A DNA stretch of 37,150 nucleotides from Balneolaceae bacterium (GTDB lineage: Bacteria > Bacteroidota > Rhodothermia > Balneolales > Balneolaceae): positions 1 to 37,150 of the forward strand of contig VEMX01000096.1 of the NCBI GenBank assembly GCA_009711805.1. Reading direction: 5' to 3'. A program made the translations under genes and the position numbers. This document shows, piece after piece, positions 1 through 37,150 of the stretch (position 1 is its first letter; each line of letters opens with the position of its first letter). Under the pieces are notes generated by a model that was given only the letters and a program-made list of their open reading frames with translations, ran no database searches and was not told the DNA's origin.

Positions 1-114
1 GTACTGAGCGTCACAATATTAGAGCGTATGACGCTTAAACAGCTATTTTCCGATGATTCACTCACGGAATTCGACCCCCAACCTCGTAACCAATTGGGGC
101 TCTTCGACTTTTAA
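1..114 (+). CDS. IS4-family transposase, C-terminal fragment
   Basis: Frame 1 is open from the first base to TAA at 112 and encodes 37 residues ending in NQLGLFDF. Such short Leu/Phe endings (NQL-LF) are typical of DUF4372/DDE_Tnp_1 IS4-family transposases. The catalytic DDE residues are upstream of the window. The stop codon is embedded in the terminal inverted repeat, as is common in compact insertion sequences. It is incomplete only because the window starts here, so nothing shows whether the full gene is intact. Confidence 0.7.
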   Translation, partial: VLSVTILERMTLKQLFSDDSLTEFDPQPRNQLGLFDF

Positions 115-128
115 CCGGACACTACTGA
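111..128. repeat. IS right terminal inverted repeat
   Basis: TTAACCGGACACTACTGA is the exact reverse complement of 36906-36923. The match stops at both outer edges (position 129 does not match), which marks the element boundary between 128 and 129. Confidence 0.85.
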
Positions 129-334
129 TGTGGTTTAAGAAAACACGCCCTTTTATCACACTCCTCCTGATTGGTATGCATGTAGGGATAGATATCTCCA
201 TGAACATCTTTTTCAAAACCTTCACTATACAATTAATCATTATGGGCTTTCCCTGGAACCGCTGGATTAATTCACTGAGCTTGTCTGAGCGTTTACAACA
301 GAACTCTTATCTAAATAAAATTCTGTTGTACTAA
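129..334 (+). pseudogene. 3' remnant of a polytopic membrane protein gene (HTTM-like?) cut by the IS
   Basis: Immediately after the IS end a frame stays open to TAA at 332-334 and encodes about 68 residues. They begin WFKKTRPF and include a hydrophobic helix with GMHVGIDISMNI, then a second hydrophobic stretch and a polar tail. The helix with an H-x-G-I-x-x-S-M-N pattern resembles the C-terminal part of HTTM / vitamin-K-dependent carboxylase-like membrane proteins, but this is from memory and weak. No start codon belongs to it, and the upstream reading frame is IS sequence. The simplest reading is that the IS inserted into this gene and only the 3' end remains here. The 5' part should lie beyond the IS. 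Confidence 0.5.
294..330. terminator. Stem-loop between convergent genes
   Basis: A 10-bp perfect stem (294-303 with 321-330; arm TACAACAGAA) encloses a 17-nt loop. It overlaps the end of the truncated plus-strand gene and lies 18 nt beyond the stop of the minus-strand DUF3047 gene. It has no strong T-tract on either strand, so termination is likely but not certain. Confidence 0.45.
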
Positions 335-347
335 AACCGTTTTAACG

Positions 348-1145
348 TTACTGCGAACCTTTCTTACTTTCGTTGCTATACGATTGCTTACCCTTTGGCT
401 TAAGCATTATATCATCATAATCAGCCTCGGCAGGAGAGTGAGTACTATTTCCATCACTCAAAATCAGAATAGCTAACGGCCGTTTTGGAGGTTTATCTCC
501 GAACAAATGTTTATAGTCCTCTACCAGGTTCCGCTCAACCTTTATCCATTTTCCCATCTCGTCTTCCCCTGATTCAATAACCACTATCTTTTGATTACCA
601 AAAAAACGGGAAGCTTCATGTCCTTTGGGTAATGTACTACTCCATGTATAGCGAATAGATTTTGGAACTTTTTTGAAAAGAGCCACCCGCCCCATATCAA
701 ATACAAAATAGATACTTGCCGCGGCATCGTTGCGGTCATCGCTGTCTTCGTTTGCATTTTCAGGAAGTTTATTAACTCTCCATTTCCATGAAAGAATGGG
801 AGTTTCATAAATGTCGATATTCTTTCGTTTACCCAGTGGAAAGTTCAGGTGGCGGGCATCTGTATGTTCATAGTGCAGAAACCGGTTTCCATTTTCTTCT
901 TCTACACTATAGTGAAACAATTTTCTCTCTTCAGGATGATCGGCCCTTCTTTTTATATCCCTGTTATACCAACCTGAGGGAAGGCCTCCTATTGGTGCAT
1001 CTTCAAAATCTTCAATAACGATCTGACCATCATTGGTTACTTCAAGCGGGGCGCTTACATCTTCTTCAATACTTTGGGAAAATACGGCTAAAGGAATGGT
1101 GGTAATACATAAAACAATAAACGACACCCTCTTCAATGAATTCAT
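348..1145 (-). CDS. DUF3047 domain exported protein
   Basis: 265 residues. A signal peptide covers about residues 1-24 (hydrophobic core, cleavage near FSQS), so the protein is probably periplasmic or outer-membrane associated. The rest matches DUF3047 in layout: a W-K-W-R-V strand (ILSWKWRVNKLP), an acidic D-D-R-N-D-AAA stretch followed by IYFVFD, and a C-terminal SDGNSTHSPAEADYDDI segment. These are conserved in family members, whose biochemical role is unknown. It is divergent from the glycosyltransferase/sulfotransferase pair across a 119-bp gap, and its 3' end faces the IS-truncated gene. The ATG at 1143-1145 gives a proper signal peptide. Confidence 0.75.
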   Translation of the reverse strand: MNSLKRVSFIVLCITTIPLAVFSQSIEEDVSAPLEVTNDGQIVIEDFEDAPIGGLPSGWYNRDIKRRADHPEERKLFHYSVEEENGNRFLHYEHTDARHLNFPLGKRKNIDIYETPILSWKWRVNKLPENANEDSDDRNDAAASIYFVFDMGRVALFKKVPKSIRYTWSSTLPKGHEASRFFGNQKIVVIESGEDEMGKWIKVERNLVEDYKHLFGDKPPKRPLAILILSDGNSTHSPAEADYDDIMLKPKGKQSYSNESKKGSQ

Positions 1146-1264
1146 AAAATCCTATATAATCGTAACAAATCAGCTATTAAAGATTTATATTTAGTGCTTT
1201 AAACAAGTAGCCCAAATTTAACGGAAATTCCGGATCATTTATTCTAAAATAAGCGACTTATTTA

Positions 1265-2077
1265 ATGTCTGAAAATAATTCTCAAGAATCTCAGCACACA
1301 GCAACATCCAATCCTCAAAAAAAAGTCAGTTGTTTGATGGTAACAGCAAACAGGAGAAACCTGGCTAAACGGGCCGTTCAATGTTTCCAAAATCAAACAT
1401 ACCAACATAAAGAACTTGTTATTGTTGATGATGGTGAGGAAGATTATAGCCCTATACTCGAAGACCTTCCTGCCGACCAGGTTAACTATGTGAAGCTGGA
1501 AAAAGAACCTGACTTCGTACTTGGGAAACTACGCAACCGCAGCCTTGAAGAAGCTTCCGGCGACTATCTTATACAATGGGATGATGACGATTGGTACCAC
1601 CCAGAGCGTATTGCTATACAAGCTGAAATACTGGACCGTGGTAACGATGCCTGCTGTCTCTCCTCTGCTCTTATGCATCTCGACACTGAAGAGTATATGG
1701 ATCATCCCTATGTAGGCGTGCTACCAGATGGCATCCCTGGAAGCATTATGCACCGTAGCGGAGCTAATATCCGCTATCCTGAGACCCGTCGGGCAGAAGA
1801 CACTGTATATCTTAACGAGTGGATGGAACGGCGTTATTTTAAACTGGATGATTCTTATAACTACTTATTCCTTCGGGCTTATCATGGCAATAACACTTGG
1901 GAACAGACCCATTTTAAACGCCGAATCCGTAATTCACCAGTGGCTCTGCTTCAGTATGTGTGGCACGCCGTATTAAAGCAAGATTTATTTGCCCATCCAA
2001 GATTTCAGCTTAGCCCCGAAGCTCAATCTGCCTTCGATCAATACAAACGGGAATCGAAAGAACTGGGCTTAATTTAA
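1265..2077 (+). CDS. Family 2 glycosyltransferase
   Basis: 270 residues, no membrane segment, so probably cytoplasmic. It has a GT-A nucleotide-sugar fold: KVSCLMVTANRR opening strand at about 20-31, the LVIVDDGEED nucleotide-binding strand at about 51-60, and an IQWDDDDW acidic cluster at about 103-110 that acts as the DxD metal/UDP site. The family moves a sugar from a nucleotide donor to a glycan or lipid acceptor; the acceptor cannot be told from sequence. The sulfotransferase gene starts 10 nt after its stop, so they are probably co-transcribed and may modify the same surface glycan. The first 18 residues are polar and likely disordered. Confidence 0.85.
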   Translation: MSENNSQESQHTATSNPQKKVSCLMVTANRRNLAKRAVQCFQNQTYQHKELVIVDDGEEDYSPILEDLPADQVNYVKLEKEPDFVLGKLRNRSLEEASGDYLIQWDDDDWYHPERIAIQAEILDRGNDACCLSSALMHLDTEEYMDHPYVGVLPDGIPGSIMHRSGANIRYPETRRAEDTVYLNEWMERRYFKLDDSYNYLFLRAYHGNNTWEQTHFKRRIRNSPVALLQYVWHAVLKQDLFAHPRFQLSPEAQSAFDQYKRESKELGLI

Positions 2078-2087
2078 TTGCATAATT

Positions 2088-2927
2088 ATGGATAAGATTT
2101 TTGTAGTTGGATGCCCTCGTTCCGGAACAACCTTACTTCAGAGCTTATTGGCATCACACTCCGAAATTGTTTCGTTCCCGGAAACACACCTCTTTTCAAA
2201 AACAATATCCATTAATAGTGTTGCTCGTTTTTTTACTGTCTACCGGAATACTCACTTCACTAAGGTTAAAAACATAGTAGATGATTTAGGAGGTGAAGCT
2301 ACCCATGACTGGTTGAATTATCCGGTCTTTAATACTCATACCTGGGTTAACCTGCTACTTAATAACCTGGATCGGGTTGGAGAAGCTAATAGTACAGACG
2401 GAGAACGTTACTTATTGGAAAAAACGCCACGGCACCTTCATTTTGTTGATCTTATACAAGCTGTTGATCCGTCAATTAAAGTTATTCATATTATCCGCAG
2501 AGGTGAAGATGTAGTGGCCAGCATGGTAGAGGCTACCTCTGACAATCCGGATGAATGGAAGGGCAGTCGTTCGGTGGAAAAATCGATCTTTTGGTGGAAC
2601 CGGAGTATCCGGCATAGTAAAAAGTATATTGGAGCTACCAATAACCTGCATATACGATACGAAAACCTGGTAACAGATACTGAAGCCGTACTCCGATATC
2701 TTTGTCAAAAGCTTGGTCTTTCATTTGAGAACCAAATGGTGGCACAGCATCACGAGACAGCAAAAGATATGATTAGTAAAGGAGAACATTGGAAAGCCAA
2801 GAATACATCTTCCGGAATCACCTTTTCTGATAAGTTCAACAATTTTCCCCAAGAGGTACAAAAGGTGATCAAAAATGAGCTGACTGACTTTAATTATTCA
2901 GCCATAGATATAGATCGATTAAACTGA
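2088..2927 (+). CDS. Sulfotransferase family protein
   Basis: 279 residues. The N-terminus carries the PAPS 5'-phosphosulfate loop (VGCPRSGTT, residues 7-15), and the 3'-phosphate-binding segment is visible as RRGEDVVAS at about 137-145. Together these define the Sulfotransfer_1/3 superfamily, which transfers sulfate from PAPS to a hydroxyl or amine on a glycan, lipid or small molecule. It directly follows a glycosyltransferase, suggesting sulfation of an exported or surface saccharide. Its last 9 bases overlap the end of the convergent membrane-protein gene. No signal peptide or transmembrane helix, so it acts in the cytoplasm. Confidence 0.85.
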   Translation: MDKIFVVGCPRSGTTLLQSLLASHSEIVSFPETHLFSKTISINSVARFFTVYRNTHFTKVKNIVDDLGGEATHDWLNYPVFNTHTWVNLLLNNLDRVGEANSTDGERYLLEKTPRHLHFVDLIQAVDPSIKVIHIIRRGEDVVASMVEATSDNPDEWKGSRSVEKSIFWWNRSIRHSKKYIGATNNLHIRYENLVTDTEAVLRYLCQKLGLSFENQMVAQHHETAKDMISKGEHWKAKNTSSGITFSDKFNNFPQEVQKVIKNELTDFNYSAIDIDRLN

Positions 2928-3896
2928 ATTGTTGTCGTTTGATTCTCCCCTCATTGACTTAAATTCGGCTATATCCTCGTCAGAGACTTCCACAGCATGC
3001 TGATCCTGGAAATAGCTGGACGCCATATATGAGACTAAATTCAGAACTCGCTTGAGAATTAAATTAGCCGTAAGGATACCCGCATAAGCTGCTGTAGGTA
3101 CAGAAACTATATTCGACATCTCCATTGCAATAGTGGTAAATAAAGCATCTGCACTTGGCATAAAAGGGATTCTTGTTGAAACTATAAGAACCGCTGAAAA
3201 GGTAAACCAAACTGTATAATCGATATCGGGCTGTCCTACTTTCCACTGAATAATCTGGAGAACATTAATAGCTATAATACGGAGGCTGTGCAGTAAAAAT
3301 ATCTTTATGCTATCATTCCGGTTCATAGAGAAAATAGCACTCCGAAATTTATATACCAGAAAGCCAGTCACCGTTACTATCAGTATGATAAATACCCAAT
3401 TCAATAAGGAAACGTCCCCTAAATATTCATCGATATTTATATATCCCTGGGTCACAAAAAAGAAAAGTAACACCAGGGTAATCAAAGTGGATGCTATAGA
3501 AGAAAGGATATTGTTATCCTTTACGAAGTTGAATACCTGTTTCGAGGTCTTTTCCAGGTTGGTTTTGGCCCAATAATACAAATAGAGTTCACCTGAATAT
3601 CCTACAACATCAGTATTAAGAACCTTCTTTTGAATAAATACCGATATAGATGACCTAAAACTGATGGACCATTTGATCCGGTAAATAAATACTTCCATCA
3701 CCGGAAGGGAAAAGTAGATCAACAGATAAAGAACATAGAAAAGAGGATTGCGGGGCAAAGATTCCAATATCGTTTGCAGCCCCAACTCCTGCAACTGATA
3801 TATCAGGTAGCCTACAATAGAAAGTTGAATCAGGTAGCGGGCTATCTTTTTAGCCGCATCCTTCCCCGTTCCAAAAAAATCTTTAATCCGTCCCAA
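2919..3896 (-). CDS. Polytopic membrane protein, possibly UPF0104/flippase-like
   Basis: 325 residues with about seven to eight hydrophobic helices and a charged, acidic C-terminal tail. The conserved-looking GYSGELYLYYWAK segment at about 98-110 recalls the polar re-entrant motif of UPF0104 / lysylphosphatidylglycerol-synthase TM or AglD-type proteins, but I am not certain of the family. It is the last gene of a minus-strand run after TolC, an MlaC-like protein and a glycosyltransferase. A lipid- or glycan-transport role would fit that context but is inference. Its 3' end overlaps the sulfotransferase gene by 9 bp on the opposite strand. Confidence 0.55.
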   Translation of the reverse strand: MGRIKDFFGTGKDAAKKIARYLIQLSIVGYLIYQLQELGLQTILESLPRNPLFYVLYLLIYFSLPVMEVFIYRIKWSISFRSSISVFIQKKVLNTDVVGYSGELYLYYWAKTNLEKTSKQVFNFVKDNNILSSIASTLITLVLLFFFVTQGYINIDEYLGDVSLLNWVFIILIVTVTGFLVYKFRSAIFSMNRNDSIKIFLLHSLRIIAINVLQIIQWKVGQPDIDYTVWFTFSAVLIVSTRIPFMPSADALFTTIAMEMSNIVSVPTAAYAGILTANLILKRVLNLVSYMASSYFQDQHAVEVSDEDIAEFKSMRGESNDNNSV

Positions 3897-3988
3897 CTTA
3901 TCGTTTTCCTTTGCTGTTGTTCATATAATTTGTCCCTGAATATATAATCTGAACAGAACCTGTAATTTGCAAAGGAATATATATCCCA

Positions 3989-5017
3989 CTATTTCCTGGA
4001 ATGTGCTATTTCTTTCACAGAAGCTTTCTCATTCCCCTGATATCGCCGAGAGGTTAACCGAATCCATGTATGTTCTGCAAACTCAAAGAATGGTTGCTTT
4101 TCGTGATACCACCCAAAATGCAGGCAGAAAGGAGTAACCAGCATATAATCACCTTTCCCTGGAATAATTGAAAGAACAGAAATAATCAATTTTTTCAGAA
4201 AATCACTCTTAAGCCCTCTGAGAGAATACACAAAATCATGAGAGTAATACTTACAATTCACATATTCGAAGTCGTCATCATGATCGGTAAGTATACCAAT
4301 ATAATCCAATTGAAGGCTGTTATGTCCCTGAAGCCATGGGTAGACCGGGATATCAAGCTTTGACATAGCCATTGCTAAGCTCCATTCGCACGATTCTTCT
4401 GTGCGTCCTTTTTCCATCTTCCGGCTCTGGAAGTGTGTCAGGTCTTTTTTGCTCAACATTTCAGAAGCAAGCGTACAAACCTTTTTTGTGGTTTCATAAT
4501 CCTGAGCATACATTAAGCCAGTTTGTACACGGCTTAGATAGGTAAGTCCAAATCGTTTAAGGGTTCTCTTACGTCGCCGCAACAGAACGTCTTTTATCAC
4601 TCCCAGGTTTTTAGAAGCTCCGAAAAAATTATCAGAGACCATTGTACCGGTTATCGTAAACGGATGAGGAGATAATGATGTCCACATCGGCTCCGGGTCT
4701 TTGCACCATACAATATCACTATCCAAGAATATGTTTCGCTCAAAAAAGAGGTATTCGTGAATATTATGCTTAAACCCTACAATGGAAGCATGCTCTTCAG
4801 GGAGAGGATGAATAACATCGAACAGGTGAGTAAGCCCTTTTTCTTCTATAATTGATTTCTGTTTCTCAGTACAACAAATGACCACCGGGCGTTTTGAATC
4901 ATACCTGCGAAGCGTGACTACCGAAGCCACTGTATGCTTCAAATACTTTGGATGCCCATAGCTCACATATACGTAACCCTCTTTGGCGAGCTTTTCCTTC
5001 TTTATAGATTTAAGCAC
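3989..5017 (-). CDS. GT-A-fold glycosyltransferase (GT8-like)
   Basis: 342 residues, no signal peptide. The N-terminus GYVYVSYGHPKYL looks like the first strand of a nucleotide-sugar-binding domain. NIFLDSDIVWCKDP places a DxD motif at residues 99-101, after a long segment in which a hexose-binding Rossmann half would lie. This arrangement suits retaining GT8-type or related enzymes. A hydrophobic stretch near residues 275-290 (LIISVLSIIPG) could be a membrane-association helix. It lies 40 nt downstream of the mlaC-like gene and 92 nt upstream of the membrane protein, all on the minus strand. The substrate is unknown. Confidence 0.65.
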   Translation of the reverse strand: MLKSIKKEKLAKEGYVYVSYGHPKYLKHTVASVVTLRRYDSKRPVVICCTEKQKSIIEEKGLTHLFDVIHPLPEEHASIVGFKHNIHEYLFFERNIFLDSDIVWCKDPEPMWTSLSPHPFTITGTMVSDNFFGASKNLGVIKDVLLRRRKRTLKRFGLTYLSRVQTGLMYAQDYETTKKVCTLASEMLSKKDLTHFQSRKMEKGRTEESCEWSLAMAMSKLDIPVYPWLQGHNSLQLDYIGILTDHDDDFEYVNCKYYSHDFVYSLRGLKSDFLKKLIISVLSIIPGKGDYMLVTPFCLHFGWYHEKQPFFEFAEHTWIRLTSRRYQGNEKASVKEIAHSRK

Positions 5018-5057
5018 TTTTTCTTTTTAATATAAGATGATTTTGAATTTATTATAA

Positions 5058-5660
5058 CTACGCTTTTGCAGCTCGTTTTCTCAAACTTTCCATTAATGAT
5101 TCGAAGCCTTTCCGCTTTATAATACGCTGAAATTGACGGTTATATGATCCTATAGTGGATACATCATCAATTATTATATCAGTAATAAACCATTCATTAT
5201 CCTTGTGAACCATATCGTAATAAACCGGTGTGCGAACATCATCAAGCTGAGCCAGCGTTTCTACATAGGCTGAACTATCTTTAACCTCTATGGTTTTATA
5301 TCGCACCTGAGCCCGGTATATATCAAGTTTATTGAGCGAGTTATCCCGAATAATGGTAGAAAATAGCTGCACAAACTCTTCTTGTTTCTCTTTAGAGATC
5401 GTATCGTAGGTTTCTTCAAGTGTCTCTTCTGCCATTTTCCTGAAATCAATAATGCCATTAATGATTTCCTTTAACTGGGCACGTTGTTCTTCGGAATACT
5501 CGGTTCCCTCCGGCCCCAGTAATTCCTTTATTTCTTTATCCCGGTTTTCAAGTAAGGTCTTGATCTCCTGTTCTGAATCAGCTCCATTCTGTGCAGTTGC
5601 CATCCCGGTAAAGAGCAATATTGTGAGCATGAATAGTGTACTTGTTTTAAATAATCTCAT
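5058..5660 (-). CDS. MlaC/Ttg2D-like periplasmic lipid-binding protein
   Basis: 200 residues with a signal peptide (cleavage after TGMATA, near residue 23). The mature part has the MlaC-family layout: an N-terminal helical region with FRKMAEETL, a central KQEEFVQLFSTII segment, then a strand-rich half (VRYKTIEVKDSSAYVETL, VYYDMVHKDNEWFITDI) closing with a basic helix. MlaC proteins shuttle phospholipids between inner- and outer-membrane complexes. No MlaE/F/D genes are in view; the TolC-family gene starts only 6 nt upstream. The exact role, in lipid transport or paired with an efflux system, is therefore open. Confidence 0.8.
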   Translation of the reverse strand: MRLFKTSTLFMLTILLFTGMATAQNGADSEQEIKTLLENRDKEIKELLGPEGTEYSEEQRAQLKEIINGIIDFRKMAEETLEETYDTISKEKQEEFVQLFSTIIRDNSLNKLDIYRAQVRYKTIEVKDSSAYVETLAQLDDVRTPVYYDMVHKDNEWFITDIIIDDVSTIGSYNRQFQRIIKRKGFESLMESLRKRAAKA

Positions 5661-5666
5661 AAGAAC

Positions 5667-7067
5667 TTAATTGGTTATTAACGTATTTAAAGGAAGTCCT
5701 GCTGCTTTATTCAATCGTGCTAACGACTTATTAAGCTCAAAGGTATTCTGCTTTAGCTTTAATTTTAGCTCTAATTCTTTTTTCAGGGCATCTACATAGT
5801 CCTTCACATCCCCCATACCAATATCGAAGTCCAATTGTTCCTCTCTCAACCATTTTTTTGAGGTTACCAATGCTTCATCCGTTTTTTCTACCTTGGTATC
5901 TGCCAGTACTGCTTTTCGGTACTTATCATACAAGTCTAATAGTATACCATCCTGCGCAGCCTCCTGAGCGTAGGATACTTTTCGGAGCTCAATACGACTT
6001 CTTTCAAGGGATGCCCGAATAGAAAAGAAGTTCAAATTCATGCGAATGCTAAGTCCAAATCCACCGGTAAAGAGATTAGTTGTATTCTGAATAAAAGGGT
6101 TATCCTGTCTTGGGCGGTTAGGTGTATTAGCATACTTGATATATCCTCCCAAAAATAAACCCGGCAAATTCTTCTTTTTAAGGGAACTTATATATGTGCG
6201 TGTAGCTTCGGCGCCTTTTCTCAGTGCCTTCAATTCCGGCCGATTATTTAAGGCTGATTGGTGGTAAAAATCGACAGGTTCTATCTTAGTGGCCAAAGGA
6301 TCCAAAAAACGTGTTTCAGGTTCATATATAATTCCCTCATCATTTCGGAGTACATAATTCCAGGTTTCCCTGATAAACTCCATATTCCCCGCCACTTCCT
6401 GCTTCTGTATATCAAATTCAGATTTAAAAATTTCAAATTTGTAGATATCTGCTCCGTCTATATCCTGATCCCCCTCTTCGAGTGCTTTATCCAATTCCTT
6501 TGTAATATCATCAATTTTATTCTGGGCCTCGTCAAGTAACCGTTCAACCTCCATTGCCAAAACATAACTGAAATATAACTCAAACAGTTTTGTCTCCAGA
6601 TCGGCTTTTTTCGCCTGAAAGCTATAACGAGCCGACTCAGCCCCAAGGCGGGCAGCTTCAATTGCTGTATTGATTGCTCCCCATGTAAAAAGAGGTTGTG
6701 CGGCACTTACTTCAAATCGGTTAAATACTCCCCAGTCTTCCCAATCATTTCTGAGGTTCGGATCCAGGTAATACTCATCTCTGGGTAGAGGTTCTCCCCA
6801 AGGTAAAGTGCTATCACTTTTTACAGCCGGAACCAATCCATGCTGAGATGAAAATTTCATACTGGGCAGTATACGTTGTGATTTAGCCATATCCACCCTG
6901 TTTTTGGCTAATTTCACATTCTGTTGTTCATAATCCAGCTGCCCGGAATTGTTAAGGGCCTGTTCAACAAAATCTGAGTAACTAATTCTGAGTGTATCCT
7001 GAGCAAAAAGGGAAGTATTGCTCATAAGAACCAATAGAAAAACAAAATAAAGAATTCGTGCTATCAT
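5667..7067 (-). CDS. TolC-family outer-membrane efflux protein
   Basis: 466 residues, the usual TolC/OEP length. A signal peptide ends near LFAQ (about residue 23). The mature protein shows two OEP halves of long amphipathic helices (LGAESARYSFQAKKADLETK and the mirrored RSRIELRKVSYAQEAAQDG) with beta segments between, and conserved N-R-P-E-L at about 265-270. These trimeric channels carry substrates of inner-membrane pumps through the outer membrane. No RND, MacB or HlyB partner is adjacent. It heads a minus-strand operon with an mlaC-like gene, which is an unusual pairing. Confidence 0.85.
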   Translation of the reverse strand: MIARILYFVFLLVLMSNTSLFAQDTLRISYSDFVEQALNNSGQLDYEQQNVKLAKNRVDMAKSQRILPSMKFSSQHGLVPAVKSDSTLPWGEPLPRDEYYLDPNLRNDWEDWGVFNRFEVSAAQPLFTWGAINTAIEAARLGAESARYSFQAKKADLETKLFELYFSYVLAMEVERLLDEAQNKIDDITKELDKALEEGDQDIDGADIYKFEIFKSEFDIQKQEVAGNMEFIRETWNYVLRNDEGIIYEPETRFLDPLATKIEPVDFYHQSALNNRPELKALRKGAEATRTYISSLKKKNLPGLFLGGYIKYANTPNRPRQDNPFIQNTTNLFTGGFGLSIRMNLNFFSIRASLERSRIELRKVSYAQEAAQDGILLDLYDKYRKAVLADTKVEKTDEALVTSKKWLREEQLDFDIGMGDVKDYVDALKKELELKLKLKQNTFELNKSLARLNKAAGLPLNTLITN

Positions 7068-7127
7068 AAATGAGTTTGTATTTGAGGCTTAAACGTATGC
7101 ACGATAATAATATTTGTAATAAACAGA

Positions 7128-7152
7128 AATAGCCCCAATGTGGGGCTATTTT
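7128..7152 (-). terminator. Stem-loop terminator after the tRNA-Ser / GIY-YIG region
   Basis: A 10-bp perfect stem (7128-7137 with 7141-7150; arm AATAGCCCCA) with a 3-nt loop. T-rich sequence follows on both strands (TTTT at 7149-7152 on plus, TTTCTGTTT on minus). It lies just beyond the truncated tRNA copy, where transcription from atpG through tRNA-Ser and the GIY-YIG gene would need to stop. Confidence 0.65.
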
Positions 7153-7153
7153 C

Positions 7154-7222
7154 CGGAGAGTGAGGGATTCTCCCGTAGGGATGCCTTCGGCTGAACCCAC
7201 CGGAGACCTATAAGGCCTCAAC
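7154..7222 (-). pseudogene. Truncated tRNA-Ser copy interrupted by a 22-bp element
   Basis: Read on the minus strand, this repeats the 3' half of the neighbouring tRNA-Ser almost base for base: the variable arm (GAGGCCTTATAGGTCTCC), the T arm and the acceptor 3' strand ACTCTCC plus G. The T-loop TTC|GAAT is split by a 22-bp insert at 7171-7192. The D arm, the anticodon arm and most of the 5' acceptor strand are gone. It begins 6 bp beyond the stop of the GIY-YIG gene. It cannot fold as a working tRNA. Confidence 0.8.
7171..7192. repeat. 22-bp double-hairpin element, copy 1
   Basis: TCCCGTAGGGA followed by TGCCTTCGGCT: two small hairpins of four and three to four base pairs, each with a 3-nt loop. 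It is inserted exactly within TTC|GAAT of the truncated tRNA T-loop. The second copy at 7637-7658 differs only in the loop bases and the last base, so the stems are conserved. Confidence 0.75.
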
Positions 7223-7228
7223 TTCCTA

Positions 7229-7453
7229 TTAGATAATTCCTGCACTTTTCAAAAAGGTATATCCATCTATACTTTTAAAGAACGATTCCCGCTTCCGGGC
7301 TTCTGAACGCGTCTCAAACTCTTCAACATGGTGCAACTTCCAGGGCCGGCGGCCTTTGGTGTAACGCACACGTCCAGCATTATGCTGTTTGAGCCGTTCC
7401 TCAACATCTTCGGAACAACCATAGTAGTATGTCCCATGAGATTCACTCTTCAA
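7229..7453 (-). CDS. Small GIY-YIG nuclease-like protein
   Basis: At least 74 residues. It shows the UPF0213/YhbQ-like single-domain GIY-YIG layout: TYYYGCSEDVEERLKQHN (the YIG-like half with the R of the catalytic helix), then RVRYTKGRRPWKL and EARKRESFFKS carrying the conserved Glu. In most relatives the protein starts about seven codons earlier, at Y-x-Y-I-L-K-S. Here the frame does read YHTYILKS upstream of the TTG at 7453, but with no ATG; an ATT at 7472-7474 is the nearest equivalent. The start is therefore uncertain, and the ATG may have been lost. The frame continues into the tRNA-Ser gene. It sits between an intact and a truncated tRNA-Ser. Confidence 0.7.
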   Translation of the reverse strand: MKSESHGTYYYGCSEDVEERLKQHNAGRVRYTKGRRPWKLHHVEEFETRSEARKRESFFKSIDGYTFLKSAGII

Positions 7454-7607
7454 TATGTATGTATGATAACTAATGCGGAGAGTGAGGGATTCGAACCCCC
7501 GGAGACCTATAAGGCCTCAACGGTTTTCAAGACCGCCGCATTCGACCACTCTGCCAACTCTCCATTAGGATACCTCTACAAAGTAAAGGAAATTTTCAAT
7601 ATGTATG
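7449..7607. repeat. 13-bp direct repeat: GIY-YIG 5' end and upstream of tRNA-Ser
   Basis: TTCAATATGTATG occurs at 7449-7461, inside the GIY-YIG N-terminal codons, and again at 7595-7607, between tRNA-Ser and the second truncated tRNA copy. The second copy sits where an eroded GIY-YIG gene would be if the tRNA plus GIY-YIG unit had been duplicated. Confidence 0.5.
7476..7563 (-). tRNA. tRNA-Ser (anticodon UGA)
   Basis: 88 nt on the minus strand. The acceptor stem GGAGAGT/ACTCTCC is perfect over 7 bp, followed by a G discriminator. The anticodon arm CGGT-CTTGAAA-ACCG has anticodon TGA (7527-7529 complement). A long class II variable arm (GAGGCC...GGTCTCC) confirms a serine tRNA. The T arm is GGGGGTTCGAATCCC, and CCA is not encoded. 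It lies 113 bp after atpG in the same direction, so it may be transcribed by read-through as well as from its own promoter. Truncated copies flank it on both sides. Confidence 0.95.
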
Positions 7608-7610
7608 GGA

Positions 7611-7677
7611 ACCGGTTTTCAAGCCCGCCAGCATTCTCCCGAAGGGATGCCTACGGCAGACCATTCTGCCAATCTCC
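7611..7677 (-). pseudogene. Second truncated tRNA-Ser copy with a 22-bp element, abutting atpG
   Basis: On the minus strand it starts GGAGATTGGCAGAATGGTC, matching the 5' half of tRNA-Ser with a few changes, and runs through CTTGAAAACCGGT of the anticodon arm, then stops. A 22-bp insert at 7637-7658 splits GGTC|GAATGC. The first G of the copy is the last base of the atpG TAG stop. The 3' half of the tRNA is missing, so it is not functional. Confidence 0.75.
7637..7658. repeat. 22-bp double-hairpin element, copy 2
   Basis: TCCCGAAGGGA followed by TGCCTACGGCA. Same stems as copy 1 at 7171-7192, with different loop bases. It is inserted at TC|GAAT in the 5' half of a truncated tRNA-Ser. Confidence 0.75.
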
Positions 7678-8579
7678 TAATTATCACTAAGTGCCTGAGC
7701 ACCCGATACAATTTCTGATATCTCGGTAGTAATGGCACTTTGTCGAGCTTGGTTATATTTCAACTTCAGCTCTCGTTCTAAATCTTTTGCATTTTCGGTA
7801 GCGTTGTCCATGGCTGTCATCCTTGCTCCTTGTTCAGCAGCATTAGATTCGAGTATCGCTCTCCACAACTGCATGTTCAGATGCAGGGGTAAAAGCTTCT
7901 CCAGGATGGCGTCCGAATCAGGCTCGTAAATGTAATCAATAGATTGCTGAGATGCATGATCAGAATTGTCATCTGATCCTGACATTTTTTCTGTATCTAT
8001 TGGAAGAACCTTTTGGATTGTTCTGGTTTGTGCAATTACAGATTTAAATTCATTGAATGCAATATACACTTCATCATATTCTTCACTTCCGAAACGCTCT
8101 ATGGCATCTGCCATAATATCCGCTACCGGCTCATATTCAATATTGTCAAAGAAACCGGGAAATCCTTCTGCTACCTTGTACTTTCGTTTCTTAAAATAGG
8201 AAGTGGCTTTCTTGCCTATAGTTACTAAAGACAATGAATTATTTTCCAAGTGAGTTTCAAACTCATCAGAGAGTTTTTTCTCAATCTCTTTAAACAAATT
8301 ATTATTAAATCCGCCACATAGGCCACGATCTGAACCGATCACAATAAAGAGCACATTATCTACTTTATCGGGGCTGCGCATAATTGGGTTTTTACCCCCT
8401 GCACTGCCCACCAGTCTGCTCACTACATCCTTTATTTTAGATGCATAGGGACGGGTACTGATCATACGGTCCTGTGCTTTTCTCAGCTTCGCAGCAGCAA
8501 CCATCTTCATAGCTTTGGTTATCTGCTGTGTGTTCTGGACAGAACCTATTCTATTTCGTATGTCGCGAAGATTAGCCAT
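7677..8579 (-). CDS. atpG: F-type ATP synthase gamma subunit
   Basis: 300 residues. Gamma forms the rotor shaft that couples proton flow to catalysis. The N-terminal helix has the family start MANLRDIRNRIGSVQNTQQITKAMKMVAAAKLRKAQ-like layout (I-R-x-R-I-x-S-V, Q-I-T-K-A-M-K-M-V-A). The central Rossmann-like domain has IGSDRGLCGGFN at about 82-93. The C-terminal helix is RQSAITTEISEIVSGA, the standard signature. It starts 3 nt after atpA and ends the atp cluster. Its TAG stop overlaps the first base of a truncated tRNA-Ser copy. Confidence 0.97.
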   Translation of the reverse strand: MANLRDIRNRIGSVQNTQQITKAMKMVAAAKLRKAQDRMISTRPYASKIKDVVSRLVGSAGGKNPIMRSPDKVDNVLFIVIGSDRGLCGGFNNNLFKEIEKKLSDEFETHLENNSLSLVTIGKKATSYFKKRKYKVAEGFPGFFDNIEYEPVADIMADAIERFGSEEYDEVYIAFNEFKSVIAQTRTIQKVLPIDTEKMSGSDDNSDHASQQSIDYIYEPDSDAILEKLLPLHLNMQLWRAILESNAAEQGARMTAMDNATENAKDLERELKLKYNQARQSAITTEISEIVSGAQALSDN

Positions 8580-8582
8580 GGA

Positions 8583-10199
8583 TTAGTTTTCCTCAGTTGC
8601 GAGAATTTGGTCGATGGTCGTTTCTGCTACTTTGATAATTTTCTCAGACAGCTCATCATCAATCTGACCACTTGCTGCCAGTGCATCCATTTCTTCGCTA
8701 TACTTGGCAAATACTGTTTCGAGGAACTGACTCTCGAAATTGTTGATTTGTTCAACTGGGATCTTATCGAGCATGCCTTCATCATTAATTTTCAGAAGGG
8801 CAATCTGTCGTTCTACCGGAAGAGGTTCGTATACGTTCTGTTTAAGAAGTTCAGCCGTTCGCTCTCCTCTTCTCAGCTGGGCTTGGGTAGCCGGATCAAG
8901 ATCAGAACCAAACTTCGCAAAAGCTTCAAGCTCGCGATATTGGGCAAGGTCAAGCTTCAGCGTACCGGATAGTTTCTTCATTGATTTAACCTGGGCAGAA
9001 CCACCTACACGAGATACCGAGATACCTACGTCAATAGCCGGTCGTGTTCCTGAGTTAAACAGATCGGTATCCAAAAAGATCTGCCCATCAGTAATAGAAA
9101 TTACGTTGGTTGGAATATAAGCGGAAACATCGCCGGCCTGGGTTTCAATTACAGGCAGGGCTGTAAGGGATCCGCCTCCCTTAACTTTGGACTTAAGTTC
9201 TTCGGGAATATTGTTCATTGCCTGAGCTACTTCATCATCATCAATAATTTTTGCAGAACGCTCAAGCAGACGGCTATGCAGATAAAATACATCGCCGGGA
9301 TATGCTTCACGGCCCGGAGGTCGTTTCAGCAGTAATGATAATTCACGATAAGCTACCGCTTGTTTAGAAAGATCATCATAAACAACCAGTGCATGTCGGC
9401 CGGTATCACGGAAAAATTCACCGATTGCAGCACCTGCAAAAGGAGCAATATATCGCATTGGTGCAGAAGCACTTGCAGGAGCAGACACAATGGTTGTGTA
9501 ATCCATTGCTCCATTTTCTTCGAGCACTTTGCGGATATGGGCAACAGTAGAACCTTTCTGACCAACCGCTACATAAATACAGTGTACCGGTGTATCAGTA
9601 TTCTGTGTAGCCTTCTGGTTAATAATGGTATCTATTGCAACAGACGTTTTACCCGTTTGGCGGTCACCAATAATAAGTTCACGCTGTCCCCTTCCAATTG
9701 GAATCAGAGAGTCAATAGCTTTTAATCCAGTTTGCAGAGGTTCCGATACAGGTTCCCTGTAAATTACTCCCGGAGCTTTTCTTTCGAGAGGAACGCGAAT
9801 GGTGTCGCCTGAAATTGGGCCATGTCCATCGAGTGGATTACCCAGAGGATCAATAACCCGCCCAAGCACCCCTTCTCCTACATTCAGAGAAGCGATATCT
9901 TTGGTTCGTTTTACAGTATGTCCTTCTTCTACGGCATTAGAAGCGCCGAAAAGTACAATACCTACATTATCCTCTTCAAGGTTAAGTACCATTCCGGTTA
10001 CAGAACTGCCATCTTCCGTTTTTGATTCTGGAAGTTCAACAAGTTCTCCGGCCTGTACTTGAGAGAGGCCATATACACGCGCTATACCATCACCTACCTC
10101 GAGAACGGTACCGACGTCATAAACATCGGCTTCGTTGTCGAAACCTGAGAGCTGTTTGCGTAATATGGCTGAAACTTCGTCTGGTCTTACTTGACTCAT
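8583..10199 (-). CDS. atpA: F-type ATP synthase alpha subunit
   Basis: 538 residues, slightly longer than the common 502-513. The N-terminal beta-barrel domain is followed by the nucleotide-binding domain with P-loop GDRQTGKT at 178-185 and the alpha signature [17 protein letters not shown] further on. Alpha holds the non-catalytic nucleotide sites of the F1 head. A 33-nt gap separates it from atpH upstream, and atpG follows after 3 nt. Catalytic beta (atpD) and epsilon (atpC) are absent from this cluster, as usual in Bacteroidetes-type genomes, where they form a separate locus. Confidence 0.97.
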
Positions 10200-10232
10200 C
10201 GTATTATGTAATTTCGAAAACTGTTCTAAATT

Positions 10233-10781
10233 TTATTCCACGGCTGTTTCGAGGAACAATTCTTCAAGCTGTTCCAATTTATGCTTCACACTGCCATCAA
10301 TCACGGTATCGTCAATCTTGACGGCCAGTCCACCTTTTAATTCGGGAACCTCCTTAATATGGAGTTGCACCTTTTTACCGGTGGTTTCTTCAAGCATTGA
10401 TTTCAGCTTAGCTGTATGATTGTCATCTAAAGGCTGAGCAACACGCACCTCTACATTAATTATACCTGCATGCTTGTTGTATACATCTACAAAAGCTTCA
10501 ACAATTTCACCTAAAATATCCGCTCGCTTCTTTTTTGCAATGAGCGTAATAAACAGATTCATCATCTTACCAACCTGTTCACTAAAAATTTCTTTTAGTG
10601 CTTCTGCTTTTTTATCCGGTTTTACAATCGGACTTTTCACAAAAAGGAGGAGATCTCTTGAATCAGTGATTGTGTTCTGAACGAACTTCACATCTTCCAG
10701 GACTTCCTCTACAGAGTTCTGCTCTTTTGCAAGCTCCAATAATGCGGTGGCGTAACGGCGTGCAGCCTTAGATACCAACAT
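10233..10781 (-). CDS. atpH: F-type ATP synthase delta subunit
   Basis: 182 residues, standard for OSCP/delta, the stator part joining subunit b to the top of the alpha3beta3 head. Family features: KAARRYATALLELA at the N-terminus, FVKSPIVKPDKKAEAL in the helical domain, and the C-terminal ELKGGLAVKIDDTVIDGSVKHKLEQL signature. It lies 13 nt after atpF and 33 nt before atpA on the minus strand. Confidence 0.96.
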   Translation of the reverse strand: MLVSKAARRYATALLELAKEQNSVEEVLEDVKFVQNTITDSRDLLLFVKSPIVKPDKKAEALKEIFSEQVGKMMNLFITLIAKKKRADILGEIVEAFVDVYNKHAGIINVEVRVAQPLDDNHTAKLKSMLEETTGKKVQLHIKEVPELKGGLAVKIDDTVIDGSVKHKLEQLEELFLETAVE

Positions 10782-10794
10782 AGTTAGTTATAGC

Positions 10795-11307
10795 TTAATT
10801 TTTTGGAAGATCAGATAAAAAATTATCGACCAACTTATTATTCTTTTCAACATCAAGTTCGGAATCGATGATAATGGAAGCCGACCTAACAGCCAGTTTA
10901 GCCACTTCGCTTCTCAATTCCATTAATGCTTGTTTCTTTTCTTGCTCAATAGAGGCTTTGGCTTGCTCAATAATATGAGCTGCATCTTCTTTCGCCTTAT
11001 TGATTCGTTCTGTCCTAAGCAGTTCAGCTTCATCCAGCGCTTCCTTGCGGATTTGCTGGGCCTTTACCTCTGCTTCACGAAGTGCTTTCTTGTTGTCTTC
11101 GGATATCTTCTCTGCTTTGGCAATTGCCTGTTCAGCAGACTCCAGAGACTCTTTGATGTTTTGCTCACGTTCGGCGAGCGACTTCATGATTGGAGGCACA
11201 GCATACTTTGTCATAACAAACAGGAATACAACCATGGATATTAAAATCCATATTGCAAATCCCGTATTGAATGATAAGAAGCTTCCGCCAGCTAAAAGAA
11301 GAGTCAT
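10795..11307 (-). CDS. atpF: F-type ATP synthase b subunit
   Basis: 170 residues. One N-terminal membrane helix (about residues 11-33, FAIWILISMVVFLFVM) is followed by PPIMKSLAERE and a long charged coiled coil rich in A, E and K, the peripheral stalk of the enzyme. The C-terminal part (SEVAKLAVRSASIII) binds delta. Only one b gene is present, so the stalk is probably a homodimer. Spacing is 10 nt from atpE and 13 nt to atpH. Confidence 0.95.
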   Translation of the reverse strand: MTLLLAGGSFLSFNTGFAIWILISMVVFLFVMTKYAVPPIMKSLAEREQNIKESLESAEQAIAKAEKISEDNKKALREAEVKAQQIRKEALDEAELLRTERINKAKEDAAHIIEQAKASIEQEKKQALMELRSEVAKLAVRSASIIIDSELDVEKNNKLVDNFLSDLPKN

Positions 11308-11317
11308 CTTCTACCTT

Positions 11318-11554
<237 letters not shown>

Positions 11555-11600
11555 TTAGTTTTAGTTGATTATGGTTAATGAGTAAAATGTTATATCAGGC

Positions 11601-12662
11601 TTATTCAACGTGTTCTGTGTAGTAACCCTCTTCACCATGTTCATGATCCTCGGCAGCCATCCCAATAAATACTGCCGAAAGTAGCGTGAAGATATATGCC
11701 TGAACGAGAGCCACAAATGCTTTAAGAGCATATAAGGCCGCTGTCAGTGAAACAGAAAACACCCCGACACCTAAGCCTGCTGCTGTTCCAAATGCATCAG
11801 CAAAAATGAAGACCAACCCTAAAATAGCGATGATCATAATCTTTCCTGACAGCATATTTGCAAACAAACGAATGGCGAGTGCAAAAGGCTTGGTAAACAT
11901 TCCCAGAATTTCTACCGGTGTTAAAATAATGCGAACCCATCCCGGAACACCCGGAAACCAAAATATGTGCCCCCAATAGTCTTTGGTGCCGCTAAACTGA
12001 GTGATCACAAATGTAATTACAGCCAACGTTCCGGTAACTGTAAGATCTGCAGTAGCGGTTGCAGCCCAAGGCAAAAGCCCGAACAGGTTCATGAATGAAA
12101 TACCCATAAATACAGTAAACAGGTAAGGCACAAAACGAGCGTACTTATGATCATCTATATTTTCTTTAGCTATCTCGTCCCTGACAAATATAAAGAGGAC
12201 TTCAAATAGATTCTGAAGCGCGCCTTTCGGCTCCACATCGCGGCCAACTCCCTTTCTGTAGCGTGAAGCAGCAAGAAATGTAATAAACACCGCCCCGCCT
12301 AAACCAAACCAGAAATACAACAAGTGGGAGGTAAGTGACATATCAACAATAATGTGCCCGCCGTCAGCCGGCACAGTTACCCCTTCCTCGGAGTGGGTAA
12401 ATTCTTCTGAAGCTTCAGCCGACTTTACACTGGTATAAAAATCAAGATGAGTTTCCCCAGCTGCGTCTTCCCAATAATAGATACGCGGCAAATAAATTTT
12501 AGCGCCGAAAGCCTTGAAGTAATCATGATCTGCAACGGTGCCTACAATATCAATTACAGGTTCTTCTTCACCTCCCTCCCCTGCTTCAAATGCAAAGATG
12601 TTTGGAGTGCTTATGGACAAAAATAACAGGGTTAAAAATACACGACGCAGACTTTGAATCAT
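11601..12662 (-). CDS. atpB: F-type ATP synthase a subunit
   Basis: 353 residues, longer than the E. coli protein because of an N-terminal extension of about 100 residues. It includes a signal-like hydrophobic segment and an acidic EGGEEEP stretch, as seen in Bacteroidetes-type a subunits. The core has the essential Arg265 in ALAIRLFANMLSGK, which faces the c-ring Glu, and a final VQAYIFTLLSAVFIGMA signature. The tail is His/Glu rich. The ATG overlaps the stop of the atpI-like gene by 4 nt, indicating translational coupling. Confidence 0.95.
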   Translation of the reverse strand: MIQSLRRVFLTLLFLSISTPNIFAFEAGEGGEEEPVIDIVGTVADHDYFKAFGAKIYLPRIYYWEDAAGETHLDFYTSVKSAEASEEFTHSEEGVTVPADGGHIIVDMSLTSHLLYFWFGLGGAVFITFLAASRYRKGVGRDVEPKGALQNLFEVLFIFVRDEIAKENIDDHKYARFVPYLFTVFMGISFMNLFGLLPWAATATADLTVTGTLAVITFVITQFSGTKDYWGHIFWFPGVPGWVRIILTPVEILGMFTKPFALAIRLFANMLSGKIMIIAILGLVFIFADAFGTAAGLGVGVFSVSLTAALYALKAFVALVQAYIFTLLSAVFIGMAAEDHEHGEEGYYTEHVE

Positions 12663-13042
12663 TTCTTTCTGGTATCGCTCTTTTGAAGAATTTTGTTTAA
12701 AAAAATCATTTCCGTAACAGATTGATAAAGATAGGAAATTATAAAACTAACTGTAAAGTAGATTTCATCAATTTTTGTTGCTCCCACCAAAAAGATGAAT
12801 AAAACTAAAACCAGCAGAAAGCGCACCCCCATGGAAATAAAAAAAACCTTGATAAACAGCCGGCTTTCGGCGTTTTTAAAATGATCCAAAATCCATGCAC
12901 TGCTTAACACAAAGATAGAACTTAAGAGTGCCCCAGACAAAACGGACACTCCCTGCTGGGTACCCTTCACAAAAAAGAGAGCAGCAATAGCACCGTTTAA
13001 AAGTGCCAATGCTCCCATTATCCTAAAAAAACTGAACCTCAA
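12659..13042 (-). CDS. ATP synthase subunit I (AtpI-like) membrane protein
   Basis: 127 residues with four hydrophobic helices, a Ser/Gly-rich second helix (VSVLSGALLSSIFVLSSAW) and a charged tail. Size, topology and position directly before atpB match the AtpI/ATP-synt_I family, which assists assembly of the c ring. It overlaps atpB by 4 nt and starts 1 nt after the atpZ-like gene. Sequence conservation of this family is low, so identity leans on context. Confidence 0.75.
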   Translation of the reverse strand: MRFSFFRIMGALALLNGAIAALFFVKGTQQGVSVLSGALLSSIFVLSSAWILDHFKNAESRLFIKVFFISMGVRFLLVLVLFIFLVGATKIDEIYFTVSFIISYLYQSVTEMIFLNKILQKSDTRKK

Positions 13043-13043
13043 A

Positions 13044-13262
13044 TTATCCCTCTTCTTCAGTTGTTCGTTTCGAAATTCTGAGCACGGTGAATATAAATGT
13101 TATAATACCTACCACAATTCCTGAGAGCGTAACCCAGGGGGCCGTATCAAAGTACTGATCGGCCAGGTAGCCCAAAAAAATGGGAAAAGCGATTGACACT
13201 GCAATCTCTAATCCCAACCCCAGGTATACGCGATATTTTCTCGGTACGAAGTTGTTTGCCAT
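13044..13262 (-). CDS. AtpZ/AtpI-family small membrane protein
   Basis: 72 residues with two transmembrane helices: GLGLEIAVSIAFPIFLGYLAD (typical of AtpZ, with conserved G-x-x-x-D) and a second TLSGIVVGIITFIFTVLRI. Such proteins sit at the head of atp operons and aid assembly or ion supply of the Fo sector. It starts immediately after the bactofilin stop (no gap) and is followed by the atpI-like gene after 1 nt. Confidence 0.8.
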   Translation of the reverse strand: MANNFVPRKYRVYLGLGLEIAVSIAFPIFLGYLADQYFDTAPWVTLSGIVVGIITFIFTVLRISKRTTEEEG

Positions 13263-13703
13263 TTAAGGTGCTTCTTTCACTTTCATCTTTTGGGAGGGAG
13301 TTGCTGTGTTTTGTGAAGAGATTTTTCTGGCGTTTTCTCCCATCCTGCACAAACCGTTTATTTGAGCGCCTTCCTCCACAATAAGTGTTTTGGTATAAAT
13401 ATCCCCTTCTATTACCGCACTTTTTCGTAACGTCAGTTTTGCAGATACCCGAATTTCTCCCTCAACCTTACCTGCAATATCTGCACCTTTTGAACTTATA
13501 TTACCTATCACTTTTCCGCTGCCGGTTAAAATAATCTTACCGTCAGATTGGGCTTCCCCATTCACCCCCCCTGCTATCCTGACATCTGTTTTTGAGGATA
13601 TATCGCCGGTAAGCTTTGTGCCCTCACTCAGAATGTTTACTGATGGTGAGTTTCCCGGAACGGATTTCGAATTATTCTTTGATGACTTTTTTGAATTTAA
13701 CAT
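13263..13703 (-). CDS. Bactofilin
   Basis: 146 residues. A polar Ser/Asn/Lys-rich tail of about 24 residues is followed by the bactofilin beta-helix: NILSEGTKLTGDISSKTDVRI, then repeated short strands with G-x-I/V turns (GKVIGNISSKGADIAGKVEGEI). It ends in a second polar tail. Bactofilins polymerise without nucleotide and position cell-wall enzymes at the membrane. An M23 peptidase gene 12 nt upstream fits the common bactofilin/endopeptidase pairing that sets cell shape. Confidence 0.9.
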   Translation of the reverse strand: MLNSKKSSKNNSKSVPGNSPSVNILSEGTKLTGDISSKTDVRIAGGVNGEAQSDGKIILTGSGKVIGNISSKGADIAGKVEGEIRVSAKLTLRKSAVIEGDIYTKTLIVEEGAQINGLCRMGENARKISSQNTATPSQKMKVKEAP

Positions 13704-13715
13704 GCCTTACTTAAA

Positions 13716-14579
13716 TTATTTAATTAAATATAGCTCTGGGTTTTGAGAGACTCCGTTTTTCCAAATCTCAAAATGTAAATGAGAGCCGGAACTCAACACT
13801 CCAATATCACCTGCAGTGCCAAGCAAATCTCCTTTCAAAACAATATCGCCTTCCTTTTTATTCAGTTTTGTGAGATGCTTGTAGGTTGTAAGCACTCCGT
13901 CTTTATGCTGTATAGATATAACATAACCATAGTTCATTGTCCAGCCGCTATTAACAACAGCTCCACTGGCTACATTTGTTACGGTTTCGCCTTCTTTTGT
14001 GGCAATGTCAATACCAAAATGTCTTTCTTCAGGTTTATAACTACGGCTTATTGTCCCCTGAAGGGGATAGCGGGCAGGAAACATAGGTGCTGATTCCAAC
14101 ATTCCTGCAGCCAATATCTCATATTGATTGATTTGATCGGCCGATTCATCCATCTCCAACCCTATAGATACCGGATCACGGGACCGGTTTTCATTTTGGG
14201 AAGCAATCAACCGTTGGTCAATATTTAAGGTGGTATCTACGCTCAACCTGATCACGTTTTTCATTTCTTCCAGCTGTATCTCTCTTCGTCTAAGCGAGTC
14301 TTCGAGAGCAACCGTCCGTTCGGTAATATCCAATATCTGTTTCCTGATGTCCGCCTGATCCGAACTATAAAGCAACCCACCAAGAGGGGTTAGCATAAAA
14401 AAAAGTGAGATGACACCTACAATGAGCAGACTCCCCCCTATTATCAGCATAAAAAACCGTTTGGGTTCAATAACATAGGAATTATCTTCGCCCGGTTTAG
14501 AGTCGTCCAGCAGAATCAAAGTGATTCTTTTGTTTCGTTGTTCGAATAATTTTTGGATAAATTTCAACATTAGACTCAA
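13716..14579 (-). CDS. Membrane-anchored M23 (LytM) peptidase
   Basis: 287 residues. A basic N-terminus and one membrane helix (about 41-63) put the rest in the periplasm. A coiled coil follows (about 76-112), then a LytM domain from about 170 with all zinc ligands: H187xxxD191 in HFGIDIA, catalytic H235 in TYKHL, and H267-L-H269 in SHLHFE. It should therefore be an active peptidoglycan endopeptidase. The bactofilin gene follows after 12 nt and is the probable scaffold partner. The preceding glycosyltransferase gene ends 3 nt upstream. Confidence 0.9.
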   Translation of the reverse strand: MSLMLKFIQKLFEQRNKRITLILLDDSKPGEDNSYVIEPKRFFMLIIGGSLLIVGVISLFFMLTPLGGLLYSSDQADIRKQILDITERTVALEDSLRRREIQLEEMKNVIRLSVDTTLNIDQRLIASQNENRSRDPVSIGLEMDESADQINQYEILAAGMLESAPMFPARYPLQGTISRSYKPEERHFGIDIATKEGETVTNVASGAVVNSGWTMNYGYVISIQHKDGVLTTYKHLTKLNKKEGDIVLKGDLLGTAGDIGVLSSGSHLHFEIWKNGVSQNPELYLIK

Positions 14580-14582
14580 AAG

Positions 14583-15884
14583 TTAAGAAAACCTGGGCTG
14601 ACTCATAGAACTAATTTCATCAAAAAAGGCAGCTAATTCTCCGGTTAGTCCTTTTCGGTCAAATTGTTCCACATAATCCTTTTTTGCAGCAGGGAGCTCT
14701 CCCTTTTTCCATACATCATGGATAGTGTGCAGTTTTGTGGCTACATCTACAGCAGAATCTACTTTTGCCACAAAGCCCCCTCCATACGATTGCAATATTT
14801 CGGCAGCCGCACCTTTATGGAGTATCCCCAATATTGGTTTTTGGCTGCCAATATATTCGAACAATTTACCGCTTTTGATTTGTTTATGCTCTGAACTAAA
14901 GTTAGAAATCATCCACAACAAATCTGCTTTCTTTAGATTAGCAACGGCCTTTTGGTGCGGCAAGTACCCATAGTTTGTACAAACATCAGCCAGTCCCAAT
15001 TTCTGAATAAGGCGTTTTACCCGTGGTTCTATTCCTCCCTGGAAGTGTAGGTGAACCTCACCTTTACTGAAGTATCCATTACGTATTGCCTGGCTAACTC
15101 CTTTCAGGAATACATCTGGTTGATTGCTCTCATAAAATAAACCACTGTATAAAATATTCAGCTTACCTTCCTGGTAATCCAGAGACGAGGATGTGTGATC
15201 CTTAAAATCGTCTGCATCGTATCCATGGGAAATAACTTTACACTCCGGGAATTGTTTTCCATAAACTTCCTTCATCCCCTTCAACATAAATTGATCGAGT
15301 CCGGTAACCCCACTTGCCTGTTTAAGACAGCTCTTTTCCAGCTTCTTCATTTTCTTCTTCTGCCAATCAAACATTTCATCCATAAAATGATTGTTCAACC
15401 AGGCATCCCGGTAATCCAACACCAGGGGAATCCCCGATTGTTTACTCACTTCAGAAGCAGCTATATGGTTACTAAATGGAGGTGCTGTACTGTAAATCAG
15501 ATCGACATCGGTCTTTGTTATTATGTTAAAACACTCTTTAACTGCCGGGCTGATCCATCCTTTCTTATTGTCAGGAAAAAGAAACAGACGCTGTACTCTG
15601 CGTATCTTTTGGGTAATGAAGTCAGGGATATAGTCAATTCTTTTTGAGTCAGATCCCGTTGAGTGGAACAACGTTTTTGCTTTAACCCGGTAGATATCCG
15701 GGGCTATTTCTTTGAGCTCATCTGCCAATGACTCATCAAAATGAGAATAGAGACCTGGTTCCGGGCAAACTACGATGGGGTTCCACCCAAACTGCCTGAG
15801 ATATTTAACAAACTTAAGCGGACGTTGTACTCCACTCCCACCCATGGGGGGGAAATAGTAAGCTATAAAGAGTACGTTTTTCAT
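14583..15884 (-). CDS. GT4-type glycosyltransferase
   Basis: 433 residues, GT-B fold. The N-terminal domain begins MKNVLFIAYYFPPMGGSGV with the glycine loop of GT4 enzymes, followed by a PLKFVKYLRQFGWNPIVV acceptor-domain helix and strand. The C-terminal half has LNILYSGLFYESNQPDVFLK and a SGKLFEYIGSQKPILG segment, equivalent to the E-x7-E donor site. The donor and acceptor are unknown. It is tightly packed between guaB (14 nt) and the M23 gene (3 nt). Confidence 0.85.
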   Translation of the reverse strand: MKNVLFIAYYFPPMGGSGVQRPLKFVKYLRQFGWNPIVVCPEPGLYSHFDESLADELKEIAPDIYRVKAKTLFHSTGSDSKRIDYIPDFITQKIRRVQRLFLFPDNKKGWISPAVKECFNIITKTDVDLIYSTAPPFSNHIAASEVSKQSGIPLVLDYRDAWLNNHFMDEMFDWQKKKMKKLEKSCLKQASGVTGLDQFMLKGMKEVYGKQFPECKVISHGYDADDFKDHTSSSLDYQEGKLNILYSGLFYESNQPDVFLKGVSQAIRNGYFSKGEVHLHFQGGIEPRVKRLIQKLGLADVCTNYGYLPHQKAVANLKKADLLWMISNFSSEHKQIKSGKLFEYIGSQKPILGILHKGAAAEILQSYGGGFVAKVDSAVDVATKLHTIHDVWKKGELPAAKKDYVEQFDRKGLTGELAAFFDEISSMSQPRFS

Positions 15885-15898
15885 TTCCGGTGATCCGC

Positions 15899-17377
15899 TC
15901 AGGATACCGAGTAGTTCGGTGCCTCTTTGGTGATCTGAACAGAATGCGGATGACTTTCTCTATAGGAGGCTGCTGAAATCTGTACAAACTCGGCCTTCTT
16001 CATAGATTCAATATCTTTAGCTCCGCAATATCCCATAGCAGCCCGTAATCCACCCGTCATTTGATGGACTACCTCACCCAAGTACCCTTTAAATGGAACC
16101 CGGCCTTCGATGCCTTCTGGCACCAGTTTATTGATATCATCTTCAACATCCTGGAAGTAGCGGTCTTTAGAACCTTTATTCATAGCACCAATACTGCCCA
16201 TACCACGATATGATTTGTATTTCCGTGACTCATAAATAATTGTCTCGCCCGGGCTTTCATCTACCCCGGCAAACATCGATCCCATCATAACCGCATCAGC
16301 ACCTCCGGCTATGGCCTTTGGGATATCTCCTGTCTGCTTGATCCCTCCATCAGCGATTAAGCCAATACCATTTTCGTGGGTATACTCAGCTATTTCCATA
16401 ATAGCACTCAATTGAGGCACCCCTACTCCGGTTACAACTCTTGTTGTACAAATAGAACCCGGGCCAACGCCAACTTTAACTACATCTGCACCTGCATCTG
16501 CCAGGGCTTTAGCCGCCTTAACGGTTGCTATGTTACCTCCAATTATCGAGAGATCCGGATATTCTTCCTTTATTTTCTTCACGGTTTCGAGCACCCCTTG
16601 AGAGTGTCCGTGGGCAGTATCAACGGTAATAGCATCAACTCCGGCTGCAACCAGAGCCTCTACCCGCTCTTCCGTATCTTCTGTTACCCCTACTGCGGCT
16701 CCTACTCTTAAGCGTCCCATGCTATCTTTACAAGCATTAGGAAAATTCATTTTCTTCTCTATATCCTTAAAAGTAATGAGGCCCACCAGCTTATTGTTCT
16801 TATCTACAATGGGCAGTTTTTCTACTTTATAATGCTGAAGGATTTGTTCAGCCTGCTGTAGGTTGGTTCCTTCTTTGGCCGTAATCAAATCTTGGTGAGT
16901 CATGATATCACCCAGCTTCTTATTCAGCTCCGACTCAAACCGTAAATCCCGGTTGGTTACAATACCTACCAGTATGCCCGCATCATCCACAATGGGAATT
17001 CCACCAATTTTCTGCTTTTTCATAAGCGCTCGGGCCTCCCTGACGGTAGCTCCTTCCTTTAAAGTAACAGGATCTACGATCATCCCGCTTTCACTTCTCT
17101 TAACCAACCGTACATGTTCGGCCTGGTCTTCAATACTCATGTTTTTGTGAAGCATGGCAATGCCACCCTCTCTTGCCAACGCTATAGCCAGGCGATATTC
17201 TGAAACAGTATCCATAGCCGCACTTATTATGGGTACATTAAGCGTCAAATTGGGAGTAAGCGCAACAGATGTATCTACATCTCGTGGAAGAACCTGAGAA
17301 TAATCTGGAACTAACAGTACATCATCATAAGTTAGCCCCTGGCGTGTAATCCTTTCAAAGGGAGAAGAGTTATTCAT
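15899..17377 (-). CDS. guaB: Inosine-5'-monophosphate dehydrogenase
   Basis: About 492 residues from the ATG at 17375-17377 ([13 protein letters not shown]); an in-frame ATG at 17419 would add 14 unconserved residues. It oxidises IMP to XMP with NAD+, the committed step to GTP. It has the [12 protein letters not shown] opening of the TIM barrel. Two CBS domains (about residues 99-208) contain [13 protein letters not shown] and [20 protein letters not shown]. The catalytic loop GPGSICTTR has the active Cys near 310, and [22 protein letters not shown] closes the barrel. It is first in the long minus-strand run leading to the atp genes and divergent from the gene at 17500. Confidence 0.97.
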
Positions 17378-17499
17378 TTTATACATGTAACATAAAGAGT
17401 TTGGCTTGCAGTTTTTCAAAGATAAGGATATCTGTTTGGAAGTTCTTATTTGAATACGGATTTTTTATCTAACCCCACAACCCTGACATCTATTGTATT

Positions 17500-18276
17500 T
17501 TGAGCAGTAACAGAACATATACTAAACAGGAAATAAGCCGCATTCTCAACAAAGCTTCTGAGATACAAACCAAAAAAGATCTCTTTGGCGAGGATCAGCA
17601 TTTAACCGAAGAAGAGCTCATTCATATTGCCGAAGAAGTGGGAATCGACAGGCTTTCTCTGAAGGAAGCCATACAACGGTCCGATTTTGAACATTTTGAT
17701 GCGGGCTATAATTGGCTGAAAGCGACATCCAGAATACAAACTATTGCTTCCATTGATGGTGAATTTACCGACGAAGAATGGGAAGAAATTGTGCAGGAGA
17801 TCCGTAGGATTACAGGGGGTATTGGCAAAATAAATAAAGTGGGTAAGTCTTTTGAATGGGAACAGCGAAAGAATGACATAGGCTATACCCACTTTTCATT
17901 TACTCCCCAGAAAGGCAAAACCAAATTGCAGATGGTATCTTCGTGGGGGGCGCTTAAAATGATTATTAATATCATGGCTTTTATGTTTGGCTCTTTAATC
18001 TTGCTTATCACCTTTAAGGAAATCAGCTCCAAGCAAATAGGCATGCTTATGGCCCCTCTTGGAGGTTTGGGTGGATTAGCTATGGCACGCTTCTTTTTAA
18101 AAACCCATTATAACCGCCAAAAAGAGAAAGTGATCGACATAAAGAATGCTGTTGCTAACAAAATTAAATCTTTTGGGCAGGCCAAAACTCCTGAAGACAC
18201 CATAGAGATAGAAGATGCTGAGGTGTATCGGGATGATAAACATCACTCTGATGACAAATCTAACCTTCGGAGCTAA
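17500..18276 (+). CDS. Membrane protein of unknown function with N-terminal helical domain (paralogue A)
   Basis: 258 residues from a TTG; no ATG lies nearby. Residues about 7-62 (TKQEISRILNKASE...LTEEELIHIAEEVGI) form a helical module with the I-L-x-x-A-x-E and L-x-E-I-A-x-E-x-G-I patterns, which I recall at the start of many uncharacterised Rhodothermia and Gemmatimonadota proteins. Then come a 90-residue soluble region (NWLKATSRIQ...RRITGG...FEWEQ), two membrane helices around a glycine-rich GGLGGLAMARF turn, and a polar tail. The middle and the membrane part match the next gene, so the two are a tandem duplication. Function unknown. Confidence 0.7.
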   Translation: MSSNRTYTKQEISRILNKASEIQTKKDLFGEDQHLTEEELIHIAEEVGIDRLSLKEAIQRSDFEHFDAGYNWLKATSRIQTIASIDGEFTDEEWEEIVQEIRRITGGIGKINKVGKSFEWEQRKNDIGYTHFSFTPQKGKTKLQMVSSWGALKMIINIMAFMFGSLILLITFKEISSKQIGMLMAPLGGLGGLAMARFFLKTHYNRQKEKVIDIKNAVANKIKSFGQAKTPEDTIEIEDAEVYRDDKHHSDDKSNLRS

Positions 18277-18311
18277 ATAACTTCTATTTTACCCCCTTAG
18301 CTCAATATGTC

Positions 18312-18953
18312 ATGGATAACCGTGATATAAGAAAAGCGGAAAAATCCTTTCCGGAACTACCAAGAAATAAACACCAAACAAACTTGCTTAAAGAAGAAGA
18401 AGAACACCACCATACAATTGAAAACCAAAAAACCTCAGAACAGTCGGAAATACACTCTCAGGTTTTAGAACCTGATGGGCACTTTGACTGGATAAAAGGA
18501 AGCCGTCAAATCCAGCATGTATCCCAATTGAATGGAACCATCAACGACAACAATTGGGAAGATGTGATTCGAGAGATGCGCAATATAACCGGCGGAACTG
18601 GAACTACATACACAGATGGCCCTGCCTTTGAGTGGGAGCAGCTTAAAAAAACCAGTTACCGACATATCGCCCTAACTCCTGAACAAGATAAGACCAATGT
18701 ACAGTTTGTGTGTTCATGGACCGTTTTGAAGATGATCGTCACCCTTCTCTCCTTTATAGTCCCCTTTATTCTCACAGCTGTTATACTGGATAATATGGCA
18801 GCCGGTAATCTTACACGTATCCTGTCAGCAGTCTTAGCTGGTGTTGTGGGCTTTCCCGTGGGCCGCTTTATACTCAAGCTGTACTTCAACAAACAGAAAA
18901 AACAACTTCAGGACATATTGGAGGCGGCATTACGGATTCTCAAACAGTCATAG
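18312..18953 (+). CDS. Membrane protein of unknown function (paralogue B)
   Basis: 213 residues from ATG at 18312, 35 nt after paralogue A. The first 55 residues are charged and low in complexity (EEEEHHH) and replace the helical module of paralogue A. The remainder aligns with A: DWIKGSRQIQ / NWLKATSRIQ, REMRNITGG / QEIRRITGG, FEWEQ in both, SWTVLKMIV / SWGALKMII, then two membrane helices and the FNKQKKQ tail. No known family is recognised. The shared core is probably a small beta-rich domain anchored by two C-terminal helices. Confidence 0.7.
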   Translation: MDNRDIRKAEKSFPELPRNKHQTNLLKEEEEHHHTIENQKTSEQSEIHSQVLEPDGHFDWIKGSRQIQHVSQLNGTINDNNWEDVIREMRNITGGTGTTYTDGPAFEWEQLKKTSYRHIALTPEQDKTNVQFVCSWTVLKMIVTLLSFIVPFILTAVILDNMAAGNLTRILSAVLAGVVGFPVGRFILKLYFNKQKKQLQDILEAALRILKQS

Positions 18954-19103
18954 ATCCCCGAGACTAAATAATATGTAAGCCCAAACATCTATACCTATAC
19001 CGAGCCTACTCTGCTGTTATTCAACACCAGGCTGCATCCCTGTTACTGAAACAAAATTTACAGCAGTAGTGAACTAAAAAATGGTTCGGTTCACCCTTCC
19101 TGT

Positions 19104-19454
19104 TCAAAGGCTTTTCACTTTCAGTGCTTTAACTGCGGCATCAAGCGTGCATATATTATCCTGATAGCAGCTTATCCAGTAGTGGATGCTCTTGCGGCGC
19201 CTTTCTACATAAGGGTCGCAGGAAGAAAAGTATCCTTTCAATTCCTGAACCATAAATTTCACATCATCATAGATTTCAATCTTAAGGGCATCGGGCAACC
19301 CGCCCCATCCCATTAGATCAAACGCTTCCTGCATCTCCGCGTATTCTTCTCTGCTTTCTTTTTTGATTCTCTGGAGCAGAGGTTCTGCAAAAAGCTGATT
19401 CAGTGTTCGTGCTTGCTTTGGGTTGGTTGATGCTGTATTCGGTGTCATAGTCAT
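19104..19454 (-). CDS. Unrecognised small soluble protein
   Basis: 116 residues from ATG at 19452-19454 (a second ATG two codons on). No signal peptide or membrane helix. It contains a helical, charged segment (LLQRIKKESREEYAEMQEAFDLMGW) and a C-terminal part with two cysteines (SSCDPY, CYQDNIC) and a RRRKSIHYW motif. I do not recognise the family. It stands alone between a plus-strand gene pair and a repeat-rich tract, with an inverted repeat upstream (19497-19514) that could be an operator. The codon pattern looks coding, so it is probably real. Confidence 0.55.
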   Translation of the reverse strand: MTMTPNTASTNPKQARTLNQLFAEPLLQRIKKESREEYAEMQEAFDLMGWGGLPDALKIEIYDDVKFMVQELKGYFSSCDPYVERRRKSIHYWISCYQDNICTLDAAVKALKVKSL

Positions 19455-19496
19455 TGAGTTTTGTTCTTTTTATTTACTCAATAATAACACCAGGAA

Positions 19497-19514
19497 GTGA
19501 CAACAGTGTGTCAC
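19497..19514. promoter_or_regulatory. Possible operator upstream of the 19104-19454 gene
   Basis: Perfect 6-bp inverted repeat GTGACA-(6 nt)-TGTCAC, 18 bp in total, 43 bp upstream of the start codon. The size and symmetry suit a dimeric regulator, but no matching regulator is known to me. It could also form a small RNA hairpin. Confidence 0.3.
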
Positions 19515-19598
19515 CCCTATTTAAAAAAAACTTCCCAGGATATAATTGACGAAAAGCGGGACGGAGACAAGGGACAACAGACGGTAGACGAGGGGCGG

Positions 19599-19647
19599 TG
19601 GTCCATGGTCAATAGTCGTTGGTGATTGGTCGTGGGTCGGTAGCCCT
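19599..19647. repeat. Degenerate heptad repeat tract
   Basis: Seven consecutive 7-bp units: TGGTCCA, TGGTCAA, TAGTCGT, TGGTGAT, TGGTCGT, GGGTCGG, TAGCCCT. Related words (TTGTCGT, TGGTCCT, GTCCATCGTCCAT) continue to about 19692. The tract fills the space between the unrecognised gene and folD. Reading frames across it give only repetitive peptides, so it is not coding. Confidence 0.6.
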
Positions 19648-19698
19648 CTTCGTCGCTTGTCGTTGGTCCTTCACCCACGTCCATCGTCCATATAGGAT

Positions 19699-20589
19699 TC
19701 ATTCCGGATAAATGCTCTTCTTAGCAGCAAGCAAGGTATTCTTCATCAGCATGGCAACGGTCATTGGGCCTACGCCGCCAGGCACGGGAGTAATCCAGCT
19801 GGCTTTTTTGCGAACGGACTCGAAATCAACATCGCCTACCAGTTTGTAGCCTTTTTCTGATGTTTCGTCGGCCACTCTGTTGATACCCACATCAATAACT
19901 ACGGCCCCTTCTTTTATCATTTCGGCTTTAACAAGGTGAGGCTGGCCAGCTGCAGCAATGATAATATCCGCAGATATAGTATGCTGGGTAAGATCTTTGG
20001 TATATTTGTGGCAAATAGTTGTCGTCGCTTTCCCGGATGAATTTTCCCTGGATAACATAATAGCCATGGGAGATCCCACAATATTACTGGCGCCCACTAC
20101 CACTGCATGCTTGGCTTTAACCGGGATGCTGTAATGCTTAAACAATTCCATAATACCCGCTGGTGTGCAACTGCGGAAACAAGGTTGATCTACCGTTAAC
20201 CTGCCCACATTCATAGGGTGAAAACCATCTACATCCTTGCGATGATCGATGCATTCAATGACATCGTGTGAGGATAAATGAGACGGCAGAGGCAGCTGTA
20301 CCAAAATGCCATCTACTCCATCATCTTCATTATATCCCTGTATCACTGATTTCAATTCTTTTGCTGAAATAGTGTCTTGCAGAATACGGGTATTTGTTTC
20401 TATTCCCACATCCTCACAAGCGCGGGTTTTTGCCCCGGTATATACTTTAGAAGCTGGGTCGTCACCTACCAGTACCACTTGCAGAAAAGGAGCTCGGTAT
20501 CCCTTTCCAGTCCATTCATTCACATCTTCGCGAACCCTGCCTCTAACTAATTTTGCTACTTTTTTCCCATCAATTAATTCTGCGCTCAT
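19699..20589 (-). CDS. folD: Methylenetetrahydrofolate dehydrogenase / cyclohydrolase
   Basis: 296 residues, standard length. The bifunctional enzyme converts 5,10-methylene-THF to 10-formyl-THF for purine and formyl-Met synthesis. The visible motifs are complete: VYTGAKTRACEDVGI (catalytic Y-x3-K), ILVQLPLPSHL, KDVDGFHPMNVG, SCTPAGIMEL, the NADP-binding VVVGASNIVGSPMAIML, and the C-terminal TPVPGGVGPMTVAML. It starts 1 nt after the sigma-54 regulator gene and is last in a four-gene minus-strand operon. Confidence 0.97.
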   Translation of the reverse strand: MSAELIDGKKVAKLVRGRVREDVNEWTGKGYRAPFLQVVLVGDDPASKVYTGAKTRACEDVGIETNTRILQDTISAKELKSVIQGYNEDDGVDGILVQLPLPSHLSSHDVIECIDHRKDVDGFHPMNVGRLTVDQPCFRSCTPAGIMELFKHYSIPVKAKHAVVVGASNIVGSPMAIMLSRENSSGKATTTICHKYTKDLTQHTISADIIIAAAGQPHLVKAEMIKEGAVVIDVGINRVADETSEKGYKLVGDVDFESVRKKASWITPVPGGVGPMTVAMLMKNTLLAAKKSIYPE

Positions 20590-20590
20590 A

Positions 20591-21964
20591 TTATCGCTCG
20601 ATATTATATTTTTTCATTTTATTATAAATGTGGCTTCGTTGTATGCCCACTGCTTCCGCTGTTTGTGAGATGTTCCAATCGTTCTTCTCCAACTGTTTAA
20701 CCAGAAACATCCGCTCTGCCGATTCTTTGAAATCCTGAAAACTCTCAGTTTGATCTGCCAGCGAATTTAAATCCCCGGCATCAATTTCTTTGGTTGAAAG
20801 TATGTCTTCCACCGTTTCTTCATCAATCTTATCATCTGTAGATAATATCCCCAGGCGTTCCACTGCATTATGCAGTTCCCGCACATTTCCCGTCCATTTT
20901 CTTTTTTTAAGGGATGAAAGTCCCCCATCGGTAAACTGAACCGAGGAAAAACTAATATCATTTTTCTTAAGATTCTCCAGGCAGGCTTCTGCGATTAAGG
21001 GAACATCCTCGGCGCGTTCTCTTAATGGAGGCACTTTAATAGGAATAACACTTATGCGATGGAATAAATCTTCCCTGAAGTCTCCTTCTCCAATTTCTTC
21101 TTCCAGGTCTTTGTTGGTAGCCGCTAACACCCGCACATCTACAGTAATCTTCTCATTGCCTCCCACCCGTACAATACTATTTTCCTGTAGAGCCCTTAGC
21201 ACTTTAGCCTGGGCTTCAAGACTCATATCCCCTATTTCATCCAAAAATAACGTACCACTGTCTGCCTGTTCAAATTTACCAATACGCTGCCTGGAAGCGC
21301 CGGTAAAAGCCCCTTCTTCGTGTCCAAAAAGTTCGCTCTCCAGCAGCTCAGAAGGAATAGCTGCGCAGTTCACTTCAATAAAGGGACCAAGTCTTCGGGA
21401 ACTTTTTTCATGAATCCATTTGGCAACCAGCTCTTTGCCCGTTCCGTTCTCGCCCGTTATTAGTACTCTTGATTGAGTAGGTGCTACTTTTTCGATTAGT
21501 GATTTTATCCGTGAAATAGGTTTACTCTCCCCGATGATCTCCTGGATTTTCGGGAGTTTCTTCTCAATCTTCCGGTATTCGCGGGCCAGGTTTCCCTGCG
21601 ACAGAGCATTCCGTACACTGATCAATAATCGATTTAGATCCGGGGGTTTCTGAAGAAAATCATAAGCTCCTTTCTTAGTGGCTTCCACAGCTAACTCAAT
21701 CGTGCCATGCCCCGATATCATGATAACCGGCAGATCTATACCCTTTTCCCGGAGTTGATCCAGTACCTCAAGTCCGTCCATCCCTTTCATTTTGATATCC
21801 AACAGCACAAGATCCGGTATGTGGGTTTCAACAAAATCAATGGCCTCCTGACCATTATTTGCTGAAGAAACCTTATAATCCTCATATTCCAGGATTTCTG
21901 TTAATGTATTCCTGATTGCCCTTTCATCGTCTACTACAAGGATATGCTGTGTTTGCTCGGCCAT
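20591..21964 (-). CDS. Sigma-54-dependent NtrC-family response regulator
   Basis: 457 residues with three domains. The receiver (about 6-120) has the phospho-acceptor Asp56 in LVLLDIKMKG and the D12-D13 acidic pair. The AAA+ domain (about 140-375) has Walker A GENGTGKE, the sigma-54-contacting GAFTGA loop, and Walker B GTLFLDEIGD. The C-terminal Fis-type helix-turn-helix reads NISQTAEAVGIQRSHIYNKM. It activates sigma-54 promoters after phosphorylation. No histidine kinase gene is adjacent. The neighbours are dacB-like (8 nt upstream) and folD (1 nt downstream). Its targets cannot be told from this window. Confidence 0.93.
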   Translation of the reverse strand: MAEQTQHILVVDDERAIRNTLTEILEYEDYKVSSANNGQEAIDFVETHIPDLVLLDIKMKGMDGLEVLDQLREKGIDLPVIMISGHGTIELAVEATKKGAYDFLQKPPDLNRLLISVRNALSQGNLAREYRKIEKKLPKIQEIIGESKPISRIKSLIEKVAPTQSRVLITGENGTGKELVAKWIHEKSSRRLGPFIEVNCAAIPSELLESELFGHEEGAFTGASRQRIGKFEQADSGTLFLDEIGDMSLEAQAKVLRALQENSIVRVGGNEKITVDVRVLAATNKDLEEEIGEGDFREDLFHRISVIPIKVPPLRERAEDVPLIAEACLENLKKNDISFSSVQFTDGGLSSLKKRKWTGNVRELHNAVERLGILSTDDKIDEETVEDILSTKEIDAGDLNSLADQTESFQDFKESAERMFLVKQLEKNDWNISQTAEAVGIQRSHIYNKMKKYNIER

Positions 21965-21972
21965 GCAGTTAA

Positions 21973-23406
21973 TTAATACTTTTCGTACAGATATTGCAAA
22001 ATCTGTTCATGAAAACTATCCACGGGTTTCACCTTTCCGGCATAATGATTTGTAGCAATACTTACCACAATACGGTCTCCTGATAAGGTATCCAGGTAAC
22101 CACTCAAAGTACGCACCCCGCTTACATAACCCGTTTTACCTCTGAATTTCTTATAAATCTCTGTTCCTTTCGTTCTGTGAGCCAAAGTACCATCAACACC
22201 AGATACAGCCAAACTCTGTATATAGGCCTCAAACTGATCATGTACTTGCATTTTAGTCAGTACATCCGAAATGATACCCGTGGTGGTGTAATTTCCCGAT
22301 GCCATCCCTGAACCGTCATTCATCAGAACCAGCGCAGTATCTATTCCCAGCTCATGCAGGAACGTACGCACTTGCAGGATCCCGTCTTCAAAAGATCCGG
22401 GCATCTTGCTTTTTGTGGCCGATAGCTTCTTGGTAAACATTTCCAAATAAAAATTATCACTCTCTTTATTAGCCCATGCCACAAGTTCCGACAAGGGTTT
22501 TGATTTGTGAATAGCCAGCACGTTGGGTGTTTCTATTATAGAATTCTCCTCAAGAATCGCATTACCACCTTCTATTTTAATTCCATTTTGTTCGGCATAT
22601 TCATGAAAAGAATCGAGGAAAAACAAAGCCGGATTATGAATAGACAGGGATTCATCCTCATAATACCCTTTGGGTAATGTACTGCCCAGCACAATACGGT
22701 TAGCTCCCAATGCCCTCCGATAGTATTCATCATAATCTATATCAGGATGGGTAATCAGCTGCTGATTGTCAAATTCTACATACTCTGTACTATCAGGAAA
22801 CCAATCAATCCGGGGAGTTTCACCAATCCCCCCTTCTGCAAACACTTCCAGATCTACCGCATTATTATTAAAGGACAACGGACTTATTTGTACTCCATAG
22901 TAAAATGAAAAATCATCCCAGCTCCACCCCTTGGGGTATAGCTGTCGGTCGAAAAGAGATACATCTGCCAGCAACCTTCCTGTTACCCGCTCAATGCCCA
23001 TCTCATGCAATTGGCCGGTTAACTTTTCGAACACGTGATAGCGGTTATTTTCGTACAGATCTCCGCTGATTGATGGATCGCCGCTCCCCTTAATAATCAA
23101 ATCTCCTTTCCAGTTATTTCCTTCCAGAGAACCTTCTCCGTAAATAATAGTTTCAAACTGGTACTCTCCACCGAACTCATCCAGTACAGCAGCAGTAGTC
23201 AGCAGTTTTTGATTGGAAGCGGGTATTATCAGCTTATCTGAATGAAGGCTTTCCAGAATCTCATTATCCGTATTACGGACCGTTACCGACCAAAAAGCTT
23301 CCGGATTCTCCGACGTTGAAATAAGTTCAGACAGTGATTGAGCTACAAGCCCTTCCGTTATGAAGAGCATTAATAATAGAGGCAGAAAACGGAAGGTGTA
23401 GTTCAT
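21973..23406 (-). CDS. dacB: D-alanyl-D-alanine carboxypeptidase/endopeptidase (PBP4, S13)
   Basis: 477 residues with a signal peptide (cleavage near GLVAQ, residue 23), so periplasmic. The three penicillin-binding motifs are present: S64xxK67 in PASNQKLLT, SGN in DGSGMASGN, and KTG in FRGKTGYVSG. A large insertion between the first two motifs is typical of the S13/PBP4 family. It trims or opens peptidoglycan peptide cross-links. Its ATG directly follows the stop of the PTS IIA-like gene, and the regulator follows after 8 nt. Length and motifs suggest an active enzyme. Confidence 0.93.
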   Translation of the reverse strand: MNYTFRFLPLLLMLFITEGLVAQSLSELISTSENPEAFWSVTVRNTDNEILESLHSDKLIIPASNQKLLTTAAVLDEFGGEYQFETIIYGEGSLEGNNWKGDLIIKGSGDPSISGDLYENNRYHVFEKLTGQLHEMGIERVTGRLLADVSLFDRQLYPKGWSWDDFSFYYGVQISPLSFNNNAVDLEVFAEGGIGETPRIDWFPDSTEYVEFDNQQLITHPDIDYDEYYRRALGANRIVLGSTLPKGYYEDESLSIHNPALFFLDSFHEYAEQNGIKIEGGNAILEENSIIETPNVLAIHKSKPLSELVAWANKESDNFYLEMFTKKLSATKSKMPGSFEDGILQVRTFLHELGIDTALVLMNDGSGMASGNYTTTGIISDVLTKMQVHDQFEAYIQSLAVSGVDGTLAHRTKGTEIYKKFRGKTGYVSGVRTLSGYLDTLSGDRIVVSIATNHYAGKVKPVDSFHEQILQYLYEKY

Positions 23407-23880
23407 TTAATTCACGAAATATTTTTCTTCTTCATCCTTAAAGGCATTCAATATACACTCTGAATCCTCACATGATAAAATCTTTTCCCGAAATGAAGCA
23501 CTGTTCATTAAACGGGAAATACGGCTCAACAGCTTAATATGGTAGCTGTTGTTCGAAACCGGCCCCACCAACAAAAATACCAAGCGTACAGGTTGTCCGT
23601 CAATTGAATCGAATGGAAGTGATTCTTTCAGCAATGCAAAGGCCGCCAGGTTGGCATCTACAGCTTTAGTTTTCGCATGTGGGATAGCCAACCCTTTACC
23701 AACGCCCGTTGACATAATTTTTTCACGTTCAAAAACGGCGGTGCGAATTTCCTCCAACTGCTCTTTAGACTCTACCTGTTCTTCCAGCGTATTTACCAGT
23801 TCATTAATTAATTCCTTCTTAGACTGTACTTCAAATAAAGGCAAAACAGTGTTTTGACTGAGCAGCGAAAATAAATTCAT
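23407..23880 (-). CDS. PTS IIA(Ntr)/fructose-type phosphocarrier
   Basis: 157 residues, one EIIA domain of the fructose/nitrogen class. The phosphorylated histidine is H68 in GKGLAIPHAKT. The downstream VRLVFLLVGP strand and HIKLLSRISRLM helix are conserved family features. No sugar-specific IIB/IIC domains are nearby, so a regulatory PtsN-like role is more likely than transport. It is the first gene of the operon with dacB, a sigma-54 regulator and folD, and PtsN-like proteins are often linked with sigma-54 functions. Confidence 0.9.
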   Translation of the reverse strand: MNLFSLLSQNTVLPLFEVQSKKELINELVNTLEEQVESKEQLEEIRTAVFEREKIMSTGVGKGLAIPHAKTKAVDANLAAFALLKESLPFDSIDGQPVRLVFLLVGPVSNNSYHIKLLSRISRLMNSASFREKILSCEDSECILNAFKDEEEKYFVN

Positions 23881-24326
23881 TTAGTAAATTTGGGGTTGAC
23901 TAACCTGTTAAATGATAGGATTAGAATATAGGCACCAGATGCGCAATCAATCAAAGATTAATTCCATAGATTTAGTTAAATGATTTTAGCTAAAGCTACT
24001 CTTTACAAATATAACCTTAGTGGTAAGCCAAGACAGTTCCCTAATTCACCTTAACTAATCTCATATACGTCCGGGATGTTAAAACCTGAGCATAGGAAAA
24101 CTTCAATTTCTGATTTTGAAATTCCTAGAAAAATACGTCTTCAACATCAATACAAAAGAATAATCAGAATCTTTTTTACGCCTTATTAAGAGACAAAAAT
24201 TCAAGGACTTATTTAAGGGATTTTTCAAGAATTGTTAATTCATAGATAGTATAATGGCAATCCCATGCATGAAGGTCGGTATGGAAAACAAGACATAAAT
24301 AATAACAAGAGTAAAAAAACACTGTT
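23881..24326. other. 446-bp intergenic region between divergent operons
   Basis: AT-rich, with no convincing open reading frame. It should hold the promoter of the minus-strand ptsN-like operon; a weak TTGATT-18 nt-TATATT pair can be read on the minus strand near 23920-23960. It should also hold the plus-strand promoter of the peptide cassette. An imperfect hairpin (AGGAA, TTCAA / TTGAA, TTCCT) lies at 24094-24126. Nothing else stands out. Confidence 0.5.
24250..24255 (+). promoter_or_regulatory. Possible -10 box of the peptide cassette
   Basis: A perfect TATAAT lies 71 bp before the peptide start codon. No good -35 hexamer is at standard spacing, which is common for Bacteroidetes-type promoters, so support is limited to position and the hexamer. 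Confidence 0.3.
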
Positions 24327-24590
24327 ATGAAATACACATCTAATGTTTTACATGCATCTATATTTGCAACTCTGATAGCTCTACTAATGGTCTTCAATTT
24401 TGAATATGCCTCGGTAGAAGAACAACCTCAAAGTTTGCTTCAACTATCAGAAGCAGGTAAGTGCACAATTACAATCGACTGTGGCAGTGATGACGAAGAG
24501 TGCTTCAGTTCAACCACTGGTAATACCACTGTAATTGTGAATGGAGGTGTTGAAAGTGTTGCATTCGAGGGAGACTGCCCTATAAGGTAA
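24327..24590 (+). CDS. Small exported four-cysteine peptide (NVEALA-like)
   Basis: 87 residues. Basic N-terminus, hydrophobic helix at about 7-24 (VLHASIFATLIALLMVFNF), then a polar stretch ending in QLSEAGK and a C-terminal part of about 42 residues with four cysteines (C46, C52, C59, C84). Size, leader and position before a 6-bladed beta-propeller gene recall the NVEALA-type peptides of Bacteroidetes, although the exact NVEALA string is absent. The paired cysteines suggest disulphides outside the cytoplasm, or a maturation step. An intrinsic terminator follows directly, so this gene is probably transcribed more than those after it. The function of this peptide class is not known. Confidence 0.7.
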   Translation: MKYTSNVLHASIFATLIALLMVFNFEYASVEEQPQSLLQLSEAGKCTITIDCGSDDEECFSSTTGNTTVIVNGGVESVAFEGDCPIR

Positions 24591-24611
24591 ACTCATCGCT
24601 AAGCGTAAAAA

Positions 24612-24645
24612 ACCTCTCACTTGAAATACAGTGAGAGGTATTTTT
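24612..24645 (+). terminator. Intrinsic terminator between peptide gene and beta-propeller gene
   Basis: A 10-bp perfect stem (24612-24621 with 24630-24639; arm ACCTCTCACT), an 8-nt loop and a T5 tract at 24641-24645. It lies 21 bp after the peptide stop and 18 bp before the next start codon. That position suggests partial termination, giving more peptide mRNA than downstream mRNA. Confidence 0.8.
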
Positions 24646-24663
24646 CAACCTAAGTATTATTAT

Positions 24664-25689
24664 ATGTCAAAATTAGCCCCTCTTATTGTTCTGTTATTAT
24701 TTCCATTTCAGTCCTATAACCAAATTTCAGTTGTGCAGACCGACAACCGTGAAAAAGTTCTCAATCTACATCTCGAGCATACTTATGAACTAGACAGAGG
24801 ATATTATTTGTCGTTCCTGGAATTTGAAAATGGAAGATTATATGGAATATGTCCACAACTACGCCGCATTTACTCCCTGGATATCAGGCAAAAAAGAATA
24901 AAGCATTTCACTTTTAACAAGGGAAAGGGACCAAATGAAATTTCGAGAGGCCCGTTTGGCATTTCCATCTCGGAGAAAAATATAGTCTTGAATGATACCG
25001 ATACCCAGCGAATGGTTTTGTTTGATTATAAAGGACATCCCACTCAAACCGTGCTATACAAGCAAAGCGAAGTATCAGTTGGTTCTATTTATAACATAAG
25101 GGGAGAAAACGCTTTCCTGAATAAAGTACTAAATCCGCTGAATGGCATACGTTACTCTATTCTGGATCCTGCCTTAGGAACCACCGTTTCAAGATACAAG
25201 ATACCCCCCGATTTGTTAAAACAACTCAAAAAAAGCAGAGATATCTTCCGTGTCAGTGGTTATGCAGCTTTTTCTGGTGATTACCTGATCCATGCAAACA
25301 AGTATTATGGAGACCTGCTAATGTGGGATAAGAAGAGTGGGAAATTTCTGAAAACCGTACAAGTCTACGATCCGGGTAACCCATCCAACCGTAAAGCACA
25401 GTTGGGAGATATGGTCGGAAACATACCCCCTCAAAATACTAAGGCTACTTTTCTACAGCTAACGGATAATCCTCTCTTAAAAGAGAGAATCTTTTTATTA
25501 ATAAATAGTAAAGATGGCACTTTCAAGAATACTACTGTGTATGATTATGATCTTCAAAAAGAAGAAATAGTACAACAATACAAACTACCTGCTCCTGCCA
25601 AACTGATACAAAGTAGCAACACTCATCTATTTGTGTACAGCGAAAAGCAAAGTGAAATCTATCAATATGAAATTGAAAAAAAGAACTGA
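24664..25689 (+). CDS. 6-bladed beta-propeller exported protein (BF3164-like)
   Basis: 341 residues from ATG at 24664; an upstream in-frame start at 24631 would lie inside the terminator and is rejected. A signal peptide covers about residues 1-20 (LAPLIVLLLFPFQSYNQ). The body is strand-rich with repeated blade-like segments (GRLYGICPQLRRIYSLD, FTFNKGKGPNEISRGPFGISI, IVLNDTDTQRMVLFD), and G-K-G-P-N-E matches the G-x-GPGE blade of the family. Such proteins are periplasmic or surface exposed and mostly uncharacterised. It is followed after 1 nt by a CxxC protein gene. A recognition or processing role for the upstream peptide is inference from synteny. Confidence 0.75.
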   Translation: MSKLAPLIVLLLFPFQSYNQISVVQTDNREKVLNLHLEHTYELDRGYYLSFLEFENGRLYGICPQLRRIYSLDIRQKRIKHFTFNKGKGPNEISRGPFGISISEKNIVLNDTDTQRMVLFDYKGHPTQTVLYKQSEVSVGSIYNIRGENAFLNKVLNPLNGIRYSILDPALGTTVSRYKIPPDLLKQLKKSRDIFRVSGYAAFSGDYLIHANKYYGDLLMWDKKSGKFLKTVQVYDPGNPSNRKAQLGDMVGNIPPQNTKATFLQLTDNPLLKERIFLLINSKDGTFKNTTVYDYDLQKEEIVQQYKLPAPAKLIQSSNTHLFVYSEKQSEIYQYEIEKKN

Positions 25690-25690
25690 T

Positions 25691-26263
25691 ATGAAAGTGA
25701 GTAGAAAAATATTATGGTCCGCAATTTTAATTCTGCTCAGCCTTAATATATATGCCCTCTATCAAAGCTATACCGCGCGGACTTCATTCAATAACCTCAA
25801 GCACGATCTTTCACTAATTTCAAATCGGTATAAAGTATGTGAGGTAGTCTCTTGCTTTCAGAAAAATTTTCTGGAAAACCATGTAAAGGATGTCCGTTTT
25901 ATGATCTACTTACCCCTGAAGAGCAACTGCATTAATTGTGTAAAAAGTAATAATGAAATACTACAACTTGTCATACAACATGGCCCGGAAATAGCTGATC
26001 ACCTCACTGTTGTATTACTCAACCCTTCCGATAATACCATCAGTTCCGACCTGAAAAAGGAAGGATTTCATGTACTGTCTGTAGAAGATCAAAGCCAAAT
26101 TTTCAAAGAAGAATTTAGGCTCAACTACCCGGCTTTATCTGTGATGGATAAACATTCAACCTTATTGAATCATGAGGTATTATCCAATGAAGTATTTGCC
26201 AGGGAACGGCAGCACGCATTCTGGCATGCAGCCATATACCTACTGAATCAAACGTATCCATAA
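25691..26263 (+). CDS. Membrane-anchored thioredoxin-like CxxC protein
   Basis: 190 residues from ATG at 25691, 1 nt after the propeller stop; earlier in-frame starts lie inside that gene. One N-terminal helix (about 7-25, ILWSAILILLSLNIYAL) anchors it with the rest in the periplasm. DVRFMIYLPLKSNCINC has a strand followed by C80-x-x-C83, placed as in thioredoxin/TlpA folds, and a later YPALSVMD resembles the cis-Pro strand (N-Y-P). Two further cysteines are C50 and C55. It may make or break disulphides, perhaps in the four-cysteine peptide two genes upstream. Sequence similarity to classical thioredoxins is low. Confidence 0.6.
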   Translation: MKVSRKILWSAILILLSLNIYALYQSYTARTSFNNLKHDLSLISNRYKVCEVVSCFQKNFLENHVKDVRFMIYLPLKSNCINCVKSNNEILQLVIQHGPEIADHLTVVLLNPSDNTISSDLKKEGFHVLSVEDQSQIFKEEFRLNYPALSVMDKHSTLLNHEVLSNEVFARERQHAFWHAAIYLLNQTYP

Positions 26264-26285
26264 CTGAATTTATACCTTCAGTTTT
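26262..26285 (+). terminator. Weak terminator after the peptide cassette
   Basis: A 7-bp stem (AACTGAA / TTCAGTT) with an 8-nt loop and a short T4 run, overlapping the stop codon of the thioredoxin-like gene. It probably separates the cassette from ccmB. Confidence 0.45.
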
Positions 26286-26355
26286 AACAGAATGCCCACC
26301 TGCTGAAGGAGCAATCCCCGGATGCATAACGTTGGCGAAATGCTTACACTTGGAC

Positions 26356-27018
26356 ATGCACTGGATAAAAAGCTCAATCACTGTCCTAAGGAAAGATTTA
26401 CAGGTAGAACTGCGCAGCCGTTTTGCCCTCAATACCGTACTTGCTTTTGTAGCCGCTTCCCTCCTGTTGATTTTGTTTACCCTCCGAGCCGACCAGCTTG
26501 ATCCCATCCCCAAAACAGCCTTGGTTTGGATTATCATTTTATTTGCCGCACTCTCTGCGCTGGGCAGAAGCTTTCTTGCTGAGACTGACAAAAAAACCTA
26601 CAACCTCCTGCGTATTTATACTCAGGGAACGGTCGTTTATGCCGGCAAACTCCTGTACAATTTTTTATTCACATTGTTCATCAATGTGGTAACGTTTTCG
26701 ATTTATATTTTTCTGATGGAATTAAAGGTTGTTTCATGGAATGCCTTTTTAGTTATGCTGATTGTTGGCACAGCCGGCCTTTCGGGAGTAGCAACAATGA
26801 CGGCTGCTGTCGTATCACAGGCCGACCGCAAAGGAGCGATTTTTTCCGTTTTAAGCCTTCCCCTTTTTGTACCTTTAATGCTGCTGTTGGCGGACTTATC
26901 AAAATCGGCTTTTATTGATGGTAACGCTTCAACCAATAATATTACCGCTCTTATTGGTTTTGCCGGGGTTACTATAAGTGCCGGCATTATCTTATTTGAC
27001 TATATCTGGGAGGAATAG
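26356..27018 (+). CDS. ccmB: Haem exporter membrane subunit CcmB
   Basis: About 220 residues from ATG at 26356; a TTG at 26332 would add eight residues. Six hydrophobic helices fit the family. Conserved CcmB features: VLRKDLQVELRSRFALNTV at the N-terminus, IIILFAALSALGRSF, and a long GLSGVATMTAAVVSQADRKG segment followed by SLPLFVPLMLLLAD. CcmB works with the CcmA ATPase in cytochrome c maturation. No ccmA or ccmC is next to it in this window; holB follows after 9 nt. Confidence 0.9.
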   Translation: MHWIKSSITVLRKDLQVELRSRFALNTVLAFVAASLLLILFTLRADQLDPIPKTALVWIIILFAALSALGRSFLAETDKKTYNLLRIYTQGTVVYAGKLLYNFLFTLFINVVTFSIYIFLMELKVVSWNAFLVMLIVGTAGLSGVATMTAAVVSQADRKGAIFSVLSLPLFVPLMLLLADLSKSAFIDGNASTNNITALIGFAGVTISAGIILFDYIWEE

Positions 27019-27027
27019 ATTAGTTTT

Positions 27028-28209
27028 ATGAATATCGAATTTGGAAATCGACGAATTATTGGACAAAACCGGGCAAAAGAACAGGTAGAACGGATTTTAG
27101 AATCTGATCGAATCAGCCATGCTTATTTGTTTTCAGGTCCATCGGGAATAGGAAAAACAGCTTTTGCTCTGACGTTTGCTGAAGCTATTAATGGCATCGA
27201 CCACCTCAGTGAGTTAGGCGACTACACTTCTTCCAAAAAATCTTCCTGGTTCACCCATCCCGATATACATGTTTTTATTCCCAAGCCAACCTCTGCAAAA
27301 ACAGACGAACTAAGAGAACGCCTGGAACTACTGGCAGAAGATCCCTATGAAATTATAGACTTTTCCCGCCGTCCTTCCCTCAGCGATGATTCATCCAAAA
27401 ACCTGCAGGCTTTTTACCCCATTAAATATTTCAGGGATGATATCCGCCCGATTGCAAAACTGAAACCAAATGAAGGAAACCGAATTGTTATTATACTCAC
27501 CGGAGTGGAAACCATGCGTAAGGAAACGGCTAATGCTTTTTTAAAGCTGCTTGAAGAACCCTCCGATCGACTTATGTTTATCCTGACAACTGAAAACTAT
27601 GAGAGCCTGTTGCCCACTATAACTTCGCGCTGCCAACATATACCGCTGGGCACTTTAAAAGATGAAGAAGTAAAGCAGGGGCTTATCCAAATTGACGGGC
27701 TTGATCCCGATGAAGCAAACTACCTGGCCCGCGTGTCTAACGGCAACTATGCCATGACCCGGTTTTTTGATGTAAACCGGCTTCGAAAAGACCGCGAATA
27801 TGTAGTTGAATACCTGAGGTTGTCCTATAGCCATGATGCGGCTGCCCTTTCGCAAATGGTTCAGGATTGGCAAAGTGCCCATAACATTGAAGGGCTCATA
27901 TCCCTTACCAATCTAATTGAGATGTATATCCGGGACCTTATTGTATACCGGGCCACTCAAAACAAAAAATATATTACAAACATCGATCAGCTTGCTTCTA
28001 TACAGAAATTCAATGATTCTCTGAAAGATGCCAGGCTGGAAGAGATGATTGAGCATCTCGATGGAATGCGCCCGCTACTGCGGCAAAATGTGACTCCCAA
28101 ACTGACTTTCCTGGTACTGGCCCTGCGATTTTCAAGTTTAATGCGGGGACAGAAGCCGTATATTCCCTCCGAGAATAACTGGAAACATATACCCGCTTTT
28201 GTGGAATAA
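27028..28209 (+). CDS. holB: DNA polymerase III delta prime subunit
   Basis: 393 residues. The clamp-loader AAA+ fold is clear: IIGQNRAKEQVERIL, Walker A GPSGIGKT at 37-44, the sensor region ETMRKETANAFLKLLEEPSD with the LLKTLEEP-type motif, and LPTITSRCQHIPL, where the SRC motif inserts into the neighbour's ATP site. A 45-residue segment around residues 85-130 replaces the usual zinc-binding cysteines. It helps load the sliding clamp during replication. dapF starts 3 nt after its stop. Confidence 0.92.
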   Translation: MNIEFGNRRIIGQNRAKEQVERILESDRISHAYLFSGPSGIGKTAFALTFAEAINGIDHLSELGDYTSSKKSSWFTHPDIHVFIPKPTSAKTDELRERLELLAEDPYEIIDFSRRPSLSDDSSKNLQAFYPIKYFRDDIRPIAKLKPNEGNRIVIILTGVETMRKETANAFLKLLEEPSDRLMFILTTENYESLLPTITSRCQHIPLGTLKDEEVKQGLIQIDGLDPDEANYLARVSNGNYAMTRFFDVNRLRKDREYVVEYLRLSYSHDAAALSQMVQDWQSAHNIEGLISLTNLIEMYIRDLIVYRATQNKKYITNIDQLASIQKFNDSLKDARLEEMIEHLDGMRPLLRQNVTPKLTFLVLALRFSSLMRGQKPYIPSENNWKHIPAFVE

Positions 28210-28212
28210 TTT

Positions 28213-29037
28213 ATGGCTGAATTGAAATTTTATAAGATGCAGGGAGCCGGAAACGATTTTGTCGTTTTTGACAACCGTGATTATGGCTTTACGCTGAATG
28301 AAATTATTGAGATAACCCCCCGCCTCTGCAATCGCAAATTCGGAATAGGTGCCGATGGATTGATGGCTCTTGCCCCCCCCCAACTTCCCAACACTGATTA
28401 CACCATGATTTACCGCAATGCTGATGGCAGTGATGCCGGCATGTGTGGCAATGGAGCCCGTTGTTTGTCCTTATTTGCCAACAGGCAAGGTTTTGAAGCA
28501 GAACAACGCTTTAATGTACACCAGAACATTTATAAAGCCATTGTTAGCAGCCAAGAGAAAGTATCTATTCACTTTCCCGTTACCGTTCATACCGAACAAC
28601 TTGAGATTGATAATGAGCTTTTCATAAAAGCTAATGCAGGTACGGAACATCTTGTGTGTTTCGTTGAAGAAAACAGCCTTAAAGATGAAGATCATCTTGT
28701 TGAAGAAGGACGAAATATAAGAATGAACGATAAGGTAAATCCACCGGGAGCCAACGTAAATTTCGTCTATATTGCAGGAAAAGGCAGGCTTTCTCTGCAG
28801 ACCTACGAACGGGGAGTGGAAAACCTAACCTTAGCGTGTGGAACAGGGGCTTTGGCCTCTGCCATTGCAGCTCACGATTGGGAAGAAAAAGGCGAATCGC
28901 ACGCACATTACCAAGTTTCTGTTAAGGGAGGAGAACTCGAGTCCACTTTTGACTTCAATACAGACGAACAAAGCTACAATAACTTAATTTTAACCGGACC
29001 CGCTTATTTTGTTTTTGAAGGCATCATCCACCTATAA
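28213..29037 (+). CDS. dapF: Diaminopimelate epimerase
   Basis: 274 residues, standard length. It interconverts LL- and meso-diaminopimelate for lysine and peptidoglycan synthesis. Both catalytic cysteines are in their motifs: MCGNGARCLSLF near residue 77 and LACGTGALASAIA near 209. The opening KMQGAGNDFVVFDNR and the CNRKFGIGADG substrate segment are also conserved. It lies 3 nt after holB, and its 3' end overlaps the proposed start of the DUF5103 gene. Confidence 0.96.
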   Translation: MAELKFYKMQGAGNDFVVFDNRDYGFTLNEIIEITPRLCNRKFGIGADGLMALAPPQLPNTDYTMIYRNADGSDAGMCGNGARCLSLFANRQGFEAEQRFNVHQNIYKAIVSSQEKVSIHFPVTVHTEQLEIDNELFIKANAGTEHLVCFVEENSLKDEDHLVEEGRNIRMNDKVNPPGANVNFVYIAGKGRLSLQTYERGVENLTLACGTGALASAIAAHDWEEKGESHAHYQVSVKGGELESTFDFNTDEQSYNNLILTGPAYFVFEGIIHL

Positions 29038-30325
29038 GTCATTACTTCTTTTTCTTTCATTCAGCCTGTTCCTGTCCTGCTCTTCCTTGGATTTTTCACA
29101 ATCTTCGGATACCAACGGCAGAGTTGGAATATCCTATCCAAGCAACTACCTGGTGCCTGGCCAACTTCCTGCTCCACAATCAGTTAAAAGTATTATGCTG
29201 CATCGCAAAGGAAGCTCGAATGCCCCTCCTATCATTAAACTGGGCAGTAATCAACAGCTGGTGCTCTCATTTGATGAACTGGCCAACCTATCGGGACAAT
29301 TCAGGATTACTTTCACACACCACAACCAATACTGGGAAAACAGCAACCTCCCAGACGACTGGTTTATCGATGGTATCAATGAACTTATTATTGGAGGCGG
29401 AGAGAAGAATGCCCTGCATGAGCCCGACTATTTCCATTATGACATTGAATTCCCCAATAACCAAATCAATTTCAAAATAAGTGGAAATTACATGCTTCAT
29501 GTATCAGATTTCTCTTCTGGCACTGAACTCTTTTCTCTGCCCTTCTTTGTGACCGAAGAAGCCGGGACAATGACCTCAAGAGTAGAAACCATTTATAACG
29601 CAGGTCCTGGCGGAGCTCCTATCGACCAGCCCTTTAGCGTGCTTACAAACCCGGATTTTGTTGAATTCCCTCAATTCGATCTTACGTTCTTTTTTGTGCA
29701 AAACAGATTTTGGGGTCAAACCCGTGAAACCGACATCTTTGATATCTCCCGTAAAGGGGAAACGGGCTTTCACCTGTCCAGGCACCGGTCTTATGCAGCC
29801 AACTTCGATTTCAATGGACTTCGGTTAAACAATTTCACCCAGGGAGGGCAGATTATTGAATGGCTGCCCGGGCTCACTCCTCCCAAAGCCGTGCTACGGG
29901 AAGATATCCTGAATTTTTCCTCCGATCCGGTTCCCTCCTGGAATTCCACTTTTGGGCTACCCGAATCTGACCGGAACTCACGTTATGCCAATGTTCGGTT
30001 CCGCTTTGCAGATGGCGGGCAGTTTAATACCAGCCAGGGAGTGTACCTGGTAGGCGATTTTAACCAATGGTTGCTCTCCGACAAACATAAGCTGGAGTAC
30101 AACCCCAATTCCGGTTATTGGGAAACTACTGCTTTGATCAAAGAAGGCTCCTATACCTATAAGTATGCCATCAAATCGGGCAGGGATGGAGTGGACGATT
30201 TAACGCTCAGCGATAGTATCACCCGCAGGACCCAGGAATATGTCAGCCTGGTGTACTTCCATGATCCCGCCTATAGATACTACCGGCTCATACAGGCAGA
30301 TGTGTTTTATTCTACAGACCAATAA
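29009..30325 (+). CDS. DUF5103 lipoprotein (type IX secretion plug-type)
   Basis: About 438 residues. No ATG is available near the start; TTG at 29009 or 29015 fits, overlapping dapF by up to 29 nt. A lipoprotein-type signal (LLLFLSFSLFLSC) puts Cys24 at the probable lipidation site. The mature part follows DUF5103: a central FDLTFFFVQNRFWGQT region and a C-terminal immunoglobulin-like / CBM48-like domain with VYLVGDFNQWLLSDKHKL and YTYKYAI. In Bacteroidetes this family is annotated as the type IX secretion plug. Whether this organism has a full type IX system cannot be seen here. Confidence 0.85.
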   Translation: MFLKASSTYKSLLLFLSFSLFLSCSSLDFSQSSDTNGRVGISYPSNYLVPGQLPAPQSVKSIMLHRKGSSNAPPIIKLGSNQQLVLSFDELANLSGQFRITFTHHNQYWENSNLPDDWFIDGINELIIGGGEKNALHEPDYFHYDIEFPNNQINFKISGNYMLHVSDFSSGTELFSLPFFVTEEAGTMTSRVETIYNAGPGGAPIDQPFSVLTNPDFVEFPQFDLTFFFVQNRFWGQTRETDIFDISRKGETGFHLSRHRSYAANFDFNGLRLNNFTQGGQIIEWLPGLTPPKAVLREDILNFSSDPVPSWNSTFGLPESDRNSRYANVRFRFADGGQFNTSQGVYLVGDFNQWLLSDKHKLEYNPNSGYWETTALIKEGSYTYKYAIKSGRDGVDDLTLSDSITRRTQEYVSLVYFHDPAYRYYRLIQADVFYSTDQ

Positions 30326-30496
30326 AAAGGCCCAACAACCGGCCATCGAGGAGGCTGTTTGTTCATACCCGGGCTTTTCCAGCTGTCAGATGCTTTTAGT
30401 GGGGGTTTATTATCATAGAAAACGGATAACAATATCAGAAACTTTATTGTTATATACCTTCGTGAATAATTTGGGCTAAATGATCTCCCCTTACAC

Positions 30497-30523
30497 AAAA
30501 AACCCCATCAAAACATGACGGGG
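30497..30523 (-). terminator. Intrinsic terminator after the ankyrin gene
   Basis: On the minus strand, a 7-bp stem (CCCCGTC / GATGGGG, one G-T pair) with a 7-nt loop is followed by T6 (30497-30502 complement). It lies 43 bp beyond the ankyrin stop codon. Confidence 0.75.
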
Positions 30524-30565
30524 CCTTATAATAATTACTTAAGAGTTGTTGGCTATAGGTTGAAG

Positions 30566-30946
30566 TTAATGAGCTCCAGCTGTGTCAAGTACTTTTAACA
30601 CGTCTTCATGGTGGTGGGTTATGGCCTGATCTTTAGCCGACCAACCTCGGTCATCGTGAACATCTACATCACTTTTATGATCAGCTAAAAATTGTACGAT
30701 TTCGTGGTGGCCGTTGGTAGCAGCCCAGTATAAGGCGCTGGTTCCACGATTATCTTTCATATCTACTTCTGCTCCATTGTCTGCCAGGAGTTTCACAATA
30801 TCCAGGTGTCCATATTTGGAAGCTTTCAGAAGTGCAGTGCGGTTATGAGCGTCTCTTGAATTTACGTCCATTCCTTCTTTGAGGAGTCGTTGTATTGTCT
30901 CGATATCGCCGCTTTCTGCGGCATCGAGAAATATTTCATCGTCCAT
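30566..30946 (-). CDS. Ankyrin-repeat protein
   Basis: 126 residues made almost wholly of ankyrin repeats: FLDAAESGDIETIQRLLKEG, then NRTALLKASKYGHLDIVKLLAD, GTSALYWAATNGHHEIVQFLAD and a final GWSAKDQAITHHHEDVLKVL. That is about four repeats, the minimum for a stable solenoid, with capping helices at each end. It should be a cytoplasmic protein-binding module; the partner is unknown. It is a single-gene unit with a strong Shine-Dalgarno (30953-30958) and its own terminator (30497-30523), which suggests high and independent expression. Confidence 0.9.
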   Translation of the reverse strand: MDDEIFLDAAESGDIETIQRLLKEGMDVNSRDAHNRTALLKASKYGHLDIVKLLADNGAEVDMKDNRGTSALYWAATNGHHEIVQFLADHKSDVDVHDDRGWSAKDQAITHHHEDVLKVLDTAGAH

Positions 30947-30952
30947 GGTATT

Positions 30953-30958
30953 CCTCCT
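30953..30958 (-). promoter_or_regulatory. Unusually strong Shine-Dalgarno before the ankyrin gene
   Basis: AGGAGG within AAAAAAGGAGG, six nt before the ATG. The other gene starts inspected in the window lack such a perfect site, as expected for Bacteroidetes-type translation, so this one stands out. Confidence 0.65.
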
Positions 30959-31040
30959 TTTTTATGTTAATAAGATTAGCACCTTTAGTGTAGCTTAACA
31001 AGGAACTAATGTCAAATAAGAAATACAGATACCACATGAA

Positions 31041-31082
31041 GTTTAGATGAAGACTACCCCCTCTTCATCTAAACATTTTTTT
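31041..31082 (+). terminator. Strong plus-strand intrinsic terminator with no plus-strand gene upstream
   Basis: A 13-bp perfect stem (31041-31053 with 31062-31074; arm GTTTAGATGAAGA), an 8-nt loop and T7 at 31076-31082. The T-tract is on the plus strand, but both neighbouring genes are on the minus strand. On the minus strand it would sit after the metallopeptidase gene without a T-tract. Confidence 0.6.
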
Positions 31083-31133
31083 CAACTGATCATATTAGCT
31101 GAAAGTTTTGGATGTCATAAACCATGATAGCCG

Positions 31134-32789
31134 CTATTTGTGCTCTTTTCTGTATTCATCGGCTATCTCTGTTAGTCCAAGAACATCCACTCCCTGCTTA
31201 AAAATAATGTCTACCGGAATGTCTTTTTCTTCAAGGCTTTGTAGTGAGTTTTGCAGCGGATCAGCTTTCACAGCATATTGTAATACAAATTCGTCTACAG
31301 CTTCATAATCGCCATTTCCCTGGAGTTTCAGAATACGTTCCGAAAGTGCATCAACGGCTTTACCCATTTTATCAAAATTGACGCTGTAGCGGCCGGTTTC
31401 CTCATCAACGCTAAAAGCATCCATTTCCTGGAAAAAATTAAAACGGATCAAGTTTGCCTTGCCATGCGCACTGGACGAGCCGAAACGAATAGATCTGAAT
31501 ATACTTGCCAGGAAAGTCACATAATTTTGTTCGAGAGAACCTTCCTCAATCATTCCTTTTTCACGCAGCGACTTCACCATATATAATCCCAAGACATCGG
31601 CTTTTCCTTCTTCGAGGGCGGAAGCATGATTTTGGAGAGCCTGCCTTACTGTCTCATCTCCATTAACTGTATTTTTGATTCCCAGGCCATGTGCTACTTC
31701 ATGAAACATGGTATTCCCAAAAAAGGCATCAAAAGAGATGTACTGCTGCTGATCTTCAGCAATAAGCACTTCAGATATAGGCACTAAAATTTTATCGTAT
31801 TTGGCTTTCATTGCGTTTTTCAACTGTAACCGCCGGGTTCCTTTTTCAAGCTGTACTTCTTCATCGTTGGGCAGGTTAATGGCTATGGTTTTAGAACCTG
31901 CGTTTGCATCTCCCGCATAATAGACGGCATCGTAGGCATTCAGGTCCGAGTCGGTTCCCGGCTCCTCACTTTTGTACTCCTCTTCCACTGGTAAGCCGCG
32001 TTGCAGTTCAGGAAGCACCTCTGCATATCGTGACAGGCGGTCGCTCCACTCTTTATCTTTGATCAATACAAAAGCCTCGTTAGCTGCCTTGTACCCAAAC
32101 AATCCATCCTCATAATTTTCTATGGGGCCAATCACTAATTCGATTGCATTATTCTTCATTTCCATCCAGGCTAAATCACTTTCCTGATATTCATCACTTA
32201 ACAGCGCTTCAGCTCTGAGCTCCAGGTATTTTTTAAAACCGGGATCTTCAGCCAGTTTGGCTGCAGCTCTCAATTTTTCAGCTGCCCGCCGGTGATGCTC
32301 AGAAAAAGCCTCACTATAGGGAATTGTTATCAGACTGTCGGAGTCTTGATCTCTGCGAACCAGGGTATACAAACTTGCTTTATCATCCGATTCCCATTCT
32401 TTAAATTCCTCTTTGGTCATATTAACCGGATAGAAATTAGCCCCCGCGGGTTTGGGGCCCACTCCTTCCACAAAAGGCTCATTTGCATTCAAACGATCCC
32501 ACGGTCCATAATTTATGATTGCAAACCTTTTTTCTTCCCCAGACAATTTAGAAAGCAGCTGTTCACGGTCTCCGTACGCCTGTTTCCAAAAAACAGTATC
32601 CATTTCCTGTGCTGCTTCAACAAGGAGTGGAATCATTTTCTTTTGATTTTCAGAGAGTGAGCTTAAATCGGTTGTCAGGGTAAATTCGGTATATTTATCA
32701 GACATTTTACCTTTATCTACATTCGTTGGATCCGTTTTACCACATGATACGATCAGTACAATAATTAATAGTGCAGGCAGATATTTCAT
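31134..32789 (-). CDS. M49-like (dipeptidyl-peptidase III family) zinc peptidase lipoprotein
   Basis: 551 residues. A lipoprotein signal (LLIIVLIVSC, Cys16) suggests membrane attachment facing the periplasm. The zinc site is H363-E-V-A-H367 in MFHEVAHGLG, with the third ligand probably E394 in SALEEGKADVLGLYM. This layout is that of the bacterial 'dipeptidyl-peptidase 3 family' proteins, which have HExxH instead of the HExxGH of classical DPP III. An N-terminal helical half of about 280 residues precedes it. It probably trims small peptides, but the substrate is unknown. It is transcribed alone. Confidence 0.8.
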   Translation of the reverse strand: MKYLPALLIIVLIVSCGKTDPTNVDKGKMSDKYTEFTLTTDLSSLSENQKKMIPLLVEAAQEMDTVFWKQAYGDREQLLSKLSGEEKRFAIINYGPWDRLNANEPFVEGVGPKPAGANFYPVNMTKEEFKEWESDDKASLYTLVRRDQDSDSLITIPYSEAFSEHHRRAAEKLRAAAKLAEDPGFKKYLELRAEALLSDEYQESDLAWMEMKNNAIELVIGPIENYEDGLFGYKAANEAFVLIKDKEWSDRLSRYAEVLPELQRGLPVEEEYKSEEPGTDSDLNAYDAVYYAGDANAGSKTIAINLPNDEEVQLEKGTRRLQLKNAMKAKYDKILVPISEVLIAEDQQQYISFDAFFGNTMFHEVAHGLGIKNTVNGDETVRQALQNHASALEEGKADVLGLYMVKSLREKGMIEEGSLEQNYVTFLASIFRSIRFGSSSAHGKANLIRFNFFQEMDAFSVDEETGRYSVNFDKMGKAVDALSERILKLQGNGDYEAVDEFVLQYAVKADPLQNSLQSLEEKDIPVDIIFKQGVDVLGLTEIADEYRKEHK

Positions 32790-33163
32790 ATTCGTTCGCT
32801 TTTCTTTATCAGATAAGATTTATGTAAAAACAGTTAGTTTGAGTTGTTTTGTGTAACCAGGCTGCTCAGATTTTATGTAACCGTTCATCCAAAACTGCCT
32901 ATTCCATTCCTACTTAACTCCTTATGTTCTTATGTTACTATTGTTCCCTAAAAGCCCTGTTATCCAAATGAATAAAACACCAGCTATTCATTTAACCCAC
33001 AATGGGTATTAATGGCCTTCGCTTAACATATAATTCCTAAGCCAAATTTGATAGTCTAAGATGATCTTTTTCAGTGGTTCAATTCCCAAAAAAAATTCAA
33101 AAAAAAGCCTGCTTTTAAAGCATGTGCTAAAATCGTACATTTAGGCAATCATCTACAAACAAT
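32790..33163. other. 374-bp intergenic region between divergent genes
   Basis: AT-rich, no open reading frame of note. It must hold the promoters of the metallopeptidase gene (-) and the amidase gene (+). A TAAAAT hexamer near 33129 with TTTAAA about 14 bp before it could serve the amidase. A small palindrome GCTTTTAAAGC lies at 33111-33121. No RNA gene or repeat was recognised. Confidence 0.4.
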
Positions 33164-34453
33164 ATGACTTACCGAAACTCAAATCTTCCCGATACTATGC
33201 TTCGGTTATTATCATTTCGCTTAACAGCTGTATTGCTTTTTGTTGTTTTAGGGACTTCATTTAGCTTTGCACAAACAGAACTAAACCGAATCTCCAATGT
33301 AGCCCGCAGTGACGGTAAAGGCTATGTGGTTCGTTATCACTTTTCGGCAGCGGTCGATTCTTTCCAACTTATACAACCCGCTCCGGATCTGATCCAAATG
33401 GTTTTGTATAAAAATGATATTGATACCAGCGGTATACTGATGCCCGACCAAAGCAACGTCCTTAAAGAAGTACGTTTATACGACCTTGGGTATGGATATG
33501 GAGTAGATTTCTATCTTGATGAAGAGGCCTATTTTAAAACCCAGTCTTATTTTGACCGAAATGGAACAGATCTTCTTCTTGCATTCACCGAAACCCCTAA
33601 AAAGGAAGTGGAGAGCTACAGCCAACAGTTTATTGCCCGTAATTGGTATGCAGAAATAGTTCCAACTGAAGAAAACCTGCAAGCATCTACAGACGATGTT
33701 CCTGCAAACACACTGAATAGTTCTGTAGCAGAAAAATTAAAGTTCGACAAAGTTATTATTGACCCCGGACATGGTGGACATGATCCCGGCAATATTGGAT
33801 ATCGCCGAAGATCTCATGAAAAGGAAATTGTTCTGTCCATTTCTCAAAAAGTAGGAAAACTTATTGAGGAAAGAATTCAGGGAGTAGAAGTTGTTTACAC
33901 CCGAGACAACGATACTTTTAAAGATCTTGAAGACCGGGGGCATTATGCCAATCTTTCAGAGGGTGACTTGTTTCTGTCCATTCATGCAAATGCTTTTCGA
34001 GATCACAGGGTACATGGAACTGAAGTTTTCTTTCTGGGACTTCATCGCAGTGAAGCGGCTTTTAATGTAATGAAAAGAGAGAATAGTGTTTTTAAAGAAG
34101 AAGTAGACCAAGAACTCTCGGAAGAAGATTTAGTGGTATATGAACTGGCCCACAGTGGGCACATTGCCACAAGTGAAAAAATTGCTGCCCTTATCTCCAA
34201 GCAATTCAAAGAACGAGCCCGAAGAAAATCCCGAGGGGTTAAACAGGCTGGATTTCAGGTATTATATGAAGCCTCCATGCCAGCTGTTTTAGTGGAAGTT
34301 GGATTTTTAACAAACCCAGCTGAACAACGATATTTACGCAGCGAATACGGCCAGGATATTATAGCATCTGCTATATATCGCGCTATCAAAGAGTACAAAA
34401 AAAATTATAAAGCCAGCCAGGGAAAAGCGTTTAACGCCCCCCTTTCCAATTAA
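33164..34453 (+). CDS. N-acetylmuramoyl-L-alanine amidase (Amidase_3)
   Basis: 429 residues from ATG at 33164; an ATG at 33197 gives a shorter and equally good signal peptide (cleavage near SFAQ). A strand-rich N-terminal domain of about 100 residues may be AMIN-like. The Amidase_3 domain begins at about 195 with zinc ligands H203 in IDPGHGGHDPGN and E221 in HEKEIVLSI. A third His lies in FLSIHANAF, and the catalytic Glu in LVEVGFLTN. It cleaves the glycan-peptide bond of peptidoglycan in the periplasm, usually during cell separation. udk follows after 6 nt. Confidence 0.92.
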   Translation: MTYRNSNLPDTMLRLLSFRLTAVLLFVVLGTSFSFAQTELNRISNVARSDGKGYVVRYHFSAAVDSFQLIQPAPDLIQMVLYKNDIDTSGILMPDQSNVLKEVRLYDLGYGYGVDFYLDEEAYFKTQSYFDRNGTDLLLAFTETPKKEVESYSQQFIARNWYAEIVPTEENLQASTDDVPANTLNSSVAEKLKFDKVIIDPGHGGHDPGNIGYRRRSHEKEIVLSISQKVGKLIEERIQGVEVVYTRDNDTFKDLEDRGHYANLSEGDLFLSIHANAFRDHRVHGTEVFFLGLHRSEAAFNVMKRENSVFKEEVDQELSEEDLVVYELAHSGHIATSEKIAALISKQFKERARRKSRGVKQAGFQVLYEASMPAVLVEVGFLTNPAEQRYLRSEYGQDIIASAIYRAIKEYKKNYKASQGKAFNAPLSN

Positions 34454-34459
34454 CAGTAC

Positions 34460-35089
34460 ATGTCTAAAAACCCGCTTATTATAGGTGTAGCCGGAGGCAG
34501 CGGCTCAGGAAAAACTACTGTTGTCAATTATATATGTAAAGAATTTGCCGCAGATAACATCCTCCGACTGGAACATGATTCCTATTACAGAGACCTGAAA
34601 CACCTTGATTTTGAGGAACGGGTTAAACAAAATTTTGATCATCCCTCCTCGCTGGAAACGGAGTTATTGATTCGACACATTAAAGCTCTGCAGGAAGGCT
34701 ATCCGGTGGAAGTACCCGTATATGATTTTGCCAAACATATCCGCAAGGACCAAACCATTCACGTTACCCCTTCCAAAGTAATACTGATTGACGGTATCCT
34801 CATTTTTAGCGAACCTGAACTTCTTCAGCTAATGGATGTTAAAATCTTTGTAGATACCGACGATGATATCCGCCTGCTCAGAAGACTACAGCGCGACATA
34901 CAGGAAAGAGGCCGCTCGGTGGATGGAGTGCTTTCTCAATACGAAAAATTTGTGCGCCCTATGCACCTTGAGTTTGTAGAACCCAGTAAACGCTACGCCG
35001 ATATTATTATTCCCAGAGGGGGTAAAAATATAGTGGCCCTCGAAATGGTCTCTGCTCTAATCAGTGGGAAAATGGAACATGAAGGTTAA
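34460..35089 (+). CDS. udk: Uridine kinase
   Basis: 209 residues, standard length. It phosphorylates uridine or cytidine in pyrimidine salvage. P-loop GVAGGSGSGKTT at 9-20; the LEHDSYYRDL substrate segment; NFDHPSSLETELLIRHI; VPVYDFAKHIR; and the lid IFVDTDDDIRLLRRLQRDIQERGRS are all typical. It lies 6 nt after the amidase gene, and its end faces the ABC exporter gene with 14 bp between the stops. Confidence 0.95.
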   Translation: MSKNPLIIGVAGGSGSGKTTVVNYICKEFAADNILRLEHDSYYRDLKHLDFEERVKQNFDHPSSLETELLIRHIKALQEGYPVEVPVYDFAKHIRKDQTIHVTPSKVILIDGILIFSEPELLQLMDVKIFVDTDDDIRLLRRLQRDIQERGRSVDGVLSQYEKFVRPMHLEFVEPSKRYADIIIPRGGKNIVALEMVSALISGKMEHEG

Positions 35090-35103
35090 TCCGTCTTCCC
35101 TGC

Positions 35104-36882
35104 TTATAGCGTTTGTTCCTCCAGATCACGAAATTGTAACGCATAGAGCCTGCTGTAAAGTCCCTTCATATCTATAAGCTCCAGGTGGGTACCCTCCTCC
35201 ACAATTCTACCCTCATCCAGAACCAGGATACGATCGGCGTGCTGTACCGTCGAAAGCCGGTGTGCTATCACAAAAGTAGTCCTGTTCTTCATAAGACGAT
35301 ATAGCGCCTCCTGAACCTGTGCTTCCGATTCGGAATCCAAAGATGAGGTAGCTTCATCCAATAATAAAATAGCGGGATTCCTAAGAATGGCACGGGCTAT
35401 AGCCAGCCGCTGACGCTGACCTCCGCTTAGTTTTACTCCTTTTTCTCCCACCAGGCTGTCATAGCCTTCTGTCGTTTTCACTATAAACTCATGCGCATTG
35501 GCATCTTTCGCCGCTTTGATAATCTCTTCTTCGGTTGCCTGAAGATTCCCATACCGGATATTTTCTTTGATCGAAGTACCAAATAAGTAAATTTCTTGTG
35601 GCACAATGGAGATACAGGATCGTAAAGATTTAAATTCAACTTCCCGAATATCATTTCCATCCACAAAAATAGCCCCATTCTGTGGATCATAAAATCTTGG
35701 GATCAAATTCAAAAGGGTTGTTTTGCCTGCACCACTGGGCCCTACCAGCGCGATCGTTTCCCCTGCCTTGGCCTTGAATGAAATTCCTTTCAAAACATAC
35801 CGGCCCTCTTCATAAGCAAAAAACAAATTCCGGGCTTCCACCTCACCCATCACCTCAGATAATGGGTGAGCACCATCAATATCTTGTATCTCAGGGCGTT
35901 CCTCCAACAGTTCAAAAATTCGCTCCGAGGCTCCCGCTGCTGTGTTCACAACCGTATATAACCGGGACACCTGGCTAATAGACCGGGATATATTTAAAGC
36001 ATACACAATAAAAGCAACCAGGTCTCCGGCCGTCAGCCTTTCAGCTAAAACCTCCTTGCCCCCATACCAAAAAATAATGACCAGTGTAGTCATAAAAAGG
36101 ATCCCCACCCCAGACCAAAAAAACTGGGTAAGCACCATTTTACGACGAGCTGTATCAAAAAGCTTTTCTACCGATTGCTGGTACCTTGATACTTCATAAC
36201 TCTCCCGTACAAAGGCCTTCACCAAACGCACAGCGGCCAGCGCGTCTTCGGCTACAGCGGTTGAATCTGCCAGGTCGTCTTGAATTTCACGGGACAATCT
36301 TCGGATTTTTTGCCCAAAATAACGAGTGGCTATAGTTACAAAAGGGACGGTCACAAAAATAACGAGACTCAATCTCCAGTTCAGCACTATCATCAGGGAC
36401 ACAGAACCGATCAGCGAAAAAGAAATGGTAAGGAGCTGGGGCAGCGAATCGGTTAGGGCCGTTCGTATGGAGCCAACATCATTGGTTAAGCGGGAGGTAA
36501 TCTCCCCTATCCGGCGTTCAGCATAAAACTGGAATCCCAGTCGGTGAAGATGCTCGTATACTTTTTTCCTGAGATCGGTTACAACCCGCTCCCCGACCCA
36601 TTCCAGTAAATACTTTCCTGCAAAAGAAAACAGGGCCTGTATCACAAACAGCCCAAACAACCCTATTGCAAGAATATTGAGAAGATCCTGATCTCCTGCC
36701 TCGAACACCGCATCAAGGAGCTCCCGTAATCCCAGGGGCACGGTTAGCCATATTCCAGAGGCGACCAATACCAGTAGTGTAGCTGTATAAAACCGAAAGC
36801 GATACGGTTTGCTTAAAGCAAAAATATCTTTAAGCGTATTCCACAAAGACTTTACAGATCGTTGATTCTTTTGTTCTGCCAT
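35104..36882 (-). CDS. ABC exporter, fused membrane and ATPase domains (MsbA-like)
   Basis: 592 residues from ATG at 36880-36882 (MAEQKNQRSVKS). Six membrane helices occupy about 20-320, with the ABC_membrane coupling segment ERRIGEITSRLTNDVGSIR. The ATPase has Walker A VGPSGAGKTTLL, Q-loop IVPQEIYLFG, signature LSGGQRQRLAIARAIL, Walker B ILLLDEATSSLD, and H-loop IAHRLST. It probably works as a homodimer exporting lipid or another hydrophobic substrate. An earlier in-frame ATG at 36925-36927 lies inside the IS inverted repeat and would add 15 IS-derived residues, so it is rejected. The IS begins 23 bp upstream and may have replaced or altered the promoter. Confidence 0.93.
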   Translation of the reverse strand: MAEQKNQRSVKSLWNTLKDIFALSKPYRFRFYTATLLVLVASGIWLTVPLGLRELLDAVFEAGDQDLLNILAIGLFGLFVIQALFSFAGKYLLEWVGERVVTDLRKKVYEHLHRLGFQFYAERRIGEITSRLTNDVGSIRTALTDSLPQLLTISFSLIGSVSLMIVLNWRLSLVIFVTVPFVTIATRYFGQKIRRLSREIQDDLADSTAVAEDALAAVRLVKAFVRESYEVSRYQQSVEKLFDTARRKMVLTQFFWSGVGILFMTTLVIIFWYGGKEVLAERLTAGDLVAFIVYALNISRSISQVSRLYTVVNTAAGASERIFELLEERPEIQDIDGAHPLSEVMGEVEARNLFFAYEEGRYVLKGISFKAKAGETIALVGPSGAGKTTLLNLIPRFYDPQNGAIFVDGNDIREVEFKSLRSCISIVPQEIYLFGTSIKENIRYGNLQATEEEIIKAAKDANAHEFIVKTTEGYDSLVGEKGVKLSGGQRQRLAIARAILRNPAILLLDEATSSLDSESEAQVQEALYRLMKNRTTFVIAHRLSTVQHADRILVLDEGRIVEEGTHLELIDMKGLYSRLYALQFRDLEEQTL

Positions 36883-36905
36883 CAAATTAAAATAAATACA
36901 TAGGT

Positions 36906-36923
36906 TCAGTAGTGTCCGGTTAA
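36906..36923. repeat. IS left terminal inverted repeat
   Basis: TCAGTAGTGTCCGGTTAA, the exact reverse complement of 111-128. It marks the left boundary of the second IS copy. Confidence 0.85.
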
Positions 36924-37048
36924 GCAAATTATAAATTCTTGTAACTTATTGTTGTACAATGGAATAAGTGCTATTAAAATTTTTATCGACTTGAACTCGT
37001 AGCTTACCAGTGTCTACGCCGTTTAAAAATCTAAACATAGATAAAATC

Positions 37049-37150
37049 ATGTACACTGGTCGAATTATTTTTTCACAACTTATGGACGTCATTCCCAAAT
37101 ACAAATTTCAAAAGATCGTTGACCAGCACAATGGAAATTACCGTGTGCGT
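37049..37150 (+). CDS. IS4-family (DUF4372) transposase, N-terminal fragment
   Basis: 34 codons from ATG to the window edge. The residues GRIIFSQLMDVIPKYKFQKI and HNGNYRVR match the DUF4372 domain that opens many IS4-family transposases of Bacteroidetes (consensus F-S-Q-L-M-D-x-I-P, F-x-K-x-V, Y-x-G-N-Y-R-V). The gene is cut only by the window end. It starts 143 bp inside the element. Confidence 0.85.
   Translation, partial: MYTGRIIFSQLMDVIPKYKFQKIVDQHNGNYRVR

What the first reader, a model, noticed from the sequence alone, without database searches (positions are those of the whole stretch)
24327..26263. Peptide / beta-propeller / CxxC cassette: candidate exported-peptide system
A short exported four-cysteine peptide, a secreted 6-bladed propeller and a membrane-tethered CxxC protein lie in one run, the last two separated by 1 nt. 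The cysteine-rich peptide and an oxidoreductase-like partner suggest disulphide maturation or handling outside the cytoplasm; the propeller could bind or process the peptide. NVEALA-type peptides and BF3164-like propellers are known as families with no firm function, so the trio is a good candidate for a new signalling, toxin or surface system.
Basis: partly seen in the sequence, partly recalled or inferred. Interest (0 to 1): 0.62.

Follow-up and report, generated by a model that had tools for sequence, protein, structure and literature searches.

The report
Three-gene cassette for an exported disulphide peptide
A three-gene cassette (a small exported cysteine-paired peptide, a beta-propeller and a membrane thioredoxin-like protein) recurs in the same order across a bacterial family and beyond, so it is a real, apparently undescribed system that very probably makes a disulphide-bonded peptide outside the cytoplasm, although what the peptide does is unknown.

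Summary
The trio peptide (P, 24327-24590) - propeller (B, 24664-25689) - membrane-anchored thioredoxin-like CxxC protein (X, 25691-26263) recurs in the same order in 14 further Balneolaceae loci, and more distantly. At the 14 tested P-B-X loci a P-like peptide precedes B, against 1 of 176 background genes. B and X genes abut or overlap. P is separated from B by a hairpin in 15 of 18 gaps, against 1 of 32 controls. All 22 peptides examined carry an even number of cysteines (2, 4 or 6). Most carry an unusual two-part leader: a hydrophobic helix, then 15-32 residues later an AxA motif, as in NVEALA. In the window the cassette is an insertion: ptsN and ccmB are direct neighbours in ten relatives that lack it. 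Some loci add a signal peptidase I, a MauE-like redox protein or a small AraC/LuxR-type regulator. Known NVEALA peptides also sit next to propellers, and DUF6520 peptides next to MauE-propeller-like fusions. Best reading: P is an exported disulphide-bonded peptide, X (or MauE) handles its disulphides, B holds it, and it is made in excess. Toxin, signal or protein subunit is undecided.

The parts
24327..24590 (+). P: 87-aa exported cysteine peptide precursor (helix to about residue 23, candidate cut after S41-E42-A43, mature part with C46, C52, C59, C84)
   Evidence: homologous peptide in F. halophilus L116:5703-5942, BLASTP E 3e-8; C52/C59 and the GG motif conserved; leader and cysteine parity
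24447..24455 (+). candidate processing site S-E-A (residues 41-43), in the position of the AxA/NVEALA motif of related peptides
   Evidence: position by inference; AxA at least 8 aa after the helix in 15 of 22 peptides, shuffle mean 2.9, maximum 9 in 5000; the window peptide itself has SxA, not AxA
24612..24639 (+). terminator-like hairpin between P and B (10 bp stem, then ATTTTT)
   Evidence: z = -3.3; 15 of 18 P-B gaps have z about -2.4 or lower versus 1 of 32 control gaps
24664..25689 (+). B: secreted 6-bladed beta-propeller (341 aa), NHL/DUF5128/TolB_like type
   Evidence: 40% identical to L116:6001-6981; family profile hits NHL propellers; Foldseek; relatives match PF15869/PF17170
25691..26263 (+). 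X: membrane-anchored thioredoxin-like protein (190 aa); alternative start at 25667
   Evidence: 24% identical to L116:6988-7545 with CxxC and C50/C55 conserved; family profile hits thioredoxin oxidoreductases
25928..25939 (+). CINC active-site motif of X (residues 80-83)
   Evidence: C80 invariant in 16 X proteins, second Cys in 13 of 16
23407..23880 (-). left flank: ptsN-type PTS EIIA gene, not part of the cassette
   Evidence: PF00359; in 10 relatives it lies 95-416 nt from ccmB with no cassette between
26332..27018 (+). right flank: ccmB, not part of the cassette
   Evidence: PF03379; empty-site comparison

Best explanation
The three genes are a self-contained accessory cassette that makes an exported, disulphide-bonded peptide. 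P is put across the inner membrane by its N-terminal helix. X, anchored in the same membrane with its thioredoxin-like domain outside, forms or corrects the peptide's disulphides. The ~44-aa cysteine domain is then cut free at the AxA-type site by a signal peptidase (a dedicated one is encoded in some loci). B, made together with X, holds the peptide, like the propeller half of a split thioredoxin/NHL-propeller protein (compare NHLRC2/SOQ1). The hairpin after P lets P be made in excess over B and X, which fits a released product better than a 1:1 subunit. Shown here: linkage, order, abutting B-X genes, hairpin, even cysteine counts, leader motif, insertion at an otherwise empty site. Inferred: topology, who oxidises whom, cleavage site, peptide-propeller binding, the stoichiometry and release. 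The most likely use of the product is action on other cells (bacteriocin-like or signal), from its diversity, patchy spread and multiple copies; this last step is the weakest.
For: X-family profile: 21 hits in 12 of 92 family genomes (9 genera), 8 in the own genome; P-B-X in one order at 15 of them, one with an extra gene between B and X. P-like ORF upstream of B at 14 of 14 P-B-X loci versus 1 of 176 background genes. B-X junctions -35 to +6 nt at 16 loci. Hairpin in 15/18 P-B gaps versus 1/32 control gaps. Even cysteine number in 22/22 peptides, 21/26 in a second set. AxA motif in 15/22, above all 5000 shuffles. Signal peptidase S26 next to X in 3 loci, MauE next to X/P in 2. Insertion between ptsN and ccmB. 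NVEALA peptides followed by a propeller-type protein, five of them Pfam-checked; DUF6520 beside MauE-propeller-like fusions. decRiPPter reported MauE/MauD with precursors of 8 or more Cys in Streptomyces candidate RiPP families (PMC7794033). NHLRC2 pairs Trx-like and NHL-propeller domains around a CCINC cleft (PMC6107167).
Against: No experiment. In 3 of 16 X proteins the second active-site Cys is lost, so X cannot be a classical oxidase there. NHLRC2's Trx-like domain shows no insulin-reductase activity (PMC6107167). The window has no linked peptidase, regulator or transporter. Immunity and target are unknown. The hairpin might stabilise mRNA rather than set a ratio. Peptides in the counts are partly related, so the p-values are optimistic.
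Confidence: 0.55

Rival explanations
1. P is not released but is a small disulphide-rich subunit of the propeller, matured by X or MauE, as the small subunit of methylamine dehydrogenase is matured by MauD/MauE and sits on a propeller subunit. The product is a periplasmic or surface two-subunit protein.
For: Small Cys-rich chain + propeller + Trx-like/MauE partner recalls the mau gene set (family knowledge; MauE/MauD role cited in PMC7794033); MauE found in related loci and fused to a propeller-like domain beside DUF6520 peptides.
Against: No conserved Trp for a TTQ/CTQ cofactor in P; P sequences vary greatly while B is kept; the hairpin after P suggests unequal expression; one locus can carry two peptides for one propeller (L014, L075, L083).
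Confidence: 0.22
2. The unit is a redox or metal sensor/buffer: P is a thiol or metal-binding peptide of the envelope, X keeps it reduced (TlpA-like), and B is a scaffold.
For: X resembles reducing TlpA/ResA-type proteins as much as oxidases; solitary AraC/LuxR-type regulators lie upstream at several loci.
Against: Even-only cysteine counts fit disulphides better than metal sites; no conserved metal-binding motif or His; linkage to the heme exporter gene ccmB is incidental, since ptsN-ccmB is the ancestral order.
Confidence: 0.12
3. The adjacency is a chance run of three unrelated exported-protein genes.
For: DUF5128-type propellers are very numerous (at least 31 matches in some genomes) and many have no such partners.
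Against: Same order at 15 loci in the family and beyond, 14/14 versus 1/176 for the peptide, abutting B-X genes, shared hairpin position.
Confidence: 0.02

Closest known systems
NVEALA peptides (PF14055) with TolB_like/BF3164-type propellers (PF15869) in Bacteroidia
   Same: Short precursor with helix, long spacer, then (E)ALA-type motif about 25 residues after the helix and a Cys-rich end; directly followed by a propeller-type protein in the loci read, with a hairpin in 4 of 5 gaps.
   Different: Window P does not match PF14055; no X protein was seen next to the NVEALA genes read; NVEALA cysteine counts are often odd (3 of 6).
DUF6520 peptides (PF20130) beside MauE (PF07291) proteins with a propeller-like C-terminal part
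   Same: Exported peptide with 4 (once 2) cysteines, thiol-redox membrane partner and probable propeller.
   Different: Ordinary signal peptide, MauE instead of X; window P is only E 0.03 to the model; the propeller nature of the fused part rests on a weak profile match (E 4.5e-5, probability 69%) and no PDB profile hit.
NHLRC2 / SOQ1 (Trx-like + NHL propeller in one chain)
   Same: A thioredoxin-like domain with C-I-N-C motif paired with a six-bladed NHL propeller (PMC6107167).
   Different: Two adjacent genes here, with a dedicated peptide; the NHLRC2 paper found no conserved operon for bacterial homologues and reports no peptide partner.
mau methylamine dehydrogenase maturation (MauD/MauE) and MauE/MauD candidate RiPP clusters of decRiPPter
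   Same: Cys-rich small product plus thiol-redox membrane proteins (PMC7794033).
   Different: Other phylum, no other mau genes seen at the loci, a 6-bladed NHL-type propeller, no quinone-forming Trp.

Membership tests
NVEALA (PF14055) | match to the Pfam model over the 27-bit cut-off | tested here: not met
   window P: no match
NVEALA (PF14055) | helix + spacer + ALA-type motif + Cys-rich end, next to a propeller | tested here: inconclusive
   architecture is shared, but the window motif is SEA, not ALA
DUF6520 (PF20130) | match over 25.4 bits | tested here: not met
   15.1 bits, E 0.03
TolB_like / DUF5128 propellers (PF15869, PF17170) | match over cut-off for window B | tested here: not met
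   no match for B nor for its 40% relative; other B proteins of the set do match
6-bladed NHL-type beta-propeller fold | about 24 strands in 6 blades | tested here: inconclusive
   profile hits NHL propellers, all-beta model with propeller matches but pLDDT 55
Thioredoxin-like (TlpA/ResA) proteins | profile similarity to thioredoxins and CxxC | tested here: met
   family profile: 8t4c E 4.1e-7; CINC at 80-83
Thioredoxin-like (TlpA/ResA) proteins | thiol-disulphide exchange activity | not testable with these tools
   needs an assay
RiPP / bacteriocin | processed, secreted product with biological activity | not testable with these tools
   only genomic hints
Methylamine dehydrogenase-like enzymes | cofactor-forming Trp in the small chain | tested here: not met
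   no conserved Trp in P; window P has none

The most novel reading that the evidence does not exclude
A phylum-wide class of extracytoplasmic disulphide-peptide systems exists in Bacteroidota and relatives: a two-part NVEALA-type leader, a peptide made in excess behind a hairpin, and a propeller plus thioredoxin-like (or MauE) clamp that folds, holds and releases an intercellular toxin or signal. NVEALA, DUF6520 and the P-B-X cassettes would be its branches.
Probability: 0.35. Interest if true: 0.8.

Novelty: new variant of a known kind. Interest (0 to 1): 0.62.

Why it matters
It gives a testable context to protein families with no known function (NVEALA, DUF6520, DUF5128/TolB_like propellers), by placing them in one kind of gene unit with a redox partner. 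If the peptides are released, these bacteria carry a large unexplored store of disulphide-bonded peptides. It also offers a simple bacterial model for the thioredoxin plus NHL-propeller pairing seen in NHLRC2 and SOQ1.

Tried and rejected
Heme-export link through ccmB: rejected, ptsN-ccmB is the ancestral order and the cassette is inserted. Quinone-cofactor enzyme like methylamine dehydrogenase: no conserved Trp. AlphaFold with two sequences: X model unusable, B only fold-level. Loci from the genome search were not sent to structure prediction, since its rule names other sources. Viral scan gave nothing. Rfam gave nothing. NCBIfam gave nothing useful. Literature: no paper with NVEALA or DUF6520, none describing the trio, within an open-access library only. 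An early family search used a wrong Pfam accession (DUF4488) and means nothing. The profile of the MauE-fused propeller-like part found no solved structure.

Full report
The three open frames are present as described. P (24327-24590, 87 aa) has a hydrophobic segment ending near residue 23 and four cysteines after it. B (24664-25689) is a secreted propeller without lipobox. X starts 1 nt after B, or at 25667 with overlap, and carries one membrane helix and a CINC motif. Pfam finds nothing over cut-off in any of the three; P is 15.1 bits to DUF6520, below its cut-off.

Close relatives are rare: single-sequence searches of 58 related genomes gave only weak hits. Two of them, in another genus (L007) and on another contig of the same genome (L008), showed again a peptide, a propeller and a CxxC protein. 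A profile of four X proteins then found 21 places in 12 of 92 family genomes, nine genera, eight of them in the window's own genome. Reading their surroundings, 15 have P-B-X in this order (one with an extra gene between B and X), two belong to a rearranged double unit on contig C50 (X-B-P-X-B), one is cut by a contig end and three look unrelated. A wider profile added a locus of another family in the same class (L094), more distant ones (L101; L105 with MauE-P-X-B) and one more in the family, L109. The nearest named carrier is Fodinibius halophilus, so the family is Balneolaceae. There B is 40% identical, X 24% and P matches with E 3e-8; C52 and C59 are kept while C46 and C84 are both absent, as expected if C46-C84 and C52-C59 are the two disulphides (inference).

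Chance is excluded. With fixed criteria, a P-like ORF lies within 250 bp upstream of B at 14 of 14 P-B-X loci and of 1 of 176 background genes.

Anatomy. B and X abut or overlap: junctions from -35 to +6 nt, most often a 4-nt overlap, which suggests translational coupling. P is set apart by a hairpin: 15 of 18 P-B gaps have a folding z of about -2.4 or lower, against 1 of 32 same-strand control gaps; in the window it is terminator-like. Z-scores use single-base shuffles. The part of P after the helix has an even number of cysteines in 22 of 22 peptides (2, 4 or 6) and in 21 of 26 of a second set, the exceptions being NVEALA and DUF5128-linked peptides. In 15 of 22 an AxA motif stands 15-32 residues after the helix and before the first cysteine; 5000 shuffles gave at most 9. 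Ordinary signal peptides are cut about 3-7 residues after the helix (general knowledge), so this leader is unusual. The NVEALA motif lies at the same place, while DUF6520 peptides have ordinary signal peptides. In the window the motif is S-E-A.

Partners. X belongs with thioredoxin-like oxidoreductases by profile, although three of 16 lack the second active-site cysteine. B belongs with NHL-type propellers. Three loci encode a signal peptidase I next to X and two a MauE protein. Several have a small AraC- or LuxR-type regulator upstream of P; the window has none. One relative unit (L014) has two peptides, a propeller and an ABC transporter.

Insertion. In ten relatives ptsN and ccmB are divergent neighbours 95-416 nt apart; in the window they are 2451 nt apart. 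Homology to the relative G003 stops at 23997 and resumes at 26338. The cassette therefore most likely arrived as a unit, and ccmB next door is incidental.

Connections. In one Bacteroidota genome six NVEALA peptides are each followed by a propeller-type protein (five tested by Pfam: TolB_like, DUF5128 or DUF4221). DUF6520 peptides lie beside proteins whose N-terminal part is MauE and whose C-terminal part is propeller-like (profile match E 4.5e-5, probability 69%; no solved-structure hit). MauE/MauD with cysteine-rich precursors have been proposed as candidate RiPP clusters in Streptomyces (PMC7794033). NHLRC2 and SOQ1 join a thioredoxin-like domain and a six-bladed NHL propeller around a CCINC cleft (PMC6107167), which makes B plus X look like a split version; this is resemblance, not membership.

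Conclusion. A real, recurrent, apparently mobile three-gene unit whose product is very probably an exported disulphide-bonded peptide. Disulphide handling by X, holding by B, cutting at the AxA site and release are inferred with decreasing confidence. Limits: no experiment; ORFs in related loci were read mechanically; peptides are partly related, so p-values are optimistic; the literature library is open access only.

Noticed in passing
L085 (own genome contig C86):139-678, 739-882, 3956-4207 and 4931-5143: An X gene is followed by fragments of a C39-peptidase-like gene (DCGPTCL motif), and further on lies a separate double-glycine-leader peptide rich in cysteine (KVKGGD...), apparently with broken export genes.
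   Followed up: partly
L013/L014 (own genome contig C50): Further peptide/propeller units share this contig with very large insecticidal-toxin-complex-like genes and transposase genes; not analysed further.
   Followed up: no
L128-L135, L146 (Bacteroidota relatives): DUF6520 peptides lie beside MauE proteins fused to a ~350-aa propeller-like domain that matches no Pfam family.
   Followed up: partly
window 25838-25855 (X residues 50-55): X of the window and of F. halophilus share a second cysteine pair (C50, C55) just outside the membrane helix, absent from other X proteins.
   Followed up: no
L014:3743-7261: A unit with AraC-like regulator, two similar six-cysteine peptides, a lipoprotein propeller and an ABC transporter (ATPase and membrane protein), without X.
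   Followed up: partly
L083 and L084 with their X proteins: Where X has lost the second active-site cysteine (CxxS), the linked peptides have only two cysteines in two of three cases.
   Followed up: no
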